Source: Siphonodentalium dalli (lineage: Eukaryota > Mollusca > Scaphopoda > Gadilida > Siphonodentaliidae). Taken from it: a stretch of 64,000 bases of DNA. The stretch lies in NCBI GenBank assembly GCA_032622095.1, contig CP136065.1, forward strand, positions 36,490,732 through 36,554,731, read 5' to 3'. The translations under genes were made by a program, and so were the position numbers. Below, piece after piece: positions 1 through 64,000 of this stretch (the first letter of the stretch is position 1; each line of letters begins with the position of its first letter). Under the pieces are notes generated by a model. It made no database searches, was not told the origin of the DNA, and saw only the letters and a program-made list of their open reading frames with translations.

Positions 1-1029
1 GAAAATGGCAGGGGCCACCCACTGTTCCAATTTGGATAGGATAATCCCTGTTGTCATTCCTTTCACAAGACACGACAAACTATTCACTGAAAAGTCACTC
101 CACTGCACCAACAACAGACAACCAAAAAATAAACTTGTATGAATTATTCAGAGAGCGAAGGTATTTAGCATAATAAATTATGGAGATAAGGATACACTCG
201 CGTCTGCTTCTGCAACAATCGTTTGTGTGAACACTAACAGGAAAGCCAAACATCAGCTAGTTATTCTGAGAGATTGGTTGTGCAAACTTTAAAGTCGATT
301 TACGGAAAACAAATATGGTGTCATAACAACTTATAGCATGTTCCATAAGTGTTGTAAATGATTCTTAGCGTGAGAGTTCAGCATATTTAAGTCTATATCA
401 TCTTCGACAACTACTGATACCGTGACAAGGAAATATGTCCCAGTCCATATAAGGTATTTCATAAAAAGCAGCAGGCCAAGATTCATCTTTACAATTCAAG
501 ACATATTGTATGCTCATTTCAGCGAATCAAACTGCTAAGTCAGCAACGTATGAAATTTTCCCACTGTAATACTTTAGCATGGCACTTATGTTAATGACAA
601 TACCAATCACATCGATTGTACCATTTCAGAGAACATAATATCTGAATAACGCAACATTTTAAACATTTAGTCCGTAACTATCGACGATTTTATCGGCGAT
701 AAACAAACAACAATGATTCCAGCAAATATAGAAATATAATTCATACTTAAGAACTACTTTGATTGTTGTGGTTGAGCGAAGTGGTCCACATCACTATAAA
801 GTATCCGCATGTATCGGTCTGGCTATACCAGTAGACCGCATACGTCCCATCAAAGGTCATATCAACTGCATTTTCTGTGCTTTTGTGGTTGGATAAAAGA
901 CACAGCTCGTTGTTTGGATTCATCACTATCATAGATTACCAGGCGATAATCTGTTAGTAAGGTATCTAACAGCTTACCATGTGATTGGCGGAACTGTCCA
1001 AGATAGTAACCGATATTAAAATATAACAC

Positions 1030-1475
1030 GCGACGTTATTAAAAATATGAACCTTGATAATACATTTACTATACATGTAGTGTGTGACATTTTCAGTCAC
1101 TAACTAACGCTTACTATACATGTAGTGCGTGTCATTGTCAGACACTAGCTAACGTTTACTATACATGTAGTGTTTGACGTTGTCAGGCACTAGCTAGCGT
1201 TTACTATCGATTTAGTGCGTGTCATTGCCAGTCACTAACTAACGTTTACTATTCATGTAGTGTGTCATTGTCAGTCACTTACTAACGTTTACTATACATG
1301 CAGTGTGTGACATTGTCAGCCACAAACTAACGTTTACTATACATGTAGTGTGTGACATTTTCAGTCACTAACTAACGTTTACTATACATCTAGTGCGTGT
1401 CATTGTCAGTCACTAGCTAACGTTTACTATACATGTAGTGTGTGACATTGTCAGTCACCAACTAACGGTTGATTG
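1030..1475 (+). repeat. 45-bp minisatellite, about 9 units
   Basis: The repeated unit reads approximately TTTACTATACATGTAG followed by TGTGTGACATTGTCAG and TCACTAACTAACG. Units differ by a few substitutions. The paralogous array in copy 2 (45833-45975) has only about three units. Confidence 0.92.
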
Positions 1476-3129
1476 TTTCTATATGGAGCGAAGTGGTGTA
1501 TTTATAATACCATGCCATTGTTCGCCCTACCTTGCCTTTCCTTAATGGCCAATGCTAAATATTAACTGTCGATAGCTGTCTAACGATTCAGAAACCCCAC
1601 TATCATAAATGCAACATGACCTTCTGGCAATGAACTGTATATTCACAGAAACGAATAATACAGACGTTTCGAGTGAAACTTTTGGGGTTTCCCATTCCTG
1701 GATATGAAGGATTCGAGAATGAAACAATTATATTTTACTGATGTTTGCAGGTATATACACAACTTCCAAAATAAGGTTGCTCAGTTACTTATTTTTAATG
1801 TACTACTGCAAGATGTTCAATGTAGCAGTAAAGACTAACAGCTGTTATCAATACCAATCACATGACCATGCAAGCTATAATAAATCGAACCAGTTGCTTA
1901 ATAGTTTGCTGGTTAGGAGGTCATAACATTGAGTTCATCATATTTCTGCCATCTTTTTAAAGCTAAATTTTTTGGTAAACTTATGGTATTTAATGCTTTT
2001 AGTTACAATGAATATATAAAATATAATTTATATTTCTAAGTTTATGGTGGCCATATTGGTTGCCGTCTCAAATTAGCTTGAGTTGATTCAAAAAGTGGGC
2101 AAGCTATCATAAAGCACATGAATGGAATACTTTGAATGAGAACTGTATTTTTCTCTATGTTATATGGGTTTAATGAGTTTTTAGCATTATAACCACCGAG
2201 TTATCAATGTGAGATCTCACCTAGATAGCTACCAACAGTGTGCCGCATCTCTTAAGTTGATAATTAAACCACCCCAACACACTATGGAGCTCACACAGAA
2301 GAGTAATACTGTTTCCATATGAACAAATATCATATACTCGGTAGCATTTAGTCCATGATGGAAAATCCCATCATAGAATGCTATAAACAAAATAATAGAA
2401 ATGATGTATGCATGTGATTACCACGTAGATATATTTTTGCCACTAGAGCATTATATTTCTCCCGTATTTGGGTACAGTTCTCTCATTGGAATTTGGTTTG
2501 AAAAAACAATTATTGGTGTACTTTTAGAAAACAATATGATTTATCTTGAGTGTACTTATTCTTAGCCTGAAGATTGCATTTACCAGTAATGTCCTTTTAT
2601 GAATAATGCCATATCTGCATTGTCGAAATTCAAAAGAAACGTTCTTGATCAGTTTACTGCTAATTGTGTAAGTATTGTTTGCTATTGGAGTTTCTATGCG
2701 TGCGGCTGCGTGACTCTCCCGAATAAACAGTATTGAGAGGGGCAACTTAACAGTTGGATGTCACACATTATGGTGTCTCGAAATTAGCTACGAACAGGGT
2801 GGATGAAGAGTTCAGTCTGGCATAATAACCGCACCTCTCAGTGCTTGGTATGAGGGCTGAATAATGCTTTCACATATGTTGTGGCTAATAAAAGCAAAAT
2901 ACAAAAATCATTGACAAATAAAGACATGTTGGGATTGATTAGAGGGTTAATTTTCAGTAGCCTAAAAGGAGTTTGTGTGACAGTTTTCAAACAAACGTCT
3001 TTCCGAATCCCCAGTTTACTGACAAACAATATATTTAAGATTAGTCAAATATACATCTATATCCATCGATATTCCGCAGTTCGAGCCACTACACTTTGAA
3101 TGCGCACATAGCCTCAGCCAACATATAGT

Positions 3130-6100
3130 CTGGTCGATAAACTCAAATTTTAGGATCAACCTAGAAAAAAATCGGACTAAGTTGGTTTTTATACCATTTT
3201 GAAGAGGAAGCTCTCCTCTATAACATATCCAAAATCCGCTAAAATCCGCTTTGAGCATTTTTTGTAATTCAAGATGGCGTCCAAGATGGCTGTCATTTTC
3301 CTATAAGTCAGCTTGATGCAATTATAGTGAGAACATATTGCCATATGTATACACATGTATACAATTTTGTGAAGCTAAGACATAACGCCACCTTCATTTG
3401 CCAAAATTGGAAGTACCCGTCCAAGATGGCCGCCAAAATGGCGACCGGAATTGGAATGTTTAAGTTGTTTTACTAATATCTTTAAGATAAGTTTCTGTGG
3501 TTTGGAACTGGATGAGAATTGTGACTTTATTTTATAGTTAGCATATTAAATGACCATTGGAGCAATGAAATATGCTGTTTGTGGAGTCCATACTCCTTCC
3601 GATCACTCAAAAATTCAATTTTACAAAACACGGTATAACATTTCACAAAAGATCCCCATTGGGATTCTAGTCATATTTCATCAAGAAGTGGGAAGAACTG
3701 TGCAATGTAAGTGATGCATTCTATATCAAATTGATATTCGAACTCAATGGTACTAAAATTGTCACTTTGGTTCAAAATGGCTGCCAAAATGGCCGCCAAA
3801 ATATGGAAAATGGTAATTATTATCCCAGCGTGCCATGCAACCGCTTACAAGTTGTGGTGATGCACACAATTGATTATTCTGTCTTATATACATTGAATAC
3901 CAACATTTCTTATGCACCTTGATTAATTTTTACTATTTAATATTCTGAAATTACCAGAATTATGGGATTTTTCTATCACAAACAGTATCCAACTCGGCAA
4001 AAAATAACGTTTCATGTTTGGACCATTTTTTTCAAGTAAAATGGAACTATCTTTGGTATCAAAGTTTCTTTTATTTTGATATGCCTTAAATGTGTCATAT
4101 TGTGGCGTTTTAGACAATATTACTCAAGATGACTTGCAAAATGGCAACCAAATTTGGTAACAAGTTTATATTCCGAACATTATTCTCTGCTGTTCCGAAA
4201 TGGTAGTAAATTGTGACTCACTTGGTTATTAAACATGCTACTTAATCAACTGACAACTAAATTTTATATTCTGGTTGTCCCAGCACCTTATGAGGCACGA
4301 CAAATTCAGTTTAAGGGATGCAGTATGGATTTTGCCGAACACCTCTTTAGGGATTCTGTCAATGTTTTTTAACGGAAACGGACAGAATGTTGAAACTGAA
4401 CTGAAAGAGGTCATATTATGTGGCTACTCTGGCTCATTTGCATCAAAATTGATTACCTTATAAACTATTGTCAGGAAAACCGTTTTCTTCACATTGCATA
4501 TAAAACGCAATTAATGTGGATATTACCTCTATCGATTAGCATATCCTTGAGTTATTGTGGAAAGCGATAGTCCCACATGTGCACCAGTACAAATCACACC
4601 TGAGCATGCAGTCACTCCATATATACATGGACACCACATAAATGGTCGTGTGCCACTCGCTGTGTAGACAAACACCTCACCCATTACCATACAGCCACAC
4701 TTGTGTTTATCCATACACCAAAGCATGACCCTATAGCCGTGAATAACCATACAGAGACACCAGGTATACTCCTACAACTCACACAACCTGTATACATATT
4801 CACTACATACATGAACACAAAGTAACCTCTTGTATACCTATTCGCCTCATCATAGGCCATACAGTCACTCCATGTATATTTATTTGCCACATGCATAGCT
4901 ATATAATCACTAAAGATATACATATACACCACACCGATGACCATACAGTCACTCCTGGTATACATGTTCGTTACATCCATGATCATACATCACTTCTTGT
5001 ATACCTATTTGCCTCACCCGTGGTCGTACAGTCTCACGCCATGTATATGTATATATTTGCAACACCCGTGGCCATATAGCCAATACAGATATACATATAC
5101 ACCCAACCCAAAACCATAGAGCCACTCCAGGTATATACATATAAACCTCACCAATGGCCTTACGGCCCTTCTAGATGTAGCAATGTCCCGTACCGCGCAC
5201 ACGGCCATTCATACACTCCAGACTTGCATATACACCTGACCCATGACAATTCAGCCTCTCGCTGTATACGCATAAACCACATTCGTGATCATAGTCACAC
5301 CTCGTATATCAATTCACCCCACCATTAATTTGTGCCATACTGTCAATCCCTATATACATATTGCCCGTGGCCATATAGTCACTCATAATATACACATACA
5401 CCTCACCCATGACCACAGCGTCACTCCAGGTGTATATATATACCTCATCATTGGCCATACATCCCTTCTAGGTATACCAATACCCCGCACACACGGCCAT
5501 TCGTACACTTCAGACTTGCATATACAGCTCAACCGTGACAATTCAGCCACTCGCTGTATACATATACACCGTCTCCATAAGCATTCAGCTATTCACTGTA
5601 TGCGTATACACACCACCAATGACAATACAATATGGCCTACATATAAACATATACATCCCACCATCACCATGAGGTCACTATCTATATACACTAGCCGACA
5701 ATGGCATCAAAGTGTACTCCATGTATGCATATACACTTCAACAATGACGTGCATTCATTCCATGTACACATATACACATTGCCCATAACCATACAACCAC
5801 ATCCTATTTATACATACACCCATCCATTACCATACATCCAGCATATGTATACATATACACCCACCCATGACAATACAGCCACCCAATGTACACATGTACA
5901 GCCCACCCCTGACCACACAGTCACTCCGTGTATACATCCAGGACAGTGTAGCTGCTCATTTTATACCCATACACCACTTCAATGACCAGACAGCCACTCA
6001 CTGTAAACATGTTCACCTCAAACATCACCATACAGCTACTCCTTATATACCTATACATCTCAACATGGGCACCCCATCCATGACCATATGGTCACACATT

Positions 6101-7485
6101 GTATAACTATTCACATCATTCAAGAATACATTAACTCCATGTATACCTACTCACCTCGCCTATGACCATACAATCAACAGACATACACACTGTATTAAGT
6201 TGATTAATGTTGATGCTAATGGGCCAGAATAGCCACATAATATGATCCCTCTCAGTTCCGTTTCAACGTTCTGCCCATTTCCGTTCAAAAGCAAGAAAGT
6301 TTTTGGCAAAATCCATATTGCATTCCTCAAAATGAACTTGTCATGCCTCGTATGGTACCGGGACAACCAGAATAGAACATTTAGTTGATTAAGTAGCATG
6401 TGATTCACAATTGATTATGTATACATATACACCACGTATATACACATATGCTTATGTATATAATAATGTTTACCAAATTTGGTTGCCATTTTGGAAGCCA
6501 TCTTGAGTAATTCTGTCTAAAACACCTCAGTGTGACACATGTAACACATATCAAAACAATAAACATCGTTGATACCAAACATGGTTTCATTTTACTTTAA
6601 AAAAATGTCTCAAACCTGAACAGCGATTTTTTTGCCGATTTTGATATCAGGTTTGTGATTGCAAATTTCGAATAATTATGGTAATTTCAGTGGTTAAAAT
6701 AGTAACAAATATCCAAGGTGCATCAGAAATGTTAGTAGTCAAGCTATATAAGACAGAGTAGTCAATTGTGTGCACCAACACAACGTGTAAGCGGTTGCAT
6801 GGCTCGCTGGGATAATAACTACCATTTTCCATATTTTGACAGCCATTTTGAGCCAAAGTGACAATTTTGGTACCATTGAGTTAAAATATCAATAAGCTAT
6901 AGAATGCATCACTTACATTGCACAGTTATTCCCACTTCTTGATGAAATATGACTAGAATCCCAATGGGGATCTTTTGTGAAATGTTATACCGCGTTTTGT
7001 AAAATCGAATTTTTGAGTGATCGGAAGGGGTGTGGACCTCAATAACAGCATATTCCATTGTTCCAATCGTCAGTTAACATGCTAAATACAAAATAAAGTC
7101 ACAATTTTCAACCAGTTCCAAACCACAGAAACTTATCTTAAAGATATTAGTAAAAACAACTTTAAAATTCCACTTCCGGTCGCCATTTTGGCGGCCATCT
7201 TGGACGGGGAGTTCCTATTTTGGCACATAAAGGTGGCGTTATGTCTTAGCTTCACAAAAATGCATACAGGTGTATACATATGACAAGATGTTCTCACTAT
7301 AATTGCATCAAGCTGACTTAAAGGAAAGTGGCAGCCACCTTGGACGCCATCTTGAATTACCAAAAATGCTCAAAGCGGATTTTAGCGGATTTTGGATATG
7401 TTATAGAGGATATATTCCTCTTCAAAGTGGTATACAAACCAACTTAGTCCAAATTTTTTCTAGGTCAAACCTTTTATCGACCAAA
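3130..7485. mobile_element. Foldback element with ~1.3-kb inverted arms and a minisatellite core
   Basis: The outer ends read TGGTCGATAAA on the left and TTTATCGACCA on the right. About 3130-4460 is the imperfect reverse complement of about 6190-7485; for example the stretch with AAGCGGATTTTAGCGGATTT appears in both orientations. The core (4500-6185) is a 42-bp satellite. Copy 2 is an empty site near 55528, where the flanking words CTCAGCCAAC and GGCCATATCAAGG are adjacent. A clean target-site duplication was not resolved. No transposase frame is visible, so it is probably non-autonomous. Confidence 0.85.
4500..6185. repeat. ~42-bp minisatellite in the core of a foldback element
   Basis: Variants of CCATACAGTCACTCC then TGTATACATATACACC recur about every 42-45 bp, giving close to 40 degenerate units. 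Several frames stay open across it and give peptide repeats rich in His, Thr and Tyr. Because the units vary and several frames are open at once, these are repeat translations and not genes. Confidence 0.88.
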
Positions 7486-7740
7486 CTAATAGGCCATATC
7501 AAGGGATGTCATATTTGTTTTGTAGAGGATTAGAGGAACTGCTATATATAGAGTTCATTGTTCATTACGTAGATCACAAATCCGAGCTCATCGTCAATCG
7601 AACAGTGGCTGAACAGCTCATGAAACCAAACTGCACATGCCGGTAACCGAATGACCCATCGGGGCCCTCTCACAGGACGCTAGCCAATAGCGGTTTTTGG
7701 AACTATAGTGTTATAACACATGTTCTCATTACTTTTTCAG

Positions 7741-7910
7741 CTTTGTACTTCACATTCACCCTCGTCTTGATTGCGGCTTCGTGTTTAATGACCGTCGTCG
7801 TCATCAGCTTACATTTCAAGGCCACAACCAGAGTACCCGGGTGGGCAAAAACCTACTTGATTGATATTGTCGGGTCAGTCTTGTTCGTGAAAGTGCCAGC
7901 TGTGAACGAG
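7741..7910 (+). CDS. nAChR subunit gene 1, M3 exon (partial gene)
   Basis: This 170-nt exon follows a TTTTTCAG acceptor and ends before GTATGT. It enters in phase 1 and leaves in phase 0. It encodes membrane segment M3 (YFTFTLVLIAASCLMTVVV) and the start of the intracellular loop, including the amphipathic MX helix (RVPGWAKTYLIDIVG then LFV). This matches the nAChR family pattern of M3 followed by PxWxRxxFLDxxPRLLFM. The equivalent gene 2 exon at 55707 differs at only 6 of 56 codon positions. The subunit would sit in the plasma membrane as part of a pentameric acetylcholine-gated channel. Earlier exons lie outside the window. Confidence 0.9.
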
Positions 7911-8155
7911 GTATGTTATGTAAAATCAACTCTTGTTTCGATTAACGTTATGCAGTTATAGCCGAAACATTTGAAGATATATTCAGTAACACGTTATAAA
8001 TGTATTAAATTTGTGTTGATAATGCCCGTTGGGTTATAACTCATAGCCTCATTTTAACAAGAGTTATTTAATCCCAGTATTGGTCAAACACGTATACTGT
8101 CCCCAACAAAATTCCACAAATTAGATAACCTTTTTGCGATCAACAATTATGTATA

Positions 8156-8254
8156 GGTTATAACCCGCTTGGGTATCTGTACAATAAATACATATCAAGG
8201 CGCTTTAGCGCCGCGATCTGTATTTTTTGTACAGATACCCAAGCGGGTTATGAC
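8156..8254. repeat. ~100-bp hairpin (short palindromic element)
   Basis: The left arm GTTATAACCCGCTTGGGTAT then CTGTACA is mirrored by TGTACAG then ATACCCAAGCGGGTTAT. The loop contains GGCGCTTTAGCGCC, itself a palindrome. It lies at the left edge of the block absent from copy 2. It may be a small MITE. Confidence 0.8.
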
Positions 8255-8361
8255 ATATTTATAAACTGATTCACACCCAGGGGAAAGAGGAATTGAGCCA
8301 CATTCAATACGATGATTCCATATCAATTACCATTCAATTAAAGGTTAATTGAATGGTTGTA

Positions 8362-11300
8362 GTCTAGGCTGTGCTGGGTGTGATCGTCGCACATCGGGGG
8401 AATTTATGCGACCATCATTTTCTTATGGGAAAATTACTCTAGTTTTCGATTTCAGAGGCGCCGAGCGCCGAGCCGAGATAGGTGACATAATATAACTTTT
8501 CACTATGTTTCATAGGGTACCCTACCTAAAAAATGACATATTTTCAAAGGTTAACAGGCATTAGCCAACTGGTTAACAGGGCAGCAAAATCGGAAAGATT
8601 GTAAACATATTTGCAAAATATGGAACGAATATAGACACTTAATCAGATTCAACATCGTTTTCCTGCTTTCGTTCTGATTTCGTGACGTCATGGTAAAATA
8701 TGTAGCGTGACGCGTCAAAACTTCATGGCGATTCAGACAAAGTGTTGTGCGTCAACTCTGTGCAAAGATAGCATATCTGTCGAATTCTTCCAAGTTATAT
8801 ATTTTTGGAAATGGAAGGGTACCCCCTATATAATGATGTTCATACTTACATTATATCTTACCAAGTATTGACATTATAGACAAAAACTTAACCCTCCCCC
8901 CAATTTCACAAATAACCACATATATGTGTCCATGCAGTTTGTGTACATCAAATAAATTGACAATGCACAGTTTACCTTTTCATATTGTGTAGAATCGTAC
9001 GGCGACACTGATAATGTAAAACATCGTTCAAATCCTAGATGAGGAAGGTAATATAAAATCCAAGATGGCGTCCAAGATGGCCGCCAATTTTTATATTGAC
9101 ACTCTATACACCAGATGTATGGTAACCGGACTAGATCATCAACTCATGCAAATATAGCATATCAGTCGAATTTTTCCAAGTTAAACAATTTTGCAAATGG
9201 AAGGGTATTGCCTACAAAATGATGTTCCTATCTTTATTATATATCTCCAAATGGTAAACTAATCGAGAAAAGCTTAACCCTCACCCCAATTTCACAAATA
9301 TCCACTTAAATGCACCCATGCAGATTGTTTCCAATTAAATATCGACAATGCACATTTTGTAGTGTCATATAGGGCAGAACCATCCGAGGACATGGAGAAT
9401 CTAAGATTCCGTTCAAATCCTAGATTATGAAGGTAATAAAATCCAAGATGGCGTCCAAGATGGCTGCCAAGTTTAATATCGGCACTCTGTGCACACTGAG
9501 TGTGCACTGTGCACACTGAGTGTGCACACCGGTTGTAACTGATCTTTATTTCATAGATGCTGTATTGTAATATGTATAAGTCAACTAGTTACGTAAAACC
9601 AATGATGGAGACCAAAATGGCCGCCATAAAACTAAAAAAAAATCCGATAAAATTACCTGCTTCCGAGTTGCAATGTTATGTCATCTGCATGTTATGAGTT
9701 TTGTAGCTTATTCGTTCGTGCATATATGTCTGTTGATAATGTGATCAGAATCCAATAAAACTGTTGGCATTGAGAAATTAAATGCTCATTTTATTTCTCA
9801 AAATCGACATGCAATGCCAAATTGCCACAATGGGATAGTGTTTCAACCTGACATCCATTTTGTGGTATACAAGTCAACGTTCTGCTTGGTGATGAAACTG
9901 CTGACTCAATAACCAATGTAGGTGTCCACGGTAATGACTCATTAGTCCCGCTTACACAAACCGTCAAGCAATAACAACCAATTTAGAATCCTGATAAATG
10001 CGGGTATGCAAAGAATGGACAATTTATTTTATATATCTCATCAATGTTTTCAATGCGTACTGGGGTAATTTATTTTCACGTTCATTTGAGTGATGTTCTA
10101 TGGAAATAACCGAAACAAATCTCAAACAAATCTGACAAAATACGTATCTGTGTCGTTATATTCTCGCTATGGTCCCATCAGACGTGGATTTATGCTTATT
10201 TACTTAAGCAGTTCATTTGAGTATTTGCTTATCTGTACTTAATTATGTGCCGCTTGATATGCGTGGTTGCAGGTGTATTAATTATTTTATTGAATACACA
10301 TTGACGACCAATAGTATAATTATTGTCCTGCTAATGTACTATAGATCTTGTATGTCTGAGTAGTGGCTGATGCCTTCGGCGAGTTATATATATGCATTCG
10401 CTTCCATATTATTTTATATCTTCCCGGATGTCCAGAATTCGCGTTGCTATCACAATATATTTAAACACATTATATGTATTCAGTATTTAACTTCATACAA
10501 GGCATTGGTCATTTTAAATAATATCAAGTTACTTGGAACTTACCCCAAGAATGTTGCACAGAACCAACTTTCAGGTTTGGTTGGAACAGGTAGAATATTA
10601 TCAAAACTGACCCCTCATTTGTAAATACTAATGCTTTAAATGATAACGGTAAGTGTGAGGCCGTGGTATTGATTGTGCTAAGTCGCATGCAATTTGGATC
10701 CATGAAAGTTGGTCTCACACTGTAGGTATCACACGACTCTCCGTCACACGTACCCAACTATGATAATCACGTACAGTACTCGAATGGGATAAAACTATAT
10801 CATCCAATTTATATATCAGTATGGAGCAATCTCGGCAATTAACCAAAGATGAAAAGTACAAGGATTAGAAAGCCACACAGTTAGAAGACGTGCTCAAAAT
10901 GTCATATACTCAGTTGCTCAGCATTAGGATGATGCTTGTCATACTAAATGTGTCCCTTTCACTGATGCTGATCCATTTCAAGCAACGGGATGGCAACTCG
11001 TTGGTCACATGTTATCAGCCATAGCCGCGGAATTAGTTTTTAATCAAAATAGAGTATAACCGCTACAGGTAGGACATTCTCAAGAAATATAGTAGCCGTG
11101 GAGTACTTTTAACACAAACAATAATTAGCAGCTCCTTTGCACGATCGCCAATTTTCTGCAATGGAACAACCTACGTATCTGATATATGTCAAATATTCAT
11201 GATTGTGGTAATTGTCCCCAGGATACATTTTACGATATGCGTGAACCAATTATATGTATCTGACCGAAAGCATATATGCAAGCATGCGATTATCACAAAT

Positions 11301-14300
11301 ATCAGATAATGTACATAGGTGTGGTAGTTATTGCGTGCATTCATCTAAGTAAACGTCCCAGAATCCTTATTTTAGCTTAATATTGAGGAATTAAAGCCGT
11401 AATGGGTCGGTATATTTTGAGTAAGTTTACCTTGTGAGCACCATACAATCAAACCAGGTTACATCGTTGCATGTGGCGACGGTCCTATATTCGACAATGA
11501 CACACGTTCTTGTTTAAATGTTGGATTGAATGTATGACATATATAGACAATCTCAGTCGGACATGTGATGGCTGTTGGACCTATTTGCTAATAATATGGA
11601 CTCTTCTGCGACATGGGGCAAGGCATATAGTAAACTTACACATAGTATCCCACACATATGAAACTTCGAAAGAAGCAACACCCTTTGCTTCCAGCATATT
11701 AAATTAGTAATCTCTCTACTTTCTTATGTGTACACCTGGTAGGAATTTAGATCGAGATACTTCATGCTTTGAGTTATGGTATTGTACGTGTAAAATTGCA
11801 CACAAATAATGCAAACATATTTGCCCTTTGAAAACCAGTTAAGTGTTACATTTAATAAATGGATCTAGTCTCGACTAAGGTTATGCGATTGAAGTTAAGT
11901 TGTCTTCAAAATTGTCGATTCTAACTCGCCACCTTATTAAATCGAAAAAAGAAATATTTCTTATAATTTGAATTTAGTCCCAATATTAATAAAATTCGTC
12001 CATTTTTCTATTATATATACCCATGCCATTCAGTGCCATTTATGAATTACTTATGATAAACAATTACTTGTTGGGAACAATCACGTATCCAGCTGAAGAG
12101 TAATTGGATTGCATCATATGATTGGTCAGGTCAATTTAATCCAACAATACTGTCACAGTGAATTAACTATTGCAACTTCTCGGCTTATCGTACTTGGCAG
12201 AAATGCCCGCGCACATGTGCCAACCAACTTTTTTATAGTGTTCCCCGAGTTGACAGCTAATGATTAAATTAGGTTCACATAAGAACAGAACATCAACTTA
12301 ATCGTGTCACCGGCTGTGTAGATCCGATAGATGTATGTTACTCATAGCTGATAAGTACCAGCATGATGAAGTCATGTTATCGGTGGTTAAATGTCTAACG
12401 AAATTGTCTACGAGTGGATAGGCCTTATCCAATATAAAATATGGCAGAAACTTATTATTTCTTCGTCTCTTGACGAAATGGATGATCATCATAACAAAAC
12501 GCTCAATAGATGTATTAATATATTGCGACAGCGACGTGAAACCTGAACTGCAGGTGTGAAATAAAATGATATGGAAGTGAGGGCATAAACCTGTGAATTA
12601 ACTCGTCAACCACCCATGACTATAGTACGTTGGTGGGAAATTGATTTAAACTATCGGTTGCAACTGCGAATAGTTCATAAAATGAGTATTTGCAATGAAC
12701 ATGTAACCGTTTATTGTTATCTAAATCTTCAGAGTTGAGAAGTACTAAACAAATACGAATTAGAACTGCTTATGTAAACACCCATTTCCGTGCGGTGAGG
12801 CATCCCGAGGAAATGTAGAGAAAACAGTTTTAGTTCGGTCTAAATTGCTGGTGATTATTGTCCGTTATTACATTGGAACATCGCTTCTTTGAACGTAGAA
12901 ACCAACCACCATGGTAAGCAGTTGACGACATTAGCGGGGTAATGTGAACACAGTTGGCCAACATTTTCGTATAAAAAAAATATCCGCAATTATTGTAGGT
13001 CCGTTATCTCCAGACGGTTTACGATTGCGGGTCTAATGTGCTACTAGCATGGAAAAACTCCTTTATTTATTGATAATTGAATATATAACTATTAGTGCAT
13101 ACACTGCATAGGCATGTTTTAATCGGCATTGTGGCTTCCATTATTGCTGTACTATGGATGTTTGCAGTTGTAGCATCGTGTAGCAGAACATTGACATATA
13201 TACCATCAAATGATTGGATGTCAGTTTGAAATTCGGTCCTATTTAGGCAATTTGACATTAAATGATGTCGTTATTTCGAGAAATTAATGAACAGTTACTA
13301 TCTTAATGTCCCTAGTTCCTTCAGATACGGATCATGTTGGACAAAATGACATATATGTACGAACAAAAAAGCTACAACAGTCATACCATGTGATTTTATT
13401 GCAACTCAGAAGTTGGTCGTTTTATCGGAACAGTTCTGTTTATTTTGGCGGCCATTTTGGTCTTCATCATCGGTTTTACGTCGCCAATTGCCTTATACGT
13501 ATTAAGATACAGACTCCATCCAAGACAAGGCCATATTACATAAAGCACTCGCGATGATCTAGTCCGGTTACCATACATCTGGTGAATAGAGTGTCAATAT
13601 AAAAATTGGCGGCCATCTTGGACGCCATCTTGGATTGTATTACCTTCCTAATCTAGGATTTGAACGATGTTTTACATTATCAGTGTCGCCGTACGATTCT
13701 ACACAACATGAAAAGGTAAACTGTGCATTGTCAATTTATTTGGTGGACACAAACTGCATGGACACATATATGTGGTTATTTGTGAAATTGGGGGGAGGGT
13801 TAAGTTTTTGTCTATTATGTCAATACTTGGAAAGATATAATGTAAGTATGAACATCATTATATAGGGGGTACCTTTCCATTTCCAAAAATATATAACTTG
13901 GAAGAATTCGACAGATATGCTATCTTTGCACAGAGTTGACGCACAACACTTTGTCTGAATCGCCATGAATTTTTGACGCGTCACGCTACATATTTTACCA
14001 TGACGTCACGAAATCAGAACGAAAGCAGGAAAACGATGTTGAATCTGATTAAGTGTCTATATTCGTTCCTTATTTGGCAAATATGTTTACAATCTTTCCG
14101 ATGTTGCTGCCCTGTTAACCAGTTGGCTAATGCCTGTTAACCTTTGAAAATATGTCATTTTTTAGGTAGGGTACCCTATGAAACATAGTGAAAAGTTATA
14201 TTATGTCACCTATCTCGGCTCGGCGCCCTCTGAATTCGAAAACTAGAGTAATTTTCCCATAAGAAAATGATGGTCGCATAAATTCCCCCGATGTGCGACG

Positions 14301-14324
14301 ATCACCCCCCAGCACAGCCTAGAC
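8362..14324. mobile_element. 6-kb foldback element with long inverted arms and TA flanks
   Basis: The left end is TA then GTCTAGGCTGTGCTGGG. The right end is CCCAGCACAGCCTAGAC then TA. The inverted arms pair over roughly 8362-9860 and 13240-14324. The left arm carries an extra internal duplication (about 9150-9560). Both arms contain CCAAGATGGCGTCC and ATGGCCGCC words. The interior, about 9870-13230, has only short scattered frames and no recognisable transposase. The TA duplication and inverted ends are compatible with mobilisation by a Tc1/mariner-like enzyme; that is inference. The whole insertion is absent from copy 2. Confidence 0.85.
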
Positions 14325-14327
14325 TAT

Positions 14328-15105
14328 TTGTGGTGTTTCATATTCCTGTTGAATAATTAGTCAAATGCTCGCTGACAATCGGATCACTTGCGTCTGCATC
14401 ATAAACTATTTTGTCTCCGAATTTTAAACGTTTTTATACTGATAACGTGTTTCTTGATAAAACAGAGTCTTTCTTGTGATAATACACTTTTTCGGCTGTT
14501 AATGTTATTTTTCGCCTTGTTGTCATAATGGAATTATCGTTCAGAACACAGGAGACAATTTTCCGGTAGTGTTCGCACTCCGAAGTGAAACTATTCCATA
14601 TTGTACGGATATTTGTGTGTTGAAATATCTCCGGCATTCATGACAAAAGACTTAAGCAAACCTGTGTATAGTGGCTGTATTTTTCGCGAACACGCATGTA
14701 TATGTGAGCAGTTTGTGGAATGTTCTCAATGTTATAATTGTAAAGGTCATTACGTGATTATTGTGGATTATACATTGGAAACAGGTTTGGATCTTTTTCA
14801 GTTTACTTTCAATCACCCGCCCCTCCCGACAAACCAAAACATATCCAATCGAAATGTTGGGCTCCACCCATTCAGCCCGTGTTTTAACTTCCCGATTGAC
14901 TGTGACGATCATTATCATGGGGGCATTTTTAGAATTTCACAACTACCGCTCCGGTCTCCTTTCAGCTTTCAATCCAATTAACGTCAATTTCTGTGTGATA
15001 TCTAGCTCAAGTCTATATTTTGGCTCCGTCGAAATACAGATTCATACAAGAAATATTGTTCGCGAATTGGAGCAATTTGATTGGCCGAGGGGTGTGAACC
15101 GGTTT
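14328..15105. other. Unrecognised stretch with long open frames
   Basis: Frames of 126 codons (14601-14981, +) and 183 codons (14761-15312, +) overlap here in different frames. Neither shows a domain I recognise. The second runs into duplicated intron (after about 15106), which argues against a real exon. The segment is absent from copy 2, so it probably belongs to inserted DNA. Confidence 0.4.
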
Positions 15106-16104
15106 ATACATATTGAGAACAAACACCTGTCGATTATTATAAATAAAGCTCTGAAAATGAGGGGTGAAGGAGTAGACCACTCGGTCTATTCGACAATCCC
15201 GGGGTTAGCCCCCCTCCAAATCACAATCTCATCATGTCGATTACGCATCCAGTTGACGGTCAACAACTTCTGCATGACCACGCGCTCCTGCGCTTTCTCG
15301 AACACAGACTAAGGCTAGTGAGAAATAACCTTAATAGTTTAGAAAGCGACAACCATTTGTTTTATATAATTCTGTGAATTGACAGCTTATGATTAAATAC
15401 TTAAAATCTTATAACTATTCATAAAGGCGCATCCCTATATATATTTTGTTATTGGAAAATCAATATCATTTCTTTTAACTATTATGTTTGAGCGAATTTA
15501 AAAATTGTATTCCATTTTCTCCTGTTGCAAGTAGCAAACGTGACAGGAAAAAGCGTTGTTTAAATCAACCACATAGCCTTCAAACACAAACTCACTAAAT
15601 GGTCTTCAGTCCAAAGAATATGTTACCAGTTCCCATTTTTCCTATTCTGATAAATTCGACATTGTGGTCAATATACATAATCCGGCAATATGGACACGGA
15701 CACAGAAGTTACGTGGCAATATTATTGTGGTACCAAGTTTTAGCTATCCAAAAATCAGTTGGTCCAATGTCCGCATCCAATTCTAAAATTGAGCTAGGAT
15801 ATACAATTTAATTGGCCGTTGTCGTGTTTATTGGTGGTGGACCAAGACGGCCTAATTTCTAAAATCTACTTGTCTGTATAAAGCATCGTCGCAGAGTTCG
15901 CAGTGTCGTTAGTCTACTGGAAATATGTGCATGTTTTGGCCATGAGACATCATTCCAATCATTTTGGAAACACATATGTGTATACTTCAGATTTATTTGT
16001 CGTGATATAGCACAGTGGCTAAAACGCTATCAAACTAACAAAACAAACAGAATTGAGATTTTATAAAACATAATATTGCTCAGAATGTATCACCCTGGCA
16101 TATA

Positions 16105-16395
16105 GTGGCCCTGCTAATTTGATATGATGCTGGTGGGTCCTGCTGACCTGCTGTGATGATGGCGTGTCCTGTTGACCTGCTATGATGCTGGTTGGTCCTG
16201 TTGACCTGCTATGATGCTGGTTGGCCATGTTGACCTGCTATGATGCTGGTTGGTCCTGTTGACCTGCTATGATGCTGGTTGGTCCTGTTGACCTGCTATG
16301 ATGCTGGTTGGTCCTGTTGACCTGCTATGATGCTGGTTGGTCCTGTTGACCTGCTATGATACTGGTTGGCCCTGTTGACCTGCTATGATGCTGGT
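16105..16395 (+). repeat. 29-bp minisatellite, about 10 units
   Basis: The unit GTTGACCTGCTATGATGCTG plus GTTGGTCCT is repeated with few changes. The equivalent place in copy 2 (57485-57535) has about two units. There are no unique spacers, so it is not a CRISPR-like array. Confidence 0.93.
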
Positions 16396-16932
16396 GGGAC
16401 AACGCGATGATGTTAAGAAAACTTACCGCTCTGTTCTCGAAAGGTGTAATTTATGCGGTGTTTTGCTGATATACACAACTCGAGGAAAAGTCAATATGTG
16501 CAGAACATATTCAAAAGAATGTAGAGTATGAGTTGTGATATAATTTAAGGTTGCTGTGTTGGTTGTTACAAAACAGTCACAATTGAGATAGTCATCATTT
16601 CGTTTTCCAGACACAGGGCCACAATTATTAAAATATTTAAAATTATATATGGGCTTGAATGTTTCAGAGACACTGCATGTTTTATTTGCACAAATACCGC
16701 ACAACTGACAACTTTAGGAAATATAACGGTTTTCTAAACAGCATCGTTTCGTCCTATTAGCATCATAGCAATAGAGCAGGACCACATTACCAGGTGTGTG
16801 TATATAAGGCGCGGGCTCAGTATGGTGTGTTCGTTGCTGCAAATGTGTATTTGGCAAATTAAGAAGTTTACACATACACATCGACAGAAGACACAATTTA
16901 GCAGTACTGTTACCATCAGCTGTTGATTTTAG

Positions 16933-17211
16933 GATAAAGAAATTACCATCGAAAAGAGTTCAGCATCTGCAGGAAGATTAGCACCGGAAGACAATTTAGC
17001 AAAAGGATCAGATCTGACGACTGCCAGACAACCCACGGAGGCCATCGGACCATTTAACGAACTTCCACGAAAACTAGACGAACAAGCCGATTATGGCGTT
17101 GAATGGAGGACACTAGCGACCGTTGTTGACCGGATATGCTTCGTGGTGTTTTCCTTATTTCAGATAATAACGATCACATGTTTTCTTCTGAAAAAACTTC
17201 TGGGACTTTGA
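16933..17211 (+). CDS. nAChR subunit gene 1, terminal exon (M3-M4 loop and M4)
   Basis: This phase-0 exon of 93 codons including TGA follows a TGATTTTAG acceptor. It encodes a hydrophilic loop of about 50 residues, then an MA-helix region ending DYGVEWRTLATVVDR. M4 follows (ICFVVFSLFQIITITCF) and a short tail KKLLGL. The EW...VDR...M4 pattern is the standard C-terminus of nAChR subunits. It matches 58472-58750 in length. Of 19 amino-acid differences, about 16 lie in the loop and 3 in the last 40 residues. The 3' flank differs from gene 2: about 334 bp present after the gene 2 stop are missing here. Confidence 0.9.
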   Translation, partial: DKEITIEKSSASAGRLAPEDNLAKGSDLTTARQPTEAIGPFNELPRKLDEQADYGVEWRTLATVVDRICFVVFSLFQIITITCFLLKKLLGL

Positions 17212-18310
17212 CGTATATTGTTATTCTAATGGGTCCGTTCTGTTTGGTTGCAAATACTGAGAAACTATTGGTAGTAGGACGCGACATATCTAGGGATTGT
17301 ATATATCTAATGGCTACTGAAAATCGTTGTTTCCAAATCCGTAATTCACAATATACAATTTTGGGGAGAGGAGAGAAGCAGATCACGATATTGCAAACAA
17401 TTTGAACATCTTTTGGACAATAACGGAGTTCGCATTTTGGGCCGTGGTTGGCAATTGTTTTATATCGTGTCACTTAATTTTGAGAGAAGGTTCGGGTGAC
17501 ACACAAAGGCTAAAATACATTTCAATAATATATATATATTAGAGAAATGAGGCAATGAATATGTATGAGTGTTCATACCTTCGAATTTGCTTGATTCAGT
17601 GGACGTGAACAAATTCTCATTTCTTATCGAAATGCCATGTATTAATCAGAATGGCACATTGAAATGTCCTTAAACACAGATCAAGCTTGAAAATCGGTCC
17701 CAATTTCACGTGCTACAGTGTCATATCGAACTGGGCGCATCGAAATGAATCTATGAACAAATTCGTCGTATTGGGCACTCATCATATCCCTTAAATTTAG
17801 CTCGATGTGTTGAACAATGAAGGAGAAATCGATCAAACGAAGTTTACAATAGTATATTCCCATATCGTGCTTCTCCGTGTTGGTGTGTGGATTCTAACCA
17901 GGTACATGGCATAATTCATTGCCTCCACCAGTTCGAGATTTGAGGCATTTTTATGCTGATACCTTCAGGGCAGTTAGAATTTAGGAATTTCTCTACATTA
18001 TCGCAGTTCCACCGTGTGGACGTCCGATTAGAACATTGTCATCGCACTGAACAGCAGAAACACCTGCCGCTTGGAAGTCAGTATACATCGAACGGAGAAT
18101 AGGAATTTCACGTCTTAGAAACCATCGCTCCTGAACGAGCAATGTCATATTTGTCTCATATGTCTTTCACTTTTATTAATGAAGACATAACTGATTTACA
18201 GTTTAATGATTGTCAATCGTATTGAATCATCAACAGTGGTCGATAGTGTCGTTAGGTAGACACCAGTAGTTCGGCATAAATCGATATTTGCCCCAATTGG
18301 CTTTTATGCT

Positions 18311-19143
18311 CGAAGAATCGCATACATAAGATATTGTTCAGCCTTCGATGAGTCGAGGAGGTTTTGTGTCATCTCCCTATATATCACGTTAATGGTAAAA
18401 GATGAATACGAATATAATCTGGTGGTTATAGCTACATGCATAAGATGTCCATGCGTTCACAAGAAATGTGGTGGACCTTTAATATGATTACTACCAGTCA
18501 TAGTTTGTTACAAATTCATCACACAATATCACACTCCTGTAAGGAATTTCTTTTTAACGAATGAAGAATTGTTTATTGACCTCCAACACAGGATAACTAT
18601 GTACATTATTTCAAGTATTTACATGCAAACACCAATTATATGACAGCTCTAATATAAGGAGGAACTCCTGATTCCGCTGTTCGATATGGTGAACAAATTC
18701 GCGTTTGTGCTCAACGAATCGCCTTACTAACATATTGTCGGGCTTGTTGAGCTTTTGTATCATAGAATCTGGTGGTTATGTCTACATGTATGCGACGTTC
18801 CTGTGTCCCCACGATATGGGATGAACCTTTAATCTGATTACTGCGAGTCATTGTGAGTTGCCAATTCACCACACTATATGACACTGTAGTAAGGAATTTC
18901 TTGTTGGCGAATGAAGCACTGTTGACCGCCAACATAGGAGAGTATATGTACATGATTTCAAGTATTTACACGCAAGTACCAATTACATGTTTATGCGCTT
19001 TATTTTTCTGTCGATTATAATAAAAAGCTGTTACGCTTTGGCACGAACCAACATCCGAAAAAGTTCGCAGTTTTGCCTCATTCTGACAGCTCTCACAGAA
19101 TGAGGAAATCCTGATTCGGCTGTTCGATAAGGTGAACAAAATC
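18311..19143 (+). repeat. Tandem duplication of ~400 bp, two diverged copies
   Basis: About 18311-18712 and 18713-19143 share stretches such as AATCTGGTGGTTAT, TAAGGAATTTCTT and TTCAAGTATTTACA in the same order. Divergence is clearly higher than in the nearby segmental duplication. Confidence 0.75.
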
Positions 19144-21849
19144 GGTGTTTTTCGTTGATCATTAAAACTCGGTTTTAGGTTGCATAGTAAAATACTTAAA
19201 TAGACACCACATACACAAGGAACACTATATCAAGTATCAAAATATCATATCATACATGTTTTGTTTGTATTTGAGTGGGAATAAATCTTGTTAACAAAAA
19301 ACATAATACCTATATGTGCCACAATGCTTCTGATGACTAATGCTATGTCCGTGTCAGTAAGGAAGGAAATGCTCAATACTAGATGTTGAATGAAAATGTC
19401 TCGGAACAGACAGGAAAGAGTGAGCATCGTGTTATGGCTAGCAACTAATATCGAATATGTCTCACTTTCAGTAATTCGTCAAATCAACTAGGGTGGTGAG
19501 GAAGGATTCGCATACAGTTTCTAGCACAGTCAAATGTGTTGCTCTATAATTGGTCAATTAAAACTACGCCCATATCGCCAAATAGTTTTCAGGACTATTT
19601 TATTGACAAACTGGCGCAGGTGTGATGACCACAGCCTGATTATATAATTAACTAGCAGGGTTACCCGACGTTGCTCAGGTTAAATTGAGGTGATACCCTC
19701 TGCTTTGTAGTGTGGACATGCATATGGTCGGAATAGAGAATAGTCTTGATCAATATCTTTTAAAGAAATGCCCTGTTGCTCATCTGTCCATGTTGTTGTA
19801 TTGGCCAATTATTTTCAGTTTAAAATATAAGTTGCTATATATATCAGCTACATGTAACCGACACAGGTTTTAAGTTGTTTATGTCAGGCTATGAGTGTGT
19901 TCTAAATAACTGCACACTGTCACCACTATTGCGAATTGGTCTTCAACGCATTTCCATCTCTCTTGACAAATTGTATCTATCTTGTGGAAAATATCTCGAA
20001 TGGGATAACAGGATTTGACTCCTGGTATCGTGGAGATGATTATGTATAAGTTTGGTGGGGAAGAGTTTGTATCCATCTGGTGGAAATCGGCACTGAAAAC
20101 AGTTGTTTTCAATTTTGGCATCCCTCCCCCTTCATTGCCCCCCCCCCCCGACTCAAATGGCGCCCCTGTTGCGATTTTTATATCACTTCAAATGCCAATT
20201 TTGACATTTAAATCACATGCCACTTATGACAGCTTCAAGACACACCGTTACCTTCATGCTGCCATGAAGATGATAATGTATAAGTTTGCTGGTAATCGGC
20301 GACCAAATACATTTTTATCAAATTAAGTGCCCCCTCCATCTTTCGTCCTACCGGTGGAGGTATTATCCATTTATTTTTCGGCTTATTTACTACCCGATAG
20401 TTATGGGACTTTGGGCACTGTGTTCATAATAGGAGTATCACAAACACTGTGCACATACGACACCGGAATCAGTTCGCATACCAAGCGATTTGATGCTACA
20501 GTAGGTGCAGATATCAGGCTTTTTCTCGATGACGTTGAGACTTTCACAATGCGATCATTCGCATGTGCATGGCAGAGATGCTGTAGTTAACGGAGGCTAT
20601 TGTCACTTTGACACAAATCGAAAGTTGTATTTAGGCGAATACTCGCAGGAAAAGTCATCCCATAATTATGTTGAAATATGGGCAAAATTAGAATGGCGCA
20701 TAAATTTAACAAAATATGTGTCTGCTGTACATATGAGGGTTTGATCTGCGTTATATATATTACGAATTTGGTATCAATAAGGCACTTTTCATGGAAAAAA
20801 AATCCGATTAAACATAGTCTGGTGTGCGGCAGTATGCTATTATAGCCAGTAGACAACACTGTACTGCAGTGTATGCTAGTTCGGTGGTTGGCATTTTTTA
20901 TTAACACAAATGACTTGTGTACTCATTTGGCCATGTACTTTGGCATTGAACTTCGTCGAGTGGTGTGGATTTTGTAAAGACTTGAGCAAAAAGATTGTTT
21001 ATTTTGCGTAGCATCAATCATTCGTTTTTTATGATAAATAAGATTTCTTAGAACACATGAGGTGGATGCAATGTCATGCGACCGGTTATTAGATGGTCTG
21101 ACCACTCATCTATTCCCATAGAAAGATGTTTCTGTCTCCAGAATGTTGTGAAAGGGACGGTATAAAACATGCGTTACGAGTAGGCTGGGGCTGCAGTATG
21201 GCGAACTACATGCAATTACACATGTGTAATATTCTAGATAGTCTATTGTTTGAACACAAATTTATATACATGTATGACGCGTAGGGTCACATACCTTCGC
21301 ATATGCTTATATGCTCGCTATATTTAATTTAGAGAAATGTTCATTATTTTGTATTTTTTGCATGACGCTCGGTACACCTCAGGATACCTTTGTTGGTTAG
21401 TGGGCCGACCTCTGAAATTAACGTCGACGCGATCGGCGGTTCTAATCAGACTTATTTTGTATCTGTCGGACTTCGTTTCACCATATGCATTCCCAGTATC
21501 GTGATGCGTGAACATCGTGAATCGACAAGTGCCACGACCAATGTTCTGAACACGATTTCAGAAGCAAGCTAATCAGAGACATATCTCATCGAAAAACGCA
21601 CTGGGTGAATGTCTTGGATTTCCGCTCCTCTTATAGTGTCATGACCGGGGATGACACTGTGCAGATATACATGTACATGCAGTATTTGAGATATATATTA
21701 TATAAACGTATCTTAAATTGACAATTTCAAGCGAAAGTTAACTTACACAAACGAGGTATAAACAAATTACCATCATTGTATTATCGGTCAGGCGCACGTT
21801 TTGCATACATCCGTGCAAGAAAAAAATTAACTGGATCTATTGTATATAT

Positions 21850-22050
21850 AATTTCATATATCCTCATCTTCATTGCATATAGCATTTCACATATCCTCAT
21901 CTTCATTGCATATAGAATTTCACATATCCTCATCTTCATTGCATATATAATTTCACATATCCTCATCTGCATTGCATATAGAATTTCACATATCCTCATC
22001 TTCATTGCATATATAATTTCACATATCCCCATCGTCATTGCATATATAAT
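21850..22050 (+). repeat. 33-bp minisatellite, about 6 units
   Basis: The unit ATTTCACATATCCTCATCTT followed by CATTGCATATA is repeated. Because 33 is divisible by 3, a frame stays open on each strand; the + strand gives an ISHILIFIAY-type repeat. I regard this as a repeat, not a gene. Confidence 0.9.
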
Positions 22051-23375
22051 CTGAACAACAATTAAAACAAGACAAATCGATGGATTTTCCTACATTTGAG
22101 AGTTAAAATATGATTATTTTTGTTTACCCTTTACCGCTACATAAAAAATAAGTGCACACAATAATCCAATCAAACATTGAGCATTATTTTGACGTTATGG
22201 CAAGAAACTTAATTTGAGTCAGAATGCTGAGTTAAAAATTCAATTGCATGATGTAACGCATACTCCATATACTACAGTGAATAATATAGCAGCCACGAAT
22301 ATGTCAGCTCAACGAAAACAAATGATATGCAGGCCAGTCGTCTCAGGCTGGGATAAACCAACTGGAAATATATACATAAGGCAGATATACGTAGTCAGCT
22401 GGGTATTTGGCTTTGAACCTGTGAACTAAAACTCGTCTTAGCCCAAAATGCTATTGATCAGCGGGCTTGACATGAAAATTCACAAACATAAAATATAATC
22501 ATGGATGTCTGTCTTTCTAAATGAAAATAATTATGAAATTTCTGCTAACCAGAACAATTATGTCTCATCTCATGATCTTCAGATAGATATCACGTGTATG
22601 AACTGCTCTTTCGAAAAAAAATACTATCTTACTGAAGTTCTTGTTACCGGAAAACAGATTAATTTACATGTGTTTCATGCCTTAAAGGTATAATAAATGG
22701 GGTTATAATTTCCAACGAGTTGACAAGTGTCACAATAATCTCTTGTACCAAATTTCAAAAAGAAATTCCAGACAGGATTTTGAGATTGAAAAATCAGCAA
22801 AACATAATTATATTCGCTCTATATATATGATACGACGTGTAGTCGGTTTAGTATTCCTTGTTTGCGTACATACTTGTATAGTTCACTTAATTTGAAAGAC
22901 ATGTATTCAATCAACAATTGTAATGTTCTAAACATAGTAATATTTCTATCCTTGATGACAGTACTTCACCGACCATGCTCGCGACAAAGCTTGGGAATGA
23001 TGCCAGTGTGAAACGATAAAACTGTCGTCTTATGTTGTTACTTTTGTTTCATCTCTATGTTTCCAACCGATTCGCCGAATATATCTATCTCGTATTGCAG
23101 TGACAACATTGACACAGCACCACTGGACGTCACTCAGGCTGAAATGAGAAACAATGTGGCGTTTACTCATTATGCATACGCCATTAGGGCCAATTGCAAT
23201 GGAAATATGTACCCACATTGTTTCTATAGCAACTATTACGAAATGCTGCAGTACATTTGTAAATTAACTAAACTCTTATACTGCTGTACAGTTCCCTGAA
23301 TACTGCCGTGTGGGTGTTTTAGTTTCGTTTTATTTTTCTCGACAACAGCAACTCAGCCGATTCAATTCGTCAGCT

Positions 23376-23603
23376 GCATGTAATCAGATATATATATATA
23401 TATTTATTTTTTTTATTTATTTATTTTTTTTAATTTTATTTATGCTCCTAGTTGTTACCGAGGACTGGGCAGGATGTGTGAAACAACCCTCATGGTACAT
23501 GCATAGTGAACAAAGGATTAAAAGTGATATAATTTTATATACTATGCTGGCATGACTCTCCAGCCTATAAAAGCATATATATACAGAACAGGTGGGGCAG
23601 CCC

Positions 23604-23636
<33 letters not shown>
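23376..23636. repeat. Low-complexity T-rich tract and (TA)n microsatellite
   Basis: About 23385-23450 is almost only A and T with long T runs. About 23605-23636 is an uninterrupted TA dinucleotide run. Confidence 0.9.
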
Positions 23637-23638
<2 letters not shown>

Positions 23639-24399
23639 AGTGTTTTACATTTTACATGTCCATGATACTGGGAGAGTGATTAGAAGGCCAACACACTTAC
23701 CGTGGTGTTGATTCGGATTTCCGATTCTACTTCCGGTTATCACGAACAGATTTATATGAGTTTGCGATTCGGCATATGCCTTTAGACTGTGTAATTATAT
23801 TAGGAACCCGAGATTATTCCTTATAATTATGCCAATTAATTGTTAAATATTGATTTCAAAATCATGTTCGCCCTCAAAAGACGGATGAAACAAGGAAATG
23901 TATGTTGTCAAATAACGGACCGAAAGAGATTCACTGTCCGAATAGGATATGTGACGACTTGAGCCGAAGACAACTTGTCCCGTTTCCGTCCGAATAATAT
24001 TGGTCCATCTATCGAGCGAGCTGGTTTTTCCCGAAGCGTATGTCAAGGAAGAAGCAAAACATGGCAACAATTAATAAACAATGGTTGAAAATTAACATTA
24101 TTAGCAGAGTTTTGGAAGAAGAAAACATATATTTAAGTCTCCATGTTAACTGGGAATCATTAGCAGGCGATATTCAGTAAGTTTAGTGAACATTTTCTTA
24201 CAACAATTCTCCTTATATCTGTCGGCATTCAGTCAGTTATTTGTTTCGATTTCGATTTTTCGCACAGCCATTTGTGATCTAACCGAGAAAAAAGTTTTCA
24301 GAAGAATAAAGCATCATTGTATTTAAGGAATTTTAAGATGATTTATTTTTCAAAAATTAATACATTATTAAAATTTCAAGTGATTATTCAAACACTTTT

Positions 24400-25000
24400 T
24401 TCCAGACACGAACATTATGTCCATTTATGAGCAGTTTCTGTGGAATCTCAAAAATCACAGAACGCTCTGTAAAGGCTTAAAGCTTTGTTCCATGTGTTTG
24501 TAGTCTAACAATAAACATGTTGCGACAATTGCATGTGAAAAACATTCTGCTGTTTTCCCACGGGGATTTTGTAGCGTTTATATTGAACAATAATTATAAC
24601 ACCCATCTACGAGCGGTCTCTGTGGAATCTCAAAATTACGTAAACCTTCGTAACACTTTCTAACATATCGCTACACTGAAACGAGTTGAAAAAATATGAG
24701 TTTTTTCACTGGGACTTAAGATCATTTGTAACACATACGCGTGCTCGCTGTGGACTATTAGAATACCACGTAACGCTTAGATATCACATAACAGTAACAC
24801 TTCGTAACACTTTTAACACTTTGTAGCACTTTGTATAACATATCGCTACATTGAGATGAGCTAAAACAAATATGCTGCGGTTTTTTGTTTGGGGAATATA
24901 TATATATCAATTGTAACACTTGCAATACCGGTCTACAATCGGTCTCTGTGGAATCTCAGACAGCACATACCGGTAACTAGGCCAGTACGAGATTCTCAGA
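24400..25000 (+). repeat. Diverged tandem repeats of ~170 bp
   Basis: The phrase CTGTGGAATCTCA recurs near 24440, 24625 and 24945, with a related CTGTGGACTATTAGA near 24750. Between them lie similar stretches with AACACTTCGTAACACT and CATATCGCTACA. These are old, strongly diverged units. Confidence 0.6.
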
Positions 25001-25383
25001 GAGCCTCTAGTTTTTGAGATACCCCGCACTTCCGAGCCCTCGAGAAAATCATGTCCCAGGCTGTTAAACTACCTTTGGTACATATGACATAGGTGTGCGA
25101 TTTTTGATTCTGGATTGGCTGCTATGAAAAATGTTGACTTTTGTGAGTTTCTGAGCCCGAAAAGACGCAAAAATGGGTATATCTTAGGAGAACACCAGTT
25201 GTCACTAATCGCCGACGAATGTGACATTTTTCAAACAGTAATATAACGCTTCACAACATATTTACAACATATTGGTACACTGATGAGACGAGGTGAAGAA
25301 AAGTTCTGCATTTTTTACGGAGACTTTGTACGTTTGCATGGACCTCTCTGTTGGGGCGTTCTCTGTACATAACGCACTAGAAT

Positions 25384-25700
25384 GGGGCGTAGTAATAAAT
25401 TATACTACTACTAGTACTGGGCTTTGAAAGTTTGATCGAATTTGAAATGAAACGAAAACAAAAAGTTGTGTAAGTGTAACCATGCATTTCGTTATAAAAC
25501 GTTGCAAATACGACAACAATTAACATATTGAGGTGGAGAGGGTACACGTACTATGATGGGCGTAGTAATAAATTATACTACTAATAGTACTGGGATTTGA
25601 AAGTTTGATTTAATTTGAAGTGAAACGAATAAAAAAGGTTGTGTAGTTTAGCCATGCATTTCGTTATAAAACGTTGAAAATACGATAACAGTTATTCTTT
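25384..25700 (+). repeat. 173-bp tandem duplication, two units
   Basis: GGGCGTAGTAATAAATTATA starts at about 25385 and again at 25558. Both units continue with CCATGCATTTCGTTATAAAA and then CGTTG. They are highly similar. Confidence 0.88.
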
Positions 25701-26295
25701 GTTTACAGCTTTGAAATGTTTAATTCATTGGGGCATTGTCTTTATTTGGATATTTTTTACTATTCGTGTGTCGGCTTTATGCCGTTCATGAAAAAAAGTG
25801 TACCGCGAAGCGAGTGCGAAGAAAGTAGCGTCGCTGGTTACAATGGTTACAATGGTTACAAATATGATTGTGCTAGTGCTCTTGGGTCGATTTCGCTGCA
25901 CTGATAAAATCTCAAAACTAATGTAATCACATTAGCTTTGATAAACGCAACGGGAATTTACTATAGATAATGAAGTGAGTGTAATTATAGAGTGATAACA
26001 GCAACTGGGGAATATTCCTAAGTTACTGAGTAGATAATTACCAGATTGTGTTGTCAGCGGGTGTAGTCTATATATTGTGAAACATGACAGTTTTAACATG
26101 TGGTATAAATGGTAATACATTAGCGCTAATAATTACGTTCAGTACGCATATTTTCAATGCATTATTGACAATGAAAACGAGACAAGGAAATTCAGTTCAA
26201 CAATTAACTCACTCCATTGGCGGGCGTGAGTACACAGTGCTATATCGACTGTTTTGATAAATACGAACATCAGATGTATATAGACCAATCATAGT

Positions 26296-26303
26296 TATAT
26301 ATA
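26296..26303 (+). promoter_or_regulatory. Possible TATA box of nAChR gene 2
   Basis: TATATATA lies 72 bp upstream of the proposed ATG at 26375. In such AT-rich DNA a chance match is likely, so this is weak. Confidence 0.25.
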
Positions 26304-26374
26304 CAACGACAGTATTAGCGTTGGTTTATTGTATATCCAAACTAACATTTCTTGTGAACGACGGACGTGCAGAC

Positions 26375-26411
26375 ATGAGATTTGTAATATTTCTTCAGTG
26401 CATACTCATCG
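26375..26411 (+). CDS. nAChR gene 2, proposed exon 1 (signal peptide)
   Basis: The ATG opens MRFVIFLQCILI, a hydrophobic run suited to a signal peptide. The first usable donor is G then GTTTGT after 26411; a second is after 26447 (CTTG then GTCTAA). Both leave phase 1, which fits the phase-1 acceptor of exon 2. The longer version gives a 24-residue leader with a better signal-peptide length; the shorter one has the better donor. This exon is inferred from position, phase and hydrophobicity only. It is the least certain exon of the gene. Confidence 0.45.
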
Positions 26412-26462
26412 GTTTGTATACTCAATTGCATCCATGTGATGTTCTTGGTCTAACACATTTAA

Positions 26463-26665
26463 CTCTTTCTTAACGGGGGCCGCGTTGGTACATCATTAAA
26501 TACCATGTGCCAGTGCATTCTCTGATATATGCGAGTCTCCCACAGGGAGCCTCGCACATATAAGACCATTCACTGGCTTAAAAGGTCAAGGCAAATATTG
26601 TTAGGTCAATGTATTCACTTATATGGGAGACTCGCATATATATAATATAATGCATTGGCGCATGA
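26463..26665. mobile_element. Decayed TTAA-type hairpin MITE in intron 1
   Basis: It begins after TTAA at 26459-26462 with CTCTTTCTTAACGGGGGCC, a weak match to the ends of the elements at 28415 and 57685. It contains the family's paired words GTGCCAGTGCATTC and ATGCATTGGCGC around TATGCGAGTC hairpins. The right terminal repeat is mostly missing. Confidence 0.6.
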
Positions 26666-28144
26666 TTAACGCAAATAATTCTGAAGGCTCCAGTCATGCA
26701 AAGGAGTTAGTAGGCAAGTACGCTGACATGTTCAGTTATTCTGATAAATTTATACCCACGCTCGAAGAAAAGATCAATGATGCTATTGGGTTGTCAATCC
26801 GTTTGTCTGTCCACTATTAATCGGGTTTCGGTCGATAACTAAAGAACATGTTTGTTTTCGAGCATTTGGACATCTTTTCGGTAAGATTTCTGGCTGACAG
26901 AACAGTTTCCAACATTCATTTTCCAGCTACAGTACCCGGATATTATGTTTATCTAACGATCGAATTTCAGCAGCTTCAGTAGATGTTTTCGCAAACAAAT
27001 ATTGCCGCATTCACATGCTACTTACTGAGAAACGGTGACCGAATTTCTCCTTATAGTAGAGATAAGTAACTATATGCTAGGGTCCTGCGAATATTCGAGA
27101 TTCGAATCGATGTCGATATGACGGTTGTGATTCGGTGTCGATACCAAATCGGAACCCCTGATTCGAAAAAGTTGGCATTATCAAAGATGTCTCCATCACT
27201 GTTTGGATTGTGCACTGGGGATGGTTAACTAATGTAGGAATGGTGCGCATGCGCCATATTCTTCAGCACACATGCGATGTGTTGAATTAGTAGAGTGTGT
27301 CACTTTTGTAGCGCCAGAAAGAGTACATAAGAAACAAGCTGCCCAAAATGGCCTAACATTTGTATGACTGGTAACTGGTTACATTAGTTGCTTTATCGGA
27401 GTGTGATTATTGTCTCGCGATCTGCATTATCCTGGTTATTGTATAAGTCATCGGATTCGTAGGAGCATGGCCACGTTGTACACCGACTGCTAATTTATTT
27501 TGTCACAATATGGACGATCCAATAGTTGTAGGATAGCGAACGGACTATTATAACGGTCATAGTGTGCGGACAATGGTACTTGAGATGATTAATATAACGA
27601 TTAACAGAATAGTTATTTTGCTCACAAGCACACACTGAACCAATTTAGTTTAATTATATTATTATAATCAGATTCTATACAATTGTATTCACGTATCCAC
27701 AGGTTAACTGACACTTCCCGACACAGTATTGGAACAAACTCGCTATCGAATTTGATGACCGATACGTTGTGCATCGTTGTTGCCGATTCGATTCGAGATT
27801 CGATATCTATATTATCCACCCAATTCGATATCGGCTTTCGAATCTGGGGAAATGTACCGATTCGCAGGCCACTATTGTATGCATACCGTTGTGTATTCGA
27901 ATTAGTCGACTTCATTATTTCTAAATTATGACGCAAAATTCCTTATATGACATTTTTATATTTCTCGATTGTGTCAAATTTTAATTTGAAGTGGACGAGT
28001 ACAACAGTCATGGATATGGTCGGTTTTGCTTGATATTTGGTACTGAGAATCGCCAGTGCAGAATAACTGCCTGTGTCATTTCAATGTAACCCGAAAGTAT
28101 TTGTCTGTATAGCAGAGCGAGTGGGAGGTGGATAAATTATATCA

Positions 28145-28232
28145 GGTACATTTTGTTACTTTCGGTGTAATTACATTCAGTTGGAAATTTCCAATCATAT
28201 ATACATGTAGATCGGGGCGTAAGATTGGAAAT
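28145..28232 (+). repeat. ~85-bp direct repeat, upstream member
   Basis: GGTACATTTTGTTACTTTCG then GTGTAATTACATTCAG through TACATGTAGATCGGGG is nearly identical to the minus-1.4-kb partner at about 29514-29583. The two copies flank exon 2 and a MITE. Confidence 0.88.
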
Positions 28233-28414
28233 GTTTAACAAATGAACATTTTAATGTAGTGGGCTACCCTTTTGACATCGGGTCCAACTTGGGAACTTTG
28301 ATTTGCGCAAACAAAACAGAGGGAGATTTACATAAAGTTGGAAACAATGGCAGAAGACAGATATTTAGCAATATCAATTCACCAAGCAACTCATATTCGA
28401 AAGTCTGTTATTAA

Positions 28415-28861
28415 CCATTTACCCAACAGAACGGCCCTGTGCCAATGCATTCACTTATATATGCGAGTCGACCATAGGTCGCTTAGCATATATAAGAGAA
28501 TGCATTGGCCTAACAATTTTTTACAATTTTAATAATTTGTTCTTGTATTCTTTAACAATTTTATAATTTCACCCATAAAGAGCCCCAGACAAACATGAGC
28601 AGACGATACTCTTCTATATGCTTCTATATATGTGTGGGGCTCCCTGCAGGGAATGGATGTTTTTTTTATTTTATGTCCTAAAAATTGTAAGAAACATTTA
28701 TTTAAAAAAAAAGATAAAACATCGTTAGGCCAATGCATTCTCTTATATATGCGAGGCGACCTATGGTCGACTCGCATATATAAGAGAATGCATTGGCACA
28801 GGGTATTTTAGGCTGTTGAAGCTTTATTTGTGCGTTTTTGGCCGTTTTGTTGGGTAAAGGG
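28415..28861. mobile_element. TTAA-flanked MITE with paired hairpins (piggyBac-like ends)
   Basis: It is flanked by TTAA at 28411-28414 and 28862-28865. Ends are CCATTTACCCAACAGAACGG and CCGTTTTGTTGGGTAAAGGG, which are inverted repeats. Inside are two near-perfect palindromes (about 28440-28514 and 28730-28797) built from CCAATGCATTC, TATATGCGAG and CGACCATAGGTCG. Same family as 57685-58064. The TTAA target and CCC start are features of piggyBac-type transposition (established knowledge). It has no coding capacity. Confidence 0.88.
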
Positions 28862-29091
28862 TTAAAACGTACTTTACTTCAATGAAGTAAACACATAGAT
28901 AGTTTTTGCCGAATCTCATGCATCAGACTAGTCCTTGTTATAATTTAACTATCAGACCGATTCGTAGTAACATGACCTGTTTTGCTGTAGTAGTTTGTAT
29001 TTCTAAGTTTAACACCCCCTAGCGGACACTATTTAGCCACATCCCTGTAAAAGACGCCTCTTTCCCTATTGAGGTACAAGTACCGGTGCAG

Positions 29092-29234
29092 AACTTAACC
29101 CACAGAACACGGACCGCCGGGCGTTACTGGACCATCTGATGGTGAACTACGATCGGAATCTGAAGCCACATTGTAACTCACAAGGTTTAGTAAACATCAC
29201 AATGGATGTCGGAATAAGACAGATAATTACGCTG
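29092..29234 (+). CDS. nAChR gene 2, exon 2 (N-terminal helix and first beta strands)
   Basis: This 143-nt exon lies between acceptor CCGGTGCAG and donor GTAAGT (phase 1 in, phase 0 out). It encodes DRRALLDHLMVNYDRNLKP, the N-terminal helix motif of the family (typically LxxxLxxxYxxxxRPV). A strand follows with an N-glycosylation sequon (NIT) and DVGIRQIITL. In canonical subunits this is VxxGLxLxQIxxVDE, continuing into the next exon as it does here. An unusual Cys (KPHC) lies after the helix. An alternative phase-0 acceptor exists at 29105. Confidence 0.85.
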
Positions 29235-29513
29235 GTAAGTGTCATTGGTCGTTCAGTTTGTATTTGATGTGTTAAATGTCGTTTCAGTAACACTATCGAA
29301 TCACGATATGGTGTATTTTATTACCGAGGACAGAACACACGGAGCGTTACTTTCACCACCAATGTAAACCCCATCGCAAAATCAAATATTTTAAAATATA
29401 ATAATATAAAATTAAAAATGTAGAAAACGAAAACAAAACAAAAAACCAAAAACAAGAAAAGAAGAACAAAACAAAAAACAAAACAAAAAAACAAATAAAC
29501 GGACAGGTACATT

Positions 29514-29583
29514 TTGTTACTTTCGGTGTAATTACATTCAGTTGGAAATTTCCAATCATATATACATGTAGATCGGGGTGTAA
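29514..29583 (+). repeat. ~85-bp direct repeat, downstream member
   Basis: It repeats 28147-28216 almost exactly, including GTTGGAAATTTCCAATCATA and GTAGATCGGGG, in the same orientation 1.37 kb away. It lies about 280 bp after exon 2. Confidence 0.88.
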
Positions 29584-30321
29584 CTTTTTGGTAACATAAC
29601 AAGGCGTGAAATTGTCCAGTCACTTGTAAACACAATTTTTGTTTTAACAGGTGAATCCGTACATCATGACAATACTGTAGTGGTATTTTATGATATTGAG
29701 CGTGCTTAATTTAGAAAAAACATGTGATTATAACAATACACAAAATCTGTCCAGCTTGTTATTGCAATATTGAACGCAAAATATTGCGATACTAAGCGCG
29801 CTAAATTTCATAAAGACCTGATAGTGTTATATTTATATAATATTAGATAAATACTGTGCATATAGTGTACATATAGCATTTACAGCATATACATATCTAA
29901 AACATTGTCTGACTTTTTTCCGGTAAATCAATGACAGAGGGTCATGACTTTGACCGCTTAGATAATCGCCTGACAAAATCGGCAGTGTTAACATATTTCA
30001 CTCAAATTATCACTGACCAGTGTTCTATGGCATATGCCTATTATGCATTATCTTAACCGATGATAAATCATGTTCCATATACATAGACGGCAGTATTTAT
30101 TATTTGTTGTTTTGGTATGAAATCCCGATAGTATATGTGCAACAAATAAATTTAACTAGATAATAGAATATGTGATATCAAATTAATTTTTAGAAACTAT
30201 GTAAGAAATTCGTATATCCCCACCCCAGCCCCAGAAAAAAAAACAAAAAAACAGACAATTTTCTCTGTAAAGTAAGGTGTATATATATCCAATTTGTTGT
30301 ACTAATTGTAACTTGTTCTAT

Positions 30322-31240
30322 ATATATATATATATACTAGAAGGTGACCCGACTTCGTCCGGGCTTTGACCTTGAATTGTCTATTTTGAAGGCCAAGGTC
30401 AAGTGGGGTCACGATTTGACCCGTCCAAAACACAGTGCCCGAACAAAAGTACCCGACAAAAGTACCCGTCGAAATCCATCCGGTTTTACCCGATTTGACC
30501 TTGAATTGATCATTTTGAAGGTCAAGGTCAGGTGGGGTCAAACACCAACACCCCAAAAATGGTGGAAATCGGCCCAGCGGATACCGGGAAATCGGCCCAG
30601 CGGATACCGAGATACCCTATGCATCAAATTTCGTCCGTAAAAATCCGCCAGTTTAACCCGATTTGATTTCCACTGAAGTATATAAACGCGCCTCAAGTTT
30701 CAACGTAAAGATAAATTACCATCGGTGCCCGAGATATCGCCAAGACGTCTGAAACAGTCAAATGCATCGGCCGGGTAAGAGTTAACGTGATCTAACTTTA
30801 TGACCTCTAACGACGTCATAGAAGTTACGCATTGTTTTTACCCTGATAGAAGATCGTACCACTTCTTCTTAATAATTGAGGCAGATAACTAAAACGGATA
30901 CATACATATTATATATCGTTGGAAAGAGGAAACACGAAAGATTCTCATAGTGTCATTATTATGACTGGCATGTTATTATTCGCGCTGTTTCGAATCGATT
31001 TGTAAGCACCGAACTGAAATATATTAGCGCAAAACGGCGTAAAAACAGATTTGACCTCGGCACGTGAAAAGTTGACCTCGCACGGACAAATTAATAGGCC
31101 TATGTTGGTCCTGACCCGAAAATACCCCCACATACCAAGTTTCATCGAAATCGGCTGGGCCATTTTCGAGTCCATCGATTACACACAAACAAACACACAA
31201 ACAAACAAACAGATCTTCCAAAATATATAATAGATATATA
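30322..31240 (+). repeat. Interspersed repeat of the ACTAG-CCCG head / AAGTTTCATCGAAATCGG tail type
   Basis: It follows a TA run with ACTAGAAGGTGACCCGACTT. It contains two copies of a TTTGACCTTGAATTG module with AAGGTCAAGGTCA. It ends with ACCAAGTTTCATCGAAATCG, then ACAAACAAACA runs, and an ATATATAATAGATATATATA tail. Repeats with this architecture are common in marine invertebrate genomes. No reading frame is conserved. I take it to be non-autonomous, but the class is not certain. Confidence 0.65.
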
Positions 31241-31304
31241 TATAGGAAGTTCCTATCAATATGATAACACCAATTAAAGACCCATCAAATCTTTAATGTC
31301 GTAC

Positions 31305-31330
31305 TATATATATATATATATATATATTAT
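31305..31330. repeat. (TA)n microsatellite
   Basis: An almost pure TA dinucleotide tract of about 26 bp in intron 2. Confidence 0.85.
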
Positions 31331-32620
31331 GTTATGATCTATTGTCTGAATAAAAACATTTACACAAAAAAAACCCAAAAAAACATTGTCTCTATTTATA
31401 CAATAAACAACACAGAAGAAGCAATATTTTGATTTAAATGTCACAATTTTGAGTGCAAGATGTCGCAATAATAAGCGCAAAATATTGAGATTTTTAGTGC
31501 AAAAATATTGCAATAATATCACAAGCGACATGCTTATAAGCGTTTCCACTTGCAATATTATTGCGATATTGAGCACGAAAATAGCGCGCTTTATATACCA
31601 CTTCTTTTTACTGGTACTGTATATACCGGTATCAATAACAGCTAGTTGGGATTGGAACCTTCAAGACAACGGCAGATCCCATAATAACTGTGCAAAATGA
31701 CTTGGCGACAATGTTCTCCTGTAGTCGCACATTTGCCATCAAATATCAGTGAGTCAGCCAAAGATGGTTCGATAAGAACATCCAGCCAATAGTGTACTCC
31801 CGGTAAATTGTCCTAATACCGGTAACTTGACAATAACATGGCGAATAATGACAATGTCTAATATCCACACGTTTCAATGAAAATTGATGAACACGGGATT
31901 AAATGGTCTGTGTAATTGTAAAGTTGGAATTGTAGATATGTGATCATCCATCACTGCGCGGCGTCAGTTCATTGTTTACGGTGTTGTTGACATTGAAGCT
32001 CTTGTGAATTACACTGGTGCACACAGTACATGTATACCCTCTCTTGTAAATATACATGCATGTGCTTTGAAACAATCAGATTCTGAACAATGTCAACTGC
32101 ATTTCAACATTTTAAAACTCGTTGAGTTGTTGTTGTTATTATTGTCACTATTGGTTGAAAACGAAGCTCGTGTTAATTGTACCTGTATACCCAAGTGTCA
32201 GTAAATGTGCCAGTGTATTGATACTAAGTCACTTCTAGACACTATTATGAACGAAGACAGTATATTCCTCCAACCTACCTTTTGATATTCAGTCGACCAA
32301 TATTAACAGTACTTGACATATCTGAATCCGAAAAAAACTGTCCATATTTAGCGGTTACTTAAAGAAACCAAGTAATTTGTTCGTGTCTTAATACACGAAT
32401 CTTATATTTCAAGGTAAATACAAAGAAAACATGTGAATATAACCGCCTCAAATTACGCCAGGTGTAACTGGTGGCTCGGCTACCCTCCGACTGTAAAAGC
32501 AATATTTGATCTCCGAAATTTTAAATAAAGTGTTGGCCCGCTTACATCTTAGTATTTTGCAGTAATTGAAATTTATCAATCAGTATCACTTAGTTTATCA
32601 TGTCATTGTTTTGTTTCCAG

Positions 32621-32665
32621 GACGAACCGTCACAGCAGCTGAAACAAAATGTATGGATGAGAATG
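32621..32665 (+). CDS. nAChR gene 2, exon 3 (45 nt, loop D)
   Basis: The exon is exactly 45 nt between TTTCCAG and GTAAGA and encodes DEPSQQLKQNVWMRM. A 45-nt exon encoding a DExNQxxxTNVWxxx motif is the hallmark third exon of nAChR genes. The Trp of NVW is the complementary-face (loop D) aromatic residue. Phase 0 at both ends. Confidence 0.93.
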
Positions 32666-32950
32666 GTAAGATGATAGCGTTATGTTTCTAGGCATATCGA
32701 ACATAATAAACTCTGACCACCAACTTTCGAGCTGATTAACTCCCGAACCAAATTAACGCGCGAAGATACCCAGTAATTGCTGAACTGAATAACACTCGAA
32801 CTCATTAAGCACGAAACATCTGCCCGAACATATATACACTGAACGATTTAAACCAATAACGTCCCGAGCCCACCGAGTATCGAGCCATATTACAAATATT
32901 TGTTAGTTTCTACGTATATAAAACCCACAGTTTCGTGATTATTCTTTTAG

Positions 32951-32975
32951 TACTGGAACGACTGCCACCTGAAGG
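32951..32975 (+). pseudogene. Ghost of exon 4, 5' part
   Basis: After CTTTTAG, the sequence TACTGGAACGACTGCCACCT then GAAGG copies the first 25 nt of real exon 4 (36648) with two mismatches. It then runs into unrelated sequence. The matching 3' part lies at 33500-33562. Together they form an exon-4 duplicate in intron 3 that was split by an insertion. Confidence 0.8.
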
Positions 32976-33499
32976 AACTATAGAGAGTCAATCTCTACCA
33001 GAGCGCTACAGTCATACTTCCTTTCCGACCCTGCCACCGGTGTTTTTCTATATGTAGAGCGGTTTTTTTCATACAAACTGTCGAAACCTATCACACAGTC
33101 AAATTTCTTATATGTGTTTTGATAAAAATTCCCGCACTAAAAATTGGTTGACAGAATGGACAATTAGAGCGGTATCGGTAGTCTTGCTGACGATTTCCGC
33201 ACGCTACTCATTAAAATAGTAGCAAATTAGAACTCTTGTGTTTGACTTGCCATGCGTGTTGTCGTCGATATGCATTTATACTATTATACCATTTTTATCA
33301 AATTTTCGAAGAACCAAATCATATTGTTTTGCGATATAGTTGTTTGGTTCTAGTGGGGCACAGATTGTGTTCGATATGTTGTGTGCTTTATAATGGTAAC
33401 ATGTGGCTCTGTTCGATTAGTCGCCGATAGCTACTATCGCCGGTAGCAATGGTCTTATCGAGTAATCAAAGAGACAAACCATGCATGTAGTTTCCTGGA

Positions 33500-33562
33500 G
33501 TGTATTTGCCATAGATAAAATATTATTGCCTTCTTCTGGCCTGTGGATTTTACATATCGCTG
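33500..33562 (+). pseudogene. Ghost of exon 4, 3' part (first copy)
   Basis: GTGTATTTGCCATAGAT and ATTATTGCCTTCTTCTGG align with the 3' half of real exon 4 (GTGAATTTGCCATCTATG, GCATTGCCTTCGTCTG), with indels that break the frame. The end TACATATCGC replaces CAGACATCAC and no donor remains. Confidence 0.75.
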
Positions 33563-34169
33563 AACACGCGAAATAACTAACACAAGAGAATACCTTCTGC
33601 TGAAAACAGTCATACTTCATTTCCGACACTGCCACCGGCTGGGTGTTAATTATTCTGTGGTTTTCTATATTTAGAGCGGGTTTTTCCAGACAAAATGGCG
33701 AAACCGATCACCAAAAGTCAAATTTCGTATATGTGTTTTGATAACAATTCCGGCACTAAAAACGTATTGACAGATTGGAGAATTAGAGCCGTGCCAGTAT
33801 TCTTGCTGACGATTTTCCACACGCTACTCATTAAGATAGCAGCTAATTATAGAACTCTTGTGTTTTACTTGTCATGGGTGTTGTCGTCCATGTGCGTTTA
33901 GACTATTGTGTTGATCAACTATTCGAAGAACCAAATCACATTGTTTCGCGATATAGTTTTTTGGTTCTATTGGGACTTTCCAAACTTAATGCACGAAATT
34001 ACACAGATTGTTTTCGATATGTTGTGTGCTTGATTATGGCAAAATGTGGCTCTGTTTGCTTAGAATGTATATTAGTATCGCGGAAGTCCACAAATGTGGG
34101 TAAACTGTCGCCGGTAGCAATGGTCTTATCGAGTATAATCAATGAGAAAAACCCTGCATGGAGTTTGCT

Positions 34170-34237
34170 AGAGTTCATTTGCCATAAATCAAATATTGTT
34201 TCCTTCGTCTGAGCTGTGGATTTCCCATATCACCGAA
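34170..34237 (+). pseudogene. Ghost of exon 4, 3' part (second copy)
   Basis: CATTTGCCATAAATC and TTTCCTTCGTCTGAGCTGTG match the real exon 4 (AATTTGCCATCTATG, TGCCTTCGTCTGAGTTGTG). It retains some bases lost in the first ghost. It arose with the ~600-bp tandem duplication. Confidence 0.75.
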
Positions 34238-34504
34238 CACGCGAAATAACTTACTCAAGAGAATAGCTTCTGCTGAACACGCATGTCCCCAATAACAGCT
34301 AACTATAGTTCCCGTATCTTATAATACCAACTCAACTAGTTCCACGGCTCACTACAATTCTCTAAACTTTACAAGGTAACCCCTTGCTTTGTGTTATTAT
34401 GTTTTTGGATATATTAATGTAAACAACCAACTACCGATACCACTTACTCCCGAACCCACTCGGCTGAATTCTGATATCAGGTCTAGACCACCCTAATAAT
34501 CACG

Positions 34505-35122
34505 GTGTTTCATGTCAGGACTTGGTTCCGCGAAACCACCTGGTCGCAAGCTGGGATCGGCGCATTGTTGTACAATCAACGACAATCAATGACAATTTAT
34601 GGACAAAAGCGTGCTGGGCGCTGCATCGAGATTGGTGTGTTGGTGTCTCCAAACCTGAGCACGTTAAAGCGGCTTATATCCGTGTTGTATAGGCGGTATC
34701 TGTATGCCGTCGCCGTTCCACAAGGATCACGGGGCAGGGATGGTGCGGATTTCTCACCCCCTATGCGGATGTCACGTCGTTGTCAGTTTTACGGGTGGAG
34801 GAAAGTCTACGCAGAGAGTAAATTCACCGAGAGACACTCCGCTGTGTGTAGAAATACCGATCCCCGGAAAGGGACCGACAAATTTGCCCAGATACACGAA
34901 TCAGATTATCCTCATTTAGAGTGGATCGCGAATCCGCGCTTGTCGGCATTCGAACCAGCTTCGTCAGCGCTATATGGAAAATGGCGGCATAATGCCCCGA
35001 GAATTATACCGACGGGACCACCGGCGTCCTTTACAATCAATGTATATAGTGTAAATTATTGTTTGTTCAGACCAAGAGCCAACTATATATTGTTCAACTT
35101 TGCGTCAAAATATTACACATAA
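34505..35122 (+). other. Unrecognised 205-codon open frame in a GC-richer island (intron 3)
   Basis: A 205-codon frame starts at 34505. A second 71-codon frame (34704-34919) overlaps it. Local GC is visibly higher than the surroundings, with several CG dinucleotides. No motif is recognisable in either frame. It lies inside intron 3 of gene 2 on the same strand. It may be part of an old repeat or a nested gene exon; I cannot decide. Confidence 0.25.
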
Positions 35123-35377
35123 ATTACATTCATCTCTTGAAAACATTTCGAACCATTATTTTGGGAATATCAGGTGGGAATTTCCAACAACTGGAAATAG
35201 TGAGGTAATTGTTGGAATTTTTCAGCAATTCATTGGTGTGAGGGGGTGACATGTGCAATGTAATTTCACGGACTTGGGAATTTGCAATAAGTTGAAAATT
35301 TAGAAAGATTCTAAATAACTATCGCCGTGATTGAAGTTATTGAAAATAATTTTCCAGAAAATGTAATGGTTACAACC

Positions 35378-35400
35378 GGGGGGGGGGGGGGGGTGGGGGA
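35378..35400 (+). repeat. G-tract (16 consecutive G)
   Basis: Sixteen G in a row, then TGGGGG, in intron 3. It could form a G-quadruplex on the + strand. The length may be unreliable in the assembly. Confidence 0.85.
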
Positions 35401-36647
35401 GGTATCGGGGAAAAATCGAGATGGGTGCGTTGTATCACACTCCCGATAGCAGATATTTCCATGGCCATGTAAATGTTTTCCAAACCATGTTTAAAGATAA
35501 ATTATGACAAATAAACCAATTTGAAATGTCAAGGCTTAAGAAACTGGACAAATTAAATCATTAATCAAGAGCAGGGGTCCCATGCATTTAATTTAATTTA
35601 ATTCAATTTAATCGGACATTTCCTTATTTTGAACCACAATTTTTCGTTCTGTCTTAAATAATTTTGAGAGTTTTTGCTGTTATATTTTATATCCAGTCCA
35701 GCAATAATTTATTCTCAAATGATGAATTAGTACTATCAAAACTAGCTCCGACCTCAATTCATTTCAGAAACACGGAACGAAAGACACCCACATCCAATGC
35801 GGATTACGTTCCGATTGCAAAACTACTATCATTCCCTATTGATCCGTGTTAACCAAACCCATCGATAACATATTATAAATAATAGCACGAAAATCTGACT
35901 TAATCCATCTAACGGTAATATGCTTTCAAACACGGCAAGGATGTTATAAATAAAACTCCAATGTAAAGCCAGATAAACGCACGCATGATTTGCAATCAAA
36001 TTACCAATCTGTATCGTTACTGCGAAAACAGAAAAAGGTATTCTCGTCTCAGGTTCAAGTCTCGGTTTATACAAAAATCTCAGACCAGGGGGGTACTAGG
36101 TCTCAGTTGTAGACTATAATTACCTATAACACACATAATTATCGATTATATTACATTTTGTCCAGTTCATATATAATTATAATCTTTCTTTTACACGGCA
36201 TATCAATAAAACACAATTCCTATTTGGTTAACATAAAGATAAATGCTTCCAAAAAATACATATGTTTCTGTTACCAGAACTTGTACGTTACCACATGGTT
36301 CGAATTATGAACATACCGACACAGGCTTGAATGACAATAAGAAGGCAAACTATGGTTTACGTAAACCTGAGTTTCAAAAAGACGAGAATGTGGACCAGTG
36401 CTGACCAATAATCCCAGCTTACTCGCCTCGAAGCTGGGTAACACATGAGGATCACCGTGGTTTCGGCCTGGTCTAGACTATAGTTTACATGAAACTCTGG
36501 TCTAGACCAGGGACTAGAATTCGGCCGACTATCTCTCAAATATGTACAGGTGCCACATATAGGCCCTTTTCCATGCCAATCCCACTAACGTTAGCACTGC
36601 CTCGAGTATTTGTATGGTAGCGTCTGTCAATATTATTGTTTTTGTAG

Positions 36648-36754
36648 TACTGGAACGATTGCCGTCTGAAGTGGAACACGAGTGAATTTGCCATCTATGA
36701 ACTAGCATTGCCTTCGTCTGAGTTGTGGGTACCAGACATCACTCTATATGACAG
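36648..36754 (+). CDS. nAChR gene 2, exon 4 (loop A)
   Basis: This 107-nt exon (110 nt in most family members) follows TTTTTGTAG and precedes GTGAGA (phase 0 in, phase 2 out). It encodes YWNDCRLKWNTSEF, a diverged stretch ending in SSELWVPDITLYD, and the first two bases of a Ser codon. WNDxxLxWN and LWxPDIxLYN are family signatures; the Tyr of LYD is the loop A residue. WNTS gives a glycosylation sequon. A Cys sits where Tyr is usual after WND. Confidence 0.93.
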
Positions 36755-37479
36755 GTGAGATAATCCAATATGCTGCTAATCCTCACCGTGATATCATTGC
36801 TAAGCACGAACAATTGGGGTTTTTTATAATATGTCCATGGATATAATGCTGAATCAAGCCATCTCTTGGCCGCCACGCGGACATCAAAACGATTAGTAAA
36901 TTATAAGTCGAAAAGCGTAACTCCACAGAAAATGATCGGACGGGAACCAAAACGAACTTGGCATCAAAATGTAGCGTGTGTTATATGCATAATCCAACAG
37001 GTATATTAAGGCATAACATTATAGTTATCTAGTATAATCAGAGATTAAGTGAGATTAGCTTCTATTCGAGTGCCCGATACCACATATTGAAAGTCCCTTT
37101 GGGTATATGGTCATTGTCATGCCCGCCCATATAATTAACAAATGAAATTAGACCTCTACTGGTATGAGATTATGTTCATTTTAATTGATACAGGTCCCTT
37201 GTTGAAAGTTCCAGGTGGGACATACATTGGTTCTATGTTAGATCCATCCAATATATCACTAGGTGAAAGGATAACGGGCTCGTATATGCTTAGCTGCATA
37301 TTTATAGATGATGCAATAATAACTCAATTGAACAATTAAACCCAAAATAGAGTTATTTACAAACTATATACACGAACTGACATTTCAAGTGAACGCTAAC
37401 TCGAATTTATATTATCGTTCATATTACTGCTTCTAAACAAATAGTGGACAAGACACCATAAACGCACTCCCGACACACC

Positions 37480-38070
37480 CCACCCGACTCTCAAAGGCCG
37501 CCGTCCATAGGGGTCCTGGCACGGGGCCGAGAAATGGAATGGGTCCCTTATTTGAATCCCTCCGCGTAGCGGCCATTTTGGATCGGGGTGAGGTGTGTGG
37601 AAAGCTTGTATTGGGGGCCACCATACAACACACTTGTTTGACCTAAATCGTTCAAGTACCGATAAATAGCAGGGGTCCCCTATTTGGACCCCTCTGGTGG
37701 CGGTCATTTTGCATCGGGCAGGGTATGTGAAATTAGTATCTTGGGCCCACCCTACAACACCCTTTGTTTGATATAAATCTGTCAATGGGCCATGAAATGG
37801 TATGGGTACCATATTTGAACACCTCTGTGTGGCGGCAATTTTGAATCGGGTGTGTTGTGTGGAAAGAGGGTCTTAGGGGTCACCATACAACACTTTTGGT
37901 GAATATTTTGTTGTGTCTTGGGGCCACCATACACCACCCTTTGTTTGACCTAAATCGCTCAAAGAGCCGAGAACTGGCACGAACCCTCTATTTGAATCCC
38001 TCTGGACGGCGGCCATATTGGATCGTTGTGGGGGTGTCTGTCGAAAGATTGTCTTGGGGACCATGCGCTT
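37480..38070 (+). repeat. Tandem repeat of ~130 bp, 4-5 diverged units
   Basis: Each unit carries GCGGCCATTTTGGATCGG, TGTGTGGAAAG, CTTGGGGCCACCATACAACA and TTTGTTTGACCTAAATC. Phase and length vary. The open frames on the - strand here are repeat translations. Confidence 0.85.
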
Positions 38071-39326
38071 CATTTGAGTTAAATAATACAGTTTTAGAAT
38101 AAGGAATAAGCAATAGAATTCACATTCGTCATATACGTTGAGTAAAATCTGAAAACTGCGGCCATTTCGAAAATGTGGCGGCCATTTTGAATATGTCGAC
38201 CGTTGTGATTGATTTGTTGAGAGAAAACCGAAACCGAAATGTCTTATTTTTAATGAGAATGAACCGTAAAAAATCATTCCTGAACCATCACAGACCTGCA
38301 ATAGAATGACTTCCGACGTAGAAGTTCCTACACAGTGGTTAGCCTAATAAAAGTTAAAACACTGCCTTAATATTGATAATTGTTTGAATTCTTGAGCCAC
38401 TACATGTATCAAAGACACCTCTTAATTTGATACGAAATGATGCTATTTGGACTGGATCCAAGCTACCAAACCATATGATGGAGTACAATGTTACATTCAT
38501 TAGTTCAATTGAATCTATTTTGAAAACATACAGGTAAATATGTACCGTTTGTGCACATCCGATGTGTTGACCCGTTCGTCTGTACAATTATACGGTACAC
38601 GTACAACACGTGGATAGTGCAAATTTGTTGTGCCGCTGAATTTAGGTTCAATCAACGAGTTATCTGTTTACGTTTGGATGATCAATACGCCATCCAGAGT
38701 ATATACCGCGAGGCTGGTCTGGTCCATGAAGTGATGGAGCAGATATGCTTAAAATTGTACTCGCTATATTGCGTACTGGTTAGACATTTTGCAGGATGTA
38801 TATATTCGCAGATGTATTTTCGCGGATGTCTCATGGTTGCAGTATGTTACTGTTATAACCACGTTAATTGCTTTCTATAATTAGTTAGGTGTGAACAATG
38901 GCTGGGCCATTCTTGAAGATTTTATTGCGGCAGCACAATGCGTTATATAACAACTAACATTGTTGATGAAGTATATCTCAGTTGGAATGTACACTAAATG
39001 TCGTATTGCGAAGTATCGGGGATGTATTTGTATTTAATCCGATTAGTATATCTCTGGTCCGTATTTAGAGGCTTTCTGGTGTGGTGAATGAGAAACCTGC
39101 AGTAATAAGCCGTATTGTCGTTGTAATAATTTGAAGAATTAGTTATTTCAACGAAATTTCAAGGTTCATGAAACCAATATATTTTACATTATATACATGC
39201 GTATATAATAATACGACCTGGATGGCGTTACCAGTTCTGACCATGCATGGTTTTCTTGTTCTCATTTGTTACGAACAAAGATTCTTGTGACGACGGTTGC
39301 AATACAGTGGTCTCAAAATTTGTCTC

Positions 39327-39641
39327 GGGACCCTCGGTGGCTCAATCGGTTAGGGGTAAAACTCCAAGCCGTTTCGCCTTCCAGCGCTGACGATAAGGGT
39401 TCAAATCCACATGTTTTCATCGTGGACTTTGTAACTCGAAATCGTTATCTGGTGAAGTTGCCAGTTACTTGCCGATGGTCGGTGGTTTGCCGCACATGGT
39501 CGACGAGTTTATCAGCCATTGAAATCACTGTTAGATTAGCCCTAAGTGTGCGGATTTCCTCCACAACTAAAACTGGCAATGTCGTGATATGGCCTTAGTG
39601 GCTAAAGCGACATAAAACCCCAAGCAATCAATCAATCAATC
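39327..39641 (+). mobile_element. tRNA-derived SINE with 12-bp target-site duplication
   Basis: The head has a pol III A box (TGGCTCAATCGG, 39338-39349) and B box (GGTTCAAATCC, 39398-39408). The body includes GGATTTCCTCCACAACTAAA then ACTGGC, a motif shared by widespread invertebrate SINE 3' domains. The tail is GACATAAAACCCCAAGCAATC then (AATC)n. A perfect duplication AAAATTTGTCTC flanks it at 39315-39326 and 39642-39653. It lies 177 bp upstream of exon 5, in sense orientation. Confidence 0.93.
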
Positions 39642-39830
39642 AAAATTTGTCTCCGAGCCGACTTGACCAAACAACAGCTTCGAGCAGGGGGTGGAGTTTT
39701 GCATCCACGCGTATGTCTCACTACAACTACACAGTGTTTTATAGAGAGTAATTTGTCATGTATTTCCCAGAACACAGCAGCCAATTTGTCAGCGCGTGAA
39801 CATACCCTTACATATCATATTATGTTTCAG

Positions 39831-40381
39831 CACAACAGGTCAGGATTTCCCAGGGTTACATAGCAACATAGTAAAGCTATTGAACCCGGGTGGAGACTTG
39901 CTGTATGCTTGGCCGTCAGTTCTAGAGAGCTTCTGCAAACTCGACGTTCAATATTTTCCATTCGATACACAAATATGTGAGTCAGTGTTCGGATCCTGGG
40001 TCTACAACGGAGGTTCAGTAGACTTCTACCCAAAAAGTACGACGAATGTAGAGGTGAATAGTGAATTTTTTAAGAAGCACTCAGCATGGGAACTTGAGAA
40101 ATACGACGCCGAGCGGCACGCTTTGGTGTATCCGTGTTGTCCCGATCCGTTCGTGGACGTCACGTATTACATACATCTTCGTCGGAAGCCGCTTCAGTTT
40201 GTGATGACGTTAATTATACCGTGTATTCTGATAAGCGCCATGACATTGCTCGGCTTTTTGTTACGGGTTGAGTCAGGGGAGAAGATATCTCTCCAGGTGA
40301 CAGTGATACTCTCTCTCACAGTGTTCCTGATGCTGATAACTGAAAAGCTTCCGCCTTCATCCGACGCAATACCGCTTCTAG
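39831..40381 (+). CDS. nAChR gene 2, exon 5 (Cys-loop, loops B and C, M1, M2)
   Basis: A 551-nt exon between TTATGTTTCAG and GTAAGT (phase 2 in, phase 1 out). It encodes the Cys-loop CKLDVQYFPFDTQIC (13 residues between the Cys), loop B GSWVYNGGSVDF with its Trp, and loop C ALVYPCCPDPFVDVTY with the vicinal CC of alpha subunits. M1 follows (LQFVMTLIIPCILISAMTLL), then SGEKISLQVTVILSLTVFLM as the M2 pore helix, then ITEKLPPSSDAIPLL. The second conserved loop C Tyr, two residues after CCPD, is Phe here. The mature start of the frame is set by the splice acceptor, not by an ATG. The donor lies 4 bp from a transposon insertion. Confidence 0.96.
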
Positions 40382-41681
40382 GTAAGTACACTGAAAAAAC
40401 AAGTGTTTAATTTCTACACACAAAGCTAAACACTTGTTTGTCCCACTTTATAAACACATTATCATGTGTGCATGCTAAACAAGTTGTTTATAACCTAAAC
40501 GAGGTGTTCAAGTAAGCTATACACATGCATGTGTTTAGATAAATAAACACCTAGGTGTTTAAGTAATTAAACACATCACATGTTTAGATAATAAACGAGG
40601 TGTTTAGGTAGAGTAAACACCACTGTATGTTTATTAAATAAATGGATCCAGGTGTATATGGCTTGTCCCACTTTATAAACACAACCAGGTGTTTAGTTCC
40701 TATACATGTTTATTCACTTGTAATCATCAGTGAATATGAAGTCACACATAAACTGTAAAACATAATATGCATAGAGCTCATACATATTTCAATTGAATAT
40801 AATTCAGATAATATACGAAGGATATAACATAGTACTGAAATTCAGCATCATAATTTAACATGTTAGTATGTTTTTGTGAGTAAAATGGAGAAAAGAACCA
40901 CCAAATGCCAAAATTGAAACTATAACTCGCATGTTGATTGCAAAAAATACATGTCACATAATTTAGTTATTAAATTGTTATTACGCCATAAAATTAATAC
41001 CTAGATTATCATATTTTCTTGGGAAATTAGAGCGTGGGGAATGGGGATTTGATTTTTTTTTATTATTTATTTTCTGTGCACCATTCTGCCAGAGACAAAG
41101 AAAAGTCCCTCTCTATACAAATAAAGTACACATTGTACCATGCACGGACTAGTAATGCACACAATGTGACATGCATACCAGTATAGTGTAACAGTTGTAA
41201 GAATGTTAAATTCATTAATTTTCAAAATATCTCAATTTCAAACTATAAATTTGAAGGGAAAATCATTATCCTATATAGCTAATGTATGCTATAGCACTAT
41301 AACAACACATGTTCACACTTACAGATTCACAACATGATAGATATGTTCTAATTGTCTAAACATAAGTCATTTAAAACAAAATAAAAACTTTTTTTGAGGT
41401 GGGTCGATGGAGTTTGACAGGAAATATTTGCAAAAAAAAACAAACACACTACATCATTATCTAGCTTATGGACCCAGCTATATGGTCGCACTCAGTGTAC
41501 CAATTATGCACATAATAATGACCATCATAACTTCCTGGTCGGTAATAACGTTTGAATATGGTAGAACACAATCACACAATTTCACCAGCCAGAGGAATAC
41601 TTCAATGGGTGTGAATTATGGGGCTTTGAGAATACTCGCGACATCGAGGCTGTCCATCTCAAATTATGTATGCTCCTAACG

Positions 41682-42338
41682 AACATGAAAATGAGCACTC
41701 CAAATTATATGGTTTATCGTGAGCTAGGAAGATGGCCATTGCGGGTTGAAATTGACAAAAGATTGACCTGATTTTGGAGCCGCCTAATGACGAAAAAAGG
41801 TAGTCAGTCCTTCATATTGTACAAGTTAATTTTAGCTATGAAAGGCGATGGCAAAAGAATACGATACCTTGATCACATGAAAGACAATTTTGTGCGTGCG
41901 GATTGTGAAGACAACTGGAAAACACAGTTACCCGTTTCGAATTCTAAACTCCAATGTATGCACAAAAAGCTACTTGACAATGTTTTCATTCAGTGGAATA
42001 GTGAAGTATCTCAATCGTCACAAGGAGAATTCTATCGTAACTTGAAAAAATGTCCTTCACTTATTCGTTTTTATGTTGAATGTCCTTTTAATTCAATTAT
42101 CTCGCTACAGAGAATTCGTACCTCAAATCATAGATTATGTGTTGAGACTATGAAGTGGACAAAATCTAAGAACCAAAAGAAAGGGGTGTCAACAATTGGC
42201 TCCTGTCAGTTATGTGGCACCACCATGTGCGATGAATATCATTTTGTAATATTTTGTCCAAAATTACGTGAATGCCGGATGAAATATATTGACGAATCGA
42301 TCTGGAAAAATCCATCGCGAGAGTATTTTTATGGTTAA
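41682..42338 (+). pseudogene. LINE 3' fragment (C-terminal domain after reverse transcriptase)
   Basis: The frame reads STPNYMVYRELGRWPLRVEI, one in-frame TGA (41769-41771), then FWSRLMTKKGSQSFILYKLI and on to about 42338. The end has C-x2-C-x6-YHF-x4-CPKLREC (SCQLCGTTMCDEYHFVIFCP), a zinc-knuckle-like pattern found at the C-terminus of many non-LTR retrotransposon proteins. The MVYRELGRWPL motif is also typical. No reverse transcriptase core precedes it, so it is a truncated relic. It sits inside the TA-flanked element at 40389-43587. Confidence 0.75.
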
Positions 42339-43059
42339 TTAAATTCTTATGAAACAATGAAGCTCAAAAAACTTTAAAACTTTATAAAAATCGGATTGAA
42401 GCAATTTAATTAACTATTCAAATATTTGGCGAGCGTGGTGTGTATATATGTCTGCTTCTGTATGTGTGAACATACAGACATACATATATATATATGAAAA
42501 TCACGTCGTATTTTATTCATTCGTAGTACAACTATGCATATTATGTTGCTATTTTTATGGTTTCTACATGTTTTAGACAAGTAAGTTTCATAAGGAATAA
42601 CGAATGTGCCAATATATGTGTATGCGTGTATGTGTGAGTGTGTTAACCCATCTCTGTGAGGAGTCAGGAATTACACGAAGGTACATTCATAGATTCTGTA
42701 CTAAAATTTATGAAGTCAGGATTTTGTCTCAAATTTTTAACATGGAAACCCTATGGGAGAAGAAAAAAAATCCACTTTACCTCCCTCTTAATGTCTAACG
42801 ACGAATGCAACATTATTGAGTGTCCCCGGTTCCATTTCGCCAAATTCGTTTGAAGAGGTGACATTTGATTCGCTTCTATGTGGTCAGCCGGAATGTAAAC
42901 AATGGCACGAAGAAAGGAAAGGCCGTAAAATGTTACGCAATTTCGGATTAGTAATAGCTCCCATAAAATGGTACTATTAATGGGCAAATTTATATGGGAT
43001 ATCTTTCTCGGCATTGACTCGGTTGAATAGATTCCTGTTTTAAAATAAATATAGTATTT

Positions 43060-43262
43060 ACCTGTTGTGAAATCCAGACCGCAGACTATGTCCTCGTCTC
43101 CAGGAATCCAGGTCTTCGATAGATTATTGTTACAAACACTTCGAATTTCATTAATCCACATTTTGTTTTCCGCGTTTCCGTCTTTGGCGTTCGATGATAT
43201 GAGACTTTCACCTCCGGGTCATATCGATTTGCACAATCGCTGACTCCACAAGACAGGCATGT
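43060..43262 (-). pseudogene. THAP-like zinc-finger remnant
   Basis: On the - strand one frame gives CGVSDCANRYDPEVKVSYHR then TPK. After a frameshift, another gives MWINEIRS, WIPGDEDIV and CGLDFTTGK. This follows the THAP C2CH layout: C-x4-C near the start, a W-containing helix, then C-x2-H-F. The final His is replaced by Asp. A possible donor (GTAAAT) follows directly. THAP domains occur in DNA-transposon proteins and in host proteins derived from them. The frameshift and lost His suggest it is dead. Confidence 0.5.
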
Positions 43263-43589
43263 TTGATGTTGTTAAAACAATTAGCACTGCTAACTCTACT
43301 GTGTAAACAAAGAGACTCGCTTTGGTTTGCCAAAGTAACACGTGCTGTGTGACGTCAGACCTAAACACCACGTCTGGTCGACATACTTATATATTAAACT
43401 ATAAACATGTGATCTGCCCTGATAGTTGCATACACATTAGTAACTAAACACCATATACCTAAACATATTGCAATACACATCTACACACAAAACCTAAACG
43501 ATATGTTTACTATCTATACGCGGTGTATAGAAAATAAACACCTACACGCAAACTTAAACATGTCAATCCGACTCTGTTTTTTCAGTGTA

Positions 43590-45350
43590 CCGCTCCATGT
43601 TAAGGATGTCATATGCCCATCATTTAATGAGGATTTCTGTTCTAAATATCCAGAAGAAAATTTACAAGATTTACAACTGTTTCCACCGCTTTCAGCGTGC
43701 TACTTTGTATTGGAATTAATGAGGTGGTCGCCTTAGAATAGCTACATTGTAAATATTGTTACTAATGATATGCCTGGTGTAGTTACCGAATGACCAAAGT
43801 TTGCATTTATGATCAAAGAAGTTTTTCAGTAGGCAGCGCTATCGGGCATAACTTAGGTATTGTACTAAATCAGATTACATATCATTGTGGACTGGGTATA
43901 TTGTGTATATACATGCATGTGTGGACAATTTTGTGTTTTAGCGCATGTTTGGCCTTTGACTCGCTTAACCACATACGGGCATCTGATGTTATTAATTACA
44001 CACACAAAAAACCTATGCGGTCACCGAACTAAACTACAAATACAATGCCATCTCAATACATTGAATGAGACTACGGCGATTGCATACTTATATATTTATA
44101 AATTATTTGCGGATAAACTAAAGTATTTAGAGTAACATAAAATAATCTCCCCAATTGTTTGTATGGGATCTATTCTCATACTACTTCGACACTGGTATTC
44201 CGTTTTCCTCAATGACGATGTAACAAAGGTTGCGAGCAGCCATCATATTGTACATGCTTGCAGTGAGGTGGAACATCCCGCTGCGGAGATGTGGAGAACG
44301 AATTAGTTATGCTCATGATGTGTCAATCCAAATCAGCAGCACGCAACGTTATTATTATATTAATTATATGCAGCGACTCTTATTTTGGCAATAATTGCCG
44401 TTTGTTTATATGCGACAAGGTCGCCTCTTGTACGTCTCTTGTACATACTTGCAATTTGTTGACAGATTAGACATGATTCTTTACCGAATTATTATTATCA
44501 TTAAACTCCACCATAATAAGTGTTCACATCTGTTATGCCGTCGCTGTGGTACGTGTTTATGCAGCCAAGCGTGCATGGGAAATAAGTGTTGCCACACGTA
44601 GATTGCTATTATCATTATTCTATCTTAACTACAGTATAATTAATGTTTCTCGTTGGTGGAATCAATTCCGTTCAGAGGCAATCACCGCGCGAACATAACA
44701 TATTCCGACCTTGCACATTCGTTTAGAATTTACCACTGTGAAACTGAATTGACATCGACTTCGTGGTTGACGAACTTCTATAGGCCAGGCTGACCTCAGA
44801 TTATTGTTCAACGATTGACATTATTCTTCCTTTGTTGAACTCAGTGCATGACATGCATTTTTTAGACAATGATACACACAATACCTGCGGTCTGAGGCAT
44901 CAATTAGTCCAGACACATTAGTGGAAACTAATGGGAAAACAATACCACTGAAGAGCTTTATTCTGAATTTTTTGGCGAATATATTTAGAACAATATACTA
45001 AAAGTCCCCAAGAATCCGATGTGAACATTTTATACTATAGCAATTTCCCCAAGGGGGCATATATCAGTGAAATAAAACATATGCATATTGGCCGGATAGT
45101 GTTAACATTGTCGCTGTTTACCACAGTAAAATTTGTTGCCGAATCTAAATTTAACTGACAGCTGTTTCACAAGACTGGCGAGAGATAAAAATATGCATCA
45201 ATATATGTGGCGTACCACATGGAATACAAGTTATTTTTGCAGCTGAATTATATGACATTTATAGGTAATTTGATTAAAAGCGGATTGAATGTTGGTCACA
45301 TCTACCAATTCTTCCATTCCAGAAAGTCCATATTCTTTGGCAGACAGAAA
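43590..45350 (+). other. Intron 5 of gene 2, single-copy part
   Basis: This lies between the TA-flanked element and the start of duplicated sequence. I see only short frames and no repeats of note. The homologous part of gene 1 would lie left of the window. Confidence 0.6.
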
Positions 45351-45832
45351 TGAATTTGAGTAGGATAATCCCTGTTGTTATTTCTTTCACAAGGCACCAC
45401 AAACTATTTCACTGCAAAGTCACTCCACTGCACCAACAACAGACATCCCAATAAGAAACTTGCCTGAAGGTATTTAGCACCATAAATTATGGAGATACGG
45501 AAAGACCCGCGTCTGCCTCTTGCCTCTGCAACAGTCGTATGTGTGAGCACTAGCAGGAAAGCCAACACCAACTTGTTATGTTATCCCGGGCGATTGATTG
45601 TGCAAACTTTAAAGTCCATTTATGGAAAACAGATATGGTATCACGCAACTTATAGCGTGTTGCACAAGTGATGTAAATGATTCTTAGCGTCAGAGTTCAG
45701 CATATTTACGTCTATATCATCTTCGGTAACTACTGATACCGTGATAAGGAAATCTGTCTCTGTCCCATATATACTACTTCATAACAAGCAGCATGCCAAG
45801 ATTCATCTTTAAAATTCAAGACAAATCATTCA

Positions 45833-45975
45833 CTAACTAACGTTTACTATACATGTAGTGTGTGACATTGTCAGTCACTAACTAACGTTTAATATACATG
45901 TAGTGTGTGACATTTTCAGTCACTAACTAACATTTACTATACATGTAGTGTGTGGCATTATTTGTAACTAACTAA
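45833..45975 (+). repeat. 45-bp minisatellite, about 3 units
   Basis: The same unit as 1030-1475 (TTTACTATACATGTAG and so on), but only about three copies plus a degenerate end. Confidence 0.92.
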
Positions 45976-47694
45976 CGGTTGGTCGTTTCTATGCGGTGTG
46001 AAGTGATGTATTTATAATACCATGCTATTGATCACCCTATCTTGCCTTTCATTCATGGCTGATGCTGAATATTAACTGTCGTTAGTTGTATAACGATTCA
46101 GAAACCTCACTATCATAAATACAACATGACGTTCTGACAATGAACGGTATATTCACCGAAACGAATAACTCCAGACTTTTCGAGTGAAACTTTTGAGGTT
46201 TCCCATCTGGAATGTGAAGGATTCGAGAATGAAACATAGCTATTTTGTTGATTTTTGCAGGTATATACACACCTTTAAAAATAAGGTTGCTCGGTTGCTT
46301 ATTTTGAATGTACTACTGCAACATGTCCAAGATAGCAAACAGTAAAGACTAGCAGCTGTTATCAATACCAATCACTTGACCATGCAAGCTATAATAAATC
46401 GAGCCAGTTGCTAAATAGTTTGCTGGTTAGGTGGTCATAACATTCAGTTCATTACATTATGGTAAACTTATGGTATGTAATGCTTTTCGTTACAATGAAT
46501 ATATAAGATAGAATTTATATTTCTAAGTTTATGGTGGCCATATTGGTTGTCGTCTCAATTAGCTTGAGTTGATTCAAAAAAGTGGGCAAGCTATCATGAA
46601 GCACATGGATGGATGATTTTGAAGTGAAAATGTATTTTCTCTATAAGTGGGTTAAAATATATTATAGTATTAAAACAACCAAATTGTCAATATGTGATCT
46701 CAGCTAGATAGCTATTGATCAATGCCACACCTCTCAAGTTGAAAATTAAACCACCCATCACAATGTGAAGCTGACACAGAAGAGCAATAATGTTTCCAAA
46801 AGGAACACATATAATATATTCGGTAGCATACAGTCCCTGGTGGAAAATCCCATCATAGAATGCTATAGAAAATAATAGAAATGATGTATGTATGTGATTA
46901 CCAAGTACATATATTTTGCCACTAGAGCATTACAGTTCCCCCATATGTGTCAGGGCTACAGTTCAATTATAGTAAATTGGATTAAAAAAAAATCTTGTTG
47001 TGCTTTTAGAAATAACAAATATGTTTTGTCTTGAATGTGCTTATTCTTAGCCTGAATATCCATTTTTACCAGTTATGTCCTTTTGTGAATAGTGTCCTAT
47101 CTGCATTATCGAAATGCAACAGATCCGTTTACTGCTAATAGTTTTAAGTATTGTTTGCTATTGGAGTTTCCATGTGTGTGACGCACCCTAATAAATGGCA
47201 TTGAGAGGGGCAAATTAAAATGTGAATGTCACACATTGCGGTATCTCGAAATTAGCTACGAACTGCGTGGATGAATAGTTCAACCTCGCATTGAAGGATC
47301 CAACAACAGAATATCCGCACCACTCAGTGCGTGGTAGGAGAGCTGAATAATGCTTTCATATATTTTAGGCTAATCAAAGCAAAATAAAAGAAATCTTGGC
47401 AAATAAAGACATGTTGGGATTGATTAGAGGGTTAATTTTCAGTCGTATAAAGGGAGTTTTTGTGACAGTTTTCGATAATAATGCATGCTATACTCAAAAT
47501 GTTAAGTTTTTTTTATCCAGAGAGGCAATAATAATATATTGGCGCTCTGTGAATGTTACGCTGTTACTCTTGTGGGGGATAGTTTGCTCACCCAGCGTGT
47601 CAGAGTACAGTCCACCCAGCCGTGCTCATTTAACTCTCTAAAGTGCTAGGTTGTCTTCCTGTGGTGTACCGTTGTGATCTATGAGCGCTACAAT

Positions 47695-48100
47695 GCCACT
47701 CTAGGGATAAATGTTCCCATCAAGTGTGACAGGGTTGTTTTCTGAAAGGTGCTAAGTTGCTCTCCAGTGATGTAAAATATTAACTCTGCTTGGGGAGTAG
47801 GTCAAACTACACCTGAGATATAAATTATCACACACTGGGTAATACCACAGTAATGGCACTACCGGCCTCAACAAATAAGGCAAATCACATTTAAAATAGG
47901 CATATATTATGCCAAGATATTTATTACGCGTTTCCTGACGAGATTCCGCGTTATCGCTAGTATACTATAGTGAAAAAGTGAATCGAAACATATGCCTAAT
48001 TTAAAATATGACCATCCGGGCAATGTAGGAACATGGTACACAGACCACTAGTCTGTTGGTGATTGTTGAGTATATTTCACAATCAAAAATTAAAAACTAT
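47695..48100 (+). repeat. Repeat segments in order A-B
   Basis: Segment A (47695-47822) begins CCACTCTAGGGATAAATG. Segment B (47817-48100) begins GAGATATAAATTATCACACA and ends AATCAAAAATTAAAA. Both recur at 53077-53490 in swapped order. Similarity is very high. Confidence 0.88.
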
Positions 48101-48246
48101 TACTCTCTTTGTGAAGTAACTCCGTGAATCATCCGCGCGAGCGGGGTTGATCCAATCTCCTTGACTATGTAACTGTGTTCTGTGTGACCCTACTTGTTTG
48201 GATGGTCACCATATTATACAAGTTAAAACTGTTTAATATATATAAC

Positions 48247-50180
48247 ACTAGCAGGTTAGCCCGCCACCGGCGGCTTGTCCGAAACATGACATTTTTTAAA
48301 TATTTTTTTTGAATTTTTAGCTCCACGCATTTCAATAAGTAAAATTTGTACCCGGTAGCTCCACCCGTTTCCGAGATCTGGTCTGCGCATGCGCGAAGCT
48401 GGCGTCGCACGGGCTCGGCGACCCGATAAAATTTGTACCCGGCGCAAGATACATTCACATAGCAAATTTAAAGTCGATAGCTCCACCCGTTTCCGAGATC
48501 TCGTCTGCGCATGCGCTGCACGGGCGTCGCACGGGCTCGGCGACCCGATAAAATTTGTACCCGGCGCAAGATACATTCACATAGCAAATTTCAAGTCGAT
48601 AGCTCCACCGTTTCCGAGATCTTGTCTGCGCATGCGCTGCACGGGCGTCGCACGGGCTCGCCAATACGACAGCGACGACCACCTGGTCAAACTACACTCA
48701 CGTACCAAGTTTCGTCCCGATCGGTCGAGGTGTTGGTATCTGATGCAAAAGACGAAATTGTGAGTGTTGGTCAATAGTCCCCGCCGTGAACCTCATCGTC
48801 GCAAAGAGCGGACAGTCAATTAACCCCGTTGTGAACCTCAATCACCAACGCGACGTAAACATGTGTTGCGTTCTAAAAATAGGAAAGCATTTTCTCTCTG
48901 CATAATTCTGCAGATGCTAATAACGTTGCTCCCCGTAGGTAGCAATATCGTTGTTGTTGATATTTACGGTTTGGGGGCTATTTTCTTATTTAGCAAGTTT
49001 GAGCTCAATCGGTTCGAGTCTATAAAGGACACACTCATATATATGACACTTCCCGTGGGTAGCAAGTTTGAGCTCAATCGGCATTCCCTGGAATTTCCCG
49101 TAGATTGGCAGATTCCAGTAGCTTTTTATAACGGTATATCTGGGGAGAAATCTGATGCTATATTCGTGATTATCTGGGATGATTTCGGTATATAACTATA
49201 TACTGTAAAAACAAAGCGCGCCATCCGTGCTCGCAGGGTTGGTCAGAAACAAATGTTTTTTAAATTTAATGTATGTTCCGTATATCTCTCTGCAGATGCA
49301 AATAGCGTTGAATGGCAAACAGACGCTCTTTATAGAGATGCGTCAAAAACAAACGCTCATTAAATAATCACTTGATTAACCCACGCCGTGCCTTTACGGT
49401 GATTTGAGATTGGAGAACGGGTGCTCTGAGCTTTTCTAAACTGCGACCACGGTCGTGTCGGTGGGATTTGACACTTACATAGGAAGTTTGAGCTCAATCT
49501 GTACACGCGTTTTGGATTCTATGAAGTACACACACACATATATACGAAGTCTCAAAATATATAGTAAGACTAGCAGGTTAGCCCGCCACCGGCGGCTTGT
49601 CCGAAACATGACATTTTTATATATTATTTTTTTAATTTTTAGCTCCACGCGTTTCAATAAGAAAAATTTGTACCCACCCGGTAGCTCCACCAGTTTCCGA
49701 GATCTGGTCTGCGCATGAAATTTTGTACCCGGCGCAAGATACATTCACATGCCAAATTTCAAGTCGATAGCTCCTCTCGTTTCCGAAATCTCGTCTGCGC
49801 ATGCGCTGCACGGGCGTCGCACGGGCTCGGCGACCCGATAAAATTTGTACCCGGCGCAAGATACATTCACATAGCAAATTTCAAGTCGATAGCTCCACCC
49901 GTTTCCGCGATCTCGTCTGCGCATGCGCTGCACGGGCGTCGCACGGGCTCACGACCCGATAAAATTTGTACCCGGCGCAAGATACATTCACATAGCAAAT
50001 TTCAAGTCGATAGCTCCACCCGTTTCCGAGATCTCGTCTGCGCATGCGCTGCACGGGCGTCGCACGGGCTCGCCAATACGACAACGACCACCGCCTGGTC
50101 AAACTACACATACGTACCAAGTTTCGTCCCGATCGGTCGAGAATCGTAGATTTGTATGAAGTACAACACACACACAAACA
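48247..50180 (+). repeat. ACTAGCAGGTTAGCCCGCC repeats with 122-bp tandem cores (two copies)
   Basis: Two units start near 48247 and 49569 with CTAGCAGGTTAGCCCGCCAC then CGGCGGCTTGTCC. Each carries tandem 122-bp units (48357-48660; 49690-50075) with AGCTCCACCCGTTTCCGAGA, TCTGCGCATGCGCTGC and GGCGACCCGATAAAATTTGT. The tail is TACCAAGTTTCGTCCCGATC then GGTCGAG. CA-rich sequence follows, with AAATATATA runs. Apparent proteins of 80-144 codons on both strands are translations of the repeat. Confidence 0.85.
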
Positions 50181-50385
50181 TAAATATATAAGAGAGATAT
50201 GTAAATTAGATAGATTGTATCAAAATATATAGGAGAGATATGTAAATGATCTACACACCATTACTGGTGTTTGTCAAAGTTTAGTGGGGTATATCAATAC
50301 TCATTCACGATCATATCATTGAGGTCCGGAGGGTGTGGGCTATCTCTCGAATACAAGGAGTTCTCAAAATATATAGAAGAGACTA

Positions 50386-50745
50386 GCAGGTTAGCCCGCC
50401 ACTGGCGGCATTCGTCTCATGGCTTTGTTTCAGAAACATGACATTTTTTTAATTTAACCAAATTTCAAGTCGATAGCTCCACCCGTTTCCGAGATCTGGT
50501 CTGCGCATGCGCGAAGCTTGCGTCGCACGGATTCGGCGACCCGATAAAATTCGTACCCGGGGCAAGATACATTCACATACCAAATTTCAAGTCGATAGCT
50601 CCACCGGTTTCCGAGATCTCGTCTGCGCATGCGCGAAGCTGGCGTCGCACGGACTCGGCGACCCGATAAAATTTGTATCCGGGGCAAGATACATTCACAT
50701 AGCAAATTTCAAGTCGATAGCTCCACCCGTTTGTGAGATAACGCA
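50386..50745 (+). repeat. Third ACTAGCAGGTTAGCCCGCC repeat with 122-bp cores
   Basis: The same head as at 48247 and 49569 (CTAGCAGGTTAGCCCGCCAC, then TGGCGGC). About 2.3 units of the 122-bp core follow (starts near 50474, 50596 and 50718). The usual tail is missing. Confidence 0.85.
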
Positions 50746-51270
50746 TTCTTTGTTTTTCAATGAGTTAATTCACGGTACCCGTCCTCCCCGTCCTAAACTT
50801 CAGAGCGGACAGTCAATTAATCCCGTCGTGAAATCCCTCTGCATAATATTTCGAGCTCTTAGATCAATTCTGCCTTTTTAGTTGCATTTCGTCCGCATCC
50901 GTATTTCGGACGCATGGGGTCAGTCGTTTAGCCACGTCCATTGGAATCCGCATCGGACGCATGGGGTATCGTTTAGCCACGTCCATTGCAATAAAGAGCG
51001 TTAATTGTTAAAACCTCCGTATAAGGTATAGATAAAGAGCATTATTGCCTTAACCCCCCCGCCGTGCCTTTGCGGTGATTTGGGAGTGGATAGAGGGTGC
51101 TCAGAGCTTCGCGAAAACACTACTACGGCGGTGTCGGTGGTATTTTACACTTACATACGAAATTTGATCTCAATCTGTACACGCGTTTTGGATTCTATGA
51201 AGTACACACACACATATATACACACATATATACGAAGTCTCAAAATATATAGTATAGATAGATATAGATA

Positions 51271-51999
51271 TATTATACAAAAAGAACTAACAAAATGTAT
51301 TCAACATACACGGGAAATAAATATACTCTACATGTATATGTAACATTTCAAGGACCCGCTTACCACCGGGTTTGCGCCAGCCTTGGTGTTTGGAAATTCT
51401 AAACGAATAAACTTACAGCAATTAGAAGATTGAAATCCTCACGTGATTACACACGATAAATAGTAATAAAACTAATTGTACATGTTAATGTACTGTGACA
51501 TTATTGTCTCGAAGTATAAACTCTTCATCCACAAACCTGAAAATTCCAAACTGAAATGGCCTGAAAAATTGGTCTACTCTAGCTCTGGAAAGACAATCAT
51601 TTCCAACTAGCAATGCGTGTGCTCTGTATATAACATATATTATACAAAAAGAAATAACAAACTGTATTCAACATACACGGAAAATAAATATACTCTACAT
51701 GTATATGTAACATTTCAAGGACCCGCTTACCACCGGGTTTGCGCCAGCCTTGGTGTTTGGAAATTCTAAACGAATAAACTTACAGCAATTAGAAGATTGA
51801 AATCTTCATGTGATTACACACGATAAATAGTAATAAAACTAATTGTACATGGTAATGTACTGTGACATTATTGTCTCGAAGTATAAACTCTTCATCCACA
51901 AACCTGAAAATTCCAAACTGAAATGGCCTGAAAAATTGGTCTACGCTAGCTCTGGAAAGACAATCATTTCCAACTAGCAATGCGTGTGCTCTGTATATA
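51271..51999 (+). repeat. 367-bp tandem duplication, two nearly identical units
   Basis: TATTATACAAAAAGAA starts at 51271 and again at 51638. Both continue through ACCCGCTTACCACCGGGTTT and GCGCCAGCCTTGGTG to GCAATGCGTGTGCTCTGTAT with very few differences. This is a recent duplication. Confidence 0.92.
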
Positions 52000-53076
52000 C
52001 ATGGGGGCCTACTGATACTAAAATTGAATTCATTCATTTATTTGGGAAATTCAATGGCCATGCCCGACTTTCATGTAAGACATATGGGGCCCACTAATTT
52101 ATTATGATATTATGCTCTGTCTTGCTTAGTTATATACACATGCGAGCCTACTAGCCTGCACCATTATCTCAAACCATATATCTGAGAAGAGTGGCGTGTT
52201 CTATGCTTGATCACGCTAATATGGAATTAACATATACCACTAGATGCCAAGAAATATGGCGAACTATACACAAAATTTATTTGAAATTATTCACTATATA
52301 TACAATGTATGTGCTCGATGTGTCAAAACATCTAAAATCTAAATTATGGAACTGTTGGGCCTATTCCCCAAAACTAACAACATAAAATCTTCCACAAAAA
52401 AATTTGAAATCTCTGTAATATATTCTCAAAAGACAGAGGCTATACCTGCCCTGGAATTATTCCCAGTTCACCCTGGCAGATTATGCAATGTAAACACCGT
52501 TGCAAGCAAATCACTAAGTGATTAATTACCACTGGAACTCCAACAGAGTAAGAGTGTCAAATTTGACATTCCAGAATCGTTAACATTGATGAGCGCTGAA
52601 TTAAAACAAACGCGCCGATTTATACTGACACAACAATTATACCATAATGAGATCACACCATTGAAGCAAATCGTGAATACATGATTAATTATCGGCTCGG
52701 ACAGTAGCGGTATCAAATCTCGCAAAATCAAAGCTTCAGACGACATCATGCCGCGCATGTGCGAATTGCTCATTAACTGAGACCGGATCAATCTGGTTCT
52801 AGCCAGTTTGTCGTACTCAGTGCATAAATGCTGGAGCTTTCATCAGTGTTTTTCACACTCAATGTGTCGACCCTAGAAAGCGCTGCCTAACAGGCAGGTC
52901 AAGCTGATCTAGGTTGCATATAATATGCAAATTATAAAATAATTAATACGTACATTACTGACTCAAAGTGCAAAACTTGGAAGTGATACGATCAACTGCT
53001 CTCGTAAAATTAGCAGCACAATGGAATCACTAAAATTCCGTGCTCAGAAATGCTAACTAAAGTGGCATATAATACG

Positions 53077-53490
53077 CTGAGATATAAAATTATCACACAC
53101 TGGGTACTACCACAGTAATGCCACTACCGGCCTCAACAAATTAGGCCAATCACATTTAAAATAGGCATATATTATGCCAAGATATTTAAAACGCGTATCC
53201 TGACGAGACTCCGCGTTATCGCTAGTATACTATAGTGAAAAAGTGAATCGAAACATATGCTCAATTTAAAATATGACCATCCGGGCAATGTGGGAACATG
53301 GTAGACAGACCACTAGTCTGTTGGTGATTGTTGTTGAGTATATTTCACAATCAAAAATTAAAAGCCACTCTAGGGATAAATGTTCCCATCAAGTGTGACA
53401 GGGTGGTTTTCTGAAAGGTGCTAAGTTGCTCTCCAGTGATGTAACATATTAACTCTGCTTGGGGGAGTAGGTCAAACTACACCTCGGATA
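53077..53490 (+). repeat. Repeat segments in order B-A
   Basis: Segment B (53077-53362) is followed directly by segment A (53365-53490). This is the reverse order of 47695-48100 but the same orientation. Confidence 0.88.
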
Positions 53491-53499
53491 TGCATTATT

Positions 53500-53755
53500 C
53501 AAGCCTTGAAATAGTGTGCCTGTCATTTGCAGAACGTGGTCCCCAGATGGGTGAATATAGTGATGCTACCCCCGCAAAGCGGGCTAGCATCATCAAATTC
53601 ACCCTCTGGGAACCTCATTCTGCTGAGGTGTAAGCAGAATGAGGTCCCCAGAGGGTGAATTTGGTGATTCTAGTCCGCTATGCGAGGTAGCATCACTAAA
53701 TTCACCCTCTGGGGACCTCATTCTGCAAATGACAGACACGCTATTTCAAGGCTTG
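53500..53755. repeat. Nested foldback element, 256 bp
   Basis: Ends CAAGCCTTGAAATAG and CTATTTCAAGGCTTG are inverted. Inside, CAGAATGAGGTCCCCAGAGG and its complement occur several times around a central GCAGAATG palindrome. Two internal hairpins (loops with CCCGCAAAGCGGG and CCGCTATGCG) give a compound fold. Probably a MITE. Confidence 0.85.
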
Positions 53756-54437
53756 TCACCCCAAATGGAGGCATTTATTACTAATGTGTATCTCACAAAC
53801 GCGTGATAATTTTGCAGTTCCGTGGGGATCACTCTACCAACATTGAGTATCAAATTGTTCTTCGTCTGCTAACACTCCAATCATTTATGGAGCGGCAAGT
53901 TGACACTTTGGTGGGGTGGTGAAGTAGTGCATCTCAAGATAGGCAAATATTGCCACACCTGGGAGCAACATTGCACCTCGTCTTTTTAAAGTCTTCCATG
54001 GGACTGAGTCTCCCCCTGTAATAATCGTTTATAATTAAAGGTACTCAATTTTATACGATGGTCCCCATATCATCATATTTCAGCAACAATTATTTTTTAA
54101 ATGCCGCTTCACTTATCAGAATTGCACAACAATACTGTTAACCACAGTCAACTATAGTAAGCAAATGTCAGAAACGTGTTATTGATCAACATGTTGTTCA
54201 ACGAAATATGGCCGGATTGTCAAATATATAATACCAAAGCCAATTAGTTTTAGAGTTATCCATCTTCATCCGCAAGACTTTGGTCCGAGACTGTCGGCTT
54301 GACGAATATGTGCCAGGCCGCCAACAAAAAGTACATATCTCGGGAAAATAACAAATTTCGAAAATCGATATCTGATCACTCTGAGCTTTGATGGATTCTC
54401 CCATTCGAATCAAATATTGTTTACCCCTAAGCCAAAG

Positions 54438-54603
54438 ACATGGATAGAACGACACCAGTGTGTGAACTGGTTAACGTTATTGCACGAGTTTGTTGTGACG
54501 CGATGGTAAAACGAGAACCGTAGGTTCGAGTTTTACCTCGCGGCACGACAAACGAGTGCAATAACGTTAACATGTTCACACAACTGTGTTGTTCTATGTT
54601 TTT
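54438..54603. repeat. ~165-bp imperfect palindrome
   Basis: GGTTAACGTTATTGCACGAG on the left pairs with CGAGTGCAATAACGTTAAC on the right. Pairing extends outward to ACATGGATAGAACGAC and GTTGTTCTATGTTT and inward to TAAAACGAG. The centre contains GAACCGTAGGTTC. Confidence 0.85.
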
Positions 54604-55706
54604 GCACACTCTGAAGATTGCAGTTTGTAACTTACTAACATTTGGGTCGATATTGTTGTATTTAATTGAACATACGTGTGCTTAATGTAGACTAAACCCC
54701 ATAATTTAGTGAAGACATATTTATGTTAAAGTTGCCGTCGCCAGTGACGTTGTTGACGTAATAGGTTTGTATTGTTCAAGAACAATACACCTTTTTTATT
54801 GAACGTTTCAATTCTGTATTTTGCTGTATTTCGCACAAATAAGCCATTGGGTGTGCAATAAATAGCTATTTAGTGTAAACATATTTTATTCCAATCATAA
54901 TAACATATATACATTTGACAAAGTGTTGACAATAAAACAGAATAGGATAAATGATTGTTGGATTGGAAAAGGGATTAAACAACAAGCCCAAGGGCTTTTG
55001 TTAAGTTTGCTCCCTTTTTTTTCGCGCCCACTCTTCATTAAGTGTAGAGGGGGGTCAGACGGGAAGGCTATTTGGAACGTTAATTCGGAATATGCGTCTT
55101 TAACATTTTAATCCAACATAATTATCCTCGCAACATAGATTCACATTGAACATAGATATTCACAGAGGTTCATATTGAACTTATCTGATTCTGAAATTAC
55201 CCCCTAGTGGACATATAGCCGTTATTCCCTTTCATGGCGCGGGCCACAGTGAAAATGTGGTAACTCGATGTAGGTTCATATAGAGCGTAATTCCTATTCA
55301 AATAATGCCAACATTGGCTTATTTGCGTTTTTGAAATAAATTTAATATCGGCTTATTTTCAGGAGAACAGGGTATTTTGATCAATTGCACAAACGTCTTT
55401 CCGAATCCCCAGTTTGGGGAAACACAATATATTTATGAATAGTCAAATATACATCTATATCCATCGATATTCCGCACTTCTGGCCACTACACGTTTTGAA
55501 TGCGCATATTGTTTATACCGTGGCCTCAGCCAACCTAGGCCATATCAAGGGTCGTCAATCGAACCATGGCTGAACGGCTCATGAAGCCAAACTGCAGACG
55601 CCAGTAACCGAATCAGCATCGGGACCCTACCACATGACGCTAGCGAAGAGTGGTTTTTGGCACTACATGTATAGTGTTATAACACGTGTTCTCATTACTG
55701 TTTCAG

Positions 55707-55876
55707 CTTTTTACTTCACATTCACCCTCGTCTTGATTGCGGCTTCTTGTTTAATGACCGTCGTCGTCATCAGCTTACATTTCAAGTCCGCAACCAGAGT
55801 ACCCGGGTGGGCAAGAACCTACTTGATTGATATTGTCGGGTCAGTCTTGTTCGTAAAAGTTCCAGTTGTGAACCAG
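55707..55876 (+). CDS. nAChR gene 2, exon 6 (M3 and MX helix)
   Basis: A 170-nt exon between GTTTCAG and GTATGT. It is phase 1 in and phase 0 out, matching exon 5 and exon 7. It encodes M3 (FYFTFTLVLIAASCLMTVVV), then SLHFK, and the start of the M3-M4 loop with VPGWARTYLIDIVG and LFVKVP. It is the ortholog in position of 7741-7910. The intron before it is 15.3 kb, filled by the TA-flanked element and the 7.9-kb repeat block. Confidence 0.93.
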
Positions 55877-56238
55877 GTATGTTATGTAAAATCAACACTT
55901 GTTTCGATTAACGTTATGCAGGTATAACCGAACCATTTGAAGATATATATTTGTGTTCATAACGCTCGTTCGGTTATAACTCATAGCCTCATAACAAGAG
56001 TTAGTTAATCCCAGTATTTTTCAAACACGTCTACTTACCCAACATAATTCCACAAATTAGATGACCTTTTTCCGATCAACAATTATAGATTGAGAACAAA
56101 CACCTGTCGATCACGCATGACCACGCGCACCTGCGCTTTCTCGAACACAGAATAAGGCAAATGGAAAATAACCTTAATGGAAGTAAGCGACAACCATTTT
56201 GTTTTATATCATTCTCTGAATTGACAGCCTATCATTAA

Positions 56239-56758
56239 AGGCACGGGCGGTGTTCGTTGCAGAAATATTAATTTTTGTTCAAATCGCCATCAACAGAAGG
56301 AATATTAAAATATATATAGTTTTGTTCATATGCCAAACATAATCAGCGCGTAAATAGTATATTGTCACCAATACCTATGATGTTGTACGTAAACAAGAGC
56401 CTGCTCGTGTTACAGAAGTTTTGCTTCTGTTTACATAACACAGCGCAATTATATTGGTTAATCACACACAAATGGTATAAACGCTCTTTACTATTTCCAT
56501 ATCAGGAAAACAGTAACAAATAACGCTCTTTATGTTTAACATATCCGCATCTAAACAAAGGCCATGTTCTGTAACATGTTTTGCTTTTGTTTACATAACA
56601 AAGGAAAAACAGTTGACAATAACATACTGTTTATGCCATATTTCTGATTGGTATAAGAAGAAAGTCTGTCTATAATTTACTATTATTTCTGTTTATGGCG
56701 GTTTTTGACGGAGGTGAATATTTTAACAGCATACCCATCGCCAACGCCGCCCGTATCT
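56239..56758. mobile_element. 520-bp TTAA-flanked MITE in intron 6 of gene 2
   Basis: Flanked by TTAA (56235-56238 and 56759-56762). Ends AGGCACGGGCGGTGTT and AACGCCGCCCGTATCT are inverted repeats. The interior has inverted words such as AACGCTCTTTA and CATATCAGG, and no frame. Copy 1 keeps the empty site (ATTAAATACTTAAAAT near 15390). A truncated relative sits inside the LINE at 61601-62076. TTAA targeting suggests a piggyBac- or Kolobok-like source; that is inference. Confidence 0.9.
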
Positions 56759-57484
56759 TTAAATACTTAAAATCTCACAATTATTCAAAAAGGCGCATCC
56801 TTACATACTTGTTGTTATTAGAAAATCAATACCTTTTCTTTTAACTATTATGGATTGAGCGAACTTAAACTTTGTATTCCATTTTCTCCTGTTGCAAATA
56901 GCAAACATGACAGGAAAAGGCTTCCTTTAAATCAACCATATAGCCTTAAACACAAAATCACTAAACGGTTTTTAGATCAAATAATAATGTTGCCAGTTCC
57001 GTGTTTCCTATTCTGAGAACATCCACGTTGTAGTCTATACACATAATATATAATCCGGCAGAAGTTGCGTGGCAGTATTATTGTGGTACCAAGTTTTGGC
57101 TATCCAAAAATCAGTCGGCTCAAAGTCAGCATCTAATTCTGAAATTGCGCTAGGATATACAATTAGAACTGGCCGTTGTCCTGTTTATTGGTGGTGGAGC
57201 AAGGCGGCCTAATTTCAATGTATGAAATTTACATGTCAGTATAATGCATCGACGATGAGATCGCAAGATCGTTAGTCTTCTGGACATATGTGTATGTTTT
57301 GGCCACAACCGACTTATGAAATATCATTCAAATCATTTTGGAAACTAATATTTTTTTCAGATTTGTTTTCGTGATATGGCAGAGTGTCTAAAACGCTATC
57401 AAACTAGCAAAACATAAAAATTGAGATTTTATAAAACATAATATAGTTCAGAATGTATCACCCTGGTTAAAAGTGGCTCTGCTA

Positions 57485-57535
57485 ATTTGCTATGATACTG
57501 GTGGGTCCTGTTGACCTGCTATGATGCTGGTGGGG
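57485..57535 (+). repeat. 29-bp minisatellite, about 2 units
   Basis: The paralogous site of 16105-16395 with only about two units of GACCTGCTATGATGCTGGT. Confidence 0.88.
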
Positions 57536-57684
57536 CAAAGCGATTCTGTTAAGAAAACTTACCGCTCTGTTTTCGAGAGGTGTCATTTATGCGGTGTAAT
57601 AATGATCTGCACAACTCGAAGAAAAGCCAATATGTGTAGAACATATTCAAAAGAATGTACAGTGTGAGCTGTGACATAATTTAA

Positions 57685-58064
57685 CCCTTTACCCAGCAAA
57701 CCGGCCAAAAACGGCCAATTAAAGCTGCAACAGCCTAAATTATCTTGGGTCTGTCTCAATAAAACCATACAAATATGGATATCATTGGAACCGGCTCATT
57801 GACCACATTGTGATGGTTACAGTTATGCCCTGTGCCAATGCATTCTATTATATATGCGAGTCGACCATAGGTCGCCTCGCATATATAAGAGAATGCATTG
57901 GCCTAAAAAAAATCTTTTTACCATTTTTTCTTACATTCTTTAACAATTTTATAATTTTTAATGTGTTAAGCCAATGCATTCTCTTATATGTGCGAGGCGA
58001 CCTATGGTCGACTCGCATATATAAGAGAATGCATTGGCACAGGGCCGTTCTGTTGGGTAAAGGG
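57685..58064. mobile_element. 380-bp TTAA-flanked hairpin MITE (piggyBac-like ends)
   Basis: Flanked by TTAA (57681-57684 and 58065-58068). Ends CCCTTTACCCAGC and TTGGGTAAAGGG are inverted. It contains two palindromes built on GCCAATGCATTC, TATATGCGAG and CGACCTATGGTCG. Copy 1 has the empty site with a single TTAA at 16545-16548 and perfect flanks. Same family as 28415-28861 and 26463-26665. Confidence 0.94.
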
Positions 58065-58471
58065 TTAAGGTGGCTGTGTTGGTTGCTACAAACCGGTCAT
58101 AATTGAGATAGTCATTATTTCCTTTTGCAGACACCAGCGCCACAATTATTGAAAGTAATTAAAATTATATATATTCTGGAATGTTTCAGAGCGTGGGTTT
58201 TGCTCAAACACCGCACAAATTGCAACCTTAGAAAATATAATGGCTCCTTTTCTTAACAGCATCGCTTCGTCCTTCATCAGCATCATAGCAATAATGCAGG
58301 ACCAGTTTACCAGGTTGTGTATATACGTCGCGGGCTCAGTATGGTGTTTTCGTTTCGACAAATGTGTATTGGCAATTTAAGACGACATTTAACTACTGAG
58401 GAAAGTTTACACATAAACGTCGACAGAAGACACAGTGTAGCATTACTGTTACAATTCGCTGTTGATTGTAG

Positions 58472-58750
58472 GGTAACGACATTACAATTGAAAAGAGATC
58501 AGCCTCTAGAGGAAGGATAGCACCGGAAGACAATTTAGTAAGTGTATCAGATCTGAAGACTGCCGGACAACCCACGGAGACCATCGGACCATCTAAGGAA
58601 CTTCCACGAAAACTGGCGGAAGAAGCCGATTATGGCGTTGAATGGAGAACATTAGCGACCATTGTTGACCGGATTTGCTTCGTGGTGTTTTCCTTATTTC
58701 AGATAATAACGATCACATGTTTTTTTCTGAAAAAACTTCTGGAACTCTGA
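58472..58750 (+). CDS. nAChR gene 2, exon 7 (M3-M4 loop, M4, stop)
   Basis: This terminal exon of 93 codons begins after GATTGTAG in phase 0. It encodes a Ser/Pro-containing loop, then DYGVEWRTLATIVDR, M4 (ICFVVFSLFQIITITCF) and KKLLEL before TGA. The first bases are GGTAAC, so an acceptor one or more bases later is conceivable, but only this one keeps the frame and matches gene 1. No AATAAA was seen close downstream. Confidence 0.92.
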   Translation, partial: GNDITIEKRSASRGRIAPEDNLVSVSDLKTAGQPTETIGPSKELPRKLAEEADYGVEWRTLATIVDRICFVVFSLFQIITITCFFLKKLLEL

Positions 58751-59823
58751 GAATATAACGATTTCCCCTGGAGCCCGGGAAACAAAAACGAGACTCAAAT
58801 GGATATATAACTGTTGCTATAACGGAAGTCATATATATAAAAGAGTAATACGGTCGAATATATTGTCGCGTCTGAATTACATACTATTTACATGTATAAT
58901 ATCATTATTGCGGATAAAAAACAGTTACTCACATTCTCGAGAAAACAATGCACAAACTTTCGTAACAACATGTGCATTATCGCACACTCGATCATTCACG
59001 AACATAACCCATACTAATTCGATATGTATTATTGTAACACAAATTGAGCTTAGTATACATGTACTGCCATGGTGTAACCAAGGACGTATATTGTTATTTT
59101 ATTGGGTCCGTTTTCCGTTTGGTTGAAAATACTGAGAAACTATTGGTAGTAGGATCGCGACATATCTAGGAATTGTATATACATTGTATCTAATGGCTAC
59201 TGAAAATCGTTGTTTACAAATCGGATGTAATTCACAATATACAATCCCGGGGAGAAGCAGATCACGATATTGCAAACAATATGAACATCTTTTGGGAAAT
59301 AACGGAGTTGCGGACCTTCACAGTACGCATTGTGGGTCGGGGTTGGCATTTATTTGTATCGTGTCACTTAATTTTGAGACAAGGTTCGGGTCACACACAA
59401 AGGCTAAAATACATTTCAATAATACAGATTTACTGGAGAAATGGAGGCAATGACATCTGTATGAGTGTTCATAGCTTCGAATGAGCTGGATTCAGTGAAC
59501 GTGAACAAATTATCATTTCTTATCGAAATGCCATGTATCAATCAGAATGGCACATTGAAATGTCCTTAAACACAGATCAAGCTTGAAATCCGGTCCCATT
59601 GTCACGTTTTTGGTAGGTGCTTCGTGTCATATCGAATTGGGCGCATCGAAATGAATCTCTGAACAAATTCGTCGTATTGGGCATTCGTCAAATCCCCTAA
59701 ACTTCAGCTCGATATTTTGAACAATGAAGGAGAAATCGATCGACGAAGTTTACTATAGTACATACCCATATCGTGCTTCTCCATGTGTGTGCATTCTGAC
59801 CAGGTACAGGGCATAATTCATTG
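58751..59823 (+). other. 3' flank of gene 2 (probable 3' UTR and downstream)
   Basis: 58751-59084 has no counterpart in gene 1, where the sequence passes from the stop codon straight to CGTATATTGTTATT. 59085-59823 matches 17212-17935. Short open frames here differ between the copies and look non-coding. Confidence 0.65.
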
Positions 59824-60317
59824 AATATGACTTGACTATGATTATTTATTCATAACTCATATGATATATACAATTATAAATACAGTGTAATAGTATAACA
59901 TTCAATGAGCTATCGGGGACAACATAATCAAGAAGGTTGTCTACCTGCCGTCCCCGTTGAAAAGTAATATAACTATACATGTAATAATAATTTTAATTTA
60001 TCTAGGTTTTGTCTTGTTAACTTTAAACATTGGTATATAAATGTCTGTTTTTTAATAAATAATAGTATAATTCGTTTGGCGTTCACCGTTCATCGCTCAG
60101 TTAGTGATATGGTATGTAAAGTACAAGCATGTGGAATATGGATATGTGGATGAGGCCAGCGGAGAACCATGATAATTGTTTAACCATTGGGTCGGACAAG
60201 GCATTCGAATAAGGCATTCGAATGATACATGCATAGGGTGATGATGCACACGTATTATCTATCATTCTCTCGTGTTATACAATGTCAGTTATCGCTATAC
60301 GAATACTATACTACTTA
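59824..60317 (-). other. LINE 3' untranslated region
   Basis: AT-rich sequence follows the RT stop on the - strand. It ends near 59824 at the junction with duplicated flank. No poly(A) or clear simple-repeat tail is visible. Confidence 0.6.
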
Positions 60318-61596
60318 TTACACATCGTTGCAGTCCGGACAATTTTTGTATGTACATTTGGGATTCAGTTGATATGAAGATAGCCTATTTCGAGAGTAAT
60401 CATTTTTGAACATTGTTCGTGTTGGAAGACGTTTTAGTTTGTCGTCCAGGGAATTCCACATCTTCGGGAGATAGTGTTCTGGTAAGTTTTCCGAGAAGAC
60501 ACTTTTCGGTGTCCCAGATTTGAGCATACCATCTTGTCGCGTGTCATTTTGGAAACTTGTGAAGAAATTTTCAAATGAATTTGGTAACTGGTCGTGAAAC
60601 CAGTCATGCACAAGGAGATTTGAATGCAGGGTATAGATATCATTAAATTTTGAAATGTCGTTTGTTTTAAATAGCGGATCTGTGTGACTATTGTATTTTT
60701 TATTGTTTATTATGCGCATTAATTTTTTCTGCAGTTTGAATACTCTATCACTTTTATTCGAATTTCCCCATATACGTATAGCATACATCAAATTACTGTG
60801 AACTATTGCATAGTATAACGATTTGAGTGCTTCGCGTGGTAAGAAGTGCTTAATTTTATTCAGACTATAATTTGCACTGGCAATTCTAGCGCACACATGA
60901 TTTATATGATGATGAAATTTCAAATTGTCATCCAATTTCACACCTAAATATGTTAATGATTGTTCGTGTCTCGTGTTACCAACCTGTGTAATTTCGGTGT
61001 TGTTGATCATAAGTGATAGATTATCGCCCCTATGCGAGTTGGTCATAGGATGAAAGAGAATATATTTACATTTTGAAGGGTTTATTTGTATATAATTTGC
61101 ACAACACCATTCAAAGAATTTTGCTATTTCGGTATTCATATACGCTTTTAAGTCGTGTGTGTTATTACCATATGCATATAGGGTTGTGTCGTCAGCAAAT
61201 GAAAGTAGCGAGAGGGTGGTTGCATCTTTCATGTCGTTAACGTAAATTAGAAAAAGAAGAGGTCCTAAAAATCTACCCCCGGGGCACTCCACAACTAACA
61301 TCTAAAGTTTCAGAGAGTGTATTTTTAAGGCATACACATTGTTGTCTATTAACTAAATAGCTACGAAACCAGTCGTTTGTAAGACCTATAATTCCATAGT
61401 GGGATAGTTTAGATAAGAGTATTTCATGATTTATAGAGTCAAATGCTTTCGAAAAATCAACGAATAATGCTAGTGTTGAATCTCTAGATATTTGGTCATT
61501 ATTTTGTGCAACTGAACTTAGGAGTTGAATTATTGGATGGTAGGTTGAGTGTTTGCCACGAAAACCATACTGTGTTCGTACAATATATCAGTGTCG
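60318..61596 (-). pseudogene. LINE, reverse transcriptase catalytic core and C-terminus
   Basis: Near 61550 the frame reads QYGFRGKHSTYHPIIQLL, followed by LFVDFSKAFDSINHEILLSK. GVPRG then meets a stop caused by one extra base in a G run (about 61278-61283). The next frame continues FLGPLLFLIYVND and the catalytic FADDTTLYAYGN. It ends with thumb and C-terminal sequence to a stop at 60318. FADD is the active-site box. One homopolymer change is enough to break this part. Confidence 0.9.
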
Positions 61597-61600
61597 TTAA

Positions 61601-62076
61601 AGACACGGTTGGCCTTGGCGGTGGGTATCCTGTGAAAATATCTCCACCCGTCAAAAACCGCCACAAACAGAAAGAACATCCAAATGTAGATAGACTTTGT
61701 CCGTATACAAATAAGAAATATCGCATAAACAGTATGTTATGGTCATTTGTTTGACCATTGTTATGTAAACAAAAGCATAAAAAGTTACTTTTCTGGTGTT
61801 TGTTTATATTATGATGGTAAACATAAAGAGCGTTCTTTGTTGGTGAATACCTGATATGGAACTAATAAAGAGCGTTTATGCCATTTGTGTGTGATTAGCC
61901 AGTAACATTGTGCTGTCTTCTGTAACACAATCAGGCTCTTGCTTAGGTAAAATATAGTAGGTCTTTGTGATAACATACTGTTTACGCGATGGTCATGGTA
62001 TATATGAACGGAACTGTATGCGTTTTAATGTTTTTCTGTTTACGGTGTTTGGAACAAATATGAATATTTTCGAAAA
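61601..62076. mobile_element. Truncated TTAA MITE nested in the LINE
   Basis: It follows TTAA (61597-61600) with AGACACGGTTGGCCTTGGCG. It matches the reverse complement of the right part of 56239-56758, including CCGTCAAAAACCGCCA. A TTAA is also present at 62077-62080, but that end lacks about 25 bp of the terminal repeat. Confidence 0.75.
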
Positions 62077-62605
62077 TTAAGGCCATTATTTTTTCCATAA
62101 TTTTGGAAAATATAGGAAGTATACTTATCGGTCGATACTTATTGAAATTAGAATTATCGCCCTTTTTAAAGACTGGTATAACTTTCGCCAGTTTCATGTC
62201 ATCTGGAAATTTCCCCACTTTGAATGAACGATTAATTATGTGAACCAGTGGTTGTGCTACTTCATTAATTGTTACTTTCATAAGTTTGCTGGAAATATTA
62301 TTTAAATCAAGAGTATGTTTTGGTTTTATTTTGAATGCTGTTAGAATTACTTCTTGCTCATTTGTAGGGAGAAGTTTAAAAATATGTGGATAATGGCCCG
62401 TAAGATAATCTACATGTGAGTTTTCAGTATGAGGTATCGAGTTGACTATGTTGTGTCCAACATTAACACAGAATGAATTGAAATGGGATGCAATCTCTTT
62501 TGGGTCAGATATGCGTTCGCCGTTGCTGATGAATTCGTTTGGTGGTATGACTGATGATATATTCTTGCCGATTATACTTCTAAGTATTTTCCAAGTGGCT
62601 TTCAT
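62077..62605 (-). pseudogene. LINE, reverse transcriptase N-terminal part
   Basis: It encodes SIPPNEF-like sequence, HFNSFCVNVG, KPKHTLDLNNISSKLMK and then PDDMKLAKVIPVFKKGDNSN with YRPISILPIFSKIMEKIM. These are RT motifs 0-2 of non-LTR elements. The frame runs into the inserted TTAA element, so the end of the longer open frame (to 61982) is not LINE-derived. The region 62606-62908 continues the LINE coding sequence toward the endonuclease. Confidence 0.85.
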
Positions 62606-62908
62606 GTTGCCCCTGTTTTCATTGAAAATATTATTATAGTAAAGCGATTTACTCTTCCTGATGACTTTATTATATATATTGCAGAATGTTATATATTTGT
62701 TTATGTTTAGATCGGTTGGATTTTTTAGTTTCGTTCTATATAGTTTGTTTTTTGTATGCGAAGACGTTAGGACTCCAGAAGTGATCCAAAGGTTTTGTTT
62801 TATGAATCTTTTAGGGATGTGAGTATTAGATACTGGGAAGGCTGTATGGAATGCATCGGTATACGTTGTAATAAATCTGTTGTATGATTCGTTTGGACAC
62901 TGGCATTA

Positions 62909-63715
62909 TTATACATCATCAAACGATGATGTGGTAATAATTTGTTTGAACAAGTTTATATTTTTTTGTGAATAAACTCGCCGTTCACGCATAGAGCTCA
63001 TAAGTGGCGCCGGTGATTTAGTCCCATACATGTAGAAACATGCCAAATGATCAGAAACATCGGTAATTATTATACCCGATTCGTTATCATTCAAAACGTT
63101 GTTTGAGAAAATGTTGTCTATTAGAGTAGCTGAGAATTCAGTTATTCTAGTAGGTATGGTAATGGATGGTAAAAACCCTTCTGAGAACATTGTATCGACG
63201 AATTTTTTCAGTTTTGTTATGTGTGGCGAACTTTAATAAATCTATATTGAAATCACCGAATAAATAGCATTTTTTGTGCTCGTTGTTTACAGTACCTAAT
63301 ATGTTTTCAATCGACGACTGGAATACGTCTAAGTCAGATAAGGGCGCGGTATTTGATCTGTAGATACAACCGATGATGTAAGAATTATTTTTTTCGGGAA
63401 TTATTTCCAGGAACAGAGATTCAAATTTGTGAGCATTAAAAATTGTGAGATCGTCTCTAATTTTATATGGTAAATTGTCATTAACATAAACTGCCACGCC
63501 CCTCTTCCGTGGTCTGTCTCTGTTCTCGTCGTATATAGGAGACGGTGGTAACATTCTAGAGATAAATCGAGACCATTTGTGTGTATTTTGAATACGTCTG
63601 TTAGTCCTATTATATCGAATATGTTCTTTTCTTGTTGAAGTTCACAGAGAAAGTTATTTAATTTATCCCAGTTAGCACTTAAACTTCGACAATTGAGGTT
63701 TAAGATTTTGGCCAT
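62909..63715 (-). pseudogene. LINE, endonuclease domain (frameshifted)
   Basis: Three overlapping frames carry successive APE motifs: LNLNCRSLSANWDKL and DIIGLTD (63715 on), RGVAVYVND and FGDFNIDLL (63554-63147), then IPTRITEFSATLIDNIFSN and VSDHL (63190-62909). GDFN, the ID-N motif and SDH are catalytic or conserved positions of the APE family. Frameshifts lie near 63535 and 63170. A stop (DDV then stop) separates it from the RT. Confidence 0.85.
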
Positions 63716-63867
63716 TTATTGTTAGCGTGTTCGTATTTGGTTTTAAATTCTGAAGGAGATAGATATTGACAATTTTGTTCATGAAGATCAAATGGTGAGT
63801 CGGGAGATATTTCGTCTGGATCATTGGTATGTTTTAGAAGTTCCTCATATATTGTAGAAAAATCCAT
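63700..63867 (-). pseudogene. LINE, N-terminal frame before the endonuclease
   Basis: A 55-codon frame from ATG at 63867 ends ...CQYLSPSEFKTKYEHANNKW then PKS. It overlaps the next frame, which begins at the ATG of AAATGGCCAAAATC. Both frames read K/P/K-like residues there, so the two were probably one protein before a single-base change. Confidence 0.6.
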
Positions 63868-63879
63868 GGCTGACCCATA

Positions 63880-64000
63880 TAAAAATGTACCTGGGTAAAT
63901 CTTGGTGTTTACCTAGGTATACCCCGGTACATATAGGTTTTACCCTGGTTCCACCCAGGTCACACCCAGGTTACACCCAGGTAAATCAGGGATTTATATA
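63880..64000 (-). repeat. CCCAGGT-type short repeats upstream of the LINE
   Basis: On the + strand ACACCCAGGTTACACCCAGG and related words repeat about every 12 bp to near the window end. They may be the LINE 5' UTR or the target sequence. Truncated by the window. Confidence 0.65.

Follow-up and report, generated by a model that had tools for sequence, protein, structure and literature searches.

The window, a 64,000-nucleotide stretch of the Siphonodentalium dalli genome, contains as its second receptor gene a nicotinic acetylcholine receptor-like gene in which a transposon lies between exons 5 and 6 (Table 1). Exon 5 alone matched both the Neur_chan_LBD and the Neur_chan_memb domains (Pfam PF02931, 2.4e-23; PF02932, 9.1e-17), and a search against PDB matched it to the alpha-7 nicotinic acetylcholine receptor (2.6e-43). 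Its reading frame was open in all 12 places where the exon was found in the genome, window included. Exon 5 of the host gene is under purifying selection, with pairwise dN/dS values of 0.17 (gene 0) and 0.24 (gene 1), figures that mix the time before and after the insertion. The junction between exons 5 and 6 is phase-1 (G|CT) and reads LLAFYF, and exon 6 has a similar counterpart in the window's first receptor gene. The analysis of the host gene was confined to these two exons, which lie at C5:36530562-36546607. Intron 5 now measures 15.3 kb, of which 12.1 kb lie 3' of the element.

Table 1. Coordinates of the host exons, the insertion site and the parts of the element (positions within the window).
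Feature	Position	Strand	Remarks
Exon 5, second receptor gene	39831..40381	+	End of ligand-binding domain, M1, M2
5' splice site, GTAAGTA (+1 to +7 of intron 5)	40382..40388	+	Donors of 12 members aligned
TA target duplication, left copy	40387..40388	.	+6/+7 of intron 5; family-copy comparison
Inserted DNA transposon, CACTG...CAGTG	40389..43587	+	3,199 bp; family copies start and stop at or near these bases; 11/11 other exon-5 places empty
Left terminal inverted repeat, CACTGAAAAAACA	40389..40401	+	
Left subterminal array	40402..40720	+	TAAACA/TGTTTA-type motifs
Middle segment	41606..42789	+	1,184 bp, with 188-aa open frame
Right subterminal region	43341..43574	+	TAAACA/TGTTTA-type motifs
Acceptor-like sequence TCTGTTTTTTCAG at the element's 3' end	43573..43585	+	Followed by TG; textbook weight matrix
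Right terminal inverted repeat	43575..43587	-	TGTTTTTTCAGTG on the + strand
TA target duplication, right copy	43588..43589	.	Followed by CCGCTCC
Exon 6 (M3 region)	55707..55876	+	Its own acceptor is the native end of intron 5

The element is bounded by perfect inverted repeats of 13 bp, or 16 bp when the flanking GTA/TAC is included. Without mismatch, the terminal 13-mer was found in the window only at the two element ends; with up to two mismatches it was found at 6 places, against 3.95 expected. Both ends are rich in a repeated motif. Counted on both strands, TAAACA occurs 16 times in the 332 bp at the left (40389-40720) and 7 times in the 248 bp at the right (43341-43588), compared with 3 times in the 2620-bp middle, and the ten densest 300-bp TAAACA stretches of the window all overlap the element ends. 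The middle segment matched nothing in the equivalent region of eight other copies compared, which hold other sequence there, of 0.9-1.5 kb in five copies and 2.3-5.8 kb in three, and it therefore looks like a replacement. The 188-aa open frame had no Pfam match and presumably resembles the tail of a LINE reverse transcriptase. A plain nested LINE insertion was rejected because the other copies carry different sequence at this point. A Pfam scan of seven ORFs of the window copy detected no transposase, giving two weak matches below the cut-off to other families.

Further members of the element's family lie scattered through the genome, most of them with TA at their borders. The two ends were used as queries, and scoring covered the best 40 of 61 candidates at the left end and the best 40 of 46 at the right. 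Among these best candidates, 33 of the 40 main left-end matches beyond the window's own begin within query bases 84-90 (the element starts at 90), and 36 of the 38 main right-end matches end within bases 253-266 (the element ends at 258). These counts leave out second pieces (12 left, 9 right), the window's own match and, at the right, the match to an empty site. CACTG or a near variant was seen at most of the other copies printed. The flank analysis covered 33 fetched loci plus the window; copies sharing a flank were counted once (24 left ends giving 20, 19 right ends giving 17), L048 was removed as a duplicate of L037 with its register shifted by one, and L002-L008, shorter cuts of L010-L016, received no second count. 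TA was present at 16 of the 20 distinct left flanks and 13 of the 17 distinct right flanks, and on both sides in six of eight two-ended copies, window included. It was absent from left ends L013, L021, L023 and L024 and from right ends L035, L041, L045 and L047; the left end of L024 would show TA were its alignment shifted. The exact 20-base right end followed by TA occurs nine times in the genome (reversed control, 0), a lower bound on the number of copies. A 4-bp duplication of GTAC, with ends ACTG...CAGT, fits the window copy alone and was rejected since the other copies show no constant base beyond TA. A scan of viral contigs with the terminal pattern found none.

The window copy departs from the majority sequence of its family at 12 of 330 and 7 of 216 sites (3.5%), a comparison using 24 left and 19 right rows that include same-flank copies and the short copy L042. 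The intron flanks diverge by 11.6% from gene 0 and by 20.9% from gene 1, the latter figure (gene 1 versus gene 2) being possibly inflated by alignment error. The insertion would postdate the split of the host gene from its neighbours.

Judged by its sequence, the element is probably a non-autonomous cut-and-paste DNA transposon of the CACTA/EnSpm (CMC) kind. It shares with that group the CACTG...CAGTG ends, with CACTGAAAAAACA at both, and the combination of 13-bp inverted repeats with repeated subterminal motifs at both ends. Termini of the form CA..TG occur in most of the wider CMC clade. A passage of PMC2613891 describes 13-bp repeats and subterminal repeats for soybean Tgmt*. The 2-bp duplication fits the wider CMC clade, for which part of PMC12730594 gives 2 to 5 bp, and differs from the 3 bp of plant CACTA elements, the length that an extract of PMC4158355 gives for CACTA. 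A TA target duplication is also a likeness to the TA-specific Tc1/mariner elements. In addition, no transposase could be linked with these copies. PF02992, the CACTA transposase family, has 78 matches in the genome; at the three of these 78 loci examined, a crude search (12-base repeats beginning CACT, at most one mismatch, within 6.5-7 kb) found none between such ends.

The element is absent at all 11 other exon-5 places found in the genome. The exon 5 donor of gene 1, where the original prediction had suggested seeking the empty site, reads GTAGGTACCGGCCC without the element (C5:36479479), and that of gene 0 is likewise empty and reads GTAGGTAACGCTCC (C5:36445484). Both neighbours differ from the host gene at +4, and gene 0 also at -2 and +8. 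The empty site predicted for the host gene, GTAAGTACCGCTCC, is borne out as to the missing element, and less well as to sequence, most paralogues differing at +4. Empty sites were thus observed in paralogues; the host gene's own empty allele is a reconstruction. At the occupied site, exon 5 is followed by GTAAGTA, the element, TA and CCGCTCC, which places the element between +7 and +8 of intron 5. Boundaries, inverted repeats and family copies agree on the start 7 bp past the exon and on the TA duplication that had been proposed.

To U1 snRNA the 5' splice site presents the same bases as before. Positions -3 to +8, TAG|GTAAGTAC, are identical after the insertion and in the inferred empty site of the host gene, on which this identity depends, and the computed U1 duplex is -11.9 kcal/mol in both, confirming that the donor is intact. 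The U1 sequence and the acceptor weight matrix used here are textbook values. The element's first base, C, is the base formerly at +8, and the first changed base is +9. The 5' splice site is unaltered because the insertion falls just downstream of the U1-binding stretch and C replaces C at +8. The original description of an insertion inside a splice donor does not hold, since all U1-pairing positions lie upstream of +9. We consider it very probable that a TA-duplicating, CACTA-like element inserted at +6/+7 of intron 5 in one member of a clustered nicotinic-receptor-like family, with the 5' splice site unchanged and exon 5 still joined to exon 6. Splicing would then proceed normally across the enlarged intron.

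If the insertion does any damage, the 3' end of the element would be the source, because the right terminus outscores the acceptors of exons 5 and 6. In a simple weight matrix, TCTGTTTTTTCAG ranks 11th of 2952 AG sites on the + strand, compared with 136th for the exon 6 acceptor and 203rd for that of exon 5. This feature had been overlooked in the original prediction. CACTA insertions of the dSpm/Tgm type are spliced from host messages through a terminal acceptor; here too a pyrimidine tract and AG form the outward end of the inverted repeat, but the element lies in a pre-existing intron and the acceptor is a predicted one. Such a terminus could compete with the exon 6 acceptor or cause mis-splicing. 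If exon 5 were joined to 43585/43586, the frame read from 43586 would place 44 extra residues and a stop codon behind M2, so that a truncated receptor or an unstable message would leave the gene partly silenced. The terminal site lies 3.2 kb from the donor, against 15.3 kb for exon 6, and outranks both native acceptors checked. We nevertheless regard this outcome as unlikely: exon 5 has kept its coding sequence and shows purifying selection in pairwise comparison, ten other + strand AG sites score higher and a matrix score does not prove that a site is used, and the first GTRNGT donor able to close the new exon within 43587-44600 comes only at 44430. The terminal sequence is a concrete thing to seek in transcripts. 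Very doubtful is the further idea that the terminus serves as an alternative 3' end, yielding a form cut after M2, with the consensus A at +4 kept because it maintains use of the donor against its new neighbour; a transposon terminal inverted repeat would then act as a splice site with a regulatory role in a family of animal receptors. A twin-intron reading, in which splicing to the terminal acceptor remakes the donor (compare part of PMC12403724), was rejected, the junction CTAG|TGTACC offering only a weak GTGTAC.

The idea that a disabling insertion was rescued by its target duplication, which rebuilt the donor, is highly improbable. It is true that the duplicated TA covers +6/+7, and that an insertion at the TA of +2/+3 would have weakened the U1 duplex, computed at -5.5 kcal/mol for that case against -11.9 kcal/mol. 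However, the 5' copy of the duplication is the original flank, as any duplicating insertion leaves the 5' flank complete, and nothing was regenerated since the U1 site is the same before (as inferred) and after. Nor did target choice neutralise anything, as had been proposed: of the 1007 TA dinucleotides in intron 5, that at +2/+3 is the only one whose use would spoil the donor and 1006 would spare it, a count that concerns the donor alone and leaves the acceptor aside. What appeared to be a rescue is the mere geometry of target duplication. An insertion at a TA 11 bases 5' of exon 6 could have harmed the acceptor. The place actually used is likewise one of the 1007, singled out after the fact.

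It is scarcely credible that the element is an introner that made intron 5 or is removed as its own intron: its acceptor-like end and target-supplied donor do recall some introner families, as a passage of PMC9860276 describes them (introners are also treated in parts of PMC7789003 and PMC3296678), but all 11 relatives found without the element have a GTRNGT or GTACGT donor at the corresponding position. They share this older intron, which refutes its creation by the element, and intron 5 runs on far past the right end.

The preferred reading, insertion at +6/+7 with an unchanged donor, describes an ordinary intronic insertion, and landing just past a donor is a known kind of event that leaves general understanding unchanged. 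Its value lies in showing cleanly, against eleven empty relatives from one genome, how near an insertion can come to a 5' splice site and leave it untouched. Part of PMC3088655 describes "U-zones" of mammalian introns, beside splice sites, where insertions are depleted in human and mouse. The present element also adjoins a splice site; it differs in lying 7 bp from the donor, at a length of 3.2 kb, with the exon intact.

The base at +4 of the host donor departs from that of most relatives, and the insertion offers no explanation for it. Among the 12 members, +4 is G in eight, C in two, and A in the window and in L050. L050 is an empty relative. The consensus A is not due to the element. An empty allele of the host gene reading GTAAGTACCG would make the A older than the insertion, and one reading GTAGGTACCG would mean that it arose after or with it.

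The transposon at exon 5 of the second nicotinic-receptor-like gene in the window was originally predicted to lie inside the splice donor, which the TA duplication and the choice of target would have rescued. Its position was confirmed: the element starts after the seven intron bases GTAAGTA past the exon end and carries a TA duplication. Positions -3 to +8, which pair with U1, read TAGGTAAGTAC after the insertion and, as inferred, also before it, because the first base of the element is C, the base formerly at +8. Pairing to the 5' end of U1 has a computed energy of -11.9 kcal/mol before and after, compared to -11.6 in gene 1 and -10.4 in gene 0, the upstream neighbouring paralogues. The insertion appears to have had no visible effect on the donor. 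Regeneration by the duplication is true only trivially, since any insertion of this type leaves its left flank intact. Two TAs lie within +1 to +8, and only an insertion at +2/+3 would harm the donor (-5.5 kcal/mol in this hypothetical case). Without the element, intron 5 is 12,124 bases long and contains 1007 TA dinucleotides; with one harmful TA among them, the donor would therefore be spared in 1006 of 1007 possible TA insertions, which argues against rescue by target choice. A separate TA lies 11 bases before exon 6, where an insertion could affect the acceptor. A random TA insertion in intron 5 would hit +6/+7 once in 1007, a figure for a case selected post hoc in a genome rich in repeats. 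Collectively, the original interpretation is only partly supported, and, as read from the sequence, this is an ordinary insertion just past the donor with a putative acceptor-like sequence at its far end.

Coordinates of the element, its surroundings and related loci (plain numbers, window positions; C5, contig CP136065.1, and C3, genome-search labels)
Feature	Position	Remarks
Element	40389-43587	3,199 bp; CACTGAAAAAACA...TGTTTTTTCAGTG, then TA and CCGCTCC
First intron 5 bases	between exon end 40381 and element start 40389	GTAAGTA, 7 bases
Exon 6, start	55707	ends intron 5
Segment in element middle	41606-42789	
Open frame in element middle	41772-42338	188 aa
First GTRNGT donor after the element	44430	scan of 43587-44600
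tRNA-like piece	~39327-39674	intron 4 of host gene
~42-base stretch	44336-44377	intron 5 of host gene
Tandem copies of ~42-base stretch	C5 about 36446116-36446705 and 36480046-36480872	neighbours' intron 5
Exon-5 places, one cluster	C5:36183531-36648667	10; genome search
Further exon-5 places	C3:242402680-242689594	2; genome search

The right end of the element, overlooked in the original prediction, is a candidate acceptor. The inverted repeat, read outward, ends in TTTTTTCAG, followed by TG. When the + strand AG sites were ranked with a textbook matrix, the right-end sequence TCTGTTTTTTCAG came 11th of 2952; the exon 6 acceptor (136) and the exon 5 acceptor (203) ranked lower. Hypothetical splicing to this site would add 44 codons beyond M2 and then a stop, and the first downstream donor able to close a new internal exon is listed in the table. 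In introns of both human and mouse, full-length elements are described as depleted close to exons; among human SINEs, LINEs and LTR elements, those near exons are more often associated with chimeric transcripts than the rest (PMC3088655).

The product of exon 5 covers M1, M2 and the last part of the ligand-binding domain of a nicotinic-type receptor (Pfam PF02931, PF02932), with alpha-7 nAChR as its best PDB matches. Phase 1, read from the sequence, carries on in frame across the junction with exon 6. Purifying selection acts on exon 5, with dN/dS of 0.17 against gene 0 and 0.24 against gene 1, values that pool the periods preceding and following the insertion. In molluscs, receptor genes of this kind are described as greatly expanded in clusters (PMC6896357).

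Exon 5 with its donor, used as a genome query, was found at 12 places, 10 of them on C5 within ~0.47 Mb; the two on C3 are nearly identical to each other. The empty site sought in gene 1 was found there, in gene 0 and in nine further relatives, so that empty relatives, which the original prediction could not see, are now known; all 11 have an open exon 5. The matching donor and flank read GTAGGTACCGGCCC in gene 1 and GTAGGTAACGCTCC in gene 0, compared to GTAAGTA and CCGCTCC, on either side of the element, in the window gene. Donors of the 11 are GTAGGT (8), GTACGT (2) and GTAAGT (one, locus L050), and A stands at +4 in two of the 12 members, window gene included. The insertion seems to be younger than the split of the receptor genes, because 3.5% of the terminal sites in this copy (12/330 and 7/216) depart from the majority sequence of the family, less than the divergence of the adjoining intron from gene 0 (11.6%) and gene 1 (20.9%). 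In intron 4, alignments break at 39307/39675 (gene 0) and 39326/39696 (gene 1) around a second mobile piece, tRNA-like, which we take to be a SINE; it is missing at the matching place in both neighbours and would therefore be a second post-duplication insertion. A ~42-base stretch with a single match in the host gene's intron 5 is tandemly repeated, at ~35-base spacing, in that of both neighbours.

Family members were searched for in the genome that the window comes from, 2.23 Gb in 9 contigs. The best 40 of 61 left-end candidates gave 40 other main matches, 33 of which start within query 84-90, at most 6 bases off the element's first base (query 90). The best 40 of 46 right-end candidates gave 38 other main matches, 36 of which end within query 253-266, the element's last base being 258. 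The insert is, on this sequence evidence, a real mobile element. Among the copies fetched, TA stands at the end of 16/20 distinct left flanks, at the start of 13/17 distinct right flanks and on both sides of 6/8 two-ended copies (window copy included). The target duplication is TA, because these flanks are mostly TA and no base beyond it is constant among the fetched copies.

The 13-base terminus occurs mismatch-free twice in the whole window, at the two element ends. TAAACA-type motifs are dense at both ends (16 in 332 bp and 7 in 248 bp) and thin in the middle (3 in 2620 bp). For a middle segment, the corresponding part of the eight other copies in the comparison holds no match; these copies have different sequence at that place. 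Pfam recognised no transposase among seven scanned ORFs of the window copy. The 188-aa frame, which lies in the unmatched segment and has no Pfam match, shows a CxxC...H...C pattern, presumably resembling the tail of a LINE reverse transcriptase.

In its CACTG ends, its 13-bp repeats, its arrays of subterminal motifs and its 2-bp duplication, the element resembles the wider CMC clade, in which ends are described as CA..TG and duplications as 2 to 5 bp long; the same source reports EnSpm-like fungal elements with TA duplications and leaves open their placement inside or outside CMC (PMC12730594). CACTA elements are otherwise described as making a 3 bp duplication (PMC4158355), whereas that of the element is 2 bp (TA). 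The CACTA transposase family has 78 matches in the genome, and such element ends were not seen at the three fetched. The element behaves like a non-autonomous CACTA element, and membership is likely, not proven. Many CACTA-type transposase loci have long open frames, and the agreement of ten in both score and frame size (909 aa) suggests that another CACTA family spread recently.
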